A stretch of 59,424 bases of DNA. Source: Candidatus Nanopelagicaceae bacterium. GTDB taxonomy: Bacteria > Actinomycetota > Actinomycetes > Nanopelagicales > Nanopelagicaceae. The notes under the pieces are model-generated. The model was not told where the DNA came from, did not search any database, and saw only the letters and a list, made by a program, of their open reading frames with translations. Below, piece by piece: positions 1 to 59,424 of the stretch; the first letter of the stretch is position 1; every line of letters starts with the position of its first letter. Location of the stretch: assembly GCA_018882885.1 (NCBI GenBank), contig VERG01000008.1, forward strand, positions 1 to 59,424, given 5' to 3'. Made by a program: the position numbers and the translations under genes.

Positions 1-662
1 CCTTTAGGGCGCGGGATATTCAAACTAATTATTTGCACCTAGCTCTAGCCACCGCACTTGTACTAATTAGCGCTTGGTTTGGTGGATTACCTGGATTATC
101 GGTTTCGATTGTTATTGGTTTGATTGCAATTCTTTTCTTTACCTTACTAAAAGGCACTGAAGGCTTTATTAAGAATGCGACCGCGAGCGCCTTTGCACTT
201 CTTTATCCAGGTTTTGTCGCAGGTTTCATATTCTTATTGGCTCGTTCCGGAGAAGGCTTTTCCTACATTGCAACACTGGTAATTCTTGTAGGTTGCAATG
301 ACACTTTTGCTTATGTTTCCGGTGTTTTATTTGGCAAGCATCCATTGGCTCCCAAGATTTCACCAAAGAAGAGCTGGGAAGGGTTTGTCGGTGGTTTAAT
401 CTTCACCGCCATCGGCAGCGCATTAGCGTTTTATTACCTGTTGGATCATCATCCATTGGTTGGCGCGGCTGCTGGATTGGCCGGTGTTGTAGCGGCCACG
501 GTTGGAGATTTGGTGGAGAGCGCAATAAAAAGAGATCTGGCAATTAAAGACATGGGCACCCTTTTACCTGGCCATGGCGGCATGTTGGATCGCTTGGATT
601 CGGCGCTTATTACCGCACCGGTTCTTTGGTGCTGCATCGAATTATTAAAGAGATTCTCATGA
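1..662 (+). CDS. cdsA: Phosphatidate cytidylyltransferase (5'-truncated by window edge)
   Basis: Makes CDP-diacylglycerol from phosphatidate and CTP, the precursor of membrane phospholipids; integral membrane enzyme. The reading frame is open from base 3 with no stop, so the start lies outside the window; the TTG at 33 is only an internal codon. The C-terminal CdsA signature is complete: [13 protein letters not shown], then [12 protein letters not shown], holding the conserved KR, HGG and DRxD residues. Several hydrophobic helices precede it. The stop overlaps the rlmN start in an ATGA arrangement, so the two are co-transcribed. It can be paired functionally with pgsA at 36.5 kb, which uses CDP-diacylglycerol. 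Confidence 0.93.
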
Positions 663-1771
663 GTGAGCTGAAGTTAGTTTTTGAAGAGCCAAAACAACGC
701 AAAAAAGCCCCCGAGCATTTAGCGGATTTAACTAAGGAAGAACGCAGAGCAAAGGCAGAGTCTTTAGGCCTTCCGGCTTTTCGTGCCAATCAGATCTCAA
801 CCCATTACTTCACTCATTACAACGATGACCCGGATTCTTGGACTGACATACCTGCTGCTCTTCGACCTGTTGTTGCCGAACATTTCCTGCCAAAGCTGAT
901 TACTTTGGTGAGATCCATTACCTGCGACAATGGCAAAACCCGAAAAGATTTATGGCGATTGCATGATGGAGTTCTTGTTGAGTCGGTATTGATGCGTTAT
1001 TCAGATCGCACAACTGTCTGCATTTCATCACAGGCAGGTTGTGGCATGAACTGTCCATTCTGCGCCACCGGACAAGCCGGCTTAACTCGCAATCTGACGG
1101 CAGGGGAGATCACCGCACAATTAGTTGCATCTGCTCGTGCCTGTGCCACTGGAGAGTTGCCAGGCGGACCAACCCGTTTATCAAATGTAGTTTTCATGGG
1201 GATGGGTGAACCACTTGCTAATTACAACGCAGTGATGCGCACCGTTCGCAACATCATTACTCCACAGCCTGATGGTTTAGGAATCGGAGCTAGATCAGTA
1301 ACTGTTTCCACAGTTGGCTTAGTGACCGGAATTGAAAAACTTACCGAAGAGGATTTGCAGGTTACCCTGGCGGTTTCTCTGCATACGCCAGATGATGAAT
1401 TGCGAGACACATTGGTTCCAATTAACTCTAGGTGGAAGGTAAAAGAGGTATTGGCCGCTGCAGATAAATATGCAGAGAGGACCGGTCGTCGATATTCCAT
1501 CGAATACGCGTTAATTCGGGATATAAATGATCAGCAATGGCGGGCTGATTTATTGGGCCGATTACTCAAGAATCGCCATGCCCATGTGAACCTGATTCCA
1601 CTAAATCCGACCCCAGGCTCCAAATGGACCGCATCCCGCAAAGAGGATGAGCGCACCTTTGTAAGAACCTTAGAAAATTATGGTGTTCCGGTAACGGTTA
1701 GAGATACCCGGGGCCGAGAAATCGATGGCGCCTGTGGCCAATTAGCCGCCGCCGAAATCCAGAACTCTTGA
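659..1771 (+). CDS. rlmN: Dual-specificity 23S rRNA/tRNA adenine-C2 methyltransferase RlmN
   Basis: Radical-SAM enzyme that methylates C2 of A2503 in 23S rRNA and A37 in some tRNAs. The radical-SAM cluster motif CGMNCPFC (C-x3-C-x2-C) is present, followed by ATGQ; the C-terminal EIDGACGQL carries the second methyl-carrier cysteine expected in the family. I chose ATG at 659 ([10 protein letters not shown], 370 aa), which overlaps the cdsA stop (ATGA), over an upstream in-frame start at 626 inside cdsA. Length is normal for the family. The next gene begins 54 bases downstream with its own strong ribosome site, so rlmN probably ends this unit. Confidence 0.95.
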
Positions 1772-1825
1772 TAGTAAGTAGCTTCGCTAACTAAACTCTC
1801 CGCACCATCTACTTGGAGGTTTAGC

Positions 1826-3253
1826 TTGAAGACTTTACAGAATTTCATTAACGGTAAAAGCGTTGCGTCATCTTCTGACAAAACTCAGGAGTTGATTAAT
1901 CCCGCTACTGGTGAAGTTTTTGCTAAGGCTCCCGTTTCAAATGCAGCTGATATTGATAAGGCCATGAAGGCCGCAGAGAGCGCCTTTGAAGTTTGGAAAG
2001 AATCAACTCCAGGCGAGCGACAAAAGGCAATCAACAAGATCGCCGATGCGATCGAAGCCCGCTCTGAAGAGTTGATTCAAATCGAAAGTGAAAATACTGG
2101 CAAGCCAATTGCTGTAACACGTGCTGAAGAGATTGGTCCGATGTTGGATCAGATTCGTTTCTTTGCCGGAGCGGCCCGCCATCTAGAAGGTCGATCCGCA
2201 GCGGAGTATTTCAAAGGTCACACCTCTTTTATTCGTCGTGAACCAATCGGTGTTTGCGCACAAGTTACACCTTGGAACTATCCGATGATGATGGCGGTAT
2301 GGAAGTGGGCACCTGCGATTGCTGCCGGCAATACCGTTGTGCTAAAGCCAAGTGATACCACCCCAGTTTCAACACTTTGGATGGCAGAGTTAATGCAGGA
2401 GTTTTTGCCGGAAGGTGTAATCAATGTTGTTGTTGGCGATCGCGACACCGGTAAGCATTTAGTAGAACACGAGATTCCACAGTTCATTTCAATTACTGGA
2501 TCGGTTCGCGCCGGTATGGAGGTTGCAAGCAGCGCAGCCAAAGATTTGAAGAAGGTCCATCTAGAACTAGGCGGAAAAGCACCAGTAGTAATCTTTGATG
2601 ATGCCAATCTAGAGGCGGCCTGTGAGTGGATTGCGGTCGCTGGCTACTTCAACGCCGGACAGGATTGCACCGCGGCTACCCGTGTATTGGTTGAGGCCAG
2701 CGCTTATGAAGATGTTGTCGCGCTACTTACCGAGCAGGCTAAAAATGTCATCAAGGTAGGTATGCCTGATGAGGATGTATTGGTGGGGCCAGTAAATAAC
2801 GCTAATCAGCTGGCTCGAGTAAAAGGCTTCTTGGATCGAGTTCCATCACATGCCCGAGTTACAGCTGGTGGCTCGGCAATCAATCGCCCAGGCTACTTCT
2901 GGAGCCCAACTGTTGTGGCTGACCTGCGCCAGGATGATGAGATGATTCAAAATGAAATCTTCGCTCCTGTTATTACAGTTCAAAAATTCACCGATGAGGC
3001 AGAGGCGGTACGCCATGCCAATGGTGTGAAGTATGGCTTGGCCTCAAGTGTTTGGACTAAGGATCATGGTCGCGCGATGCGTATGGCCAAGGCCTTTGAT
3101 TTCGGATGTGTCTGGATTAATACCCATATCCCAATGGTGGCAGAGATGCCTCATGGAGGTTTCAAGCACTCTGGCCATGGCAAGGATCTCTCCGGCTATG
3201 GATTTGAAGAGTACACACGCATCAAACATGTCATGACTAATCTCAACGCCTGA
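1826..3253 (+). CDS. prr: Gamma-aminobutyraldehyde dehydrogenase (aldehyde dehydrogenase superfamily)
   Basis: NAD(P)-dependent aldehyde dehydrogenase, most likely oxidising 4-aminobutanal to GABA in putrescine breakdown. Catalytic Glu247 lies in LELGGKAP and nucleophile Cys281 in NAGQDCTAATR; the C-terminal HSGHGKDLSGYGFEEYTRIKHVM is typical of the Prr/PatD subgroup. TTG start at 1826 is set by a GGAGG ribosome site at about 1815-1819. 475 aa, normal for the family. It heads the pot transporter-agmatinase run on the same strand, which supports a polyamine role. A betaine-aldehyde or succinate-semialdehyde substrate cannot be excluded from sequence alone. Confidence 0.85.
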   Translation: MKTLQNFINGKSVASSSDKTQELINPATGEVFAKAPVSNAADIDKAMKAAESAFEVWKESTPGERQKAINKIADAIEARSEELIQIESENTGKPIAVTRAEEIGPMLDQIRFFAGAARHLEGRSAAEYFKGHTSFIRREPIGVCAQVTPWNYPMMMAVWKWAPAIAAGNTVVLKPSDTTPVSTLWMAELMQEFLPEGVINVVVGDRDTGKHLVEHEIPQFISITGSVRAGMEVASSAAKDLKKVHLELGGKAPVVIFDDANLEAACEWIAVAGYFNAGQDCTAATRVLVEASAYEDVVALLTEQAKNVIKVGMPDEDVLVGPVNNANQLARVKGFLDRVPSHARVTAGGSAINRPGYFWSPTVVADLRQDDEMIQNEIFAPVITVQKFTDEAEAVRHANGVKYGLASSVWTKDHGRAMRMAKAFDFGCVWINTHIPMVAEMPHGGFKHSGHGKDLSGYGFEEYTRIKHVMTNLNA

Positions 3254-3304
3254 TAGATTTCCCCAAAATTCCCAGTCCTAGTAACCGACCTAGAAAGTGA
3301 AACG

Positions 3305-4504
3305 ATGAAGAAAGATATGCAGTCACTATCGCCAGAGGCCCGCGCAATTATCAAGGCCCAAATAACACGTCGCTCACTCTTGGTTGGTGCCGGTGCAATT
3401 GCAGGTGCAACAACATTGGCGGCCTGCGGCACTGGTTCAGAGACAAGTTCTGAAGGTGTTGTAGATGTAAGTGACTCTGAAAAGATTGTTCGTTGGGCAA
3501 ACTGGCCGTTGTATCTTGATTTCAACGAGGACTCTAAAGAGTACCCAACACTTAAAGCTTTTGAAGATGCAACCGGCATCAAAGCGACTTACACCGAAGA
3601 TATTGATGACAACAATACTTTCTACGGCAAAGTTCAAGGACAGTTATCTATCGGTTCAGATATCGGTTATGACATTGTGACCCCGACAGACTGGATGGCA
3701 TCACGATTTATCGAGCAGGGTTATGCGCAGAAGTTAAATGCCGACAACATTCCAAATAAGACCAAGATCCGAAGCGTCTTAGCAAATGTTGGCTTTGATC
3801 CTGGCCGTGAGTACTCATTGACATGGCAATCAGGTTTTGCCGGTTTTGGCTGGAACACCCAAAAACTTCCAAAAGGCGTTCGCAGCATGGAAGATCTTTT
3901 TGCTCCAGCAAACAAGGGTCGCATTATGGTTCTCTCTGAGTTCCGCGACACAATCGGTGTGATTATGCAGTATCAAGGTGTAGATCCATCTGGCGATTTC
4001 ACCGAGGATCAGTTCATGAACGCGATTGATTTCCTAAAGGGCAAAATCGCTGATGGATTTATCCGTCAAGTTAAGGGCAACTCTTACTCCGAGAGCTTGG
4101 TAAATGGCGATGCTGTTGCGGTAATCGGTTGGTCGGGAGATATGTTTATTTTGCGCTCTGAAAATGATGGCAAGTTTGATTTCGCAATCCCAGAATCAGG
4201 CGGAACACTTTGGAGCGACAATATGTTGGTTCCATCCACCTCAACTCATAAGAAGAACGCCGAGTTGTTAATGAATCACTATTACGAACCAAAGGTTGCA
4301 GCAGAGGTTGCCGCCTACGTTAACTACATATGCCCAGTTGAAGAGGCGCAGCCAGAGCTTGAGAAGATTGATCCAGATCTTGCAGCAAGCCCATTTATAT
4401 TCCCTGACGAAGCTACGTTAAACAAGGTCAAGGTATTCCGTTCTCTCACATCTGATGAGACAACCAAATACCAGGCCGCATTTGACGAAGCGGTTGGAAA
4501 CTAG
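3305..4504 (+). CDS. potD: Spermidine/putrescine ABC transporter substrate-binding lipoprotein
   Basis: Extracellular solute-binding protein of the PotD/PotF family that captures polyamines for the PotABC membrane complex. The N-terminus has a twin-arginine motif (TRRSLLVGAG, Arg22-Arg23), a hydrophobic stretch and a lipobox LAAC with Cys41, so it is predicted to leave folded through Tat and become a lipoprotein. The mature part has the family features VRWANWPLYLDF and VTPTDWMASRFIEQGYAQKL. 399 aa. It precedes potA by 18 bases and forms one unit with potABC. The substrate preference (spermidine, putrescine, agmatine) cannot be read directly. Confidence 0.92.
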   Translation: MKKDMQSLSPEARAIIKAQITRRSLLVGAGAIAGATTLAACGTGSETSSEGVVDVSDSEKIVRWANWPLYLDFNEDSKEYPTLKAFEDATGIKATYTEDIDDNNTFYGKVQGQLSIGSDIGYDIVTPTDWMASRFIEQGYAQKLNADNIPNKTKIRSVLANVGFDPGREYSLTWQSGFAGFGWNTQKLPKGVRSMEDLFAPANKGRIMVLSEFRDTIGVIMQYQGVDPSGDFTEDQFMNAIDFLKGKIADGFIRQVKGNSYSESLVNGDAVAVIGWSGDMFILRSENDGKFDFAIPESGGTLWSDNMLVPSTSTHKKNAELLMNHYYEPKVAAEVAAYVNYICPVEEAQPELEKIDPDLAASPFIFPDEATLNKVKVFRSLTSDETTKYQAAFDEAVGN

Positions 4505-4522
4505 GGGTTTGGTAAGTAGCCT

Positions 4523-5653
4523 GTGATGGCGAACTCCAAGGTCTCTCAAGACACCGGCGATCTAGTACTTAATCGCGTCTCCAAGTTTTATGGGGATTTC
4601 TGCGCGGTTGATGATCTTTCATTAACCGTTCCTGATGGCTCTTTCTTTGCATTACTTGGGCCTTCAGGCTGTGGCAAAACCACGACCCTGCGCATGATTG
4701 CAGGACTTGAAGAGCCATCCCAAGGCACTATTCACATCGGCGACAATGACATCACCACTCAAAAACCATATCGCCGCAATGTAAATACGGTTTTCCAGAA
4801 TTATGCATTATTTCCTCACCTTACTATCTTTGAAAATATCGCTTTTGGTTTGCGCCGGCGCGGAATTAAAGATGTAAAGACCGAGGTCGAAAACGCTTTG
4901 AACCTAGTAGAACTGGGTCATCTTGCAGAGCGCAAACCAGCGCAGCTCTCTGGCGGTCAACAACAACGTATCGCCGTGGCTCGCGCCATAGTTAATCGCC
5001 CAGAGGTCTTACTTCTCGATGAGCCGCTTGGCGCTCTAGATTTAAAGCTGCGCCGCCAAATGCAGATTGAGTTAAAGCGGATTCAAATGGAGGTTGGCAT
5101 TACCTTCATTCATGTTACCCATGATCAGGAAGAGGCCATGACTATGGCTGACACCATCGCGGTTATGAATCAAGGCAAGATCGAACAAATGGGTTCGGCG
5201 ACTGATTTGTATGAATCACCGAAGACCGCTTTCGTGGCTAACTTCCTAGGTCAATGCAATTTGATTAAGGCAAAGGTGCAATCACGTGCTGGTGGCAAGG
5301 CGGTGGTAACTGCAAAGGGCCACACCTTTGAGGTTCCACTTTCTCGAGTTTCTACCGATAATGACTCAGTCTTACTTGGTGTGCGACCAGAAAAACTTCG
5401 CCTTGATGACAAAGGCATCAACTCAATCAAAGATTGCGTAGTTACCGATCGTTCATTCGTTGGAACCTCAACTCAGTATCTGGTTCGCACCCCTTGGGAT
5501 TTGGAGTTAGTGGTATTCGAGCAAAATGATGAGGGACTGCATGATCTTCATGTCGGAGACAAGGTTTCCTTGGAGTGGGATGCCGAGCACACCTTTGCAT
5601 TAGATGGCGCACAGGACATCAATGCTGGTGCTGATCTTGAAGAAGAAGAGTAA
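4523..5653 (+). CDS. potA: Spermidine/putrescine ABC transporter ATP-binding protein
   Basis: Cytoplasmic ATPase energising polyamine import. Walker A GPSGCGKTT, Q-loop in FQNYALFPHLT, signature LSGGQQQR, Walker B VLLLDEPLGALD and the switch His in FIHVTHDQEEAM are all intact; residues from about 245 form a TOBE-type regulatory domain. The start can be GTG 4523 or the adjacent ATG 4526. 376 aa. Lies between potD and potB with short gaps, in the potDABC order. The C-terminus ends in an acidic run (DLEEEE). Confidence 0.94.
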   Translation: MMANSKVSQDTGDLVLNRVSKFYGDFCAVDDLSLTVPDGSFFALLGPSGCGKTTTLRMIAGLEEPSQGTIHIGDNDITTQKPYRRNVNTVFQNYALFPHLTIFENIAFGLRRRGIKDVKTEVENALNLVELGHLAERKPAQLSGGQQQRIAVARAIVNRPEVLLLDEPLGALDLKLRRQMQIELKRIQMEVGITFIHVTHDQEEAMTMADTIAVMNQGKIEQMGSATDLYESPKTAFVANFLGQCNLIKAKVQSRAGGKAVVTAKGHTFEVPLSRVSTDNDSVLLGVRPEKLRLDDKGINSIKDCVVTDRSFVGTSTQYLVRTPWDLELVVFEQNDEGLHDLHVGDKVSLEWDAEHTFALDGAQDINAGADLEEEE

Positions 5654-5657
5654 TTAA

Positions 5658-6560
5658 ATGGCATTTCTACATGGTGCCACCCGTACTCATTCCGGGCCAA
5701 GAAGTGGAATCAAGTCCCGTTCTATAACGCCTTATTTACTGCTGGCGCCGGGCATGATTTGGTTGGTCACCTTTTTCATCATTCCTATTTTCTCTTTGGC
5801 AAGTACCTCAACAATGGTGCGTCCAGAGGGTGCGCAGATTGGCACATATGTTCAAGAGCTCAGATTTCAAAATTATGTAGATGCCTTTGTTGCCAACCAA
5901 GAGCAGTATGTGCGCTCCTTTATTTATGCCGGTATCGCCACACTCCTAGCACTAGCAATCGCATTTCCCTTGGCCTACACAATTGCGTTTAAAGCAGGGA
6001 AATACCGTAACGTTCTTCTGGTTTTAGTCGTTGCACCATTTTTTACATCATTCCTGCTCCGTACCGTTGCATGGACTCAAATTCTTGGAGATGAAGGACC
6101 AATACTTTCCACTTTAAAACTTCTTCCTTTTATCGATGATTCTCTTCGCTTGACCGCCACACCTTTTGCGGTTGTTTCAGGATTGACCTACAACTTCCTA
6201 CCATTTATGACACTGCCTTTATATGCCAGCCTCGAGCGCATTGATCCCAGAACTCTTGAAGCTGCTGGTGATTTATATGCAAATGGCTTCACCACTTTCA
6301 GAAAAGTTACGGTTCCTTTGGCGATGCCGGGTGTTGTAGCGGGAACACTTTTGACCTTTATCCCAGCTGCTGGCGATTATGTAAATGCAGCACTGTTGGG
6401 AAACCCAAGTACCAAGATGATCGGTAATGTTATTGAATCAAGGTTTTTTGCCGTGGTTGATTACCCAACCGCAGCCGCGCTCTCATTTACCTTAATGGCT
6501 ACTATTTTGATTTTAGTTACCTTGTATATCCGTAAATCAGGGACGGATGAGTTGGTATGA
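5658..6560 (+). CDS. potB: Spermidine/putrescine ABC transporter permease PotB
   Basis: Membrane-spanning subunit of the polyamine importer with about six hydrophobic helices. The cytoplasmic EAA loop (LEAAGDLYANGFTTFRKVTVPLAMPG) contacts PotA. The first ~25 residues are polar, then helix 1 begins at about SITPYLLLAPGMIW. It starts 4 bases after potA and its stop overlaps the potC start (ATGA), indicating translational coupling. 300 aa, typical for PotB/PotH. Confidence 0.93.
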   Translation: MAFLHGATRTHSGPRSGIKSRSITPYLLLAPGMIWLVTFFIIPIFSLASTSTMVRPEGAQIGTYVQELRFQNYVDAFVANQEQYVRSFIYAGIATLLALAIAFPLAYTIAFKAGKYRNVLLVLVVAPFFTSFLLRTVAWTQILGDEGPILSTLKLLPFIDDSLRLTATPFAVVSGLTYNFLPFMTLPLYASLERIDPRTLEAAGDLYANGFTTFRKVTVPLAMPGVVAGTLLTFIPAAGDYVNAALLGNPSTKMIGNVIESRFFAVVDYPTAAALSFTLMATILILVTLYIRKSGTDELV

Positions 6561-7387
6561 GCACACTATCTGCCGCACCCATGCCTTCATTAAGCCATCG
6601 AGCTTCGCGCTGGTTCTCTCGTAACCTAATACGAATTTATGCAGGACTTGCCTTCATCTACCTTTTCATTCCAGTTGCCTACACATTTGCCTTTTCCTTT
6701 AATGATGCGGGAAAAAGCAACCTGGTATGGCAGGGTTTTACGCTAGATAACTGGAAAAACCCATGTGGAGCCCCACAGGTATGTAGCGCCGTAGCCAACT
6801 CAATTCAAATCGGATTACTCTCCACATTTATTGCAACAGTTCTTGGGACGATGATTGCTTTTGCACTTGGTAGACATAAGTTCCGTGGTCGCACCAGCAC
6901 CAATCTCTTAATCTTCTTGCCGATGGCAACCCCTGAGGTCGTTCTGGGCGCATCTTTGCTTGCGATGTTTTTGAATCTAAGGGTTAATCCAGGATTTTGG
7001 ACTATTGTGATTTCACATGTGATGTTTTGTATCTCATTTGTAGTTGTAACTGTTAAAGCTCGCATTGCCTCTCTCGATCCACGCCTTGAGCAAGCCGCGA
7101 TGGATCTCTACGCAAATGAAAAAGATACTTTCCGCTATGTGACTTTGCCACTTGTTATGCCAGGTATCGCCGGCGCGGCACTTCTAGCCTTTTCGCTTTC
7201 CTTCGATGATTTCATCATCACCAACTTCAACTCTGGAATTGAAACCACATTCCCTAAGTTTGTTTACGTATCGGCAGCGCGAGGCATACCCGCCCAAGCC
7301 AATGTAATCGGTAGTGCAATGTTCTTTATAGCTTTGTTTATTGTGATTATTGGTCAAGTTGTGAGTCGTCAGCGAAAGAAGTCATGA
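6557..7387 (+). CDS. potC: Spermidine/putrescine ABC transporter permease PotC
   Basis: Second permease of the importer, PotC/PotI family, with six predicted membrane helices and an EAA loop (LEQAAMDLYANEKDTFRYVTLPLVMPG). The ending QVVSRQRKK is a positively charged cytoplasmic tail. Overlaps potB by four bases and speB by four bases, so the transporter and the agmatinase-type enzyme are translated from one message. 276 aa, normal length. Confidence 0.93.
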   Translation: MSTLSAAPMPSLSHRASRWFSRNLIRIYAGLAFIYLFIPVAYTFAFSFNDAGKSNLVWQGFTLDNWKNPCGAPQVCSAVANSIQIGLLSTFIATVLGTMIAFALGRHKFRGRTSTNLLIFLPMATPEVVLGASLLAMFLNLRVNPGFWTIVISHVMFCISFVVVTVKARIASLDPRLEQAAMDLYANEKDTFRYVTLPLVMPGIAGAALLAFSLSFDDFIITNFNSGIETTFPKFVYVSAARGIPAQANVIGSAMFFIALFIVIIGQVVSRQRKKS

Positions 7388-8382
7388 CCAATATTGGCAA
7401 TATGTACGGACCCAACTTCACATTTCTGGGAGTTCCGGCCTGCGATTTAGATGATCCAAAGAGTTATGAAGGTGCCGATGTAATAATTGTTGGTGCACCA
7501 ATCGACAGCGGAACCTCACATAGATCTGGTGCAAAGTTTGGTCCACAAGCGATTCGCATGGGGGATTACCTACCTCATGATGGAGAACGTCCACATTTGG
7601 CGTTGCGCATAGATGGTCTCAAAACTCTAAAAGTTTTTGATGCCGGTGATTTGATGATGCCGCCCGGAAACCTTGAAGAATCTTTAAAGGTATTAAAGGC
7701 TGCTACCGAAAAGATTTCTCGTGCCGGTGCGGTTGCGGTAGTTCTTGGAGGAGATCATTCAATTGCTTCTGCCGATGTTGCTGGAATCGCTGAGCACCGC
7801 GGCAAGGGAAAAATTTCCATGGTGCACTTTGATGCACATGCCGATACCGGTGATTTGCAGTTTGGTGCATTAGTAGGACATGGCACCCCCATGCGTCGCT
7901 TGATTGATTCTGGTTATGTTCGCGGCGACCGTTTCTTGCAATTAGGGCTTCGTGGCTACTGGCCAGATGATGCGACCCTTAATTGGATGCGTGATCAAGG
8001 TATGCGTTCTTATGAGATGACAGAGATTCATCACCGCGGATTAAAAGCTGTTCTTGATGAATCTTTTGCAACTCTCACTACAGATTGTGATGGAGTTTTT
8101 CTATCCGTTGATATCGATGTAGTTGATCCAGGAATGGCGCCAGGTACTGGAACCCCTGAGCCGGGTGGAATGACCTCCCGCGAATTACTTGAAGCGGTAC
8201 GTCGTATTTGTTTGGAACTTCCAGTGGTGGGAATTGATGTGGTTGAGGTTTCGCCACCTTTTGATTCAGCTGATATCACAGCGATCCTCGCCAATAGAGT
8301 TGTCTTAGAAGCGGTTAGCGCGATTGCAAAACGGCGCTCTGGCGAAAGTTATTCACCAACGCAAAATCTTTTGGATCGTTAA
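7384..8382 (+). CDS. speB: Agmatinase-family ureohydrolase
   Basis: Binuclear manganese ureohydrolase of the arginase/agmatinase family; agmatinase would split agmatine into putrescine and urea. Metal ligands are visible in GGDHSI, FDAHADTGD and SVDIDVVDPGMAPGTGTPEPGG. 332 aa. Its start overlaps the potC stop (ATGA), strong evidence that its substrate enters through the Pot transporter. Guanidinobutyrase or another guanidino-acid hydrolase is an alternative: guanidinobutyrate cleavage would yield GABA directly, which also fits the neighbouring gabT. Its TAA stop lies within the TTAA shared with the convergent gabT stop. Confidence 0.85.
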   Translation: MTNIGNMYGPNFTFLGVPACDLDDPKSYEGADVIIVGAPIDSGTSHRSGAKFGPQAIRMGDYLPHDGERPHLALRIDGLKTLKVFDAGDLMMPPGNLEESLKVLKAATEKISRAGAVAVVLGGDHSIASADVAGIAEHRGKGKISMVHFDAHADTGDLQFGALVGHGTPMRRLIDSGYVRGDRFLQLGLRGYWPDDATLNWMRDQGMRSYEMTEIHHRGLKAVLDESFATLTTDCDGVFLSVDIDVVDPGMAPGTGTPEPGGMTSRELLEAVRRICLELPVVGIDVVEVSPPFDSADITAILANRVVLEAVSAIAKRRSGESYSPTQNLLDR

Positions 8383-9719
8383 GCCTGAGCTAAAGCCTCA
8401 TCAAGAATTTGTAGAGCTTCTTTTAGAAGATGCTCTGGCATTACTAGCGGAGGCAACAATCTAATTACATTGCCATAAGTTCCGGCAGAGAGAATCAAAA
8501 CACCTTTTTGCTGGCAGTATTTAATAGCAGAGGCTAGTGCTGCAGGGTTTGGATCCTTGCTGCCGGGCATTACTAATTCGATGGCCTGCATGGCACCGCG
8601 ACCGCGTACATCGCCAACAATTGGATACTTCTTTTTCATATCTTCCAGCGCACTACGCATGATCTTGCCAAGATCATTTGCCCTTTGTACTAAGTTCTCT
8701 TCTTCAATTGTGGCGATTGCCCCAAGAGCTGCTGCGCAGGCAACGGGGGAGCCACCATAGGTTCCACCCAGACCACTTATATGCACTGAATCCATTACAT
8801 CTGCGCGGCCAGTAACCCCTGCTAGTGGTAATCCGCCAGCAATTCCTTTGGCGGTGGTTATCAAATCAGGCAGAATTCCTTCATCTTCGCATGCAAACAT
8901 CTGGCCGGTGCGCGCAAAACCGGTTTGCACCTCATCAGCAACAAAGAGGATGCCATTTTCCTTACAGAATTTGGCAAGGCCAGGTAGGAAACCTTTACAG
9001 GGAACAATGAATCCACCTTCACCCATGATTGGCTCGATAACGATGCAGGCTACGTTGTTGGCGCCAATCTCCTTTTCAATTTTGTGGATTACAGTTTCGA
9101 GAACTGAGTTTTCACAAGAGCTAGAGCAAGAGTCACATCGGAATGGATATGACATTGGCATGCGATATACCTCAGGGGTAAATGGCCCAAAACCATCTTT
9201 GTAAGGCATGTTCTTTGCGGTCATCGCCATAGTTAGATTGGTGCGGCCGTGATAGCCATGTTCAAATACCACGACAGCTTGGCGATTTGTAAACTTGCGG
9301 GCAATCTTCACTGCGTTCTCGACCGCTTCTGCGCCAGAGTTAAATAGCGCCGATTTCTTTGGGTAATCTCCTGGAGTCAAACGATTCAAAGCTTCACAAA
9401 CTTCGATGTATCCCATGTATGGAGCAATCATGAAACAGGTATGTGTGAATGCGGCAACCTGGTCTTGAACATTCTTAACTACGCGGTCAGCGGAGTTTCC
9501 GACATTTACAACTGCGATACCTGCGCCCATATCAATTATGGAGTTACCATCGACATCGACAATTACTCCACCGCCTGCTTTTTCAACCACAACAGGAATA
9601 GCCATTCCGAGTGCAGCAGAGACCGCAGCGCTACGGCGCTTGATTAACTCTTGGGAGTTTGGTCCAGGGATAGAGGTAACAAGTTTTCTTTCCTGCGGAA
9701 TATTCGGGCCTGAACTCAT
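8379..9719 (-). CDS. gabT: 4-aminobutyrate aminotransferase (class III PLP enzyme)
   Basis: PLP-dependent transaminase moving the amino group of GABA to 2-oxoglutarate, giving succinate semialdehyde. The PLP lysine is in TTAKGIAGGLPLAG, the cofactor Asp in FVADEVQTGFARTG, and the GABA-aminotransferase style NSGAEAVENAVKIAR and HGYHGRTN motifs are present. 446 aa. It lies tail-to-tail with speB and head-to-head with dxr (53-bp gap holding both promoters). Because no separate putrescine aminotransferase is in the block, this enzyme may also act on putrescine; that is inference. A succinate-semialdehyde dehydrogenase gene is not in the window. Confidence 0.88.
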   Translation of the reverse strand: MSSGPNIPQERKLVTSIPGPNSQELIKRRSAAVSAALGMAIPVVVEKAGGGVIVDVDGNSIIDMGAGIAVVNVGNSADRVVKNVQDQVAAFTHTCFMIAPYMGYIEVCEALNRLTPGDYPKKSALFNSGAEAVENAVKIARKFTNRQAVVVFEHGYHGRTNLTMAMTAKNMPYKDGFGPFTPEVYRMPMSYPFRCDSCSSSCENSVLETVIHKIEKEIGANNVACIVIEPIMGEGGFIVPCKGFLPGLAKFCKENGILFVADEVQTGFARTGQMFACEDEGILPDLITTAKGIAGGLPLAGVTGRADVMDSVHISGLGGTYGGSPVACAAALGAIATIEEENLVQRANDLGKIMRSALEDMKKKYPIVGDVRGRGAMQAIELVMPGSKDPNPAALASAIKYCQQKGVLILSAGTYGNVIRLLPPLVMPEHLLKEALQILDEALAQA

Positions 9720-9772
9720 GAGGCCAGTCTATCTTTTCCCTTTATTTTCCCCATTTCTGAGAAGATACCCTC

Positions 9773-10909
9773 ATGCGCGACATCGTGATTTTGGGCTCTA
9801 CAGGCTCTATTGGCGTGCAGGCTCTTGAGGTAATCGCAGCCAACCCTACGCAGTTTCGAGTGGTGGGTTTGAGTGCTGGTTCAAACAATCTCGAAAGGTT
9901 GATTGAACAGGTAAAAAAGTTTGAAGTTCCCATTGTTGGAACAACTTCAGATGGATCAGTACTACGGGATGGGCTACCTGGAGTTGAGGTTATCGATGGT
10001 GCCGATTCAGCTAAATCCATCGCTGCGCTCTCCTGTGATGTTGTATTAAATGGCATAACCGGCTCTATTGGTCTTGGCCCAACTCTTGCCGCTCTAGAAG
10101 TTGGCAACAAAGTCGCACTTGCAAATAAGGAATCTTTGGTTGCAGGTGGAGATTTAGTTATGGCTCATGGCCGAGATCGCATCATCCCGGTTGATTCAGA
10201 ACACTCCGCTCTTTATCAGGCGATGTTGGCCGGCAAGCGCGGTGATGTTGAAAAGTTCATATTGACGGCAAGTGGTGGTCCATTTAGAAATGTCGCTGAT
10301 CTCTCGGCCGTTACTTTGGCAGATGCCTTGAATCATCCCACTTGGTCGATGGGGCCAGTTGTTACTATTAATTCTGCGACTTTGGTAAATAAAGGACTTG
10401 AGATTATCGAGGCTCATTTCTTATTTGATATCCCATACTCCAAAATTGATGCGGTGATTCATCCGCAATCAGTAGTGCACTCCATGGTCGAGTTCAAAGA
10501 TGGATCAACCATTGCTCAAGCCTCTCCGCCTAATATGAAAGGTCCAATCTCTTACGCAATTGGGTATCCGGATCGAGTAGTTGATGCCATGCCGGCGATT
10601 GATTGGAAGCAATCACACACCTGGAGTTTTGAGCCGATTGATAATGAAAGATTCCCTGCGGTTGACCTGGCACGTAGATGTGGCGCATTGGGTGGTTCTG
10701 TTGCTGCTATGTACAACGCTGCCAACGAGATCGCCGTATCAGCTTTTATGCAAGAACAGATTCCTTTCACAGCAATTGTGGATACTATTGAAGAGACCGT
10801 CACTAAACTTGGTGGCAATGCGATATCTGTGGTTAGAGATTTATCAGATGTCAGTGCTATCGAAAAAGATGCGCGCCGGGTAGCGCAAGAAGCGCTCGCA
10901 CGGCGATAG
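9773..10909 (+). CDS. dxr: 1-deoxy-D-xylulose-5-phosphate reductoisomerase
   Basis: Second enzyme of the methylerythritol phosphate isoprenoid pathway, converting DXP to MEP with NADPH. N-terminal nucleotide-binding motif GSTGSIG; substrate and metal region LANKESLVAGG; ASGGPFR and the flexible-loop HPTWSMG motif are seen; the C-terminal NAANEIAVSAF is conserved. 378 aa, normal. The stop is 8 bases before rseP and the run continues to ispG, so two MEP-pathway enzymes (Dxr, IspG) flank the site-2 protease, an order conserved in actinobacteria. Confidence 0.96.
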   Translation: MRDIVILGSTGSIGVQALEVIAANPTQFRVVGLSAGSNNLERLIEQVKKFEVPIVGTTSDGSVLRDGLPGVEVIDGADSAKSIAALSCDVVLNGITGSIGLGPTLAALEVGNKVALANKESLVAGGDLVMAHGRDRIIPVDSEHSALYQAMLAGKRGDVEKFILTASGGPFRNVADLSAVTLADALNHPTWSMGPVVTINSATLVNKGLEIIEAHFLFDIPYSKIDAVIHPQSVVHSMVEFKDGSTIAQASPPNMKGPISYAIGYPDRVVDAMPAIDWKQSHTWSFEPIDNERFPAVDLARRCGALGGSVAAMYNAANEIAVSAFMQEQIPFTAIVDTIEETVTKLGGNAISVVRDLSDVSAIEKDARRVAQEALARR

Positions 10910-10917
10910 GAGAGTTT

Positions 10918-12099
10918 GTGGGATTTCTTGGTGTCATTGCATTTGTTGTTGCCTTGCTTTTGTCTGTAATGATTCACGAGTATGGGCATTACGCCACAGC
11001 CCGTCGTTATGGGATGCGGGTTACCGAGTTCTTCTTAGGGTTTGGAAAACGGATTTGGTCTACCCAGCGTGGCGAAACCGAGTTTGGCTTAAAGGCAATC
11101 CCTGCTGGTGGCTACTGCAAAATCTCTGGGATGTCGATGCATGAACCAATGGAAGAAGATGTAAAACACCGCGCCTTTTATCTTGCCTCTACACCTCGGA
11201 AACTAGTTGTACTAGGTGCAGGTTCATTTCTTCATTTTGTTTTAGGAATTGTGCTTCTGTTTACCTTATTTGCTGGTGTGGGGACCTCTCAAGTACTGCC
11301 CACCGTTTCACAGGTTGTCACATGTGTGCCCAGTGGTGATGAGTGCACTGACTCAGATCCAATCTCTCCAGCAAAGTCGGTTGGAATTCTCGCCGGCGAC
11401 AAAATTATTGGGATAAATGGTGAGAAAAAGAGTTGGGATCAGATAACTCCAATCTTGCGCAACTCAGCACAAAAAGAGATTTCATTTATTATTGAGCGAC
11501 AGGGTCAAGAAATTGAAATTGAAGTGACTCCAGCTACCCGAGTAGTTGAGAACCAACCCAGAGGTTTTCTTGGAATCATTAATGAGTATGGATTAGTCAG
11601 GGAAAATCCGGTCAAAGCCATTGGTAGCTCTATTGAGACCACTGCAAATATCTTTGAAGGATCAATCAAAGCTTTGATTGGGTTACCAGCGCAGATTCCA
11701 GATTTAATGCGACAGACATTTTTGGGTGAAGAGCGGCAATCCGATGGTTTAGTAGGCATAGTTGGAGTCGCACGAGTTAGCGGAGAAACCGTCTCTAGCG
11801 GGAATCTGACGCTCGGTGAAAAGTTTGCAACTTTTCTCTTGATTGTTGCCTCATTAAATATCTTTGTAGGAATATTTAATCTCTTGCCAATACTTCCTCT
11901 CGATGGTGGACATATGGCGGTTGCCCTTTATGAAGGTGGCAGGCGGAAATTGGCGCAGATGGGGGGCCGTCCCGATCCAGGGTTTGTCGATGTGGAGAAG
12001 CTCACTCCCATCACCATGGTGGTATTTGTTGTGCTGGCCTTTTTGACCCTGCTGCTCTTGTTTGCCGATATCTTCAATCCGATTAATTTGAACCTTTAA
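10918..12099 (+). CDS. rseP: Site-2 intramembrane zinc metalloprotease (RseP/Rip1 family)
   Basis: Intramembrane protease that in relatives cleaves anti-sigma factors and other membrane proteins (Rip1 in mycobacteria). The zinc motif HExxH is in [15 protein letters not shown] near the N-terminus, the third ligand Asp in [12 protein letters not shown] near the C-terminus, and a PDZ domain lies between (about residues 130-205). About four transmembrane segments. GTG start at 10918 follows a GGAG just after the dxr stop. 393 aa. No anti-sigma gene is adjacent, so the substrate is unknown. Confidence 0.93.
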
Positions 12100-12113
12100 G
12101 GCAGAATACAGAC

Positions 12114-13265
12114 ATGGTAAATCTCGGAATGCCACAAGCGCCATTGCAAACCTTGGCGCCCCGACGTAAATCCAAACAGTTGAAGGTAGGAAATGTATTA
12201 GTTGGGGGAGATGCACCAGTTTCAGTGCAATCCATGTGCACCACTTTGACCGCAGATGTTAACTCCACTTTGCAACAAATCGCTGAATTAACCGCTTCTG
12301 GATGTCAGATTGTTCGTGTTGCTGTACCGAGTCAAGATGACGCAGATGCTCTAAAGCAGATTGCTAAGAAATCTCAGATTCCAGTAATTGCAGATATTCA
12401 TTTTCAACCCAAGTACATCTTCGCTGCGATTGATGCAGGATGTGCTGCGGTGCGAGTCAATCCAGGTAACATCAAACAGTTTGATGACAAGGTAAAAGAG
12501 GTTGCCAAAGCGGCAGGAGATGCTGGTATTCCAATCCGCATTGGTGTCAATGCTGGATCACTTGACCCAAGATTGCTTGCAAAATATGGCAAGGCGACGC
12601 CAGAGGCTTTAGTTGATTCAGCGTTATGGGAGATTGGACTCTTTGAAGAGCATGGCTTTACCGATATTAAGATTTCAGTAAAGCATCATGATCCAATTAC
12701 GATGGTCAAGGCTTATCGACTTCTAGCCCAGAAATGTGATTATCCATTACATCTTGGAGTTACTGAAGCAGGTCCACAGTTCCAAGGCACAATTAAATCT
12801 GCAACCGCATTTGGCATTTTACTTGCGGAGGGAATTGGCGACACCATCAGAGTTTCTCTGTCGGCCCCTCCAGTTGAAGAGGTCAAGGTTGGAATTTCGA
12901 TTTTAGAATCTTTAAATCTCCGTCAACGTAAACTCGAGATTGTCTCCTGCCCATCATGTGGTCGTGCCCAAGTTGATGTTTACACATTGGCTGAGAAAGT
13001 TCAGGCTGGCTTGCAAGGAATGACAGTTCCATTACGTGTTGCGGTTATGGGCTGTGTAGTTAATGGTCCAGGTGAAGCCCGCGAAGCAGATCTCGGTGTT
13101 GCATCTGGAAATGGCAAAGGTCAGATCTTTGTTAAGGGTGAGGTAATCAAAACCGTACCTGAAGCGCAGATTGTCGAAACACTCATCGAAGAGGCGATGC
13201 GCCTTGCAGAAGAGATGGAAGCTGCCGGTGTCGAATCTGGCGAACCATCAGTAAAAGTTAAGTAA
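12114..13265 (+). CDS. ispG: 4-hydroxy-3-methylbut-2-en-1-yl diphosphate synthase (flavodoxin-type)
   Basis: Iron-sulfur enzyme of the MEP pathway converting methylerythritol cyclodiphosphate to HMBPP. Cluster cysteines are in CPSCGR and [16 protein letters not shown]. The beginning [23 protein letters not shown] matches the conserved actinobacterial IspG start, so ATG 12114 is kept. 383 aa, the short bacterial form without the plant insertion. Lies 14 bases after rseP and 18 before proS. Confidence 0.96.
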
Positions 13266-13283
13266 TTCGCTAGGCTACGCCGC

Positions 13284-15008
13284 ATGTTGCGGATGTCATC
13301 CCTGTTTTTGCGAACCCTGCGGGATGATCCATCAGATGCCGCTGTTGCTAGCCACAAACTCTTAGTTCGTGCCGGATATATCCGTCCCATCGCAGCCGGG
13401 ATCTTTTCCTGGTTGCCGCTTGGAGTAATTGCACTGCGCAATGTAGAGCGGGTAATTCGAGAGGAAATGGATAGAGCCGGATTCCAAGAGGTTCATTTCC
13501 CGGCTTTGTTGCCAAAGGATCCTTACGAAAAAACCAATCGCTGGGAGGAGTACGGTCCAGCGCTATTTAGATTGCAGGATCGCAAAGGCTCTGATTATCT
13601 ACTCGGCCCAACCCATGAAGAGATGTTTACTCTTATGGTTAAAAGCGAGTACTCGTCATATAAAGATCTGCCGTTATCGATTTATCAGATTCAAACCAAG
13701 TACCGTGATGAAGCCCGTCCTCGCAGTGGAATTATCCGGGGCCGCGAATTTGTTATGAAGGATTCATACTCATTTGATGTTGATGATGAAGGTTTAGAGG
13801 TTTCCTATCAAAAACACCGTGATGCATATGTTTCTACCTTCAACCGTTTAGGTTTGAAGTTCAACATCGTTTCGGCGATGTCAGGCGCCATGGGTGGTTC
13901 AAAGTCTGAAGAGTTTTTAGCTCCTTGCAGTACGGGTGAAGACACTTATGTACTCTGTCCAAACTGTGGTTACGCTGCAAATGTTGAGGCGATGACCACC
14001 AAGGTTGAAGCCAAGGATTTTGGTAATCCACCATCGATGGAAATTTTAGATACGCCAGATACCCCGACCATAGATTCGCTAGTTGAGGTAATGAATAAGA
14101 AGTACGGAGCAAATGTCACCGGTGCAGATACTTTGAAAAATGTGCTGCTAATCGCGGATGGTCAGCCAATCTCAGTGCTGGTACCTGGCGATCGGGAAGT
14201 GGATTTAAAGAGACTAGAAGCAAACCTTCCAGGTGTTCAAGAGCTCCGACTTTTCGAAGATGCGGATTTTGCAAAGCGTCCTGAGTTAGTAAAAGGTTAT
14301 GTTGGTCCGCAGGATGCGAAGAAGTTTGGTTTGAAGCTTTATGCCGATCCGCGGGTACAGGTTGGTTCGCATTGGATTACCGGTGCAAATCAGAAAAACA
14401 AACATATGCGTTATGTAACCCATGGTCGTGATTTCAACGTTGATGGATTTATCGAGGCGGCAGAGGTGCGCGAAGGCGATTCCTGTCCATCATGTACCAC
14501 TGCGGTAATAATTGATCGAGCGATTGAGATCGGTCATATCTTCCAATTAGGTCGCAAGTATGCGCAGGCGCTGGATTTAACCGTGCTTGATAAGGAAGGC
14601 AAAGCTCGGGTCGTCACGATGGGCTCATATGGGATTGGTGTCTCTCGCGCGGTGGCAGCAATCGCAGAACAAAGCCATGATGAGATTGGATTGATTTGGC
14701 CTGAGGAGATCGCTCCTGCAAAGGTGCATATTGTTGCAACCGGTAAAGAGGATTTACCTTTTGAGACCGCTGAGAAATTTGCCCAGCAGTTAGAGGAACA
14801 AGGCATCACAGTGATGTTGGATGATCGCAGAGATGCTAGTCCTGGTGTGAAGTTCAAAGATGCTGAGCTAATTGGTAACCCTTACATAGTCATTGTGGGT
14901 AAGGGATTGCAAGATGGCAAAGTCGAACTTCGAATCCGTAAATCTGGAGAAAAATCTGAGCTACCAGTTGGAGATTTGATTTCGCACATTACTAAGTTAA
15001 TCGGTTAG
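13284..15008 (+). CDS. proS: Prolyl-tRNA synthetase (bacterial type)
   Basis: Class II aminoacyl-tRNA synthetase charging tRNA-Pro. Motif 1 region RNVERVIREEMDRAGFQEVHFPALLP, motif 2 YRDEARPRSGIIRGREFVMKDSYSFD and motif 3 GSYGIGVSRAVAAI are present. The bacterial-type editing insertion sits between motifs 2 and 3 (about residues 220-400), and the anticodon-binding domain follows at the C-terminus. 574 aa, expected for the type with the insertion. Follows ispG in the same run. Confidence 0.96.
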   Translation: MLRMSSLFLRTLRDDPSDAAVASHKLLVRAGYIRPIAAGIFSWLPLGVIALRNVERVIREEMDRAGFQEVHFPALLPKDPYEKTNRWEEYGPALFRLQDRKGSDYLLGPTHEEMFTLMVKSEYSSYKDLPLSIYQIQTKYRDEARPRSGIIRGREFVMKDSYSFDVDDEGLEVSYQKHRDAYVSTFNRLGLKFNIVSAMSGAMGGSKSEEFLAPCSTGEDTYVLCPNCGYAANVEAMTTKVEAKDFGNPPSMEILDTPDTPTIDSLVEVMNKKYGANVTGADTLKNVLLIADGQPISVLVPGDREVDLKRLEANLPGVQELRLFEDADFAKRPELVKGYVGPQDAKKFGLKLYADPRVQVGSHWITGANQKNKHMRYVTHGRDFNVDGFIEAAEVREGDSCPSCTTAVIIDRAIEIGHIFQLGRKYAQALDLTVLDKEGKARVVTMGSYGIGVSRAVAAIAEQSHDEIGLIWPEEIAPAKVHIVATGKEDLPFETAEKFAQQLEEQGITVMLDDRRDASPGVKFKDAELIGNPYIVIVGKGLQDGKVELRIRKSGEKSELPVGDLISHITKLIG

Positions 15009-15015
15009 TTAAGGC

Positions 15016-15789
15016 GTGGAGATTTCACTAGAGGTTATCCTCTTTTTAGTTTTGGCCTCAGGATTTGCCGGGTTTGTTGACTCAGTCGCTGGTGGCGGGG
15101 GATTAATTCAACTTCCCTCACTTCTTATCGCAATGCCAAATACCGCACCTTCGCTTCTGTTGGGAACCAACAAACTACCTTCTTTTCTAGGCACATTGGG
15201 TGCAACCGCTTCTTACCTACGAAAGATAAAACCAGATTTCAAATTAGCCTTTGCAATGGCGGTGCCAGCTTTTATTGGCTCGGGTTTAGGAGCAAGTGTC
15301 GCAACCAGAATACCGAAGGATGCTTTTAGACCAATCATTTTGTTCTTGTTGGTATTTGTGGCTATTTATACCTGGCGTAAAAAAGAGTTGGGATTAGTAG
15401 AGAACTTTAAGTTTGCGCGCCATCATCAAGTTGGAATGGGTGTGCTGGCTGGGTTGGTTATTGGTTTTTATGACGGAATCTTTGGGCCAGGTACTGGTTC
15501 TTTCTTGATGCTTATCTTGGTTGCGGTTCTGGGCTTTGCCTTTTTGCAGGCATCGGTTACCGCCAAAATCGTTAACCTCTCAACCAATTTGGGTGCGATT
15601 CTGGTCTTTGGTTTGAACTCGCAGATTATGTGGCTACTTGGATTAACGATGGCAATTGGCAATATAACTGGGGGGTTTCTGGGCGCTAGATGGGCGATTA
15701 AGGGCGGTTCAATCCTGATTAGAAAGATGTTCCTATTTGTTACGACGGTACTGATACTGCGCTTGGCTTATGACACCTTTTTAAAATAA
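15016..15789 (+). CDS. TSUP (TauE/SafE) family membrane permease
   Basis: Integral membrane protein with about eight hydrophobic helices and the two TSUP repeat motifs: GFVDSVAGGGGLIQLPSL near the start and GFYDGIFGPGTGSFLMLILVA in the second half. Family members export sulfite or sulfonates, or other small organic anions; the substrate here is not known. GTG start at 15016, 7 bases after proS, so it may be read through from the proS message. 257 aa, normal. The window contains no sulfonate-degradation genes to indicate a substrate. Confidence 0.85.
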   Translation: MEISLEVILFLVLASGFAGFVDSVAGGGGLIQLPSLLIAMPNTAPSLLLGTNKLPSFLGTLGATASYLRKIKPDFKLAFAMAVPAFIGSGLGASVATRIPKDAFRPIILFLLVFVAIYTWRKKELGLVENFKFARHHQVGMGVLAGLVIGFYDGIFGPGTGSFLMLILVAVLGFAFLQASVTAKIVNLSTNLGAILVFGLNSQIMWLLGLTMAIGNITGGFLGARWAIKGGSILIRKMFLFVTTVLILRLAYDTFLK

Positions 15790-15850
15790 GGATTCTTCAG
15801 GTACCCTGCTCCCACTAAAACTAAACAACAACTAAATAAGTAGGTAAAGA

Positions 15851-16315
15851 ATGTCACTGGCAAATAACCTCACCGAATTACTCGGCCCTGTCATAACTAA
15901 AGCCGGATTCGTTTTAGAAGAAATTACCGTAACCCCAGTCGGAAAAAGAAGATTAGTCGCGGTAGTAATTGATCGTGAAGAGACCAACCCATCACTAGAT
16001 GAGGTCACTGTCGTGTCCAAAGAGGTTTCTGCAATCCTAGATAATTACTCTCAGATGGGTGAGATGCCTTTTACTCTTGAAGTGACCACGCCTGGAATTG
16101 ATAAACCGCTGGAACTCCCAAGGCATTGGAAAAAGAATATCGGTCGCTTGGTAAAAATCACGCCCAAACAAGGCGAGAAATATGTTGGGAGAATTCAGGG
16201 TTTTGCAGACAATCAAATCGCTTTAGAGTTGAAAAATGAGATTTTGGAGGTTTCTTTAAGTGATATCGCTAAGGCGCAGATTGAAGTTGAATTTAACCGC
16301 AAGGAAGTGAAATAG
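15851..16315 (+). CDS. rimP: Ribosome maturation factor RimP
   Basis: Assists 30S subunit maturation. The conserved VTTPGIDKPLELPRHWKKNIGRLVKI segment, linking the N- and C-terminal domains, is clear. 154 aa, normal. The 61-bp gap before it is the likely promoter region for the rimP-nusA-infB-rbfA-truB-ribF operon; the following nusA starts two bases after its stop. Confidence 0.93.
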   Translation: MSLANNLTELLGPVITKAGFVLEEITVTPVGKRRLVAVVIDREETNPSLDEVTVVSKEVSAILDNYSQMGEMPFTLEVTTPGIDKPLELPRHWKKNIGRLVKITPKQGEKYVGRIQGFADNQIALELKNEILEVSLSDIAKAQIEVEFNRKEVK

Positions 16316-16317
16316 CC

Positions 16318-17310
16318 ATGAACGTTGATATGAAGGTTCTAGAGGCACTTACCCTAGATCGCGATATTCCACTTGATCGATTAATCACCGCAATAGAAAT
16401 TGCAGTGAAGACGGCATACAACGAAATGGAAGGCGCTAAACCATTCGCCCACGCCAAATTAGATCGCGTCACTGGTGAGATAAGAATTGTTATTCCAGTA
16501 TTTGGTCCAGATGGAGAGAAGATCGACGAAGTATTTGATGAACCAGAAGGCTTCAGCCGGATTGCTTCCTCTACCGCTCGAAAGATCATTAAGGAAAAGC
16601 TGCGTGAATCTAAGGATCTCGAAATTGTTGGCGAATTCAGCGCTTCGGTCGGAGATATCGTCTCTGGAGTAATTCAACAAGGCCGTGATCACAAAATGGT
16701 TTACATAGATTTAGGACGAGTTGAAGGAAAGATTCCGCCTCACGAACAAGTACCGGGAGAGATCTACAATCATGGTGATCGCATTAAGTGCTTTGTGGTT
16801 GAGGTCAAGCAAGGACAAAAAGGGCCGGAGGTATTGTTGTCGCGCAGCCATCCCGCTTTAGTTAAACAACTCTTTGCACTTGAGGTTCCAGAAATTAGGG
16901 ATCGAGTTGTTGAGATTATGGGTGTAGCCCGCGAAGCTGGGCATCGCACCAAGATTGCCGTGCGTGCGCATAGAGCTGGAGTTAGTCCTAAGGGTGCATT
17001 AATCGGCCCTATGGGTGCTCGAGCTCGCGCAGTCATGGATGAGTTGCACGGTGAAAAAATAGATATCGTGGATTGGTCTGAGGATCCTGCCGAATATGTG
17101 GGAAACGCACTTGCACCAGCACGGGTTGCAAAGGTTGAGGTTGTTAACGCTGATGCTCGTTCGGCAAAGGTTGTCGTGCCGGATTATCAACTCTCTCTGG
17201 CTATCGGTAAGGATGGTCAAAACGCACGACTGGCTGCACGGCTAACCGGTTGGCGTATTGATATCCATTCCGATGGGGCGATCGAGCCCTCCACGCCTGA
17301 GGTTTCGTGA
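16318..17310 (+). CDS. nusA: Transcription termination/antitermination protein NusA
   Basis: RNA-polymerase-associated elongation, pausing and termination factor. Domains in order: N-terminal polymerase-binding domain (about 1-125), S1 domain (about 130-200, with GDIVSGVIQQGRDHKMVYIDLG), then two KH domains (IGPMGARARAVMDEL and LAIGKDGQNARLAARLTGW). 330 aa without C-terminal acidic repeats, the normal actinobacterial form. ylxR, which usually follows nusA, is absent here (see the leader 17311-17484). Confidence 0.96.
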   Translation: MNVDMKVLEALTLDRDIPLDRLITAIEIAVKTAYNEMEGAKPFAHAKLDRVTGEIRIVIPVFGPDGEKIDEVFDEPEGFSRIASSTARKIIKEKLRESKDLEIVGEFSASVGDIVSGVIQQGRDHKMVYIDLGRVEGKIPPHEQVPGEIYNHGDRIKCFVVEVKQGQKGPEVLLSRSHPALVKQLFALEVPEIRDRVVEIMGVAREAGHRTKIAVRAHRAGVSPKGALIGPMGARARAVMDELHGEKIDIVDWSEDPAEYVGNALAPARVAKVEVVNADARSAKVVVPDYQLSLAIGKDGQNARLAARLTGWRIDIHSDGAIEPSTPEVS

Positions 17311-17484
17311 ATTAGGACCTCAAGGGGTATTGTTGCGGCGTGAGGATTTACCTCACACATCTTTATAAGAAGCGAAAGCTAGGTCTAAGGCAATGGCACA
17401 CAAATGAGCACGACAAAATCATGAGTAGGTCAATTTAGGCTTCGCGTTTTAATTAAGTAGATGCGGGGCCACAAAAGGAGAAAA
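17311..17484 (+). other. infB leader with remnant of the nusA-infB spacer; ylxR absent
   Basis: 174 bases without a convincing gene. A perfect stem-loop GTGAGG-ATTTA-CCTCAC lies at 17340-17356, followed by ACATCTTT, which could act as a weak attenuator. Further on, ATGAGCACGAC and ATCATGAGTAGG resemble the repeated ATGAGYACG-like sequence that, from memory, precedes infB in Streptomyces and mycobacteria. Reading frames contain stops every 10-20 codons and none carries the cysteine motif of YlxR. It ends in AAAGGAG (17474-17480), the ribosome site for infB. Confidence 0.5.
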
Positions 17485-20163
17485 GTGGCAAAGGTCCGCG
17501 TTTACGAGTTAGCAAAAGATTTAGGTATGGAGAGCAAGGATGTCCTTGCAAAGCTCCAAGAGATGGGCGAGTTTGTTCGCTCCGCATCATCAACTGTTGA
17601 GCCTCCAGTAGTCCGTAAATTTCTAGAGAAATATCCGCCAGCGGTAAAACCTGCTGCAGCAGAAAAACCAGTTAAGAAAGCACCTGCGAAAAAAGCGGCT
17701 GCGAAAAAAGCTGCAGAAACTCCGGTTGTTGAGCAATCCGCTCCAACCCCTGAAGTAGTTGCGCCACAGCAGAGTGAAACTCCAAAAGCAACCCCAGTAA
17801 CTCCTCCAGTAACTCAAAATGCAATTCCTCCACGTCCTGCGCCAAAAGCTGGCAACAATCCATTTGGCACTCCAGGTGTTCCAAGACCTCCGCGACCAGC
17901 ACCACGTCCCGGAAACAATCCATTTGGATCTTCAGGTGGTGGACCACGTCCACCAAGAGCTGATTCAGGACAACGTCCAAATGCAGGTGGCAGACCAGGA
18001 ATGGCTGGACCGAGACCGGGATCAGTACGTCCAGGTTTTGCAGCGCGCCCACAACAACGTCCTGATGGTGCACAACGACCACAAGGTGGCGGCCAAAGAT
18101 TTGGTGGCGCACCTTCATCATCATCTCCTTATCGCACTCAAGGTGGCGGTGCACAGCGTCCGCAAGGTGGCGGCGGATTTGGCGCGCCACGTCCTGGTGG
18201 ACCAGGTCAAGGTGGCAGACCAGGTGGCGCTAGACCAGGCGCTGGTGGCGCATTTGGTAAAGGCGGCGGAAAGAAAAAGGATTACAAGAGTAAGAAAACT
18301 CGTCGTGAAGAGATCGACAATATGCAGGCGCCAACAATTGGTGGCGCCGTAGTTCCACGCGGCGATGGCAACACTCCAGTCCGTTTACGTCGCGGTGCTT
18401 CTCTGGCTGATTTCGCAGAGAAAATTGGAGCAGATCCCGCAGCATTGGTGTCGGTTCTATTCCATCTAGGTGAAATGGTTACCGCAACTCAATCTGTTGA
18501 TGAAGATACCTTGCACGTTCTTGGTGGCGAGTTTGGCTACAAGATCACCGTGGTTTCTCCAGAGGATGAAGATCGTGAAATCTTGGAAGAGTTTGATATC
18601 AATCTCGAACAAGAGTTATCTGATGTAAACCCTGATGAATTAAGTGTTCGCCCACCAGTTGTAACTGTGATGGGTCACGTTGATCACGGTAAGACCCGTC
18701 TGCTTGATGCGATTCGCCAAACTGAAGTAGTAAAAGGTGAGGCTGGCGGAATTACTCAGCACATCGGTGCATATCAAATTCACCATGATCACAACGGAAT
18801 CAACCGCGCAATAACCTTCATTGATACCCCAGGTCACGAAGCCTTTACCGCTATGCGTGCCCGTGGTGCCAAGGTAACTGACATAGCTGTTCTAGTTGTC
18901 GCTGCAGATGATGGCGTTATGCCTCAAACCATTGAAGCGTTAAACCATGCGCAGGCTGCAAACGTTCCAATTGTTGTTGCGGTAAACAAGGTTGATAAAG
19001 AAGGTGCCAACCCAGCAAAGATTCGCCAACAACTTACCGAGTACAACTTGATCGCTGAGGAGTACGGCGGAGATACTCTCTTTGTTGATGTTTCTGCTGC
19101 AAAGGGAACTGGAATCGACAATCTAATTGAATCTATTCTGCTTACTGCAGATGCGGCAATCGATCTACGTGCGATCCACGAAGATGATGCACGTGGTGTT
19201 GCAATTGAAGCTCACCTTGATCGTGGTCGAGGTCCAGTTGCAACAGTGCTGGTACAGCGCGGAACTCTTAGCGTTGGAGATGCGATTGTTGCTGGTTCAG
19301 CCTTTGGTCGCGTCCGTGCGATGATGGATGAGTTTGGCAAAGCGGTAGAAGTTGCTGGTCCTTCACGCCCAGTTCAGGTACTCGGATTTACCTCAGTACC
19401 AAGTGCTGGCGATAGTTTTATTGTGGCTCCAGATGATCGAACCGCACGTCAGATCGCTGAGAAACGTCAAGCTGGCGAACGCCATGCCGCGTTAGCAAAG
19501 GCACGCAAGAAGGTTTCACTCGAAGACTTCCTAGAGAAATCAAAGGTCACAACACTCAATTTGATCTTGAAGGGCGATGTCAGCGGTTCAGTTGAAGCGC
19601 TAGAAGATGCACTTGTACAACTTGATGTTGGTAGTGAGGTTGATCTAAGAGTTATTCACCGCGGTGTCGGCGCCATCACTAAGAGCGATGTAACTCTGGC
19701 ATCTGCATCAGGTGCGGTGATTGTTGGCTTCAATGTTAAACCAGAGGCACACACCGCAATCTTTGCTGATGAAGAGGGTGTAGAGATTCGATTCTACTCA
19801 GTCATCTACAAGGCGATCGAAGAGATCGAGGCTGCGCTTAAAGGATTACTTAAGCCAGAGTTTGAAGAGGTCACAATCGGATCTGCAGAGGTTCGAGAGA
19901 TCTTCAAATCAAGCAAGTTTGGCACCATCGCCGGTTCTATGGTCTCGACTGGAATTATCAAGCGCAACGCGAAGGCTAGAGTTCTTAGAGATGGCGTCGT
20001 AATTGGCGACAACCTAACAATCGAGTCACTAAAGCGTTTCAAAGATGATGCTACTGAGGTCCGTGAAGGATTTGAGTGCGGTATCGGCGTAGGATCCTTT
20101 AAAGACATTCAAATTGGTGATGTCTTCGAAGTATTTGAAATGCGGGAAAAGAAGCGGGCATAG
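17485..20163 (+). CDS. infB: Translation initiation factor IF-2
   Basis: GTPase that brings fMet-tRNA to the 30S initiation complex. GTG 17485 is chosen because AAAGGAG precedes it and the product then begins [21 protein letters not shown], the conserved actinobacterial IF-2 N-terminus; the in-frame ATG 17461 would add eight residues and cover the ribosome site. 892 aa. A Lys/Ala-rich stretch (residues about 55-85) is followed by a long Gly/Pro/Arg low-complexity linker to about 280. GTPase motifs: [22 protein letters not shown]. Domains II-IV follow and end in the fMet-tRNA-binding C2 domain. Confidence 0.97.
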
Positions 20164-20166
20164 TCC

Positions 20167-20601
20167 ATGGGTAACTCACATCGCGCAGCAAAGGTGGCAG
20201 ATCGCATCAAAGTTGTGATCGCTTCTGCGCTGGAAAGTAAGGTGAAGGATCCGCGTTTAGGATTTATCACTATTACCGATGTCCGGGTTACTGGGGATTT
20301 ACAGCAAGCTTCGATTTTCTACACCGTGCTTGGAGATGATGAAGAGCGGGCAAATACCGCCAAAGCACTTGAAAGTGCAAAGGGTTTGCTTCGCACTGAA
20401 GTAGGTAGAGAGCTAAAGACCCGCATTACTCCTAGCCTCTCTTTCTTTGCTGATGCGTTATCTGAAACCGCGCGCAACTTCGAAGATCTTTTAGATCAGG
20501 TGCGCAAACATGATGAGGAGATTGCTCATTTACGAGACACCGCATCTCCAATTAGTGGCAGCGATCCTTATCGTGCGCCACGCATTCGCGAATCGGAATG
20601 A
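20167..20601 (+). CDS. rbfA: 30S ribosome-binding factor RbfA
   Basis: Single KH-like domain protein needed for late 16S rRNA processing and cold growth. Conserved segments: RAAKVADRIKVVIASALESKVKDPRLGFITITDVRVTGDLQQA and RTEVGRELKTRITPSLSFF. The C-terminal tail after about residue 115 is charged and variable. 144 aa. Three bases separate it from infB, and its stop overlaps the truB ATG (ATGA). Confidence 0.94.
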   Translation: MGNSHRAAKVADRIKVVIASALESKVKDPRLGFITITDVRVTGDLQQASIFYTVLGDDEERANTAKALESAKGLLRTEVGRELKTRITPSLSFFADALSETARNFEDLLDQVRKHDEEIAHLRDTASPISGSDPYRAPRIRESE

Positions 20602-21455
20602 AGGTTTCTCACGGCTTTGTCATAGTTGATAAGCCCGCTGGAATCACTAGCCATGATGTCGTTGGAAAGTTGCGTAAAACCTTGGGTACCAAGCGGGTTG
20701 GTCATGCCGGAACCCTTGACCCTATGGCAACCGGCGTACTGGTGTTAGGCATCAACAACGCGACTAAGTTTCTGCAATATGTGACTGAGGGAAAGAAACA
20801 ATATTTAGCCACGATAAGACTCGGACAAGCGACTACAACTGATGATAAAGAAGGAGAAATTCTCTCAACATCAGATACTGATTCCATTACAGATCAACAG
20901 ATAAAGGATTTGTTAGCAAAGCAAGTAGGCATAATTATGCAGACACCTAGCCAAGTATCTGCGATAAAGATTGATGGAGAACGTGCCTACGATTTAGTAC
21001 GCCAAGGAAAGGCTGTCGAGATTCCAGCGCGTGAGATTGAGATTTTTCAGTTACTAGTAAATGAAATTAGACGAGGCGAGTTCTTAGATATAGATATTGA
21101 TGTAATTTGCTCTGCAGGTACCTATATTCGATCCATTGCGCGAGATTTAGGTGCAGCTCTTGGAGTTGGAGGACATCTGATTTCATTGCGACGCACACTG
21201 GTAGCGCCATTTAATCTCTCGGATTGCTCAACTTTGGAAACGCCGGAAATTCGACCTCTTGCAGAGGCGATTTCCCAGGTAATGCCAATACGTCAGATTG
21301 ATGTTGCCGAATTGGCGGAGCTGAGATTTGGCAGAGCCTTAACCAAATCAGTGTTCAGTGGAGTGGGTGTTGCAATCGCTCCCGATGGAGAGGTGGCCGC
21401 AATTATCGAAAACCGTGATTATGGGGCGCAGCCGATTTCAGTGTTTGTGTCATGA
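20598..21455 (+). CDS. truB: tRNA pseudouridine-55 synthase
   Basis: Forms pseudouridine 55 in the T-loop of tRNAs. N-terminal motif VDKPAGITSHDVVGKLRK and the catalytic Asp in HAGTLDPMATGVL are intact; ICSAGTYIRSIARDLG is the second conserved block. 285 aa, with a short C-terminal domain as in other actinobacteria. ATGA overlap with rbfA; ribF begins 10 bases after its stop. Confidence 0.95.
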   Translation: MKVSHGFVIVDKPAGITSHDVVGKLRKTLGTKRVGHAGTLDPMATGVLVLGINNATKFLQYVTEGKKQYLATIRLGQATTTDDKEGEILSTSDTDSITDQQIKDLLAKQVGIIMQTPSQVSAIKIDGERAYDLVRQGKAVEIPAREIEIFQLLVNEIRRGEFLDIDIDVICSAGTYIRSIARDLGAALGVGGHLISLRRTLVAPFNLSDCSTLETPEIRPLAEAISQVMPIRQIDVAELAELRFGRALTKSVFSGVGVAIAPDGEVAAIIENRDYGAQPISVFVS

Positions 21456-21465
21456 AAGAATAGAG

Positions 21466-22386
21466 ATGATGAGATACATCCCAGATATTTCCTGGCAAGG
21501 GGCCGCACACAAAGGCGGCGCTCTAGCTATTGGGATATTTGATGGCGTACATCTTGGCCACCAACAGATTTTGCAGGAAGCTGCAACAACCGGCCTAACG
21601 GTAACCGCATTGACCTTTGATCCGCATCCCACTGCGATCTTTGCTCCAAGCCGCACTCCAACCAGGTTGTTGACTGTAAAGAACCGGGTTCACCAATTAG
21701 CCACGCATGGCGCAGACAGTGTTGCGGTACTGAAATTTACTGATGATTTCTCAAAGTTAACTCCTCAAGAGTTCATTGAACAGATCCTCTTGCCAATCTT
21801 TGATCCAAAACTAGTTGTCGTTGGTCAAAACTTCACCTTTGGATCACAGGCCGCTGGAAATGTAGATTATTTGAAACAACATGCCAGCTTTGAAAGTAAG
21901 GGTGTTCAACTTCTAAATCATTCGGGGAGTGTTATTTCATCGACAAGAATCCGGGAAGCGATTCGCTCCGGCAATCTGGAAACAGCAAATCAACTTTTGA
22001 GTCGACCTCACCAAATCGTGGGACCAGTGATACACGGAGAAAAGCGGGGCAGAACAATTGGTTACCCAACCGCAAATATCGGATTAGATGAATTTGCCAC
22101 CATTCCTTCAGATGGCGTTTATGCCGGCTGGTTATCGGTAGAAGGAATTAAATGGCCAGCGGCAATTTCAATTGGAACCAACCCAACTTTTGAAGGGATA
22201 CGTGGCAGACAGGTTGAGGCATACGCTTTAGATCGCGACGATTTAGATTTGTATGACAAAGAAGCAATGATTGAGTTTGGCTGGCGGTTGCGTGACACCA
22301 TCAAATTTGATGGCCTCCAACCATTGCTTGATCAAATGAAGATTGATTGTGATGAGGCGCGAAGATTGACCCATTCTCACGCTTGA
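21466..22386 (+). CDS. ribF: Bifunctional riboflavin kinase / FAD synthetase
   Basis: Phosphorylates riboflavin to FMN (C-terminal domain) and adenylates FMN to FAD (N-terminal domain). Nucleotidyltransferase motif GIFDGVHLGHQQIL; ISSTRIREAI near the domain border; kinase motif GRTIGYPTANI and the IGTNPTFEG segment. ATG 21466 (or the next ATG, 21469) gives MMRYIPDISWQGAAHKGG, about 306 aa; an in-frame start inside truB at 21358 would add unrelated residues and is rejected. Last gene of the rimP operon. Confidence 0.94.
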   Translation: MMRYIPDISWQGAAHKGGALAIGIFDGVHLGHQQILQEAATTGLTVTALTFDPHPTAIFAPSRTPTRLLTVKNRVHQLATHGADSVAVLKFTDDFSKLTPQEFIEQILLPIFDPKLVVVGQNFTFGSQAAGNVDYLKQHASFESKGVQLLNHSGSVISSTRIREAIRSGNLETANQLLSRPHQIVGPVIHGEKRGRTIGYPTANIGLDEFATIPSDGVYAGWLSVEGIKWPAAISIGTNPTFEGIRGRQVEAYALDRDDLDLYDKEAMIEFGWRLRDTIKFDGLQPLLDQMKIDCDEARRLTHSHA

Positions 22387-22516
22387 TTTTGAGGGCAATT
22401 CCCTCGGATTTTCGATATGTGAGACGCGCTGGTAGATTTTGACCCCTCAAGCGAGAAACCGTGCACTCGTGTACAAGACCGAGAGCCCTCGTGAAAGATG
22501 TAAAGGAAGTTAGACC
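22387..22516 (+). promoter_or_regulatory. Structured leader of rpsO (possible S15 autoregulatory RNA)
   Basis: 130-base leader. GAGGGC at 22391-22396 can pair locally with CCCTC at 22401-22405, or distally with GCCCTC at 22485-22490 just before the ribosome site AAAGGAAG. Such alternative pairing is what an S15-binding mRNA switch needs; S15 autoregulation through leader RNA is established in several bacterial groups. The sequence shows the complementarity; S15 binding is inference. Confidence 0.4.
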
Positions 22517-22786
22517 ATGGCATTAACACCTGCCGAGAAGAAAGAAATCATCACAAAGTTTGGCGCCTCTGCATCAGACACAGGAAGCCCTGAAGCTCAG
22601 GTTGCACTTCTCTCTAAGAGAATTGAACAAGTTACCGAACATCTACAAACCAACAAGCATGACCATCACAATCGTCGTGGCTTGCTACTACTTGTAGGTC
22701 GTCGTCGCAGAATTCTGCAGTACCTTGCCAAGACTGATATCGCTCGTTACCGCGCGATTATCGACAAGCTCGGCATCCGCCGTTAG
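22517..22786 (+). CDS. rpsO: 30S ribosomal protein S15
   Basis: Primary 16S rRNA-binding protein of the central domain. The whole 89-aa sequence fits the family, including the signature region [22 protein letters not shown], the [20 protein letters not shown] block and the ending [13 protein letters not shown] small hairpin, TTAGTTT-GCA-AAACTAA (22783-22799), overlaps the stop codon and lacks a T-tract, so it may be a 3'-end stabiliser and not a terminator. rpsO next to pnp is a widely conserved order. Confidence 0.98.
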
Positions 22787-22800
22787 TTTGCAAAACTAAA

Positions 22801-22960
22801 TAATAAAAACCAGCGCAGCAAATCGCTGACAACCCTGGACGACTGGTCCTCGGTGGTGGCTTACGGATTTATCAAAGTGGATTTCCACATAAAGGCCGTG
22901 GGCTTCGATCGAAGATCCATTCTCTAAAGGTGCGCTGGTGCTAGAGAATAGGAGAGACCC
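22801..22960 (+). ncRNA. Cis-regulatory leader of pnp, candidate actino-pnp RNA
   Basis: The rpsO-pnp gap is highly structured. ACCAGCGCA (22809-22817) is perfectly complementary to TGCGCTGGT (22931-22939), a nine-base-pair closing helix spanning about 130 bases. Inside are smaller hairpins such as GGAC-GACTG-GTCC. A second perfect pairing, ATTCTCTA with TAGAGAAT, brackets the 3' strand of the closing helix immediately before the AGGAGAG ribosome site, so the two helices form a pseudoknot or compete. An actinobacterial RNA motif upstream of pnp (actino-pnp) has been described; position and structure fit, but no covariance search was run. Confidence 0.65.
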
Positions 22961-25168
22961 ATGGAGGGTCAAGAGGTTAAGTCTGCCGTTGCCAAAATAG
23001 ATAACGGTAAATTCGGAAAACGAGAGATTCGTTTTGAAACTGGTCGCCTAGCGCGCCAAGCTGCGGGAACCGCGGTGGTCTATCTTGATGATGAATCAAT
23101 GTTGCTATCTGCAACAACCGCATCAAAGTCACCACGTGATCAATTTGATTTCTTCCCACTGACAGTAGATGTCGAAGAGCGTATGTATTCAGTTGGAAAG
23201 ATTCCAGGATCTTTTTTCCGACGTGAAGGTCGTCCATCAGAGGATGCCATCCTTACCTGTCGTTTGATCGACCGCCCATTACGCCCTTCATTCATTAAGG
23301 GATTGCGTAACGAGGTTCAAATCGTTGTAACAGTAATGGCTTTGAATCCAGATCACATGTATGACGTAGTTGCTATTAACGCAGCATCCATGTCTACACA
23401 GTTGGCTGGCTTGCCATTCTCAGGTCCAATTGGTGGCGTACGTGTTGCCCTAATTGATGGACAATGGGTGGCATTCCCAAATCACAGCGATCTAGAGCGT
23501 GCTGTTTTTGACATGGTAGTTGCTGGTCGCATTGCCGGTAATGATGTTGCAATCATGATGGTTGAAGCAGAAGCGACTGTTAAGACAATTGGTCTTATCG
23601 ATTCTGGTGCCACCGCACCAACTGAAGAAATTGTTGGTCAAGGACTTGAGGCAGCAAAGCCATTTATCCGCACACTATGTGAAGCGCAGATGGAGTTAGC
23701 AAAGGTAGCTGCAAAGCCCACCGCTGAGTTCCCTGTGTTCCTTGATTATCAGGCTGATGCTTTTGAAGCGGTAGAAAAGGCTGCAAAAAATGATTTAGCC
23801 AAGGCCCTAACTATCTCCGGCAAGCAAGAGCGCGAGACTGAAATTGATCGAATCGCAGCTGCCACAACAGAGTCACTTGCTCCTAACTTTGAAGGACGCG
23901 AGAAAGAGATTCCTGCAGCTTTCCGTTCCTTGACTAAGAAACTTGTTCGTCAAAGAGTTTTGCGTGACAAGATCCGCATTGATGGTCGCGGATTACGCGA
24001 CATCCGTCCTCTGACCGCAGAGGTTGAGGTTGTGCCACGAGTTCACGGTTCAGCTTTGTTCGAGCGTGGCGAAACCCAGATTCTTGGTATCACCACACTC
24101 AATATGCTCAAGATGGAACAACAGCTAGATACTTTGAACCCAGAGGATCACAAGCGTTATATGCACAATTACAACTTCCCGCCTTATTCCACCGGCGAAA
24201 CTGGTCGCGTTGGATCACCAAAGCGTCGTGAAATTGGACATGGTGCACTCGCAGAGCGTGCTCTTCTTCCAGTTCTTCCAGCTCGTGAAGAGTTTCCTTA
24301 CGCGATCCGCCAGGTATCAGAGGCTTTGGGATCAAATGGTTCCACCTCAATGGGATCGGTTTGTGCCTCAACTCTTTCACTACTTAATGCTGGTGTACCG
24401 CTTAAGGCGCCAGTAGCAGGTATCGCAATGGGTCTGATCTCAGATGATGTTGATGGCAAGACTGAATATGTTGCGTTGACTGACATCCTTGGTGCAGAAG
24501 ATGCCTTCGGAGATATGGATTTCAAAGTTGCTGGAACTAAGGATTTCGTTACAGCGCTACAGCTTGATACCAAGCTAGATGGAATTCCAGCCAGCGTTTT
24601 ATCTGCAGCTCTCTTGCAGGCAAAGGAAGCGCGTTTGGCGATTCTTGGAGTCATGAATGAGGCGATCGATCGTCCTGATGATATGAACCCACTTGCTCCA
24701 CGCATCATCTCAATCAAGATTCCAGTTGATCAGATTGGTGCGGTTATCGGACCAAAGGGCAAGGTAATTAATCAAATTCAGGAAGAGACTGGAGCTGAGA
24801 TCTCTATTGAAGATGATGGAACTATCTTCATTGGTGCCACAAATGGCACCGCAGCAGATGCGGCAAAGGCACAGATTCTTGGCATCGCAGATCCCAAGCT
24901 CCCTGAGGTTGGAGAGCGTTACAACGGAACCGTTGTAAAACTGGCTACCTTCGGTGCATTTGTTAACTTGTTGCCAGGAAAAGATGGTTTGCTACATGTT
25001 TCACAGATCCGAAAGATGCATGGTGGAAAGCGCATCGAAAATCTTGAGGATGTTATGAAGGTGGGCGACAAGGTTCATGTTGAAATCGGAGAGATTGATC
25101 CAAAGGGCAAGCTTTCTTTGGTTCCGGTTCTCGATGACAACGCGCAATCCTCTTCATCTGAAGAGTAG
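22961..25168 (+). CDS. pnp: Polynucleotide phosphorylase
   Basis: 3'-to-5' phosphorolytic exoribonuclease and RNA polymeriser. Two RNase PH domains (about 15-230 and 340-560) separated by a helical domain, then a KH domain ([20 protein letters not shown]) and an S1 domain ([28 protein letters not shown]). Catalytic-site regions [18 protein letters not shown] and [23 protein letters not shown] are present. 735 aa, normal. Preceded by a structured leader that probably controls it; starts the run pnp-M16 peptidase-dapB-glutaredoxin. Confidence 0.97.
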
Positions 25169-25178
25169 TTTGTAATTT

Positions 25179-26456
25179 ATGACTGTACGTAAGACCGTTC
25201 TTCCGAGCGGTCTTCGTATTGTCACAGAAGAGATCTCCGGCGTACGTTCCGCCGCTTATGGCATCTGGGTAAATGTTGGCTCCCGAGATGAATCTTTAAA
25301 AACCGCTGGAGCGTCACATTTTCTCGAACACCTTCTATTCAAAGGCACAAAAACTCGAAGCGCGCTGGATATCTCCTCTGCCATTGAAGCAGTTGGTGGG
25401 GAGATGAATGCCTTCACCTCCAAGGAGTACACCTGTTTTTACGCCCGAGTAATTGACTCTGATTTACCGCTAGCGATTGAGGTTATTTCAGATCTGATTA
25501 CCTCATCGGTGGGTCGTCCAGAAGATGTAGAGGCAGAACGCAAGGTTGTTCTGGAAGAGATTTCCATGCGTGATGATGATCCGTCAGATTTAGTTCATGA
25601 AGTATTTAGTGAAACCTTTTATGGAGATACACCGCTCGGGCGCTCGATTTTAGGAACCACCGACTCCATTAAATCATTGAGCCGAAATGCCATTTTTAAT
25701 TATTACAAGAAGCGATATCTGCCGCAGGACATTGTTGTGGCGGTCGCTGGAAACATCAGGCATCAAAAAGTGGTTGATCAAGTTATAAAGGCAATGTCGA
25801 AAGATAGCTTTCTTGAAGTTGGCAAGAATGAATTCAATCTCCGTTCAAACACCTCTGTTAGACGCTCTGTCAAGCAAGATGTTGGGCTCATGAATCGCAA
25901 GACAGAGCAGGCGCACATTTTTTTGGGGATGCCAGGAGTTGATCGAAATGATCCGCGCAGATTTGCGATGGGTGTTTTATCAGCTGCATTAGGTGGCGGA
26001 ATGTCCTCTCGATTGTTCCAAGAGATTCGTGAAAAGAGAGGGCTGGCCTATTCGGTTTACTCTTACGCACAACAATTTGCCGGTAGCGGATTCCTCGGCT
26101 TCTACGCGGGATGTAACCCAAGTAAAGCAACAGAGGTTGTCTCAATTATGCGTGATGTTTTGCATGATGTAGCAAGCAACGGATTGACCCATGAAGAATT
26201 GCTCCGCGCACAAGGTGCGGTTCGAGGTACTTTGGTTTTGAGCCAAGAGGACACGGGTTCACGCATGAGCCGAATCGGCAAGAGTGAGCTGGTTTATGGG
26301 GAGATTATGACTTTTGATCAGATTCTAAAAGCGGTAGCGGAAGTTTCCTCCGCCGACATCAGGGCGTTGGCCGATGGAATTTTGCATCAAGCGCCTACCC
26401 TTGCGGTTGTGGGACCATTTGCAAAGCGCTCAGTTTTTGAACGAGCTTTGAGTTAG
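25179..26456 (+). CDS. M16 family (pitrilysin-like) zinc peptidase
   Basis: Related to mitochondrial processing peptidase and bacterial PqqL-type peptidases. The inverted zinc motif HxxEH is in ASHFLEHLLFKGT, with the distal Glu in the DVEAERKVVLEEISMRDDDP segment. The second, non-catalytic M16 domain begins at about residue 170, with the R/Y pair in GGGMSSRLFQEIREKRGLAYSV. 425 aa, single-chain two-domain form. It directly follows pnp, the conserved bacterial order. The physiological substrate is unknown. Confidence 0.92.
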   Translation: MTVRKTVLPSGLRIVTEEISGVRSAAYGIWVNVGSRDESLKTAGASHFLEHLLFKGTKTRSALDISSAIEAVGGEMNAFTSKEYTCFYARVIDSDLPLAIEVISDLITSSVGRPEDVEAERKVVLEEISMRDDDPSDLVHEVFSETFYGDTPLGRSILGTTDSIKSLSRNAIFNYYKKRYLPQDIVVAVAGNIRHQKVVDQVIKAMSKDSFLEVGKNEFNLRSNTSVRRSVKQDVGLMNRKTEQAHIFLGMPGVDRNDPRRFAMGVLSAALGGGMSSRLFQEIREKRGLAYSVYSYAQQFAGSGFLGFYAGCNPSKATEVVSIMRDVLHDVASNGLTHEELLRAQGAVRGTLVLSQEDTGSRMSRIGKSELVYGEIMTFDQILKAVAEVSSADIRALADGILHQAPTLAVVGPFAKRSVFERALS

Positions 26457-27221
<765 letters not shown>

Positions 27222-27242
27222 GCCAAGGATAGGAATAGGAAT

Positions 27243-27497
27243 ATGACCAGCAATATCACTATGTACAGCGCTGATTGGTGTGGAGATTGCCGCCGTTCCA
27301 AAAGGTTAATGGATTCGCTAAATGTCGAGTACACCATTATTGATGTGGAAGCTGATCCATCGGCATCCGATAAAGTAATTGAGATAAATGGCGGGCAGCG
27401 CTCTATTCCAGTAATCGTTTTTCCTGATGGAACACACTTAACTGAACCATCTGACAATGACCTAAAAGCAAAACTTGAGGCGCTAAAAATAATTTAG
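27243..27497 (+). CDS. Glutaredoxin-like (mycoredoxin-type) protein
   Basis: 84-aa thioredoxin-fold protein with a dithiol CGDC active site in SADWCGDCRRSKRLMD and the cis-proline in QRSIPVIVFPDG. Actinobacterial mycoredoxins, which act with mycothiol, are small proteins of this type, usually with CGYC; the aspartate in the active site differs from that. Follows dapB by 21 bases and ends one base before the stop of the convergent azlD gene. Role inferred as disulfide or mycothiol-adduct reduction. Confidence 0.8.
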   Translation: MTSNITMYSADWCGDCRRSKRLMDSLNVEYTIIDVEADPSASDKVIEINGGQRSIPVIVFPDGTHLTEPSDNDLKAKLEALKII

Positions 27498-27498
27498 T

Positions 27499-27807
27499 TT
27501 AAAGGCGATATATGACCGCAGAAACCACAGCGGCCAGAAGCATCATCGTAGGAAAATTAGCACCAAACCTTAGGGCAACAGCCGCAACAGCAACGCCAGC
27601 CAAGCGATGATCAATAACTACGGAGTTCTCTGCACCAAAACTTTGTACCGTTACCAATGCACTTAACAAGGCGATTGGAATTAGAGAGTTTATGCGCTGC
27701 ACACGTGGCTTATTCAGGAGAGAGTCCGGCAGTGAGTAACCGATATATTTCAATATAAAACAGACCAAACTTGTTACAAGTGTGGCGATCCATAAAGCGC
27801 TCATCAT
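27499..27807 (-). CDS. azlD: AzlD family branched-chain amino acid export subunit
   Basis: Small membrane protein (102 aa) with three to four hydrophobic helices, containing the AzlD-like GYSLPDSLLNKPRVQRINSLIPIALLSALV segment. Partner of AzlC upstream, with which its start overlaps by four bases, so the two are translationally coupled. Characterised relatives export branched-chain amino acids or methionine (BrnFE in Corynebacterium) or confer azaleucine resistance. It converges on the glutaredoxin-like gene. Confidence 0.85.
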   Translation of the reverse strand: MMSALWIATLVTSLVCFILKYIGYSLPDSLLNKPRVQRINSLIPIALLSALVTVQSFGAENSVVIDHRLAGVAVAAVALRFGANFPTMMLLAAVVSAVIYRL

Positions 27808-28481
27808 TTACGCCATCCAAATACGATAGCCAGCAAAGCGGTGGAAATTATCGGTACTCCAGCTGGGGCAATCGGAATCAATAGCAAAGCCAAAATTGCT
27901 GCGGTAAATCCAACCAACTTACTTTTGGTATCAATCAACCGGGGCCAAACCAAACCAAGAAAGGCTGCCGGAACTGCTGCATCCAATCCCCATGCCGAGG
28001 GATCACCAATACTTTGGGCGCCCAGTGCTCCAATTAAGGTAAATAAATTCCAGAAGAAATAAACCCCAATACCTGTGGCCCAGAAGCCGTATCGGCTGGC
28101 ATTCAGCCCTCTACTTTCTTGGTTGAGAGCAACTCCGGTTGATTCATCAATTGTGAGTTGTGCGCCAATAATCTTTTTTATGCCATGTAAAGAAAGGACG
28201 GGCGCCATTCGCAATCCATAAAGTCCGTTGCGTAATCCAAGAAGAGATCCAGTTGCGATTGCACTCAATGGCGAGCCACCAGCGCCCATGACTCCAACTA
28301 CTGCGAACTGGGAAGCCCCGGAGAAAAGCAGTAGTGAGAGGAGACAGGTTTGTAGGACAGTAAATCCTGATCCAATTGCAGCAGCTCCAAAAGCAGCTCC
28401 ATATGTTCCGACCGGAATCGCTACCGCCAGTGAGTCGCGCAACACCACACGCTTGTCGAAGGGCGCCGCGCTTAATGACAC
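27804..28481 (-). CDS. azlC: AzlC family amino acid export permease
   Basis: 225-aa membrane protein of the AzlC/BrnF family. Motifs include SLAVAIPVGTYGAAFGAAAIGSGFT, LLLFSGASQFAVVGVMGAGGSP and LGLRNGLYGLRMAPVL, the last followed by QLTIDESTGVAL. With AzlD it forms a two-component exporter. It is divergent from thyX, with 60 bases between the starts. In Corynebacterium the family exports methionine and branched-chain amino acids. The SAM-riboswitch transporter at 55.9 kb is the opposite (import) activity, though a functional link is only speculative. Confidence 0.88.
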   Translation of the reverse strand: MSLSAAPFDKRVVLRDSLAVAIPVGTYGAAFGAAAIGSGFTVLQTCLLSLLLFSGASQFAVVGVMGAGGSPLSAIATGSLLGLRNGLYGLRMAPVLSLHGIKKIIGAQLTIDESTGVALNQESRGLNASRYGFWATGIGVYFFWNLFTLIGALGAQSIGDPSAWGLDAAVPAAFLGLVWPRLIDTKSKLVGFTAAILALLLIPIAPAGVPIISTALLAIVFGWRK

Positions 28482-28541
28482 GCGCTTATTGTGCCTTAGA
28501 AATTCCTGACCTCAGGCCAGGTAGTAGATAAGGTCGCGCAC

Positions 28542-29273
28542 GTGAGCGAACAAAACCATCCTGAAATTGTCTTCCGTGACGATGTAACCGTAGAACTTGT
28601 TAAAGCTAGCGCGAATGATGCCGATGTTATCTGGGCAGCACGAGTTTCAACGGCTGGAGAGAACTCCTTGGATGAAATCAACTCAGATCCATCTCGTTCA
28701 GCTGGCTTAATCAATTACTTGGCGCGAGAAAGACATGGTTCGCCTTTTGAACACACCTCAATGACTTTCTTTGTTAGCGCTCCGATATTTGTATTCCGTG
28801 AGTTCATGCGCCATCGCATCGCTTCATACAATGAGGAAAGTGGTCGTTATCGCGAACTGCTTCCAGTTTTTTACGTCCCCAATAAGGACCGAAAATTAGT
28901 TCAAACTGGAAAGACCGGACATTATGTTTTTGTGGATGGAACTGATGAGCAGTATCAAATCTCTGTTGCTGCTATGAAGGAGAGCTACACAGTCGCATAT
29001 CAAAATTACAAGAAGATGTTAGATGCTGGGGTTGCGCGCGAAGTTGCGAGAGCGGTTTTGCCTGTTGCTCTCTACTCATCAATGTACGTAACGATGAATG
29101 CTCGTGCCTTAATGAATTTCTTATCACTGCGCACCAGCAGAGAGGGTTCTCATTTTCCAAGTTACCCGCAAAGGGAGATTGAGATGGTGGCGGAAAAGAT
29201 GGAGGAGCATTTTGCCCGCTTGATGCCACTTACCTACGCGGCATTTGAGAAGTCAGGACGGGTAGCCCCTTAA
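28542..29273 (+). CDS. thyX: FAD-dependent thymidylate synthase ThyX
   Basis: Makes dTMP from dUMP using methylene-tetrahydrofolate and FAD. The ThyX signature RHRxxSxNExSxR appears as RHRIASYNEESGRYR, and LPVALYSSMYVTMNARALMNFLSLRTS holds the C-terminal conserved residues. 243 aa. GTG start at 28542. It lies 18 bases before dapA in the thyX-dapA-rnj order common in actinobacteria; the dapB-dapA arrangement is interrupted here by azlCD and thyX. Confidence 0.96.
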   Translation: MSEQNHPEIVFRDDVTVELVKASANDADVIWAARVSTAGENSLDEINSDPSRSAGLINYLARERHGSPFEHTSMTFFVSAPIFVFREFMRHRIASYNEESGRYRELLPVFYVPNKDRKLVQTGKTGHYVFVDGTDEQYQISVAAMKESYTVAYQNYKKMLDAGVAREVARAVLPVALYSSMYVTMNARALMNFLSLRTSREGSHFPSYPQREIEMVAEKMEEHFARLMPLTYAAFEKSGRVAP

Positions 29274-29291
29274 CAGGAGTAACCTTTCGCC

Positions 29292-30182
29292 ATGTCGATT
29301 CACCCGCCTTTTGGGCGTCTACTCACCGCAATGGTGACTCCCTTCAAAGATGATCTCTCTATTGATTGGGATGGCGTCGAAAAATTGGCGGAACATTTAA
29401 TTCAATCGGGGCATGACGGCATTGTTTTGAATGGCACAACAGGTGAAGCACCAACGACAAGTGATGAAGAAAAAGTTGAAATTATCAAAGTTGTAAAGAA
29501 AGTTGCTGGTTCGCGGGCGAAAATAGTTGCAGGAGCTGGCAACAATGAAACCTCTCACTCAGTAGAGCAGGCAAAGATGGCCGCGGATGCCGGAGCTGAT
29601 GGTTTGCTAGTTGTTACCCCTTATTACAACAAACCACCTCAGGCAGGAATCGCAGCACATTTCAAAGCCATGGCAGATGCCACTGATGTTCCAGTGATGC
29701 TTTATGACATTCCTGGAAGAACCGGAGTGCAAATCGAGCCTGACACAATTGTTCAACTCGCCGAGCATCCAAACATTGTTGCGTTGAAAGATGCCAAGGG
29801 AGATGTGGCCTCAACCTCTTGGGTTATCAAGAGATCAGGTATTCCAGTTTATTCAGGTGATGACATATTAAATCTTCCTTTGCTCTCAGTCGGCGCTGTG
29901 GGATTTGTTTCGGTTTGTGGACATACTGTTGGCAGAGATTTACGTGAACTTCTAGATTCCTGGGTTTCTGGAAATACAGCGCGCGCACTAGAAATACATC
30001 AGAAATTATTGCCGGTCTACAACGGAACCTTCCGTACTCAAGGTGCAATTCTCACCAAAGCTGCTTTGAACATGATGGGGTTGCCAGGCGGCAAAGTTAG
30101 ATTGCCACTAGTTGATGCAACCGCGGCGCAAATCTCTCAACTGCGTGAGGATCTGCGCGCCGGTGGCGTGAAAGTAAGCTAA
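29292..30182 (+). CDS. dapA: 4-hydroxy-tetrahydrodipicolinate synthase
   Basis: Condenses pyruvate with aspartate semialdehyde, the first committed step to diaminopimelate and lysine. TIM-barrel of 296 aa; GTTGEAPT near the N-terminus, the Tyr in VVTPYYNKPPQAG, the MLYDIPGRTG segment and the Schiff-base Lys in NIVALKDAKGD are all seen. Its last base is shared with the rnj start (TAATG), so RNase J follows directly. Confidence 0.96.
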   Translation: MSIHPPFGRLLTAMVTPFKDDLSIDWDGVEKLAEHLIQSGHDGIVLNGTTGEAPTTSDEEKVEIIKVVKKVAGSRAKIVAGAGNNETSHSVEQAKMAADAGADGLLVVTPYYNKPPQAGIAAHFKAMADATDVPVMLYDIPGRTGVQIEPDTIVQLAEHPNIVALKDAKGDVASTSWVIKRSGIPVYSGDDILNLPLLSVGAVGFVSVCGHTVGRDLRELLDSWVSGNTARALEIHQKLLPVYNGTFRTQGAILTKAALNMMGLPGGKVRLPLVDATAAQISQLREDLRAGGVKVS

Positions 30183-31864
30183 TGAATCATCCGCACCCCG
30201 ATCTCGGGTTGCCACCAAAACTTCCTGCTCAAACCCTTCGCATTGTTGCGCTAGGGGGATTGGGTGAAGTGGGCCGCAATATGACGGTATTTGAATATGC
30301 CGGTCGGTTATTAATTGTGGATTGCGGTGTTTTATTCCCGGAAGAAAATCAACCTGGTGTTGATTTAATCCTTCCTGATTTTTCCTATATTCGCGAGAGA
30401 TTAAATGATATCGAAGCGGTATTTCTAACTCATGGCCATGAGGATCACATCAGTGCTCTTGGCTATTTATTACGAGAAAGAGAAAACATTCCGGTAATTG
30501 GCTCTGCTCTAACGTTAGCTTTCTCAAAAGGAAAGCTTAAGGAACACCGAATATCCCCAATAACAATAGAGGTCCGTGAAGGACAAAGGAGAAAAGTTGG
30601 AGATTTCGAGCTGGAGTTTATTGCGGTTAATCACTCAATTCCAGATGCCTTAGCAGTTGCGATCAAAACCCCAGCAGGTGTAGTTCTGCACACTGGTGAT
30701 TTCAAGATGGATCAACTTCCGCTAGATGGTCGCACGACCGACTTAGTGCGTTTTGCAGCCCTCGGAGAATCTGGTGTTGATCTATTTATGGTGGATTCAA
30801 CTAATGCTGACATCCCGGGTTTCACAACCTCTGAGCGAGAAATCATGCCGGTCTTAGATCGGGTAATTGAATCAACAAAGCGACGAGTGATAGTTGCATC
30901 CTTTGCATCGCATGTGCATCGCATCCAACAAGTAATAGATATTGCCTACACCCATGGTCGCAAGGTTGCTTTTGTTGGTCGCTCAATGGTGCGCAATATG
31001 AACTTAGCCTCGGAAATGGGATATCTACATATTCCACCAAATACCTTGCTAGACATCGATGAGATTGATGATGCAGGAGACGGAATTGTTTTAATCTGCA
31101 CCGGTTCACAAGGCGAACCTCTTGCTGCATTATCGAGAATGGCTAACGGAGATCATCGAATCAAGGTAGGGGCTGGAGATACTGTTATTTTGGCCTCTTC
31201 GTTAATTCCCGGCAATGAAAACTCGGTTTATAGAGTAATAAATGAGCTGACTAGATTTGGTGCTCGGGTAGTTCATAAAGGTAATGCACTTGTACATGTA
31301 TCTGGGCATGCAGCTGCTGGCGAACTCTTGTATTGCTACAACATAGTAAAACCAAAAAATGTGATGCCAGTTCATGGCGAGTGGCGTCATATGAGAGCTA
31401 ATGCTGAGCTAGCGGTTGCCACCGGAGTGAAGAGATCCAATACGGTTGTCGTAGACAATGGTGTTGTCGTTGATTTAGCAGAAGGCAAAGCACAGGTTGT
31501 CGGTGCGGTTCCAGTTGGTTATGTATACGTTGATGGACACAGCATCGGCGACATCACCGAAGCATCATTAAAAGATAGAAGAATTTTGGGTGAAGAAGGG
31601 TTTATTTCAGTAATTGTTGTTATTGATTCACAAACCGGAAAGATTGTTGCTGGGCCGGATATTCACGCCCGTGGTTTTGCGGAGGATTTGGCGCTTTTTG
31701 ATGAGGTAAAAACCCGAATTGAAAACGCATTAGCTGGAGCTGTTGCAGGTGGCATAAATGGCACACATCAGTTATCCCAAGTTGTCAGGAAAACTGTAGG
31801 AAGTTGGGTTGGGGAGGAGCACCGTCGCCGCCCAATGATTGTTCCCGTTGTAATAGAGGTATAA
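30182..31864 (+). CDS. rnj: Ribonuclease J
   Basis: Metallo-beta-lactamase/beta-CASP nuclease with 5' exonuclease and endonuclease activity in RNA decay and rRNA maturation. Zinc motif HxHxDH in LTHGHEDHISAL; HTGDFKMD; beta-CASP elements VASFASHVHRIQQVIDIA and CTGSQGEPLAALSRM; HVSGHAAAGEL and PVHGEWRHM. 560 aa, normal. ATG overlaps the dapA stop. With pnp nearby, two central RNA-decay enzymes are encoded within 10 kb. Confidence 0.95.
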   Translation: MNHPHPDLGLPPKLPAQTLRIVALGGLGEVGRNMTVFEYAGRLLIVDCGVLFPEENQPGVDLILPDFSYIRERLNDIEAVFLTHGHEDHISALGYLLRERENIPVIGSALTLAFSKGKLKEHRISPITIEVREGQRRKVGDFELEFIAVNHSIPDALAVAIKTPAGVVLHTGDFKMDQLPLDGRTTDLVRFAALGESGVDLFMVDSTNADIPGFTTSEREIMPVLDRVIESTKRRVIVASFASHVHRIQQVIDIAYTHGRKVAFVGRSMVRNMNLASEMGYLHIPPNTLLDIDEIDDAGDGIVLICTGSQGEPLAALSRMANGDHRIKVGAGDTVILASSLIPGNENSVYRVINELTRFGARVVHKGNALVHVSGHAAAGELLYCYNIVKPKNVMPVHGEWRHMRANAELAVATGVKRSNTVVVDNGVVVDLAEGKAQVVGAVPVGYVYVDGHSIGDITEASLKDRRILGEEGFISVIVVIDSQTGKIVAGPDIHARGFAEDLALFDEVKTRIENALAGAVAGGINGTHQLSQVVRKTVGSWVGEEHRRRPMIVPVVIEV

Positions 31865-31870
31865 AGGCGG

Positions 31871-31897
31871 TTACAACGGCGCGCCTCGCGGTTGTAA
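31871..31897 (+). other. Stem-loop in the rnj-ftsK gap
   Basis: TTACAAC (31871-31877) pairs with GTTGTAA (31891-31897); after a G-G mismatch, GCG pairs with CGC around a CGCCT loop. It is followed by seven A residues, not T, so it is not a normal intrinsic terminator for rnj. It may be an mRNA-stabilising element or an operator near the ftsK start. Confidence 0.4.
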
Positions 31898-31925
31898 AAA
31901 AACATATCTAATACGATTTTTCGTT

Positions 31926-34259
31926 GTGGCTAAGAAAAATTCCCCAAGAAAGCGCAGCGGTGTCATACCGGCAATAAGCCGCACCCTGGCTCTAATCTGG
32001 CGTAGCTTTGCAAAATCTTTAGGGGCCACAATTCGGGTAATTACCCGCGGGGCAAAGGATTTAGATCCTGAACATCGCCGCGATGGTTTTGGACTTTTAC
32101 TTTTTATTCTTGCCTTGATAGCCGCAGCCACTACGTGGTGGCAACTTGAAAACTGGTTTGGCAACGCCGCCTATGCCTTCTTTTATGGCGCCGTTGGCCG
32201 TCTAGCTATTTGCACCCCGATTCTCTTTGCTTACTTCGCCTTGCGAATGTTCCGAGCTCCAGATGACAAAGCAGCAAATGGTCGAATCACAATTGGCTCA
32301 TTGTTATTAATTCTCAGTTCCACCGCATTGATTCACATAATTAATCCATCTTCTATAAACACCGGAGCAACTGCAATGCGTGAGGGTGGCGGGTGGATTG
32401 GATACGCAATATCAACTCCACTAGTTGCTTTAGTTACAGATGTATTGGCAATTCCTATTCTTTTCTTAACCCTTCTGTTTGGAGTTCTGGTAATTACCGC
32501 GACCCCGTTTTCAAAGATTCTTGATTTATTGAAAGGTTTGGCAACAGGGGCTAGTTCAAAGGTTGGTACCGCACTAGAGGAACGTCGGGAGCGCAAAGCC
32601 GAAGAGTTTGAAATCGCCGATACTCCACCATTTGAAACTCCGCTAGTACAAGAGTTTTCAAATCAGAATCAGGATGACGATGAAATAGATGAAGAGATTG
32701 ATGAAGAGAGTTTTGATGAAGAGTTCACGGTAGAGATTCCCAAACCCCAGAGTGAAACAAAACCAGCGCGCCCAGTGCAGCTGGTGCTTTCCTCGAGCGA
32801 TCCATACGAACTTCCAAATATGGAGTTGTTGAGAACTACTCCGCCGACTAAAGGTAAGACAAAGGCGAATGATCAAATTGTTCAAGCTTTAACTGAAGTA
32901 TTTGCCCAGTTTGAAATTGATTGTGAAGTGACCGGTTTTATGCGTGGTCCAACCGTGACCCGCTATGAGGTTGAATTAGGTTCTGGAGTTAAGGTCGAGG
33001 CGGTAACAGCTCTCAGTAAAAATATCGCCTATGCGGTAGCAAGTAGTGATGTCAGAATCCTCTCTCCGATCCCAGGCAAATCTGCGGTAGGAATTGAGAT
33101 TCCAAATACCGATCGTGAAATTGTCTCTTTGGGCGATGTTTTAAGGTCTAGTGTCGCTGGAAATGATCATCACCCAATGGTCATCGCTCTCGGCAAAGAT
33201 GTAGAAGGCAATTTCATCTGTGCCAATTTGGCAAAAATGCCACATCTTTTGGTTGCCGGTGCTACAGGTGCTGGTAAATCTTCAATGATTAACTCATTAG
33301 TTACCTCGATATTGATGAGAGCTACACCAAATGATGTTCGATTAATTTTGATAGATCCAAAACGCGTTGAATTAAACGCCTATGAAGGCATTCCTCATCT
33401 AATTGCACCAATTATCACCAACCCTAAGAAAGCAGCAGAGGCTTTGGCTTGGGTAGTTCGTGAGATGGATATGCGGTATGACGATCTTTCAACCTATGGC
33501 TTTAGACATATTGATGACTTCAACAAAGCGGTGCGCTCTGGAAAGGTAACTGCGAAAGAAGGAGCGGATCAGGCATTAGAGCCTTACCCTTATCTATTGG
33601 TTGTTGTGGATGAGTTGGCTGATTTGATGATGGTAGCGGCTAGAGATGTTGAAGATTCAATTGTGCGCATTACCCAATTAGCACGTGCTGCAGGAATTCA
33701 CTTAGTGATTGCAACACAGAGACCTTCGGTAGACATCGTCACTGGTTTAATCAAGGCCAATGTTCCTTCTCGTTTAGCCTTCGCCACCTCATCATTGGCG
33801 GACTCTCGAGTTATTTTGGATACTCCGGGAGCAGAGAAGCTGGTTGGTCAAGGTGATGGCTTGTTCCTACCTATGGGTGCGAGTAAGGCGATGCGTATTC
33901 AAGGCGCCTATGTTTCCGAACGCGAGATTGAATCAGTCGTCTCCCATGTTAAATCACAGTTACAACCGGTTTATCGCGAAGATATTTTGAAACCTGTTGT
34001 AAGCGCACGATCGGGCGATGATGACATTGGTGATGATAAAGAGTTGCTAATTCAAGCGATAGAGCTAGTAGTCAGTACGCAATTCGGATCTACTTCAATG
34101 TTGCAACGCAAGCTAAGAATTGGTTTTGCTAAAGCCGGTCGTTTAATGGATTTGATGGAGAGCCGTGGAATTGTCGGACCATCTGAAGGCTCGAAGGCTC
34201 GCGTAGTTTTGGTAAAGCAAGAGGACCTAGCCTCAGTGCTTGAAGTTATTCAGGGGTGA
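31926..34259 (+). CDS. ftsK: DNA translocase FtsK/SpoIIIE
   Basis: Membrane-anchored DNA pump coordinating chromosome segregation with division. N-terminal region with four to five membrane helices (about residues 55-185), an acidic linker (about 240-285, rich in D/E), then the RecA-like motor with Walker A GATGAGKSS and Walker B LLVVVDELADLMM, and a C-terminal winged-helix gamma domain (STQFGSTSMLQRKLRIGFAKAGRLMDLME) that reads KOPS-type DNA. 777 aa, with a shorter linker than in E. coli. GTG start at 31926. Confidence 0.95.
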   Translation: MAKKNSPRKRSGVIPAISRTLALIWRSFAKSLGATIRVITRGAKDLDPEHRRDGFGLLLFILALIAAATTWWQLENWFGNAAYAFFYGAVGRLAICTPILFAYFALRMFRAPDDKAANGRITIGSLLLILSSTALIHIINPSSINTGATAMREGGGWIGYAISTPLVALVTDVLAIPILFLTLLFGVLVITATPFSKILDLLKGLATGASSKVGTALEERRERKAEEFEIADTPPFETPLVQEFSNQNQDDDEIDEEIDEESFDEEFTVEIPKPQSETKPARPVQLVLSSSDPYELPNMELLRTTPPTKGKTKANDQIVQALTEVFAQFEIDCEVTGFMRGPTVTRYEVELGSGVKVEAVTALSKNIAYAVASSDVRILSPIPGKSAVGIEIPNTDREIVSLGDVLRSSVAGNDHHPMVIALGKDVEGNFICANLAKMPHLLVAGATGAGKSSMINSLVTSILMRATPNDVRLILIDPKRVELNAYEGIPHLIAPIITNPKKAAEALAWVVREMDMRYDDLSTYGFRHIDDFNKAVRSGKVTAKEGADQALEPYPYLLVVVDELADLMMVAARDVEDSIVRITQLARAAGIHLVIATQRPSVDIVTGLIKANVPSRLAFATSSLADSRVILDTPGAEKLVGQGDGLFLPMGASKAMRIQGAYVSEREIESVVSHVKSQLQPVYREDILKPVVSARSGDDDIGDDKELLIQAIELVVSTQFGSTSMLQRKLRIGFAKAGRLMDLMESRGIVGPSEGSKARVVLVKQEDLASVLEVIQG

Positions 34260-34297
34260 TTCACAGAATTTCACCCCAGTTATTGAGTTTGACCAGT

Positions 34298-34326
34298 TGT
34301 GCCCAATAACTCGCTGCTTCTACAAT
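34298..34326 (+). promoter_or_regulatory. Probable promoter of the rodZ-like gene, with an inverted repeat
   Basis: TTGTGC (34298-34303) and TACAAT (34321-34326) are separated by 17 bases and lie 34 bases before the ATG. An inverted repeat, AGTTATTG (34279-34286) and CAATAACT (34305-34312), overlaps the -35 region and spacer, so it could be an operator or the ftsK 3' hairpin. Based on consensus matching only. Confidence 0.45.
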
Positions 34327-34359
34327 TTACGCCCCGGTTAGGAATTTTGCGAGGCGATA

Positions 34360-35085
34360 ATGTCAGTAGGCAGTTCACTGCAAGAGATGCGAAAGTCGGC
34401 AGGTTTTACTGTTGATCAACTCGCGGCTCGCACTCGCATTCCTGCAACTGTAATTGAAGATCTAGAGCGGGATAATTTTTCAACCTGCGGCGGTCCGACT
34501 TACGCGCGTGGTCATATCAGAACTATCTCCCGAATTTGTGGAGTGGGCGACTCTGAAGTACTAATCGCTTTTGAATCGCAAACAATTCCCTTGAGTAAAT
34601 CAATTAGAGATTTACTAAATGACAACAGCGCAACTCCGGCAATTAAGGAACGCAAACCAATATCCTGGAAAGCTCTAAGTGGAGTAGCTGCGGGCCTTGC
34701 GGTATTTGGAATAGTTGGCGCATTAATTTTCTCTTCCACTAACGAAAATTCTATAGATCAGAGTGTTGTTTCTAACTCAACAAATTCAAATCAATCTAAT
34801 GGCGCGGTGGCTGAAGTTAAAAAAGGTGTTGAAGTTGAACTCATCGGAGTGAACGGTCTGTCCTGGGTGGCGGTTAATGATTCAACAGGAGCAACTCAAT
34901 TCAGTGGCCGTATCCGTCAAGGTGAATCCAGAACCTTTAGCGACAATCAATTGTTGTATGTAGTTATTGGAAATGCTGGTGCGATTAAGTTAAAAGTGAA
35001 TGGGGAAGATTTAGGCGTACCTGGAAGAGTTGGCGAGGTTGTTAGACTGGAATTCGGTCCGCAAGCCAGCAATAATCAGGGTTAA
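34360..35085 (+). CDS. RodZ-like helix-turn-helix membrane protein with C-terminal DUF4115 domain
   Basis: N-terminal XRE-type helix-turn-helix (residues about 4-70, MRKSAGFTVDQLAARTRIPATVIEDLE with the GGPTYARGHIR segment typical of RodZ), a single membrane helix at about 107-128 (SGVAAGLAVFGIVGALIF), and a DUF4115-like beta domain outside (VNGLSWVAVNDSTGATQFSGRIRQGESR). RodZ connects cytoskeleton and cell-wall machinery in rods. Following ftsK and preceding rimO-pgsA is the usual actinobacterial position. 241 aa, shorter than the E. coli protein. Confidence 0.85.
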   Translation: MSVGSSLQEMRKSAGFTVDQLAARTRIPATVIEDLERDNFSTCGGPTYARGHIRTISRICGVGDSEVLIAFESQTIPLSKSIRDLLNDNSATPAIKERKPISWKALSGVAAGLAVFGIVGALIFSSTNENSIDQSVVSNSTNSNQSNGAVAEVKKGVEVELIGVNGLSWVAVNDSTGATQFSGRIRQGESRTFSDNQLLYVVIGNAGAIKLKVNGEDLGVPGRVGEVVRLEFGPQASNNQG

Positions 35086-35113
35086 TCGCATCATTCATCT
35101 ATAGAATGCGGGG

Positions 35114-36532
35114 GTGTCGCTCCCAAACTCAAATCCAAAGACCGTTGCCTTAGTAACTTTGGGGTGTGCTCGCAATGATGTGGACTCGGAGGAGTTAGCG
35201 GGAAGACTCTCTGAAGATGGTTGGGTTTTAGTTGATGATGCCTCAAACGCAGATATTGCAGTTGTAAATACCTGTGGCTTCATCGAATCCGCTAAAAAAG
35301 ACTCAGTAGATGCGCTTCTAGAGGCTCATGCCCTTAAGGCAGATGGCACGCTGCGCGCCGTTGTAGCGGTTGGTTGTATGGCAGAGCGTTATGGAAAAGA
35401 GTTGGCTGACGCACTACCTGAAGCAGATGCGATCTTGGGATTTGATGATTATCAAGATATCTCTCAAAGACTACGCAAGATATTAGATGGCGATAAACCA
35501 AAAGCACACACGCCAAAGGATCGTCGAACCTTAATTCCAATTTCTCCCGCAGCAAGACAAACCACTCGCGCAGTAAAAGAGTCGCCGCTTACCATGGGGC
35601 AGGGCAGCACCTTCTCCCGTAAACGCTTGGGTAATTCACCTATGGCACCATTAAAAATTGCATCTGGTTGCGACCGGAGATGTTCCTTTTGTGCCATTCC
35701 ACTATTTCGTGGCGCCTTTGTCTCCAGACGCCCAACAGAAATCTTGGAGGAGGCAACTTGGCTAGCACAAAATGGCGTAAGTGAAATCTTTTTGGTTAGC
35801 GAGAACACCACCTCTTACGGCAAGGATTTCGGTGACCTTAAGGTTATGGAATCGATGTTGCCTGAGTTAGCCAAGATTGAAGGAATCGAACGCATCAGGC
35901 TCTCATACCTGCAACCTGCAGAAATTCGTCCCACTCTTTTGCAAGCTATGGTTGCTACAGAAAAAGTCGTGCCTTATTTTGATATCTCTTTCCAACATGC
36001 CTCGGGAACCTTATTACGCAGAATGCGTCGCTTTGGTGATGCGGAAAAGTTTTTACATTTGATAACTCAAGTTAGAGCATTGAATCCTGAATCTGGAATT
36101 CGTTCCAACTTTATCGTTGGTTTCCCAGGCGAAACCGATCAGGAGTATCAGGATTTAGTTGATTTCATAAATGCCGCTGGCTTAGATGCGATCGGGGTCT
36201 TTCCATACTCAGATGAGGACAACACAGAGGCTCTGAAACTAGAAAATAAAGTTGATCCCGATCTGATTCAATCCCGTACCAACCAGCTAACAACATTGGC
36301 CGAAGAGCTGGTAAACCAGCGTGCAGCCGAGCGCATCGGAGAAAAAGTTCGCGTCTTGATTGAGGATGAGGAAACCCAAGAGGGGAGAGCGGAACATCAA
36401 GGCCCAGAGGTTGATTCAACAACCTTTATTTCCACTCCAGGACGCCCCACCTCTGGTTACAAAGTTGGGCAGTACGTTGATGCGGTAGTTGTAGATGTAG
36501 CAGGCGCAGATTTGGTAGCTCAACCATTATGA
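35114..36532 (+). CDS. rimO: Ribosomal protein S12 methylthiotransferase RimO
   Basis: Radical-SAM methylthiotransferase that adds a methylthio group to an aspartate of ribosomal protein S12. N-terminal UPF0004 domain with cysteines in LGCARNDVDSEELAG, VVNTCGF and VGCMAERYG; radical-SAM motif CxxxCxxC in SGCDRRCSFCAIPLFRG; C-terminal TRAM domain. GTG start at 35114; 472 aa. The end overlaps pgsA (ATGA). MiaB at 41.8 kb is its tRNA-modifying paralogue; the DSEE after CARN supports RimO here. Confidence 0.92.
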   Translation: MSLPNSNPKTVALVTLGCARNDVDSEELAGRLSEDGWVLVDDASNADIAVVNTCGFIESAKKDSVDALLEAHALKADGTLRAVVAVGCMAERYGKELADALPEADAILGFDDYQDISQRLRKILDGDKPKAHTPKDRRTLIPISPAARQTTRAVKESPLTMGQGSTFSRKRLGNSPMAPLKIASGCDRRCSFCAIPLFRGAFVSRRPTEILEEATWLAQNGVSEIFLVSENTTSYGKDFGDLKVMESMLPELAKIEGIERIRLSYLQPAEIRPTLLQAMVATEKVVPYFDISFQHASGTLLRRMRRFGDAEKFLHLITQVRALNPESGIRSNFIVGFPGETDQEYQDLVDFINAAGLDAIGVFPYSDEDNTEALKLENKVDPDLIQSRTNQLTTLAEELVNQRAAERIGEKVRVLIEDEETQEGRAEHQGPEVDSTTFISTPGRPTSGYKVGQYVDAVVVDVAGADLVAQPL

Positions 36533-37059
36533 ACCTACCTAACCTTCTCACGGTAGCCCGAATTCTCGCTCTGCCATTTTGCGCTTGGGCACTTTTTAAA
36601 AATGGTGGCAATGATCCTGATTGGCAGATAATCGCCTGGGTTATGTTCTTCATAGTCGGCATGACAGATGTCTTGGATGGTCGCATTGCCAGAAGTCGTA
36701 ATCAAATCTCCGCATTTGGAACATTACTGGATCCAATTGCCGATAAAGCATTCATCGCCACTGCTCTAATTGGATTATCAATTTTGGAAAAAATGCCGTG
36801 GTGGGTCACGATTGTGATTCTGACGCGTGAAGTTGGTGTAACAATTTTGCGTTTCGCTGTTATAAAAAGAGGGATTATTGCCGCCAGCAAAGGAGGCAAA
36901 ATTAAATCACTACTTCAAAACTTCTCGGTTGGTTTCTACATTCTCCCCTTGCCAGAATATTTATTTTTACCCCGTGATATTTTGCTGGGAGTAGCAATCG
37001 TGCTGACCATTACCTCTGGATATCAGTATTTGCGAGATGTAAACAAAGCTAAATCATGA
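36529..37059 (+). CDS. pgsA: CDP-diacylglycerol-glycerol-3-phosphate 3-phosphatidyltransferase
   Basis: Membrane enzyme of the CDP-alcohol phosphatidyltransferase family making phosphatidylglycerol phosphate. The signature D-G-x2-A-R-x8-G-x3-D-x3-D is complete in LDGRIARSRNQISAFGTLLDPIADK. Four to five membrane helices, 176 aa. Overlaps rimO and cinA by four bases each, so rimO-pgsA-cinA are coupled; this is the PgsA3-like position upstream of clgR in mycobacteria. Confidence 0.92.
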   Translation: MNLPNLLTVARILALPFCAWALFKNGGNDPDWQIIAWVMFFIVGMTDVLDGRIARSRNQISAFGTLLDPIADKAFIATALIGLSILEKMPWWVTIVILTREVGVTILRFAVIKRGIIAASKGGKIKSLLQNFSVGFYILPLPEYLFLPRDILLGVAIVLTITSGYQYLRDVNKAKS

Positions 37060-37532
37060 ATGCTGTTGCTCAAGAGGTAGTTGCTCTATTGCAGAAGCGC
37101 AATGAGACAATCTCCTGCGCCGAATCAATTTCTGGAGGAGCTTTAACCTCGGAGATAGTTTCTGTTCCGGGCGCTTCCCACGTGTTACCTGGAGCTATTG
37201 TTGCTTATTCGAATCAAATCAAAATTGATGAGCTCTCTGTTCCTGGCTCGCTTCTAGATGAGTTTGGTGTGGTCTCTGAAGAGGTTGCGCTAGCAATGGC
37301 TAAAGGCGCAAGAGCGAAATTCTCATCATCATGGGCGATTTCCTTGACTGGAGTTGCCGGCCCTGGCCCTTCTCATGGAGTGGAGGCGGGAACCGTTTGG
37401 CTAGCGATAATTGGGCCAGAGCATGAAGAAACTGTGAAATTAGCGATTTCCGGGGATCGAGAAAATGTGCGACGCGGCGCGGTAGAAAGCGCAGTTGGGG
37501 TGCTCGCGCGTATCCTTGCCTCTAGGCAGTAA
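37056..37532 (+). CDS. cinA: CinA-family nicotinamide-nucleotide amidohydrolase
   Basis: Single CinA C-terminal amidase domain (158 aa), which in PncC deamidates NMN to nicotinate mononucleotide for NAD recycling. Motifs [37 protein letters not shown] and [23 protein letters not shown] fit the family. The N-terminal CinA/molybdopterin-like domain of two-domain CinA is absent, so this is the PncC form. Sits between pgsA and clgR. Confidence 0.9.
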
Positions 37533-37561
37533 CAATTCGGCTTCAAAGAAAGGACAGGGTT

Positions 37562-37834
37562 ATGACACTTTTGCGTACGCACATTGGCCAGACCCTGCGC
37601 CAGGCTCGAATATCTCAAAGCCGCACCTTGCGCGATGTTGCAAAAGAGGCTCGTGTCTCTCTTGGTTATCTTTCCGAGGTCGAGCGCGGTCAGAAAGAAG
37701 CCTCCTCAGAGTTATTGAATTCAATCTGCATTGCATTAAATCTCTCCCTATCCGCCGTACTTGCTGAAGTTACATCTCTAGTCAAACTTCACGAATCCCC
37801 AGTACTTACAGTTGTCGATACCAACGCTGCTTAA
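37562..37834 (+). CDS. clgR: ClgR-type XRE transcriptional regulator
   Basis: 90-aa DNA-binding protein with one XRE helix-turn-helix (about residues 7-65: [43 protein letters not shown]). In Streptomyces, Corynebacterium and Mycobacterium, ClgR activates clp protease and stress genes, and the position between pgsA-cinA and the DUF3046-recA region is the same. The C-terminal end ([18 protein letters not shown]) is non-polar, which in ClgR is used as a Clp degradation signal; here that is inference. RBS AAAGGA is 8 bases upstream. Confidence 0.85.
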
Positions 37835-37866
37835 AGCAGTAGGTTGAAGATAAGGATTCGCTTTAA
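37831..37866 (+). promoter_or_regulatory. Inverted repeat bracketing the tetR ribosome site
   Basis: TTAAAGC (37831-37837, overlapping the clgR stop) and GCTTTAA (37860-37866, immediately before the GTG start) are perfect inverted arms 22 bases apart. The AAGGA ribosome site lies in the loop. It could be an RNA stem controlling translation of the TetR gene or half-sites for a repressor. Function unknown. Confidence 0.4.
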
Positions 37867-38400
37867 GTGAGTACAAATAGCGCAAGAGTTACCTACCAAC
37901 ATCAATCAACAATTCACCGTCGCACCAGAGCGGCAATCATGGAAGCGGCTAAAGCATTGCTATCTGAAAGTGGTATCTCTGCAACAAACATGATTGAAAT
38001 TGCAGATCGAGCACAGGTTTCACGTGCCTCTCTCTACAATCATTTCCGGGATAAAGATGAGGTTTTTCTTGCGTTAGTAGAAACTGAGTTGGAAAGAATT
38101 TCTACCTTGGCTTTGGTGGCACAATCACGAGCCGAGGCACTCTACTTAATCTCCCGAGAGATTTCAGAGCACGCCGGTTTGCAAACCGCTTTGCAAACTG
38201 ATGGTGAAATTATGGCAAGTGCGCTAACCGCAAGCGATCACAAGATTTGGGTCGAGATTTATTCTCAGCTGGCAAAGATTTTTGCAACAGATGTTGTTGG
38301 AGTTGGTTTGATTTTGCGCTGGTTCATGGGGCAGGTAACTGCGCCACTGTCACCAGAACACTCCAAGCAACAAGCAGAACGTTTAGCTGCAATCCTTTAA
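37867..38400 (+). CDS. TetR family transcriptional regulator
   Basis: N-terminal TetR helix-turn-helix (about residues 17-65: RTRAAIMEAAKALLSESGISATNMIEIADRAQVSRASLYNHFRDKDEVFLALVE), followed by a helical ligand/dimer domain of unclear specificity. 177 aa. GTG start 37867. Lies between clgR and the DUF3046 gene on the same strand. The nearest plausible target is the convergent cytochrome P450 gene one gene away, or its own operon; neither is proven. Confidence 0.85.
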   Translation: MSTNSARVTYQHQSTIHRRTRAAIMEAAKALLSESGISATNMIEIADRAQVSRASLYNHFRDKDEVFLALVETELERISTLALVAQSRAEALYLISREISEHAGLQTALQTDGEIMASALTASDHKIWVEIYSQLAKIFATDVVGVGLILRWFMGQVTAPLSPEHSKQQAERLAAIL

Positions 38401-38412
38401 TTTAAACTCGTT

Positions 38413-38610
38413 ATGAGAATTACCGAACTGCGTCGCAGGATGACGGAGCATTTCGGCGCAGATTGGGCCCCTTCTTATGCCAAGGATTTTGTGATGGCAG
38501 AGCTTGGGGGACAGACAGTGGATCAAGCCTTAGCAATGGGGATGGAACCGGCCGATATCTGGCGTGCGGTCGTTAAACACAACCCAGATATCTCCACTCA
38601 GCTTAAATAA
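38413..38610 (+). CDS. DUF3046 family protein
   Basis: 65-aa protein matching the actinobacterial DUF3046 family (MRITELRRRMTEHFGADWAPSYAKDF, then GGQTVDQALAMGMEPADIWRAVV), which is characteristically encoded just upstream of recA. Function unknown. Here the P450 gene separates it from recA. Its last eight bases overlap the stop end of the convergent P450 gene. Confidence 0.88.
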   Translation: MRITELRRRMTEHFGADWAPSYAKDFVMAELGGQTVDQALAMGMEPADIWRAVVKHNPDISTQLK

Positions 38611-40009
38611 GGTTTACCTTCATGGGAACGATCCCTTTGGGCCGATAGGTTGCGCGGGGTTGAGCGGTAGGAAAGGCTGTTTGCAGCTCTAACCGCATAC
38701 GGCTGGCAATCTCCAAGATGATTATGCGGGCTTCCAGCAATGCGAATTGGTCACCAAGACATTTTCTAGTTCCCGCTCCAAAAGGAAAATAAGCACCTCG
38801 GGGAAGAGTTTTTTCAAAATCATTAAACCAGCGCTCCGGGATGAATTCATCTGGCTCAGAAAAGTATTTGGCATCTCGATGTGTTACATACTGACTAATC
38901 AACACATGGGCACCTTTTGGAATTTCAAAACCTCCCAGTGTCACATCTTCTAGAGCGCGTCGTGGAGCTACCCAAACCGGAGGGCAAAGACGTAATACCT
39001 CATTAAATATTGCACTACTCCAAGGCGCAGACAGAAGTATGCGGGCAAAATCCTCACTACTTCGCTGTTTCAATATCAAGTCAGCTTCCTCTACTAGAAA
39101 TTCCCAGTATTTTGGATTTTGGCTTAGATATGAAAACACCCAGGTTAAGACATTCGCGGTGGTTTCATGACCGCTTAATATTAAAGTTAAAGTTTCATCA
39201 GAAACTTCACGCGCCGACAATTTCTCGCCATCCGGAGTTGTGGCCTCTAAAAGTACTCCCATCAAATCATCTCTTTTTATGCCCTTCTCAATCCTTTCAT
39301 TGACGATACGTGTAGCTACTTCATGAAGTTCATTTGCCGCACTTCCGAATTTTCTAAAGTATGGAAGTCCTAGATTGTCGAAACGATCCAGACCAGGCAA
39401 CATAGTTCTCTCAATGCGATCAATAGCAACATGCATCGCTCTTTGAACTTTTTGAGTATCTTCTGAAATATCTGCACCGAATAAAATATCCGCCACAATA
39501 TCGAATGTCAGCGCCATCATCTCTGGACCCATTCCAACAACTTCGCCATCTTTCCAATTGGAAATATGTTTTTGGGTCAGATCAATCATGGTATTTGCAT
39601 AGGAGGAAATCTTGCTGATGTGAAAAGGTGACTGCATCAACCTGCGATGCCGTAAGTGAATCGGCTCTTCATTGGTCAACAGGCCGGTTCCTAAGACCTT
39701 TCGCATCCGATCAAAACCAACACCTTTAATGAACTGATGTTGTTTGCTGACGGTAACTTCGTGAACCATCTCAGGTGAGAAAGCTCCGATAAAGAGCTGA
39801 CCACCCAGAAAAAAAGATGTGCAATCGCCATACTCATCTCGCGCCTGACGGAGAAAACCTGGTGTGTCCTGCTGAAATTGAAGAGTGAGTAAGGGCGAGC
39901 GGGGTCCATCTGGAAGGGAAACCGATTTGAGCTGCCGGCGCTTTAAAGGCTTTGGAATTGGGGCATATTCGGCTGGTCTTGGGGTATGGAACGGGGCGAG
40001 CTCGGCCAT
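38603..40009 (-). CDS. Cytochrome P450 monooxygenase
   Basis: Heme-thiolate monooxygenase, soluble bacterial type. I-helix motif SGHETTANVLTW, K-helix ExxR in NEVLRLCPP, PERF-like region PDEFIPERWF and the heme-binding loop FPFGAGTRKCLGDQFALLEAR with its cysteine ligand are intact. ATG at 40009 (MAELAPFHTPRP, 468 aa) is preferred; an in-frame start at 40114 would add 35 residues and cover the LexA box. No ferredoxin or reductase gene is adjacent, so electron supply and substrate are unknown. It is inserted between DUF3046 and recA, which are normally neighbours, and is divergent from recA. Confidence 0.93.
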   Translation of the reverse strand: MAELAPFHTPRPAEYAPIPKPLKRRQLKSVSLPDGPRSPLLTLQFQQDTPGFLRQARDEYGDCTSFFLGGQLFIGAFSPEMVHEVTVSKQHQFIKGVGFDRMRKVLGTGLLTNEEPIHLRHRRLMQSPFHISKISSYANTMIDLTQKHISNWKDGEVVGMGPEMMALTFDIVADILFGADISEDTQKVQRAMHVAIDRIERTMLPGLDRFDNLGLPYFRKFGSAANELHEVATRIVNERIEKGIKRDDLMGVLLEATTPDGEKLSAREVSDETLTLILSGHETTANVLTWVFSYLSQNPKYWEFLVEEADLILKQRSSEDFARILLSAPWSSAIFNEVLRLCPPVWVAPRRALEDVTLGGFEIPKGAHVLISQYVTHRDAKYFSEPDEFIPERWFNDFEKTLPRGAYFPFGAGTRKCLGDQFALLEARIIILEIASRMRLELQTAFPTAQPRATYRPKGIVPMKVNLI

Positions 40010-40046
40010 CCCCAAAGATAGGCACGGCGTGTCCCCAAAGTCATTA

Positions 40047-40058
40047 GAACAAATGTTC
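40047..40058. promoter_or_regulatory. LexA (SOS) box between the P450 gene and recA
   Basis: GAACAAATGTTC, a perfect 12-bp palindrome matching the Gram-positive/actinobacterial LexA operator GAAC-N4-GTTC. It is 38 bases upstream of the P450 ATG and 139 bases upstream of the recA GTG. lexA is encoded 7 kb away. The site can repress recA, the P450 gene, or both; on the minus strand TTTACC, the box and TAATGA lie in promoter-like order. Confidence 0.9.
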
Positions 40059-40072
40059 GGTAAACTTCGACC

Positions 40073-40093
40073 ATAACAGCGGCGAGCTGTTAT
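40073..40093. other. Perfect palindromic stem-loop in the recA upstream region
   Basis: ATAACAGC (40073-40080) and GCTGTTAT (40086-40093) are perfect inverted arms around GGCGA. Lies between the LexA box and the damage promoter of recA. No T-tract follows in either direction. It might be a binding site for another regulator or a leader-RNA hairpin. Confidence 0.55.
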
Positions 40094-40138
40094 ACCCAAC
40101 CAGAGCGGTTCCACATTTCCGCAGGCCTAAAGGGTCAG

Positions 40139-40161
40139 CCGTCAGTGGTCTTCCGTACCTT
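40139..40161 (+). promoter_or_regulatory. RecA-NDp-like (PafBC-type) damage promoter of recA
   Basis: CCGTCAGTGG (40139-40148), a seven-base spacer, then TACCTT (40156-40161). This resembles the LexA-independent actinobacterial damage promoter, whose -35-side element is TTGTCRGTGG with a -10 hexamer at the same distance, activated in mycobacteria by PafBC. The predicted start would be about 27 bases before the recA GTG. pafBC itself is not in the window. Confidence 0.7.
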
Positions 40162-40196
40162 CTGGACCAACCTACGAGTAGAAGAGAGGCAAGACT

Positions 40197-41282
40197 GTGG
40201 CTAAAGAAGCCAAAGATCCTGTAGATAGTTCCAAACCCTCTGCCGAACGGCAGAAAGCCCTAGACACCGCGCTTGCTCAAATCGAGCGTCAGTTTGGTAA
40301 GGGCTCAGTTATCAAGATGAGCGAGCGCACAGCTACACCTATCGAAGTTATTCCAACCGGTTCTATTACCTTGGACATGGCTCTAGGAATTGGTGGATTA
40401 CCACGTGGCCGCGTTATCGAAATCTTTGGACCTGAATCATCAGGTAAAACAACCTTAACTTTGCATGCGATTGCAAATGCTCAGAAAAATGGTGGCATCG
40501 CAGCCTTTATCGATGCAGAACATGCATTTGATGCTGAATATGCCAAGAAGCTTGGCGTTGATATTGACTCACTTTTGGTATCACAACCAGACACCGGCGA
40601 ACAAGCACTTGAGATTATGGATATGTTGGTTCGTTCAGGTGCCCTTGATCTGATTGTTGTTGACTCAGTCGCTGCTCTTGTTCCACGTGCTGAAATCGAA
40701 GGCGAGATGGGTGACTCACATATGGGTCTACAAGCCCGTTTGATGTCACAAGCACTTCGCAAAATTACAGGTGCATTAAGTCAATCAAAGACCACAGCAA
40801 TCTTTATCAACCAATTGCGTGACAAGATTGGTGTTTTCTTTGGTTCACCAGAAACCACAACCGGTGGTAAAGCTCTTAAGTTCTACGCCTCAGTACGTAT
40901 GGATATCCGTCGCATCGAAACCCTTAAAGATGGACAGGAAGCGGTCGGTAACCGTACCCGCGTCAAAGTTGTTAAAAACAAGATGGCGCCCCCATTCAAA
41001 CAAGCAGAGTTTGACATCCTTTACGGAGTTGGAATCTCACGTGAGGGTGGATTACTTGACCTCGGTGTAGATCTTGGCATCGTAAAGAAATCAGGTGCTT
41101 GGTACACCTATGAAGGTGACCAGCTTGGTCAGGGCAAGGAAAACTCTCGTCAATTCTTAATTGATAATCCAGATCTTGCCAATGAGATTGAGGCCAAGAT
41201 CCGGGCGCATTACGCCGCGACAGAGATCGATCCAGCGCTAGTTGCTGCAATCGATGAAGCCGCAGCTGATGTCGAGTTCTAA
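40197..41282 (+). CDS. recA: Recombinase RecA
   Basis: ATP-dependent DNA strand-exchange protein and LexA coprotease. Walker [10 protein letters not shown], Walker [14 protein letters not shown], loop L2 region [25 protein letters not shown], and the [15 protein letters not shown] segment are conserved. 361 aa with a C-terminal tail of alternating Ala and acidic residues. GTG start at 40197 after a purine-rich GAAGAGAGG. No intein. Overlaps recX by 14 bases. Confidence 0.97.
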
Positions 41283-41772
41283 TCAACAATTAGAAGAGTT
41301 AGAAAGCGACCCCTACTCAGTAGCTCAGACCATCGCCCTTATGGCGCTGGGCAGAAGAGCGAAGAGTAGGGGGGAGCTTCTTACCCTTCTAAAAAAACGT
41401 GGCATCGAAGAAGAGATTGCTAATGCGGTGCTATTTCGACTTCAAGAGCAGGGGTTCATAAATGATTATGAGTTTGCTCGTTATTGGAGTGAATCAAGGC
41501 AGCGCACCAAAAAGGTTTCAAAGCGAATCATTGCCGGGGAGTTACGCTCCAAAGGGATAGCGGATGAGATCATCGAATGGATCACCAGCGATATCTCCGA
41601 TGACTCCGAGTTTGCCAATGCGATGCAGTTTGCAGAGCGCAAATCTCGGTCAGTTCGCTCCCTTGCACCGGAGGTTGCATATAGAAGAATGCATGGAGCA
41701 CTTTCAAGACGGGGTTTCTCAGGAAATATCGTCAATCGAGTTCTCGCAGAGTTAGGCATAACCCGCTCATAA
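41269..41772 (+). CDS. recX: Regulatory protein RecX
   Basis: Small helical protein that modulates RecA filaments. The family pattern [28 protein letters not shown], followed by three-helix repeats ([35 protein letters not shown]), is clear. ATG 41269 inside the end of recA gives [15 protein letters not shown], 167 aa; an earlier in-frame start at 41242 lies deeper in recA and is less likely. The recA-recX overlap is standard in actinobacteria. Confidence 0.92.
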
Positions 41773-41798
41773 ATAACTAGCTAAGACAGATAGGTACG

Positions 41799-43229
41799 AT
41801 GGTCCCCGTGAACCGTACCTATGTGATTCAGACCCTGGGCTGTCAGATGAATGTCCATGACTCTGAGCGGATTGCAGGTTCACTTGATGCAGCGGGATAT
41901 GTGCCAGCTCAAGTTGGCGTCGAACCTGATTTAGTGGTTTTCAATACCTGCGCGGTTAGAGAAAACGCTGATAACAAACTTTATGGTCATCTTTCCTTTC
42001 TAGCTCCAACAAAGAAATCAAGACCTGATATGCAGATTGCAATCGGGGGATGTTTAGCTCAAAAAGATCAAGGAACCATTCTTAAAAAAGCGCCTTATGT
42101 AGATGTTGTTTTTGGCACCCACAATGTGGGATCGCTCCCGGCACTTCTAGAGCGAGCACGCATTGAGCAGAGCGCGCAGATTGAAATCAAAGAGGCGCTA
42201 GAGCATTTTCCCTCCACACTTCCTGCCCGGCGCCACTCAGCATTTTCTGCCTGGGTCTCCATCTCAGTTGGCTGCAACAACACCTGTACCTTTTGCATAG
42301 TTCCAGCTCTGCGTGGCAGAGAAAAGGATCGAGCACAAGAAGATATTTTGAATGAGGTCCGTGCCCTAGTTGCTGATGGGGTAAATGAAATTACCTTGTT
42401 GGGCCAAAATGTAAATGCTTACGGAGTCGATTTTGGCGACCGTACCGCATTTGCGAAATTACTACGGGAGTGCGGCAAAGTGGAAGGCCTAGATCGCATC
42501 CGATTTATGTCTCCGCATCCGCGAGATTTCACAGATGATGTAATTGCAGCCATGGCAGAGACACCAAATGTGATGCCACATCTACATATGCCGCTGCAAT
42601 CAGGCTCTGATCGAATTCTGCAATCTATGCGCCGCTCTTATCGTGTAGATCGATACCGAGGCATTATTGAGAAGGTGCGCCAGGCGATGCCCCATTCCAC
42701 AATTACTACCGACATCATCGTCGGATTTCCCGGCGAGAGTGAATCTGATTTTCAGGAGACGATGGATCTTTGTACGGAATTGAGATTCTTAGCCGCTTAC
42801 ACCTTCCAATATTCAAAACGTCCCGGCACTCCTGCCGCTGAAATGCCGGATCAAATAGCACCAGAGGTGGTTGCGCAGCGATACACCAGATTGCATGAAC
42901 ATTTAAATGCGCTTTCCCAATCGGTAAATGAAGATGTAGTGGGTAAGGCCGCAGAGGTTTTGGTCACCGATGTTGAAGGCGGACGAGGTAGTGGCAAGAG
43001 CCGTGATTTCAGATTGGTGCATTTCGATGCACCCGAAGGAATTAGGCCTGGAGATATAGCGGAGGTTGAGATTGGCGGCGCTAAGCCGCACTTTGTTTTG
43101 GCTAAAGGTGCTCCAGTAAGTTGGCGAAAAACTCGTGGTGGAGATGCGTTTGCGGCCCGCAAAAAAGAAGCAGAGGCCAAAGGTGTGATGCTTGGTATTC
43201 CAACATTGAAGAGCGTTCCTGGTAAATGA
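41799..43229 (+). CDS. miaB: tRNA-2-methylthio-N6-dimethylallyladenosine synthase MiaB
   Basis: Radical-SAM methylthiotransferase acting on i6A37 of tRNAs, the product of MiaA encoded directly downstream. N-terminal cysteines in [25 protein letters not shown] and IGGCLAQKD; radical-SAM cysteines in [24 protein letters not shown]-terminal TRAM domain. 476 aa from ATG 41799; GTG 41808 ([11 protein letters not shown]) is an equally possible start. The end overlaps the miaA ATG. Confidence 0.95.
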
Positions 43230-44149
43230 CATTACTTGTAATTGGTGGTGCTACCGCAACAGGGAAGAGTGATTTAGCGGTTGCTTTAGCAAAAGAGTTA
43301 AAGGGTCATGTCATTAATGCAGATTCCATGCAGTTGTATAAAGGCATGGATGTCGGTACCGCGAAGTTATCCATGGCAGAAAGACAGGGAGTACCCCATC
43401 ATTTGATTGATGTGTTGTCGGTTCGAGAAGAGGCATCTGTTGCGCAGTATCAAATTGATGCCCGTAATTTGATTGATCAATTATTGGAGCAAGGCATCCC
43501 TGCGATCGTCGTAGGTGGTACCGGCCTTTATATAAAAGCGATTCTGGATGATTTGAACTTTCCAGATACAAATCCAGAGGTACGGGAGCGGATTGCAAAA
43601 GAGGCTGAGGAGCTTGGCGCTGATGTAATGCATGAAAGATTGGCGGCGTTAGATCCTGCTGCCGCCGCAGCAATTCCGAAAGAAAATGTCAGACGCGTGG
43701 TGCGGGCGCTTGAAGTAATTGAGTTAACCGGTCAGCCATACACCGCCAATCTACCCCGCGAAGGAAGTTCAAAGTATCCGCAGGCCAAACAGTTCGGATT
43801 GGTTATGGAGCGGGAAACATTGCAGGAGCGAATTGATCTACGCGTTGAGAAGATGTGGGAGCAAGGTTTGGTGCGCGAGGTTAGAGAGTTGATGGCTGAG
43901 GGATTGCTTGAGGGACGCACCGCTCAAGCCGCATTGGGTTACGCCCAAGTAATTAAATTTGCGCAAGGCGAGATGACCGAGGAAGAGGCAAAAGAGGAGA
44001 CCAAGCGGGCAACCCGGCAGTACGCCAGAAGACAGGAAACCTGGTTCTCTCGAGATGAGCGGATTACCTGGTTGAAGAAGGCTCCCACTCAGGAGTTAAT
44101 GGAGCGCATACTTTTATCTATCAATACATCTAATATTGGAAACATATGA
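43226..44149 (+). CDS. miaA: tRNA dimethylallyltransferase MiaA
   Basis: Transfers a dimethylallyl group from DMAPP to A37 of tRNAs. P-loop [16 protein letters not shown], then [17 protein letters not shown] with the catalytic Asp, and [16 protein letters not shown]. 307 aa. Coupled by four-base overlaps to miaB before it and dapF after it. Its substrate DMAPP comes from the MEP pathway, two genes of which are at 9.8-13.3 kb. Confidence 0.96.
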
Positions 44150-44952
44150 GCTCTAATCTAGTTGGTACCTACGGGCACGGGACTGAAAATGATTTTGTAA
44201 TTGTTTTTGATCCAGAGGACAAAAACAATATCTCCTCCAAACAGACCGCAGCTATCTGCAATCGCCAAAACGGTGTGGGCGCAGATGGCTTAATCCGAAT
44301 CACCAAACGTGACGGTAAGTGGTTTATGGATTATCGAAACTCTGATGGTTCCTTGGCAGAGATGTGTGGCAACGGAATCAGGGTTATGGCACGGTATTTG
44401 GTTGATCGAGGTCATCAGCCGGCAGGAATCTTTTCGATTCTCACCCGAGATGGTGCCAAGTTTTTGAGTGTTCCAGAAGAGGGCGATATCAGCGTAAATA
44501 TGGGCCAGGTTCAAGTTGTAGATGGAGAGATTACCGCGGCCAACAACGGCAGGTTATGGAATGGTTTCAATGTAAATGTGGGAAACCCACATGCGGTGGT
44601 ATTTGTTGATTCGATGAATGATGTTGGAGATTTAAAGGATGCTCCAGTTGTCAGACCAAAGGACACTTATCCTGAAGGTGTAAATGTTGAGTTTGTAGAG
44701 TTTTTGGAAAATGGAGAGTTAAAGATGCGGGTTCATGAGCGCGGTAGCGGCGAAACCCGTTCTTGCGGAACGGGAACCTGCGCAGTTGCATTGGCAGCGA
44801 CCATCAAGAAGGGCATGCGTCTGCCCGCTCGTTGGGTAATTCATCCACCGGGAGGACGTTTAGTTGTTGAAATTGATCCGCACTCCAACGCGGTATTGAT
44901 TGGTCCAGCGGTTTTGCTAGCAGAACACAATTTGGAGCCATTTCTTGTCTAA
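44146..44952 (+). CDS. dapF: Diaminopimelate epimerase
   Basis: Interconverts LL- and meso-diaminopimelate for lysine and peptidoglycan. Both catalytic cysteines are visible, in MCGNGIRVMARYL and SCGTGTCAVALAA; the GTENDFVIVFDPEDK N-terminal motif is conserved. 268 aa, normal. Located between miaA and hflX with overlaps on both sides, the actinobacterial order. Confidence 0.95.
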   Translation: MSSNLVGTYGHGTENDFVIVFDPEDKNNISSKQTAAICNRQNGVGADGLIRITKRDGKWFMDYRNSDGSLAEMCGNGIRVMARYLVDRGHQPAGIFSILTRDGAKFLSVPEEGDISVNMGQVQVVDGEITAANNGRLWNGFNVNVGNPHAVVFVDSMNDVGDLKDAPVVRPKDTYPEGVNVEFVEFLENGELKMRVHERGSGETRSCGTGTCAVALAATIKKGMRLPARWVIHPPGGRLVVEIDPHSNAVLIGPAVLLAEHNLEPFLV

Positions 44953-46417
44953 TCCTTCCCGCTCTAATTCTGGTGAATTTGATGAGCTTGATGCGCTAAT
45001 TCAAGAGAGCCAAGAGGTTGCAGCAGATTACGACTCTGATATTTTCATTCCTGATTCTTTTCAATCTACTCAGCAAGAGTTAAGTGATCGGCAGGCGCTG
45101 CGCCGCGTAGTAGGTCTTTCAACAGAGTTAACCGATATTTCAGAGGCTGAGTATCGCCAACTTCGATTAGAGCGGGTTGTCTTAGTTGGGGTATGGACTG
45201 AGGGAACGGTTAAGGATGCCGAAAACTCTATGGAGGAGTTGGCCGCCCTTGCTGAGACCGCGGGCTCAACTGTGATGGATGCGATTATTCAAAGAAGAGA
45301 CAAGCCCGATCCAGCAACCTTTATTGGTTCTGGAAAGGTCAGCGAGCTAAAAGCAATTGTGAAATCAACCGGCGCAGATACAGTGATCTGCGATGGAGAG
45401 CTAAGTCCTTCGCAGTTGAAAAACTTAGAGGATCGAATCAAGGTCAAGGTTGTTGACCGAACCGTTTTGATTTTGGATATTTTCGCGCAGCACGCTAAGA
45501 GCAAAGAGGGTAAGGCCCAGGTTGAGTTAGCGCAGATTAGTTACTTACTTCCAAGGTTGCGTGGTTGGGGTGATTCACTTTCTCGCCAGGCTGGTCGTGC
45601 TGCTGGAATTGGTGGACGTGGACCTGGTGAAACCAAGATTGAGGTAGATAGAAGACGTATCCGCGACAAGATGGCCAAGCTGCGTCGCGAGATAAATGCC
45701 ATGAAAACGGCGCGTGACACAAAACGTCAGGAAAGAAAAAGAAATCAGATTCCATCTGTTGCGATCGCGGGCTACACCAACGCAGGAAAATCATCCCTAC
45801 TAAATAGATTAACCAACGCGGGAGTCTTGGTGCAGAACGCTTTGTTTGCAACCTTGGATCCAACTGTTAGAAGAGCAGAAACCTCAGATGGTCGGGTTTA
45901 TACCTTGAGCGACACAGTGGGTTTTGTTAAGCATCTGCCACATGACCTTATCGATGCCTTTAAATCAACATTGGAGGAGGTCTCCAGCGCAGATGTAATT
46001 GTTCATGTAGTTGATGGATCACACTCTGATCCGCTTGGTCAGATCAGGGCGGTCAGGGGGGTCATTGATGAAATTGGTGGCGCAAAGATTCCCGAGATTA
46101 TCGCGATAAATAAGGCTGATATTGCAGACCCCGAGGTGATTGCTCAGATCTTGCGACAGGAGCCAGATGCCTATCCGATTTCAGTTTTAACCGGTGCAGG
46201 TGTTGCTGAGTTAGTTAAAGCGATCGAGATATCTCTACCCAGACCTCGAATAGAGATGCGCACGGTTGTGCCATACAACAGGGGAGATTTAGTAAGTCAG
46301 GTTCATGAACATGGAGAGATTATTAGCGAAGAGTATTTGCCTGAGGGCACCGCGCTACATGCCATGGTTGATGGCTCATTAGCGCATGCGCTTGAAAAGT
46401 ATGTTGTTGCTAAATAG
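44945..46417 (+). CDS. hflX: GTPase HflX
   Basis: Ribosome-associated GTPase that rescues or splits stalled 70S and 100S ribosomes. N-terminal HflX domain with the GxGK-type segment in [14 protein letters not shown], the linker [36 protein letters not shown], then the GTPase domain: G1 [13 protein letters not shown]3 [11 protein letters not shown]4 NKAD. 490 aa. TTG start at 44945 overlaps the dapF end. Its stop overlaps that of convergent lexA by eight bases, so no room remains for a separate terminator. Confidence 0.93.
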
Positions 46418-47081
46418 AGCGTAGGACCGCGGTAACTATTCCTAAAATCTCACACTCATCACCGTTGATGGGTTTGTAATCATCATTTGCTGGCATTAGC
46501 CAGATGTGACCATCTTTCTTGGTGAAGGTTTTAACGGTAGCTTCACCATCAATCATCGCGGCAACGATCTGACCTTTGTTGCAATCTTTTTGGGCACGGA
46601 TTACTACATAGTCACCATCGCAGATTGCGGCGTTGATCATGGAATCTCCAACAACCTTAAGCATGAATAACTCGCCCTCACCAACAAGTGATGCAGGTAG
46701 GGGGAATAGCTCTTCAACATTTTGCTCGGCCAGGATTGGCCCACCTGCGGCGATACGTCCCACAAGCGGTACGTTGTGAGTTTTTTCTGGAGTGATATCT
46801 TCAAAACGTTCATCGCCAGGGGTTAAGACCTCAAGAGCGCGACCACGGGAGGGATCTCTACGGATCCAGCCCTTTTCCTCTAAAGCCTCGAGCTGGTACT
46901 TAACGCTGGAAGGAGAGGAGAGTCCGGCCGCCTCACCAATTTCACGCATTGAAGGCGGATAACCATTGGTTTCCATAGCCTTCTTGATCGCCATCAGGAT
47001 CTTGGTCTGACGAGGGGTTAGGCCATTCTCATCAACAGGGCCGTCTGGGAGTTCGGTGATTTTGGTGGGTTTTTTAGCCAT
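46410..47081 (-). CDS. lexA: LexA repressor
   Basis: SOS repressor with N-terminal winged helix (about residues 20-85: [36 protein letters not shown]) and a C-terminal self-cleaving peptidase. Cleavage bond Ala112-Gly113 (RIAAGGP), nucleophile Ser147 (VGDSM) and general base Lys184 (ATVKTF) are all present, so autocleavage should work. 223 aa. Divergent from the LysM gene, with LexA boxes in the shared 151-bp gap. Confidence 0.97.
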
Positions 47082-47114
47082 GGGTAAAGGTTAGAACAGA
47101 AGTGCGAATAAATC

Positions 47115-47126
47115 AAACAAATGTTC
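47115..47126. promoter_or_regulatory. Degenerate LexA box near the lexA start
   Basis: AAACAAATGTTC, one mismatch from GAAC-N4-GTTC, 34 bases upstream of the lexA ATG. Well placed for LexA autoregulation; a weaker site than the perfect boxes. Confidence 0.55.
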
Positions 47127-47141
47127 TAAAAAAACTTGCCG

Positions 47142-47164
47142 ATGTCAGTGGGGAGGTGTACCTT
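47142..47164 (+). promoter_or_regulatory. RecA-NDp-like damage promoter of the LysM gene
   Basis: ATGTCAGTGG (47142-47151), seven-base spacer, TACCTT (47159-47164): the same core, spacing and -10 hexamer as the element before recA. The predicted start falls at about 47171, at the edge of the LexA box. The element points away from lexA to the LysM gene. Confidence 0.7.
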
Positions 47165-47172
47165 TACTTTTA

Positions 47173-47184
47173 GAACAGGCGTTC
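47173..47184. promoter_or_regulatory. LexA (SOS) box of the LysM gene
   Basis: GAACAGGCGTTC fits GAAC-N4-GTTC exactly. It starts nine bases after the -10 hexamer of the damage promoter, so bound LexA would cover the transcription start. Confidence 0.88.
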
Positions 47185-47232
47185 GAAGAGTATCCCCGCT
47201 CTCAATGATCTGATCTAGAAGTAACTGGAGAG

Positions 47233-47616
47233 ATGAAGATGACTACCTTAGCCATCAATCCGTCCCTTGCTAATTTGAGTGAAAAAACCCCCGTAAATAG
47301 CTCACTTTCTGGTGTTCGACTTACCCCCCGTGGTCGAGCTGTTGCAAGGTTGGCTGTAATCACTTCGCTCTCCATACTGCTTCTCTCTGGATTCGCTGCG
47401 GTTACCGGGGCATCTGCAGGCTCCTCAGAGACCGCAATCCCGACCCCTTACATCAAGATCAGCGTCAAGCCCGGGGAGACCCTTTGGTCGATTGCTGATG
47501 GAGTCGATGCCAATGGGGACCGTCGATCTGTTGTGGCAGATATTGTTGAAATCAACCACCTCAAATCACCAGAGCTCCAGGCGGGGCAGAAGATCTACAT
47601 CCCGACACGCCCATAA
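47233..47616 (+). CDS. Membrane-anchored LysM protein, probable SOS division inhibitor
   Basis: 127 aa: a cytoplasmic N-terminus of about 37 residues, one membrane helix (about 38-60, ARLAVITSLSILLLSGFAAV), and an external LysM peptidoglycan-binding domain (about 76-125, SVKPGETLWSIADG to AGQKIYIPTR). Its position between lexA and nrdR equals that of Rv2719c (ChiZ) in M. tuberculosis, an SOS-induced LysM protein that blocks division. A perfect LexA box and a RecA-NDp-like promoter lie upstream. Role as a damage-induced division inhibitor is inferred from position and regulation; sequence outside LysM is not conserved enough to be sure. Confidence 0.82.
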   Translation: MKMTTLAINPSLANLSEKTPVNSSLSGVRLTPRGRAVARLAVITSLSILLLSGFAAVTGASAGSSETAIPTPYIKISVKPGETLWSIADGVDANGDRRSVVADIVEINHLKSPELQAGQKIYIPTRP

Positions 47617-47668
47617 CGCTCACAACCCTTTAGATTTCCTGAAACTCTAAACCGTTGCTTTACTCTTA

Positions 47669-47715
47669 CCCCTAGATGTTGGGGTCGTTTTACGATATGC
47701 TTCCATACCTTGTGG
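47669..47715. promoter_or_regulatory. Tandem NrdR boxes upstream of nrdR
   Basis: Two 16-bp sites: CCCCTAGATGTTGGGG (47669-47684) and CTTCCATACCTTGTGG (47700-47715). The first fits the NrdR core CwAtATaTwG at 8 of 10 positions, the second at 7. Starts are 31 bases apart, three helical turns, the classical spacing of paired NrdR boxes. They imply that NrdR represses its own operon with nrdJ. Confidence 0.75.
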
Positions 47716-47780
47716 TTCAGAGCAGAGTCGCAGATACACCCAAAATCAGATTTTTCCCAGCATTGAAAGGATGACACGCC

Positions 47781-48308
47781 GTGAACTGTCCATTTTGTCG
47801 TCACGAGGAGTCTCGAGTAATTGACTCCCGCCCGACTGATGAGGGCAGCTCCATCCGTCGTCGTCGTGAATGCACCAACTGTGGTTCACGTTTTTCAACA
47901 GCTGAGACCGCGGTCCTTTCCATCATTAAAAGGAGTGGGGCCACGGAGCCATTTAGTCGCGAGAAGGTCATCAATGGTGTGCGTAAGGCCTGCCAGAACC
48001 GTCCAGTCGATGATGATGATCTAGCCCTGCTAGCCCAGCGTGTGGAGGAGACTCTGCGCGCGACCGGTCAGGCAGAGATCGAGGCTCAAGAGGTCGGTAT
48101 GGCGATTCTCTCACCATTGCGAGAATTAGATGAGGTGGCGTACCTGCGTTATGCCTCGGTATACCGTAACTTTTCCTCCCTTGAAGATTTCGAAGGCGAG
48201 ATAGCACTTCTCCGCGCTCTGCCTTTCGAGAAAAACTCAGAAGCACAGTTAAGTAAAAAAGATTCTCAAGTTGTTTCCCCGCAACTTCTGGCACCAAAAA
48301 CGCCATAA
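47781..48308 (+). CDS. nrdR: Transcriptional repressor NrdR
   Basis: Nucleotide-sensing repressor of ribonucleotide reductase genes. N-terminal zinc ribbon with Cys3, Cys6, Cys31 and Cys34 (MNCPFC ... [11 protein letters not shown]), then an ATP-cone domain ([24 protein letters not shown]). GTG start at 47781. 175 aa, slightly longer than usual owing to a polar C-terminal tail. Stands directly before nrdJ, as in Streptomyces. Confidence 0.96.
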
Positions 48309-48408
48309 CGGGTCCGATAAGTAGTGAAAACAACTGAATATCAGCATCAAAATTAATTAAAAGAAAAACAAAAATTCAAAATTCGAGGCAGAAGACGGAG
48401 AAATAAGA

Positions 48409-51222
48409 ATGTCGGACACGGTGATCAATCGCTCATCAGGAAAGAACAAGCTAGGCAAAGGCCTAACAATTGAGCGCGTGTTTAGCACCCCAGGTGTGCA
48501 CCCATATGACAATGTCACTTGGGAACGCCGCGATGTAGTACAGACCAACTGGAAAACCGGCGAGGTTGTTTTCGAACAACGCGGTGTTGAGTATCCAGAT
48601 TTCTGGTCAGTCAATGCATCCACAATTGTTACCACTAAATACTTCCGTGGTGCAGTTGGTCATGACAACCGTGAATGGTCGCTAAAGCAGGTTATTGATC
48701 GCGTAGTACTTACCTATGTAAAGGCAGGAAAGGAGTACGGCTACTTTGCGACAACTCAAGATGCAGAGATCTTCGAGCATGAGTTAACCCATATGTTGTT
48801 GCATCAGATCTTCTCCTTCAACTCTCCAGTTTGGTTCAACGTTGGAACCGCAGCACCACAACAGGTTTCTGCATGCTTCATCCTTTCTGTCGATGACACC
48901 ATGGATTCAATCCTTAACTGGTACCGCGAAGAGGGCATGATTTTCAAAGGTGGATCAGGTGCAGGTCTAAACCTCTCCAGAATCCGCTCCTCAAAGGAGC
49001 TTTTGAAATCAGGTGGAACCGCATCAGGACCGGTTTCCTTTATGCGTGGTGCTGACTCTTCAGCTGGAACAATCAAATCTGGTGGCGCTACCCGTCGTGC
49101 AGCAAAGATGGTTGTTCTAGATGTTGATCATCCAGATGTAGAAGAGTTCATTGAGACCAAGGTCCGTGAAGAGGACAAGATTCGCGCACTTCGCGATGCT
49201 GGTTTTGATATGGATCTTGGTGGCAAGGACATCATCTCCGTCCAGTACCAGAACGCCAACAACTCAGTTCGCGTAAATGATGAGTTCATGCGTGCTTATG
49301 AAAATGGCACACAGTTCGGCCTACGTGCTCGCTCAACCGGTGAAATCATCGAAGAGGTTGATGCACGTGCACTATTCCGCAAGATGGCTGAAGCTGCATG
49401 GGCATGTGCTGATCCTGGAATTCAATATGACACCACAATCAATGATTGGCACACCAATCCAGAAACCGGTCGCATTAACGCCTCCAACCCATGCTCTGAG
49501 TACATGTCACTAGACAACTCTTCATGCAACCTTGCCTCCCTCAACTTGATGAAGTTCTTAAAGAGCGATGGTTCATTTGATGCAAAGAACTTTGTAAAAG
49601 CAGTTGAAATCATTATCACCGCTATGGATATCTCAATATGTTTTGCAGATTTCCCAACCGAGGCGATTGGTGCAACCACACGTGCATACCGTCAGCTCGG
49701 AATTGGTTATGCAAACCTCGGTGCGCTTTTGATGGCCTCAGGACTTGCATATGACTCAGAAGGTGGACGTGCACTTGCTGGCGCAATTACCTCTTTGATG
49801 ACCGGCACCTCATACCGCCGCTCTGCAGAGTTAGCAGGAATTGTCGGTCCATATGATGGATATGCCCGAAACGCAGCTCCTCATACTCGAGTTATGAAAA
49901 AGCACCACGCAGCATCTGTCTCTGCAAAATCTGTTTCAACATTGGATCGCGATGTTTGGACAGAGGCGAATAAGCAATGGGATGCCTGCCTCTCAATCGG
50001 TGAAAAGAATGGCTGGCGCAACGCACAAGCCTCTGTTTTGGCTCCAACTGGAACTATTGGTTTGATGATGGATTGCGATACCACAGGTATCGAGCCTGAT
50101 TTTTCACTAGTTAAGTTCAAGAAGTTGGTTGGTGGCGGTTCACTACAGATCGTCAATCAAACCGTTCCACAAGCACTTCGCAAACTTGGTTACACCGAAG
50201 AGACCATCGAAGCCATTGTCGAGTACATCACCGCTAATGGAAATGTCGTGGATGCACCTGGCCTAAAGCCAGAGCATTACGATGTTTTTGATTGCGCACT
50301 TGGTGCACGTTCAATCGCTCCCATGGGCCATGTCAGAATGATGGCGGCCTGCCAACCATTCCTATCAGGCGCAATCTCGAAGACTGTAAACCTTCCAGAG
50401 GATGCAACAATCGAAGATGTTGAAGAGGTGTACTACGAGGGCTGGAAGATGGGTCTAAAGGCGCTCGCTGTTTACCGCGATAACTGCAAAGTTGGACAGC
50501 CACTTTCCGATGCAAAAGCTGCAAAGAAAGAGGATGCTGCAGAGGCATCTGCTCCAACCCCAGCTACCCGCAAACGTCTTCCAAAGTCACGTCCTTCACG
50601 CACTACCTCATTCTCAGTAGGTGGCGCAGAGGGTTACATGACAGCAGGAACATATGAAGATGGCCAACTTGGTGAAATCTTCTTAAAGCTTGGCAAGCAG
50701 GGTTCAACTCTTGCCGGCGTGATGGATGCATTCTCAATCGCGGTATCAATTGGTTTGCAGTATGGAGTACCGCTAGAAACTTATGTTTCTAAATTCACCA
50801 ACTCTCGCTTCGAACCAGCAGGAATGACAGATGATGCAGATATCCGCATGGCACAGTCCATGATGGATTACATCTTCCGTCGCCTAGCTCTTGATTATCT
50901 GCCCTACGAAGAGCGCGCTGCTTACGGTATCTATACCGCGGCAGAGCGTGCGCAGGCACTTGAGACCGGTGAGTATGCACAGGTACAAGAACTCTCTGCT
51001 CCTGTTGTTGAAAACAAGGTTGAAACAAAGCCAGCTGCAAAACCAGTAGAGATAAAGATTGAAGCTGCACCAGTACAGGTGGGATCTTCAACTGAACTTC
51101 TAGAGAAGATTGCGGGCATTAAATCTGATGCTCCACTTTGCGTAACCTGCGGTGTAAAGATGCGTGCATCAGGTGCATGCTATGTCTGCGAAGGTTGCGG
51201 CTCCACCTCTGGTTGCAGCTAA
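48409..51222 (+). CDS. nrdJ: Vitamin B12-dependent (class II) ribonucleotide reductase
   Basis: Reduces ribonucleotides using adenosylcobalamin instead of an oxygen-dependent tyrosyl radical. Active-site cysteines are in NASNPCSEYMSLDNSSCNL; GGSGAGLNLSRIRS and LAPTGTIGLMMDCDTTGIEPDF are conserved. The C-terminus (about 790-937) has a TSCPD-like domain and a cysteine cluster CVTCGVKM ... CYVCEGCGSTSGC. 937 aa. No cobalamin riboswitch is apparent in the 100-base gap after nrdR. The only ribonucleotide reductase in the window. Confidence 0.96.
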   Translation: MSDTVINRSSGKNKLGKGLTIERVFSTPGVHPYDNVTWERRDVVQTNWKTGEVVFEQRGVEYPDFWSVNASTIVTTKYFRGAVGHDNREWSLKQVIDRVVLTYVKAGKEYGYFATTQDAEIFEHELTHMLLHQIFSFNSPVWFNVGTAAPQQVSACFILSVDDTMDSILNWYREEGMIFKGGSGAGLNLSRIRSSKELLKSGGTASGPVSFMRGADSSAGTIKSGGATRRAAKMVVLDVDHPDVEEFIETKVREEDKIRALRDAGFDMDLGGKDIISVQYQNANNSVRVNDEFMRAYENGTQFGLRARSTGEIIEEVDARALFRKMAEAAWACADPGIQYDTTINDWHTNPETGRINASNPCSEYMSLDNSSCNLASLNLMKFLKSDGSFDAKNFVKAVEIIITAMDISICFADFPTEAIGATTRAYRQLGIGYANLGALLMASGLAYDSEGGRALAGAITSLMTGTSYRRSAELAGIVGPYDGYARNAAPHTRVMKKHHAASVSAKSVSTLDRDVWTEANKQWDACLSIGEKNGWRNAQASVLAPTGTIGLMMDCDTTGIEPDFSLVKFKKLVGGGSLQIVNQTVPQALRKLGYTEETIEAIVEYITANGNVVDAPGLKPEHYDVFDCALGARSIAPMGHVRMMAACQPFLSGAISKTVNLPEDATIEDVEEVYYEGWKMGLKALAVYRDNCKVGQPLSDAKAAKKEDAAEASAPTPATRKRLPKSRPSRTTSFSVGGAEGYMTAGTYEDGQLGEIFLKLGKQGSTLAGVMDAFSIAVSIGLQYGVPLETYVSKFTNSRFEPAGMTDDADIRMAQSMMDYIFRRLALDYLPYEERAAYGIYTAAERAQALETGEYAQVQELSAPVVENKVETKPAAKPVEIKIEAAPVQVGSSTELLEKIAGIKSDAPLCVTCGVKMRASGACYVCEGCGSTSGCS

Positions 51223-51285
51223 AAAGTGAATAACTCTTACTAAGGCTTTGAAAAGAGCTAAGGTAAGAAAATCGAAACAAAGAAA

Positions 51286-53283
51286 TTGAGCATAGAAATG
51301 GTCCGTAGCGCTCTAAGCGCTGCGGTCCTTTCTATTGATGGGGCACCTCGCACCGGTCAGATTGAAATGGCCGAAGCGGTAGCAAACGCACTCTCTGATC
51401 GACATCACCTCTTGGTTCAGGCCGGAACCGGTACTGGAAAATCTTTGGCTTATTTGGTGCCCGCATTAGTTCATGGAAAAAGAGTTTTGGTAGCTACCGC
51501 CACCTTGGCGTTGCAACGTCAATTGGTAGAGCGGGATTTGCCGCGGGTTAAAGATGCGCTAGAAAAAGAGTTGGGCCGCTCAATCACCTTCGCGGTTTAC
51601 AAAGGTGTTGGAAATTATCTCTGCCTACAAAAGATGAACGCCGATGATGGCACCGCAGATAGTGAAATCCTGGTGGAGTTCTCTGGCTTAGAGAAAGACT
51701 CCCGAAGATTAAGAGAGTGGGCGCAAAAGCCGGGAATTTCAGGGGATCGTGATGATGCGCCCGATGTCGATCGCAGAGTTTGGTTGGCTAACTCAACATC
51801 AGGTAGAGAGTGCGTTGGCGCCGATGAGTGTCGTTTTGGCAGTGAGTGCTTTGCGGTTAATGCAAAGGCTAAAGCGCAAACCGCAGATATCGTGGTCACC
51901 AACCACACCCTGTTGGCGATTGAGATTGTTGACTCACACCCCATACTTCCAGAGCGTGATGCGGTAATTCTTGATGAGGCACATGAGTTTATGGATCGCA
52001 CAACTCAAGCCGTGACGGAGGAGTTAACCGCAGGCCGAGTTTCCCGTGCTGCCAACATGGTGCGCCGTCACATGCCTGGAAAGTTAGCCGACAGCTTTGT
52101 TAAAGCAGCGGATGGATTCGCCGATGCGATGGAGGAGTACGGGCTTGATTATCGCTCAACCCCGGATCAAGAGCGGAAGTTAAGCGAGCTTCCAAATGCC
52201 TTGGCGGCACCGGTTCGTAAAGTCAAAGAGGCTTGCGAGGCGGTTATCGCAGCAATTAACGCTGACAGTGAAATTGTCGATCCAGATACCTTGGCGGATC
52301 GAGCCCGAGTTAAAGGCGCGGTTAATGAAATCAAAACTACTGCGCAAAAATTAATGAAAGTGGGAAATGGGCAGGTACTTTGGTATGAGCCAACCTTCTC
52401 AACCCTCTACTTAGCCCCTCTTGCGGTTTCTCATGTTTTACGTGAAAACCTATTTACTCAGACACCAGTGATCGCCACCAGTGCAACTCTCACCGTAGGA
52501 AAAAGTTTTGATCCGATCGCTAAGAGTCTAGGTATTTTGAGCAACCCTCAAGAAGAAAGTGAAGAGGAGGATGAGGATTGGAACCTCGATCCATCCAATG
52601 TTCAAATGCTGGATGTTGGCTCACCATTTGATTTTGCGAATCAAGGGATGCTTTACCTTCCAAAGCAACTTCCCGAGCCAGGGCGCGACGGGCCATCAAA
52701 AGAATCTCTAGTCGAATTAGGCGAGTTAATTGATGCAGCAGGTGGCCGAGCTTTGGCGCTGTTTTCATCATGGCGCGGCGTTGAAATGGCAGACGAACAT
52801 CTGCGACGAGTGCTGGCAGAGCTACCAATTTCGATTATTACCCAAAAACGCGGAGATAGCGTTGGCGCTCTAGTTGAGAGATTTGCCAATGATCCAACCT
52901 CTGTATTGATTGGAACCATGAGTCTTTGGCAAGGTGTTGATGTTCCTGGCCCTTCTTGCACTTTGGTAGCCATAGATCGCATTCCTTTTCCGCGGCCTGA
53001 TGATCCAGTTATGTCAGCCCGAGCGGCCGAGGCCGATGCCGCTGGAGGATCTGGTTTTATGCAGGTTTCATTGCCTCGAGCCGCGTTGTTGTTAGCGCAG
53101 GGCGCGGGCAGATTGATTAGATCTGTTGAGGATCGGGGAGTAGTTGCAATTCTTGACTCCCGGATCGTGAATAAGCGTTATGGAGCAATACTTTTGAACT
53201 CTATGCCTCCTCTATGGCGCACCAGTGAGGGTGCGGTGGTTAAAGAGTCTCTAAAGCGTCTGCATCAGCAATTCACAGCTTAA
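51286..53283 (+). CDS. DinG/XPD-like ATP-dependent DNA helicase
   Basis: Superfamily 2 iron-sulfur helicase of the DinG/YoaA type. Walker A QAGTGTGKSLAYLVPA, DEAH box AVILDEAHEFMD, and four cysteines that can hold a 4Fe-4S cluster (NYLCLQK, then RECVGADECRFGSECF). Later motifs: TSATLT, GTMSLWQGVDVPGP and QGAGRLIRS. 665 aa. TTG 51286 or ATG 51298 could be the start. No GAAC-N4-GTTC box was seen upstream, so despite the DinG name I find no sign of LexA control. Confidence 0.93.
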   Translation: MSIEMVRSALSAAVLSIDGAPRTGQIEMAEAVANALSDRHHLLVQAGTGTGKSLAYLVPALVHGKRVLVATATLALQRQLVERDLPRVKDALEKELGRSITFAVYKGVGNYLCLQKMNADDGTADSEILVEFSGLEKDSRRLREWAQKPGISGDRDDAPDVDRRVWLANSTSGRECVGADECRFGSECFAVNAKAKAQTADIVVTNHTLLAIEIVDSHPILPERDAVILDEAHEFMDRTTQAVTEELTAGRVSRAANMVRRHMPGKLADSFVKAADGFADAMEEYGLDYRSTPDQERKLSELPNALAAPVRKVKEACEAVIAAINADSEIVDPDTLADRARVKGAVNEIKTTAQKLMKVGNGQVLWYEPTFSTLYLAPLAVSHVLRENLFTQTPVIATSATLTVGKSFDPIAKSLGILSNPQEESEEEDEDWNLDPSNVQMLDVGSPFDFANQGMLYLPKQLPEPGRDGPSKESLVELGELIDAAGGRALALFSSWRGVEMADEHLRRVLAELPISIITQKRGDSVGALVERFANDPTSVLIGTMSLWQGVDVPGPSCTLVAIDRIPFPRPDDPVMSARAAEADAAGGSGFMQVSLPRAALLLAQGAGRLIRSVEDRGVVAILDSRIVNKRYGAILLNSMPPLWRTSEGAVVKESLKRLHQQFTA

Positions 53284-53342
53284 GTTTTCCACTTACTTAT
53301 TTTTTAAATGTAGAACCCGGCCCGAAATGTAAATCATCAGCT

Positions 53343-54050
53343 ATGCGATTTATTGTCATAGCGATTGTGCTGATATTCATGGGATCAAACGCCTCTGTTG
53401 CGCAATGCGAAGGGGATACCTGTATTGATGTCACTACGGATCAAGAGAACAATCAAGTTGTAATCACTGTGCAAAAAGGTAAATCAGGAAGTAGTAGTAC
53501 CAGGGCACCTCGAGCGGTCTCTACGCCAGGGCTAAAAAAACCTTGGATTCCATGGTTACCTAGGCCTGCTTCCACATCAAAACCTCGCCCCAGACCGACA
53601 GTAACCTCGCGACCCAGAGTTAGGAGCATCTCGAGTTCGAAAATCTCTGATCAAGTTAAGAGTTTATTGCCAAAGGGCAGCATCATTACCCAGCCTCTAG
53701 GTGAAGTGCTCGTGCAACAACCCGTAAACTTTATGACCAACACCCCTCAGATCTTCACAACTGTGATTATCGTGCTTGGAGTTCCAATAACAATTCATCT
53801 CACACCAATCTTTGAATGGGATTTTGGTGACGGCAATAAATTAACCACCAAACTTCCTGGAGCGCCCTATCCACTGGCATTGATCCAAAATACCTACACA
53901 ACTTCGGGAGAAAAATATGTTTTGCTGACCACCAGATGGAGTGGTTTTTGGCGGGCCGGAGCTTTAGGGGCGCCAATTAATGGGGCCATAACCCAAAAGC
54001 TTCAAAAACGAATTTTGGTAAGGCCTGGCGCTGTTACTTACAGACCATAG
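53343..54050 (+). CDS. Secreted protein with PKD-like motif, function unknown
   Basis: 235 aa with a Sec signal peptide (about residues 1-20, MRFIVIAIVLIFMGSNASVAQ) and two cysteines just after it (CEGDTC). A Pro/Arg/Ser/Thr-rich basic linker follows (about 50-105), then a beta-rich C-terminal part with FEWDFGDGNKLTT, which resembles the WDFGDG core of PKD domains, and an aromatic YVLLTTRWSGFWR segment. Probably a surface or envelope protein. The linker suggests attachment to the cell wall. Lies 59 bases after the helicase gene. Confidence 0.65.
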   Translation: MRFIVIAIVLIFMGSNASVAQCEGDTCIDVTTDQENNQVVITVQKGKSGSSSTRAPRAVSTPGLKKPWIPWLPRPASTSKPRPRPTVTSRPRVRSISSSKISDQVKSLLPKGSIITQPLGEVLVQQPVNFMTNTPQIFTTVIIVLGVPITIHLTPIFEWDFGDGNKLTTKLPGAPYPLALIQNTYTTSGEKYVLLTTRWSGFWRAGALGAPINGAITQKLQKRILVRPGAVTYRP

Positions 54051-54109
54051 TTTTCAACATTCACAAAGATTCTTCGTAGGAGCATCAAGTTCATCTCCAT
54101 GCTTCAGCC

Positions 54110-54649
54110 ATGACAAAACTTACCTCTCCAAAACCTGAAGATTCTTTACTACTAACCGAACTAAGCAACATAAGTGAAATTGATTATGAACAAGATCCAA
54201 CTCCGTTTCAACGTCAAGGGGCAGAGGCGGTAATTGATTTCATCGCAGATTTCGCCGCTGAGGGCTTAGTTAGAGACAGGCGGTTAATTGCATTGTTGCT
54301 TACCCGGTTAAAGGATTTACAAGTTAGAGATTTCGCACTTGGTAGTGTGACTATCGAGAGTCTCCAGCTTTATTTCAATGCATGGAATTGGTTGTTGAGC
54401 TGTGCCCCGCAAGGCTTTGTTGCTCCTGTTGCAAATCTACTGGCGGCTGTGGCGTATGAAAAAGGTGATAGCACTCTTGCCCATCATGCTTTGGATCAAG
54501 CAATTAAGGATGACCCTGATTACGCGATGACCGGGTTGTTGCGCCAAGTATTTTCCTCAGGGTGGTCTCCCAGCACATTCGCAGTTATGAGAGCAGAGCT
54601 CCATCCCAGAATTTGTGATGCTATTTTCTCGGGTAGCATGAATCCATGA
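54110..54649 (+). CDS. DUF4192-like protein, short form
   Basis: 179 aa, cytoplasmic and helical. The pattern of a charged helix, LLTRLKDLQVRDFALGSV, PVANLLAAVAYEKGDSTLAHHALDQAIKDDPDYAMTGLLRQVFSSGWSP resembles the C-terminal half of actinobacterial DUF4192 proteins, which are about twice as long. The N-terminal half is not encoded upstream (the 59-base gap has no reading frame for it), so this is a shortened family member. Function unknown. The stop overlaps the ald start (ATGA). Confidence 0.6.
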   Translation: MTKLTSPKPEDSLLLTELSNISEIDYEQDPTPFQRQGAEAVIDFIADFAAEGLVRDRRLIALLLTRLKDLQVRDFALGSVTIESLQLYFNAWNWLLSCAPQGFVAPVANLLAAVAYEKGDSTLAHHALDQAIKDDPDYAMTGLLRQVFSSGWSPSTFAVMRAELHPRICDAIFSGSMNP

Positions 54650-55749
54650 ACATCGGCGTTCCTAAAGAGATAAAAAATAACGAGTATCGAGTGGCAATCA
54701 CACCCGCTGGGGTGCGAGAGTTTGTTAAGAATGGCCATACAGTTTTCATTGAAACCAATGCCGGCGCCGGTAGCGCGATTACTGATTCTGATTACCAAAA
54801 AGTGGGAGCCCAAATACTTCCAAATGCTGATGAGGTTTGGGCCAAAGCGGATTTAGTCTTAAAGGTTAAAGAGCCGATTGCTGCGGAGTACAAAAGAATG
54901 CGTCCCGGTCAGGTTCTCTTCACCTACCTACATCTTGCCGCCTCTAAAGAATGCACAGATGCCTTAATCGCCAGCGGTATAACCGCGATCGCTTACGAAA
55001 CTGTTGAGGTCAATGGTGCGCTTCCACTACTGGCTCCCATGAGCGAGGTGGCGGGTCGTATGGCTGCACAGGTTGGCGCGGCAGCTCTGCAAAAGAGCGC
55101 CGGCGGCCGCGGTGTTTTGTTAGGTGGGGTACCAGGTGTTCGTCCCGGCAAGGTGTTGGTGTTGGGCGGCGGAATCGCAGGTTTGGCCGCTGCAACCATT
55201 GCACATGGCATGCGGGCAGATGTCACAGTGGTTGATATCAATCTAAAGAGACTTGCAGATATCGACCAAAACTTTAACGGCACGGTAAAGACTTTAATCT
55301 CAAACACCCATGAAATTGAAGAGCAGGCAATAGCAGCCGACCTAGTTATTGGAGCGGTATTGGTGCACGGCGCAAAAGCTCCAAAATTAATTACTAATGA
55401 ATTGGTAAAGAAGATGAAGCCTGGTGCGGTTTTAGTAGATATTGCTATTGATCAAGGTGGCTGTTTTGAAGATTCCAAACCCACAACTCATGCCGAACCA
55501 ACTTTCAAAGTGCATGACGCACTCTTTTACTGCGTTGCAAATATGCCTGGTGCGGTGCCATTTACATCTACTTATGCACTCTCCAACGCCACCCTGCCTT
55601 ATGCATTGTCTCTAGCCAACAAGGGTTGGCAAGCAGCCCTAGCTGCTGATCCAGCGTTGGCAAAGGGGCTTAATGTTCATGAGGGTAAGGTTTATTACCA
55701 AGCGGTCGCTGAGGCACATGGCTTGACCTCACATAAGTGGACTTTTTAG
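54646..55749 (+). CDS. ald: Alanine dehydrogenase
   Basis: NAD-dependent oxidative deamination of L-alanine to pyruvate, or the reverse. N-terminal MNIGVPKEIKNNEYRVAITPAGVREFV with the substrate Arg; Lys and His in VLKVKEPIAAEY and LFTYLHLAASKE; Rossmann motif VLGGGIAGLAAATIAHGM; MKPGAVLVDIAIDQGGCFE. 367 aa, normal. Coupled to the preceding DUF4192-like gene by a four-base overlap. Confidence 0.95.
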   Translation: MNIGVPKEIKNNEYRVAITPAGVREFVKNGHTVFIETNAGAGSAITDSDYQKVGAQILPNADEVWAKADLVLKVKEPIAAEYKRMRPGQVLFTYLHLAASKECTDALIASGITAIAYETVEVNGALPLLAPMSEVAGRMAAQVGAAALQKSAGGRGVLLGGVPGVRPGKVLVLGGGIAGLAAATIAHGMRADVTVVDINLKRLADIDQNFNGTVKTLISNTHEIEEQAIAADLVIGAVLVHGAKAPKLITNELVKKMKPGAVLVDIAIDQGGCFEDSKPTTHAEPTFKVHDALFYCVANMPGAVPFTSTYALSNATLPYALSLANKGWQAALAADPALAKGLNVHEGKVYYQAVAEAHGLTSHKWTF

Positions 55750-55766
55750 TTTTCATTTCCTAAAGT
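55738..55766 (+). promoter_or_regulatory. Probable promoter of the first SAM-IV riboswitch
   Basis: TGGACT (55738-55743), 17-base spacer, TAAAGT (55761-55766), each four of six matches to the sigma-70 consensus. A start at about 55773 would begin the transcript right at the aptamer. It overlaps the end of ald. Confidence 0.4.
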
Positions 55767-55774
55767 CCGCCCTA

Positions 55775-55887
55775 GGTCACGAGTTCCAGCAATAAGCCCC
55801 GGCTAACTGGACGGCAACCCTCCACCGCGGTGGGGTGCTCCGGGTGAGGACCTGGTCGATTGCAAGGTGCATCGGCAAGCGCGGGTC
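55775..55887 (+). ncRNA. SAM-IV riboswitch
   Basis: Begins GGTCACGAGTTCCAGC, continues AAGCCCCGGCTAACTGG and CGGCAACCCTCCACCGCGG, then TGGGGTGCTCCGGGTGA, and closes with CGGCAAGCGCGGGTC. These are the conserved blocks of the actinobacterial SAM-IV class (compare the M. tuberculosis element). The first pairing is GGTCACGAG-side to GACC; the CACCGCGGTG arm is perfect. High SAM should turn off the downstream transporter operon. Confidence 0.93.
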
Positions 55888-55903
55888 TGTCAATGATTGT
55901 CAG

Positions 55904-55929
55904 GCCTTCAGCTATTTATTGTGAAAGGC
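55904..55929 (+). promoter_or_regulatory. Hairpin sequestering the ribosome site of the transporter operon
   Basis: GCCTTCA (55904-55910) pairs with TGAAAGGC (55922-55929, one bulged A), burying AAAGG, the ribosome site six bases before ATG 55935. It is suitably placed as the expression platform of the SAM-IV riboswitch acting on translation. No T-tract follows, so a terminator mechanism is unlikely. Confidence 0.6.
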
Positions 55930-55934
55930 TAGAA

Positions 55935-56786
55935 ATGAAAAAACTTTTTAAAGTAATTCCACTTCTAATCGCAGCTTTGGTTTTGACCGCATGCTCTTCA
56001 TCTGAAGACAACTCCGCAAGCAGTGAATCAACAACCTGTTCGCCAGAGTCATTAGCAACTGTTGAAGCAGGTGTTCTGACTATTGCTACAGGTGAACCAG
56101 CTTATGAACCTTGGGTTTTAAATGATGCCCCTGAATCAGGCGAGGGATTTGAAGCAGCTGTTGCATATGCCGTTGCTGAACAACTCGGATATGACAAATC
56201 CGCTGTTAAGTGGATTCGCACAACTTTTGATGGCGCAATCGCACCGGGACCAAAGAAATTTGATTTCAATATTCAGCAATACTCAATCACCGAAGAGCGC
56301 GCCAAAGTTGTTGACTTCTCAAGTGCTTATTACAAGTCAAATCAATCAATCGTCTCTTTCAAGGGCAGCAAGATTGAGGGCGTTACCAGCATCGCTGACC
56401 TAAAAGCTAAGAATCCTAAGCTTGGCGCAGCAGTTGCATCTACATCACTCGATGCCATTGAAAATCAACTTGGTCTAAAGCCTCAGGTTTTCAATGACAA
56501 TGCAGCAGCTGTAGCAGCACTTAAGAATGGTCAGATCGATGGTTTGGTAGTTGATCTTCCAACCGCGTTCTACCTATCAGCTGTTGAAGTTCCAAATGGC
56601 ATCATCGTTGGTCAATTGGAAAACTCGGCAGCAAATGACGCCGGCGCAGGTCTACTGCTTGCTAAGGACAGTCCAATCACCTCTTGCGTAACCAAGGCCG
56701 TTGATGCAATTCGTGACAACGGAACCTTGGCAGCGATTACCGATAAGTGGCTGGCAGCATCTGCTGGTGCTCCAGTATTGAAGTAA
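55935..56786 (+). CDS. Amino acid ABC transporter substrate-binding lipoprotein (SAM-IV regulated)
   Basis: Solute-binding protein family 3 (polar amino acid type), 283 aa. Sec signal with lipobox LTAC, Cys20; mature part has SPESLATVEAGVLTIATGEPAYEPWV, FDFNIQQYSITEERAKVVDFSSAYYKSNQSIV and GQIDGLVVDLPTAFYL. ATG 55935 is chosen because an in-frame ATG at 55860 lies in the riboswitch. Because a SAM-IV element controls it, the ligand is probably methionine or a related sulfur compound. It is not of the MetQ family that normally does this job. Confidence 0.88.
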   Translation: MKKLFKVIPLLIAALVLTACSSSEDNSASSESTTCSPESLATVEAGVLTIATGEPAYEPWVLNDAPESGEGFEAAVAYAVAEQLGYDKSAVKWIRTTFDGAIAPGPKKFDFNIQQYSITEERAKVVDFSSAYYKSNQSIVSFKGSKIEGVTSIADLKAKNPKLGAAVASTSLDAIENQLGLKPQVFNDNAAAVAALKNGQIDGLVVDLPTAFYLSAVEVPNGIIVGQLENSAANDAGAGLLLAKDSPITSCVTKAVDAIRDNGTLAAITDKWLAASAGAPVLK

Positions 56787-56815
56787 TCAAGAGCAAGTAG
56801 AAATAGGAGTTAAAA

Positions 56816-57715
56816 ATGGGGCGTAACTCTGGAGATAGTTCCGGAGTTACGCCCTATGACTTTGGAGGCCAGTGGCAACCTAGCTCTCACGAACTTGCCC
56901 GTCGAGCAAGTAGGAAAAAAAAGAACAATCGCAACGCGATAATTGCAACACTCTCTAGCGTTGTTGTATTGGGTTCATTAGCTATTGTCGTAGTTACCTC
57001 GCCAGGTTGGAAATCTTTGTCAGATACCTTTTTTGCCTGGGCTTACGGCGTGGAGGTACTTCCGAAAATTATTTTAGGATTTGGCACCAATGTCGTTCTA
57101 ACTCTGATTGCCGGATCCTCTGTGGCCATACTCGGACTAACTATTGCATTGCTTAGGACTTCACGGTCTCCAGCGTTAACCCCGTTTCGAATTTTGTCCA
57201 CTATTTATGTCGATTTATTCCGTGGAATTCCGATGCTGCTAGTGATACTTCTAGTTGGGTTTGGCATCCCTGCCCTACGGTTGCAAGGTGTTACAAATAA
57301 TGTTCTGGTGTTGGGAACTATTGCGGTAATCATTACCTATACCGCATATGTCGCAGAGGTTATTCGATCGGGAATATTGACTGTTCATCCCAGCCAACGA
57401 GCAGCAGCTAGATCCTTGGGATTAACCCATTTCCAAACTTTACGTCACGTAATATTGCCTCAAGCGTTGCGCCGTGTAACGCCTCCATTATTGAATGATT
57501 TGGTTGCACTAATCAAAGACACCGGCCTAGTCTCCATTTTGGGGGTTACTGATGCGGTTCGTGCCGCGCAAATTTCCAGCAGTCGAACCTTCAATTACAC
57601 ACCATATGTAATGGCTGCGATTGTCTTCCTGCTCATAACTATTCCTTTAACTCGATTTACCGATCGGACTTTACGGAAATCCATTGAGCGACAAAATGCC
57701 CAGGGGAATGCCTAA
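56816..57715 (+). CDS. Amino acid ABC transporter permease (SAM-IV regulated operon)
   Basis: HisM/GlnP-type permease, 299 aa. A polar N-terminal extension of about 40 residues (GRNSGDSS ... RRASRKKKNNRN) precedes the first of five to six membrane helices. The EAA loop is RAAARSLGLTHFQTLRHVILPQALRRVTPP. No second permease gene is present, so the transporter would use a homodimer. The message starts with the strong hairpin described at 56819-56854. A downstream start would delete helix 1, so ATG 56816 stands. Confidence 0.9.
   Translation: MGRNSGDSSGVTPYDFGGQWQPSSHELARRASRKKKNNRNAIIATLSSVVVLGSLAIVVVTSPGWKSLSDTFFAWAYGVEVLPKIILGFGTNVVLTLIAGSSVAILGLTIALLRTSRSPALTPFRILSTIYVDLFRGIPMLLVILLVGFGIPALRLQGVTNNVLVLGTIAVIITYTAYVAEVIRSGILTVHPSQRAAARSLGLTHFQTLRHVILPQALRRVTPPLLNDLVALIKDTGLVSILGVTDAVRAAQISSSRTFNYTPYVMAAIVFLLITIPLTRFTDRTLRKSIERQNAQGNA
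56819..56854 (+). promoter_or_regulatory. Long hairpin at the permease start codon
   Basis: GGGCGTAACTC (56819-56829) and GAGTTACGCCC (56844-56854) are perfect inverted arms, extended by TGG with CCG (one G-T pair) to 14 pairs around an eight-base loop. It begins one base after the permease ATG (56816-56818). It is coding sequence (GRNSGDSSGVTP). Such a hairpin can hinder initiation and protect the upstream mRNA, favouring the binding protein over membrane subunits. No T-tract follows. Confidence 0.8.
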
Positions 57716-58461
57716 TGAGTGAAGTGCTAGTCGTCGAAAAGGTACGCAAAGCCTTCGGTAGCGAAGTGGTGCTTGAGGATATTTCCTTTCGAGTTCCTGT
57801 GCACACCGCCACGGTTTTTATCGGATCCTCAGGCTCTGGAAAATCAACCCTCCTGCGATGCATAAATCTCTTAGAGCAAATTGACGATGGCATTATCACT
57901 TTGGATGGACAAGAAATTTCCGCTGTGGAAGCCAATGTTGACGAAGTGCGAAAGAAATTCGGCATGGTTTTTCAAGCCTTCAATTTGTTCCCTCATAAAA
58001 CAGTACTTGAAAACATAACCCTTGCCCCAATTCACGCTCGCGGCATTGAGCCAGAGCAAGCCATCGCCGAAGCTCTCGAACTTCTGGCGCGCTTTGGGCT
58101 AAAAGACAAAGCGGAGCAATATCCAGATCGTTTAAGCGGAGGGCAACAGCAACGAGTTGCCATCATCAGATCACTGGCTTTACACCCCAGAATGCTCTTG
58201 TTGGATGAAATTACCTCAGCGCTAGATCCGGTCTTAGTGAATGAAGTTCTGAGTCTGGTCCGTGACCTTAAGAGTGATGGTATGACCATGCTGCTGGCCA
58301 CTCACGAGATGGGCTTTGCCAAACAAGTTGCTGATGAAGTTTGTTTTCTGCACAAAGGTCGGATTCTGGAATGGGGTGCTCCAGAGGATTTACTAGAGAG
58401 CCCCAAGCTGCCAGAAACCAAAGATTTTCTGCGCCGGGTTCATGAAGCTGGACGACTTTGA
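57715..58461 (+). CDS. Amino acid ABC transporter ATP-binding protein (SAM-IV regulated operon)
   Basis: GlnQ/HisP-type ATPase, 248 aa: Walker A GSSGSGKSTLLRCIN, Q-loop VFQAFNLFPHKTVLENI, signature LSGGQQQRVAIIRSLA, Walker B MLLLDEITSALDPVLV, switch His in LLATHEMGFAKQVADEV. It has the short polar-amino-acid form with no C-terminal ACT-like NIL domain, which methionine transporter MetN would carry. Overlaps the permease stop and the next gene's start. Confidence 0.93.
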   Translation: MSEVLVVEKVRKAFGSEVVLEDISFRVPVHTATVFIGSSGSGKSTLLRCINLLEQIDDGIITLDGQEISAVEANVDEVRKKFGMVFQAFNLFPHKTVLENITLAPIHARGIEPEQAIAEALELLARFGLKDKAEQYPDRLSGGQQQRVAIIRSLALHPRMLLLDEITSALDPVLVNEVLSLVRDLKSDGMTMLLATHEMGFAKQVADEVCFLHKGRILEWGAPEDLLESPKLPETKDFLRRVHEAGRL

Positions 58462-59267
58462 ACCTGCCTAGTTTTGAAATAATACCTGGCTCCGCTGAAT
58501 CCTCAGTAATTTTGCACGTTCCTCACTCATCAAGATTTATCCCAAGTGAGGTTCTTACTGATTTTTTGATTTCTGGAGAGCAGCTTGAAAAAGAGCTGGA
58601 TGAGATTACTGATACCTTAACTGATCAGGTTGCAGTAAGAGCGGTTGAAAAATTAGATCAAAACTTTCCCCGTCCCTGGCTTTTTATAAATAGAGCTTCA
58701 AGGTTTGTAATTGATCCCGAGCGTTTTCCAGATGAGCGCGAACTCATGAACCGAGTTGGAATGGGTGCGGTTTATACGAAGACCGCTTCAGGCGCGCAGC
58801 TTCGCAAATCAGATTTTGAAAAAGGCGCCCTTTTGGAGAGGTACTTTCATCCCTATTCTCTGGCGTTAGCGGATCTAGTTGCGGACTCTTTGGTTAGAAC
58901 AGAGCGGGCCGCAATTATTGATGTGCACTCCTACCGGGCTAATCAACATCCAAATGCTGTGAATCATGGTCAACGTCGACCGGAGATGTGCATTGGAACT
59001 GATGCATTCCATACCCCACAATGGTTAAGGGATATCTTCTACGAAGTTTTCGGGAGTATTGGGGAGTGCTTTGAAAATGAGCCTTACGCAGGAACTTATG
59101 TTCCGTTGGATTTCTACCAAAAAGATGCTCGAGTTTTCTCAATCATGATGGAGACCCGGGCAGATACATTCCTAGATGCGGATCTAAAACCTCATGAGGG
59201 TTTCGATGCAATAACTGATGCGCTCTCTCGAGTTATTTCCCGCGTCCACGATGCGGGACGTTTGTAA
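58458..59267 (+). CDS. N-formylglutamate amidohydrolase family protein
   Basis: 269 aa of the FGase (HutG-like) family: VILHVPHSSRFIP, NRASRFVIDPERFPDERE, AAIIDVHSYRANQHPNA and the late MMETRADTFL carry the conserved His, Asp and Glu expected of a metal hydrolase. TTG start overlaps the ABC gene's TGA. It is the last gene of the SAM-IV regulated operon. No histidine-degradation genes are nearby. Together with the SAM control this suggests an N-formyl or N-acyl methionine-type substrate for uptake and deformylation; this is inference. Confidence 0.82.
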   Translation: MNLPSFEIIPGSAESSVILHVPHSSRFIPSEVLTDFLISGEQLEKELDEITDTLTDQVAVRAVEKLDQNFPRPWLFINRASRFVIDPERFPDERELMNRVGMGAVYTKTASGAQLRKSDFEKGALLERYFHPYSLALADLVADSLVRTERAAIIDVHSYRANQHPNAVNHGQRRPEMCIGTDAFHTPQWLRDIFYEVFGSIGECFENEPYAGTYVPLDFYQKDARVFSIMMETRADTFLDADLKPHEGFDAITDALSRVISRVHDAGRL

Positions 59268-59273
59268 ATCCGC

Positions 59274-59303
59274 TAGACAACACCAGCGACTCTGTTCTAG
59301 ATT
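59274..59303 (+). promoter_or_regulatory. Probable promoter of the second SAM-IV riboswitch
   Basis: TAGACA (59274-59279, five of six to consensus), 18-base spacer, TAGATT (59298-59303, four of six). Transcription would start at about 59310, exactly where the aptamer begins. Confidence 0.55.
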
Positions 59304-59310
59304 TCGCACA

Positions 59311-59424
59311 GGTCACGAGCTCCAGTTTTAAGCCCCGGCTAACTGGACGGCAACCCTCCACCACGGTGGGGTGCTCCGGGTGAAGACCAGGTCGATAGCA
59401 AGGCGCAATCGACAAGCGTGGGTC
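59311..59424 (+). ncRNA. SAM-IV riboswitch (second copy, at window edge)
   Basis: GGTCACGAGCTCCAG, AAGCCCCGGCTAACTGG, CGGCAACCCTCCACCACGG, TGGGGTGCTCCGGGTGA, CGACAAGCGTGGGTC: nearly identical to the copy at 55775, with compensatory changes in paired arms (for example GCGCGGGTC against GCGTGGGTC, matched by the CCGCGG to CCACGG change). The aptamer ends at the window edge; the expression platform and gene lie outside. A methionine biosynthesis or uptake gene is expected. Confidence 0.92.

Follow-up and report, generated by a model that had tools for sequence, protein, structure and literature searches.

Two folds of an actinobacterial pnp leader, with the SD open or hidden, suggest that PNPase may shut off its own production through strand removal

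In Escherichia coli RNase III cuts the leader duplex of pnp and PNPase then degrades its 5' strand, leaving a processed mRNA that is repressed by CsrA. Strand removal is also at work in hok mRNA, where an exonuclease removes one strand, the refolding alters access to the Shine-Dalgarno sequence (SD) and the trimming activates translation. In Streptomyces coelicolor, according to the parts of the literature available here, RNase III cuts the rpsO-pnp hairpin on either side of an internal loop (PMC10126417), loss of this enzyme raises PNPase activity 2-4 fold and lengthens the half-life of the pnp mRNA (PMC10126417), and RNase III contributes to PNPase autoregulation (PMC10126417, PMC5872136). 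Staggered RNase III cuts at equivalent sites are reported for the pnp leader of Propionibacterium acnes in the accessible part of PMC3848588. The portion at hand of the paper describing the Actino-pnp motif (PMC2864571) lists it as RNA yes, cis-regulatory yes and switch no, and cites the autocontrol of E. coli PNPase. In open-licence PubMed Central no description was found of an SD-hiding alternative fold of an actinobacterial pnp leader.

Here we have analysed the pnp leader of a Candidatus Nanopelagicaceae bacterium, contained in a window of 59,424 nucleotides (the whole stretch of DNA analysed). Like the members of Actino-pnp (RF01688), this leader sits at the same site before pnp, has the same conserved internal-loop stem and scores over the gathering threshold. 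The 63-position model stops at the core, and the helices A and B and the start-codon hairpin of this leader fall outside the model used. With the S. coelicolor hairpin it shares the internal loop cut by RNase III, the cut being a prediction here; the effect in S. coelicolor is explained by transcript stability, and in the part of that source available an SD-hiding alternative fold is not mentioned. The likeness to E. coli pnp would be the RNase III cut, the degraded 5' strand and the repressed processed mRNA, all three proposed for this leader, but in E. coli the protein CsrA reads the exposed strand, whereas here we propose that the exposed strand itself hides the SD. As in hok, removal of a strand would drive a refolding that changes the SD, but hok is activated and pnp would be silenced. 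CsrA (PF02599), the protein expected for control of the E. coli type, was found neither in the own genome nor, with one exception, in the 201 genomes of the family; 40 of 296 genomes of the class have one.

The locus and its Actino-pnp core

The leader stretch lies between rpsO (22517-22786) and pnp (22961-25168). We take these names from the genes' own sequences, together with the usual rpsO-pnp order for the former and the RF01688 context for the latter. The features of the region are as follows.

22517..22786, + strand: rpsO (ribosomal protein S15, presumably), ORF of 89 aa, precedes pnp
22809..22817, + strand: helix A, 5' strand ACCAGCGCA, exact complement of 22931-22939
22842..22920, + strand: Actino-pnp core (RF01688), presumed RNase III substrate, 60.4 bits
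22855..22857, + strand: core internal loop, 5' side, near the presumed primary RNase III cut, from the Rfam alignment
22903..22914, + strand: CUUCGAUCGAAG, part of the core 3' strand that includes the internal loop's 3' side, conserved and self-complementary
22916..22926, + strand: helix B, 5' arm UCCAUUCUCUA, overlapping with the core stem at its base
22931..22939, + strand: helix A, 3' strand UGCGCUGGU (also TGCGCTGGT), within the loop of helix B
22942..22953, + strand: helix B, 3' arm UAGAGAAU-A-GGA, takes in the GGA of the SD
22950..22954, + strand: SD of pnp, AGGAG, from the sequence, 6 nt before the start codon
22956..22970, + strand: start-codon hairpin GACCC(AUGGA)GGGUC, five pairs in 105 to 109 of 110 family leaders
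22961..25168, + strand: pnp (polynucleotide phosphorylase, presumably), ORF of 735 aa

A sequence-only reading had assigned this leader to the actino-pnp motif, and the covariance search with the RF01688 model bears the assignment out: the match at 22842-22920, in the leader of the pnp gene starting at 22961, covers the full model (1-63) and scores 60.4 bits, above the gathering score of 47.7 (E 7.2e-11). There is one match in the own genome. The model also matched in 168 of the 201 family genomes (many of the remainder are incomplete genomes), in 59 of 60 near relatives and in 271 of 296 genomes of the class. The folding energy of the 186-nt leader was better than that of 200 out of 200 shuffles (z -4.15).

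The gene for RNase III (rnc) is present in the window's genome. By analogy with S. coelicolor, the cut would be expected at the internal loop around 22855..22857, and CUUCGAUCGAAG (22903..22914) is taken as the predicted 5' end of the processed mRNA; a 4-bp hairpin is predicted to be possible within CUUCGAUCGAAG after loss of the 5' strand. This sequence is near-invariant both in the family and outside it, though the 5' strand imposes no need for its self-complementarity.

Elsewhere in the window a SAM-IV riboswitch (55775-55887, 102.3 bits) precedes what appear from their sequence to be ABC transporter genes (binding protein, permease and ATPase), and a second one (59311-59424, 107.7 bits) ends exactly at the window end.

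Two long helices and their variation among relatives

Both of the long helices that had been proposed in this leader are exact and lie where they had been placed. Helix A (ACCAGCGCA/TGCGCTGGT) matches letter for letter at 22809-22817/22931-22939 and closes a stretch of 131 nt; a perfect 9-bp helix of this kind between the shuffled core flanks appeared in 6 of 2000 shuffles. The inner part of helix B, ATTCTCTA (22919-22926) with TAGAGAAT (22942-22949), is equally exact letter for letter, wraps the 3' strand of helix A and ends right before the SD AGGAG (22950-22954). None of 2000 shuffles gave a perfect 8-bp hairpin like it between the core end and the SD. In addition, helix B extends across the SD through UCC 22916-22918 and GGA 22951-22953, with one bulged A, an extension missed by the earlier reading. 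When the 3' part is folded alone, from CUUCGAUCGAAG on, helix B reaches UCCAUUCUCUA/UAGAGAAU-A-GGA with the GGA of the SD paired, and in the product starting at 22904 its pairing probability is ~1 over most of its length and ~0.98 at the GG of the SD.

The sequence-only reading had described the two helices as competitors that either form a pseudoknot or switch. The linker between the 3' strand of A and the 3' arm of B measures only 2-3 nt in the g1 leaders inspected, which from loop geometry should be too short to span a 9-bp helix, so a pseudoknot with full-length A is unlikely. In g40 the helices A and B use the same bases. From the short linker and these shared bases we read A and B as mutually exclusive alternatives: the competition holds, and of the two outcomes offered the pseudoknot with both full helices is the unlikely one.

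For the comparison with relatives a set of 322 loci was used, and in 314 of them a core followed by a pnp reading frame was identified (115 of 116 family loci and 199 of 206 from other families); L155, L177, L203, L276, L277, L278, L310 and L319 could not be parsed. The family loci come from 116 of the 168 matching family genomes, matches of the class were included only in part, and the other-family loci include named Streptomyces, Amycolatopsis and others from a pattern scan of at least 120 named genomes. Identical leaders were merged, giving 303 distinct leaders for the SD opening (after exclusion of one whose SD could not be recognised) and 109 or 110 distinct family leaders elsewhere. The shuffles for the SD opening and for the chance of the helices were approximate, swap-based dinucleotide shuffles, and the seed of the former is not reproducible. 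In the g1 alignment an insert in the window's lineage misaligned the 5' strand of helix A, and swap tests were therefore used in place of pair counts; in these, the pairing energy of a leader's own two sides is compared with that of sides swapped between leaders. Another alignment, of 53 leaders, mixes two registers of helix B, with and without the bulged A, and is unfit for pair counts.

The co-evolution of helix A among relatives is strongly supported. Among 41 family representatives the cognate sides paired at -21.24 kcal/mol and the swapped sides at -14.46 kcal/mol (z -13.1, 0 of 2000 permutations); z was -14.2 for 117 representatives of other families and -7.6 with one leader per family (32 families). 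The phylogenetic independence of all these representatives is incomplete. Furthermore, the double changes seen in 232 close within-genus pairs kept the pairing in 83 cases and broke it in 59. The presence of an SD-like sequence in the 5' strand of helix A is mildly supported, the observed mean being reached by 25 and 30 of 5000 permutations. A small additional hairpin, AGCAAAUCGCU, sits between the 5' strand of helix A and the core (region 22817-22840) in the window and in three close relatives, and is absent from the other g1 leaders.

Helix B co-evolves between genera and hardly varies within them, so that the covariation which the sequence-only reading had staked its proposal on is strong in A and, for B, is found between genera and scarcely within a genus. 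Counterparts of B are UCCAUUUCU/AGAAAUGGA in g39, UCCAUUCUC/GAGA-A-AUGGA in g2, CUCCUUU/AAAGGAG in g40 and UCUCCAU/AUGGAGA in g10, and within g4 ACUCC/GGAGU is found as well as GCUCC/GGAGC. The between-genera co-evolution is supported by the family swap test of the core end against the SD zone, with non-overlapping zones (n=40 of 41), in which cognate sides paired at -10.17, permuted sides at -8.59 and shuffled sides at -6.70 (z -4.7, 0 of 5000 permutations). When in the same family test the core end was paired with codons instead of the SD zone there was no signal (z 0.8). The duplex test outside the family was weak, with z -2.1 for the whole spacer (n=117) and z -0.6 with one leader per family, and for the core-end zone in other families the value went in the wrong direction (z 0.9). 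In the 232 close within-genus pairs, one double change in B was compensating and six were breaking.

The triplet that follows the GAUC/GAUU of the core also bears on helix B. It reads CAT in 85 of 109 family leaders, its bases fit the SD in helix B (CC with GG), and the innermost of the three pairs that it could make with the core 5' side is broken in 96 of the 109; outside the family, 196 of 197 leaders form the same pair. That CAT is kept despite the broken pair would mean that the 3' strand is kept for something beyond the core stem, and we take this as selection for helix B at the expense of that stem.

Another element that had escaped the earlier reading is a 5-bp hairpin with the start codon in its pentaloop. 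Its five pairs are formed in 105, 105, 109, 105 and 105 of 110 family leaders, some slid registers also pairing well at single positions. The pair -1/+6 is C-G in 87 leaders and U-A in 15, with 103 Watson-Crick matches vs 77 expected (0 of 2000 permutations). The U-A form occurs in g39 (12), g2 (1), g12 (1) and g5 (1), and in the gene the exchange turns GAG into GAA, both of which code for Glu. As a whole this hairpin is not common to the other families.

Opening of the SD: intact leader versus predicted 3' product

By computation we show not only two helices, read as mutually exclusive, and their co-evolution, but also an extra occlusion of the SD in the predicted 3' product. In 107 family leaders the mean cost of opening the SD was 1.14 kcal/mol in the intact leader, 4.00 in the 3' product and 2.10 in the shuffled product; in 196 leaders of other families these values were 2.68, 4.44 and 3.16 kcal/mol. 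The product was above the intact leader in 95 of the 107 and 161 of the 196, which is partly automatic as a pairing partner has been removed, the real tests being the shuffle and swap controls. In these, a shuffle p<=0.1 was obtained by 70 of the 107 family leaders and 69 of the 196 others, and by group the product exceeded the shuffled one in 14 of 17 genera (p 0.013) and in 28 of 32 other families (p 2e-5). With a foreign spacer the SD was cheaper to open, both in the 41 family representatives (2.96 vs 3.77 with their own, Wilcoxon p 0.007) and in 116 others (3.91 vs 4.85, p 2e-5). In the predicted product of 78 of 110 family leaders the bases of the SD are paired with the core end at a mean probability of at least 0.5.

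There are exceptions: the nine leaders of g4 and single leaders of g12 and g38 are not above their own shuffles, and single leaders of g5 and g12 are lower in the product than intact. A link between the presence of CsrA and a weak helix B was considered, g4 holding the sole CsrA-bearing family genome, and was rejected; only that genome has CsrA, and the classes with CsrA include cases of strong helix B.

In the window's own leader the effect is modest, with 1.89 for the intact RNA, 3.12 for the product and 2.01 for the shuffled product (shuffle p 0.2). Folded from 22790 to 22975 the intact leader has helix A in its minimum, and from 22787 to 22978 helix B wins (-66.4 kcal/mol with B forced, -62.3 with A forced, P(B) ~0.93). 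In the models the two helices come out near-equal in the intact RNA, the balance depending on the chosen ends, and energy models cannot decide between A and B.

A possible one-way switch and its alternatives

Autoregulation by PNPase, which had been called plausible, is on our prediction the likely role of this leader. The two folds, one with the SD open and the other with it hidden, suggest that the enzyme may shut off its own production by removing a strand. We are evenly divided over the full form of this reading, in which the leader is an Actino-pnp RNase III substrate and a one-way switch driven by PNPase itself. In the ON state the core hairpin would form first during transcription and then zip down into helix A, which would occupy the 3' strand and leave the SD free for the translation of pnp. 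As the core and A can be complete before the 3' arm of B is transcribed, the A state should be the first that a nascent leader adopts. RNase III would then cut the core at the internal loop, the 5' strand remaining annealed through helix A. Abundant PNPase would attack the nicked 5' strand at the 3' end created by the cut and degrade it. The 3' strand, now set free and made up of the core end and the 3' strand of A, would refold into B with the core end pairing the SD, initiation would stop and the mRNA would decay. Helix B would thus take the place of CsrA, and no ligand would be needed.

Plain control of decay by RNase III and PNPase, which we regard as rather unlikely, would make the hairpin a cutting site only: PNPase would strip the 5' strand, the unprotected 5' end would be decayed, and helix B would be incidental or a merely stabilising hairpin beside the SD. 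The effect of RNase III loss on pnp in S. coelicolor is read as stabilisation in the available part of PMC10126417, and helix B varies so little that it could be kept for reasons of the SD or of the core. However, the 5' arm of B lies partly outside the Rfam core and is kept where a core pair is sacrificed, it prefers its own SD zone over those of other genera (z -4.7 in the swap test), and the occlusion of the SD in the product exceeds that of the shuffles in most genera (the 14 of 17 above).

A reading in which the intact leader is closed by helix B by default, and is moved towards A by some factor besides PNPase (an RNA-binding protein or a helicase, temperature, or ribosomes on rpsO), seems quite improbable to us. 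In its favour, A and B differ by no more than a few kcal/mol in the window, B leading in one version, and pnp belongs to the cold-shock genes of E. coli; but the SD is accessible in the intact leader of most other genera (the mean of 1.14 kcal/mol in 107 leaders), and the order of the sequence would allow core and A to form ahead of the 3' arm of B. We give very little likelihood to a riboswitch that binds a ligand, or to the coexistence of both helices in a stable pseudoknot. Both arms are exact and in the order of an H-type pseudoknot, but the linker of the g1 leaders inspected should be too short for the 9-bp helix, and where bases are shared, as in g40, the helices exclude each other directly. 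The ligand that had been entertained for the motif is not supported either, since in the part of PMC2864571 available the motif is marked as not a switch.

With somewhat more doubt than belief, the PNPase-driven switch may be extended to the class, so that actinobacterial pnp leaders would be protein-free translational switches triggered by an exonuclease, varying in sequence and register by genus and doing without the CsrA step. PNPase would eat a decoy strand that holds the anti-SD strand, and the released strand would close the ribosome site. If true, this would supply the missing step between trimming by PNPase and translational silencing in bacteria without CsrA, and would be a natural design in which the enzyme's own catalysis flips an RNA switch. 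A known RNA motif is extended on both sides by helices that can be tested with simple mutations, and the model predicts which bases of this class-conserved leader should matter.
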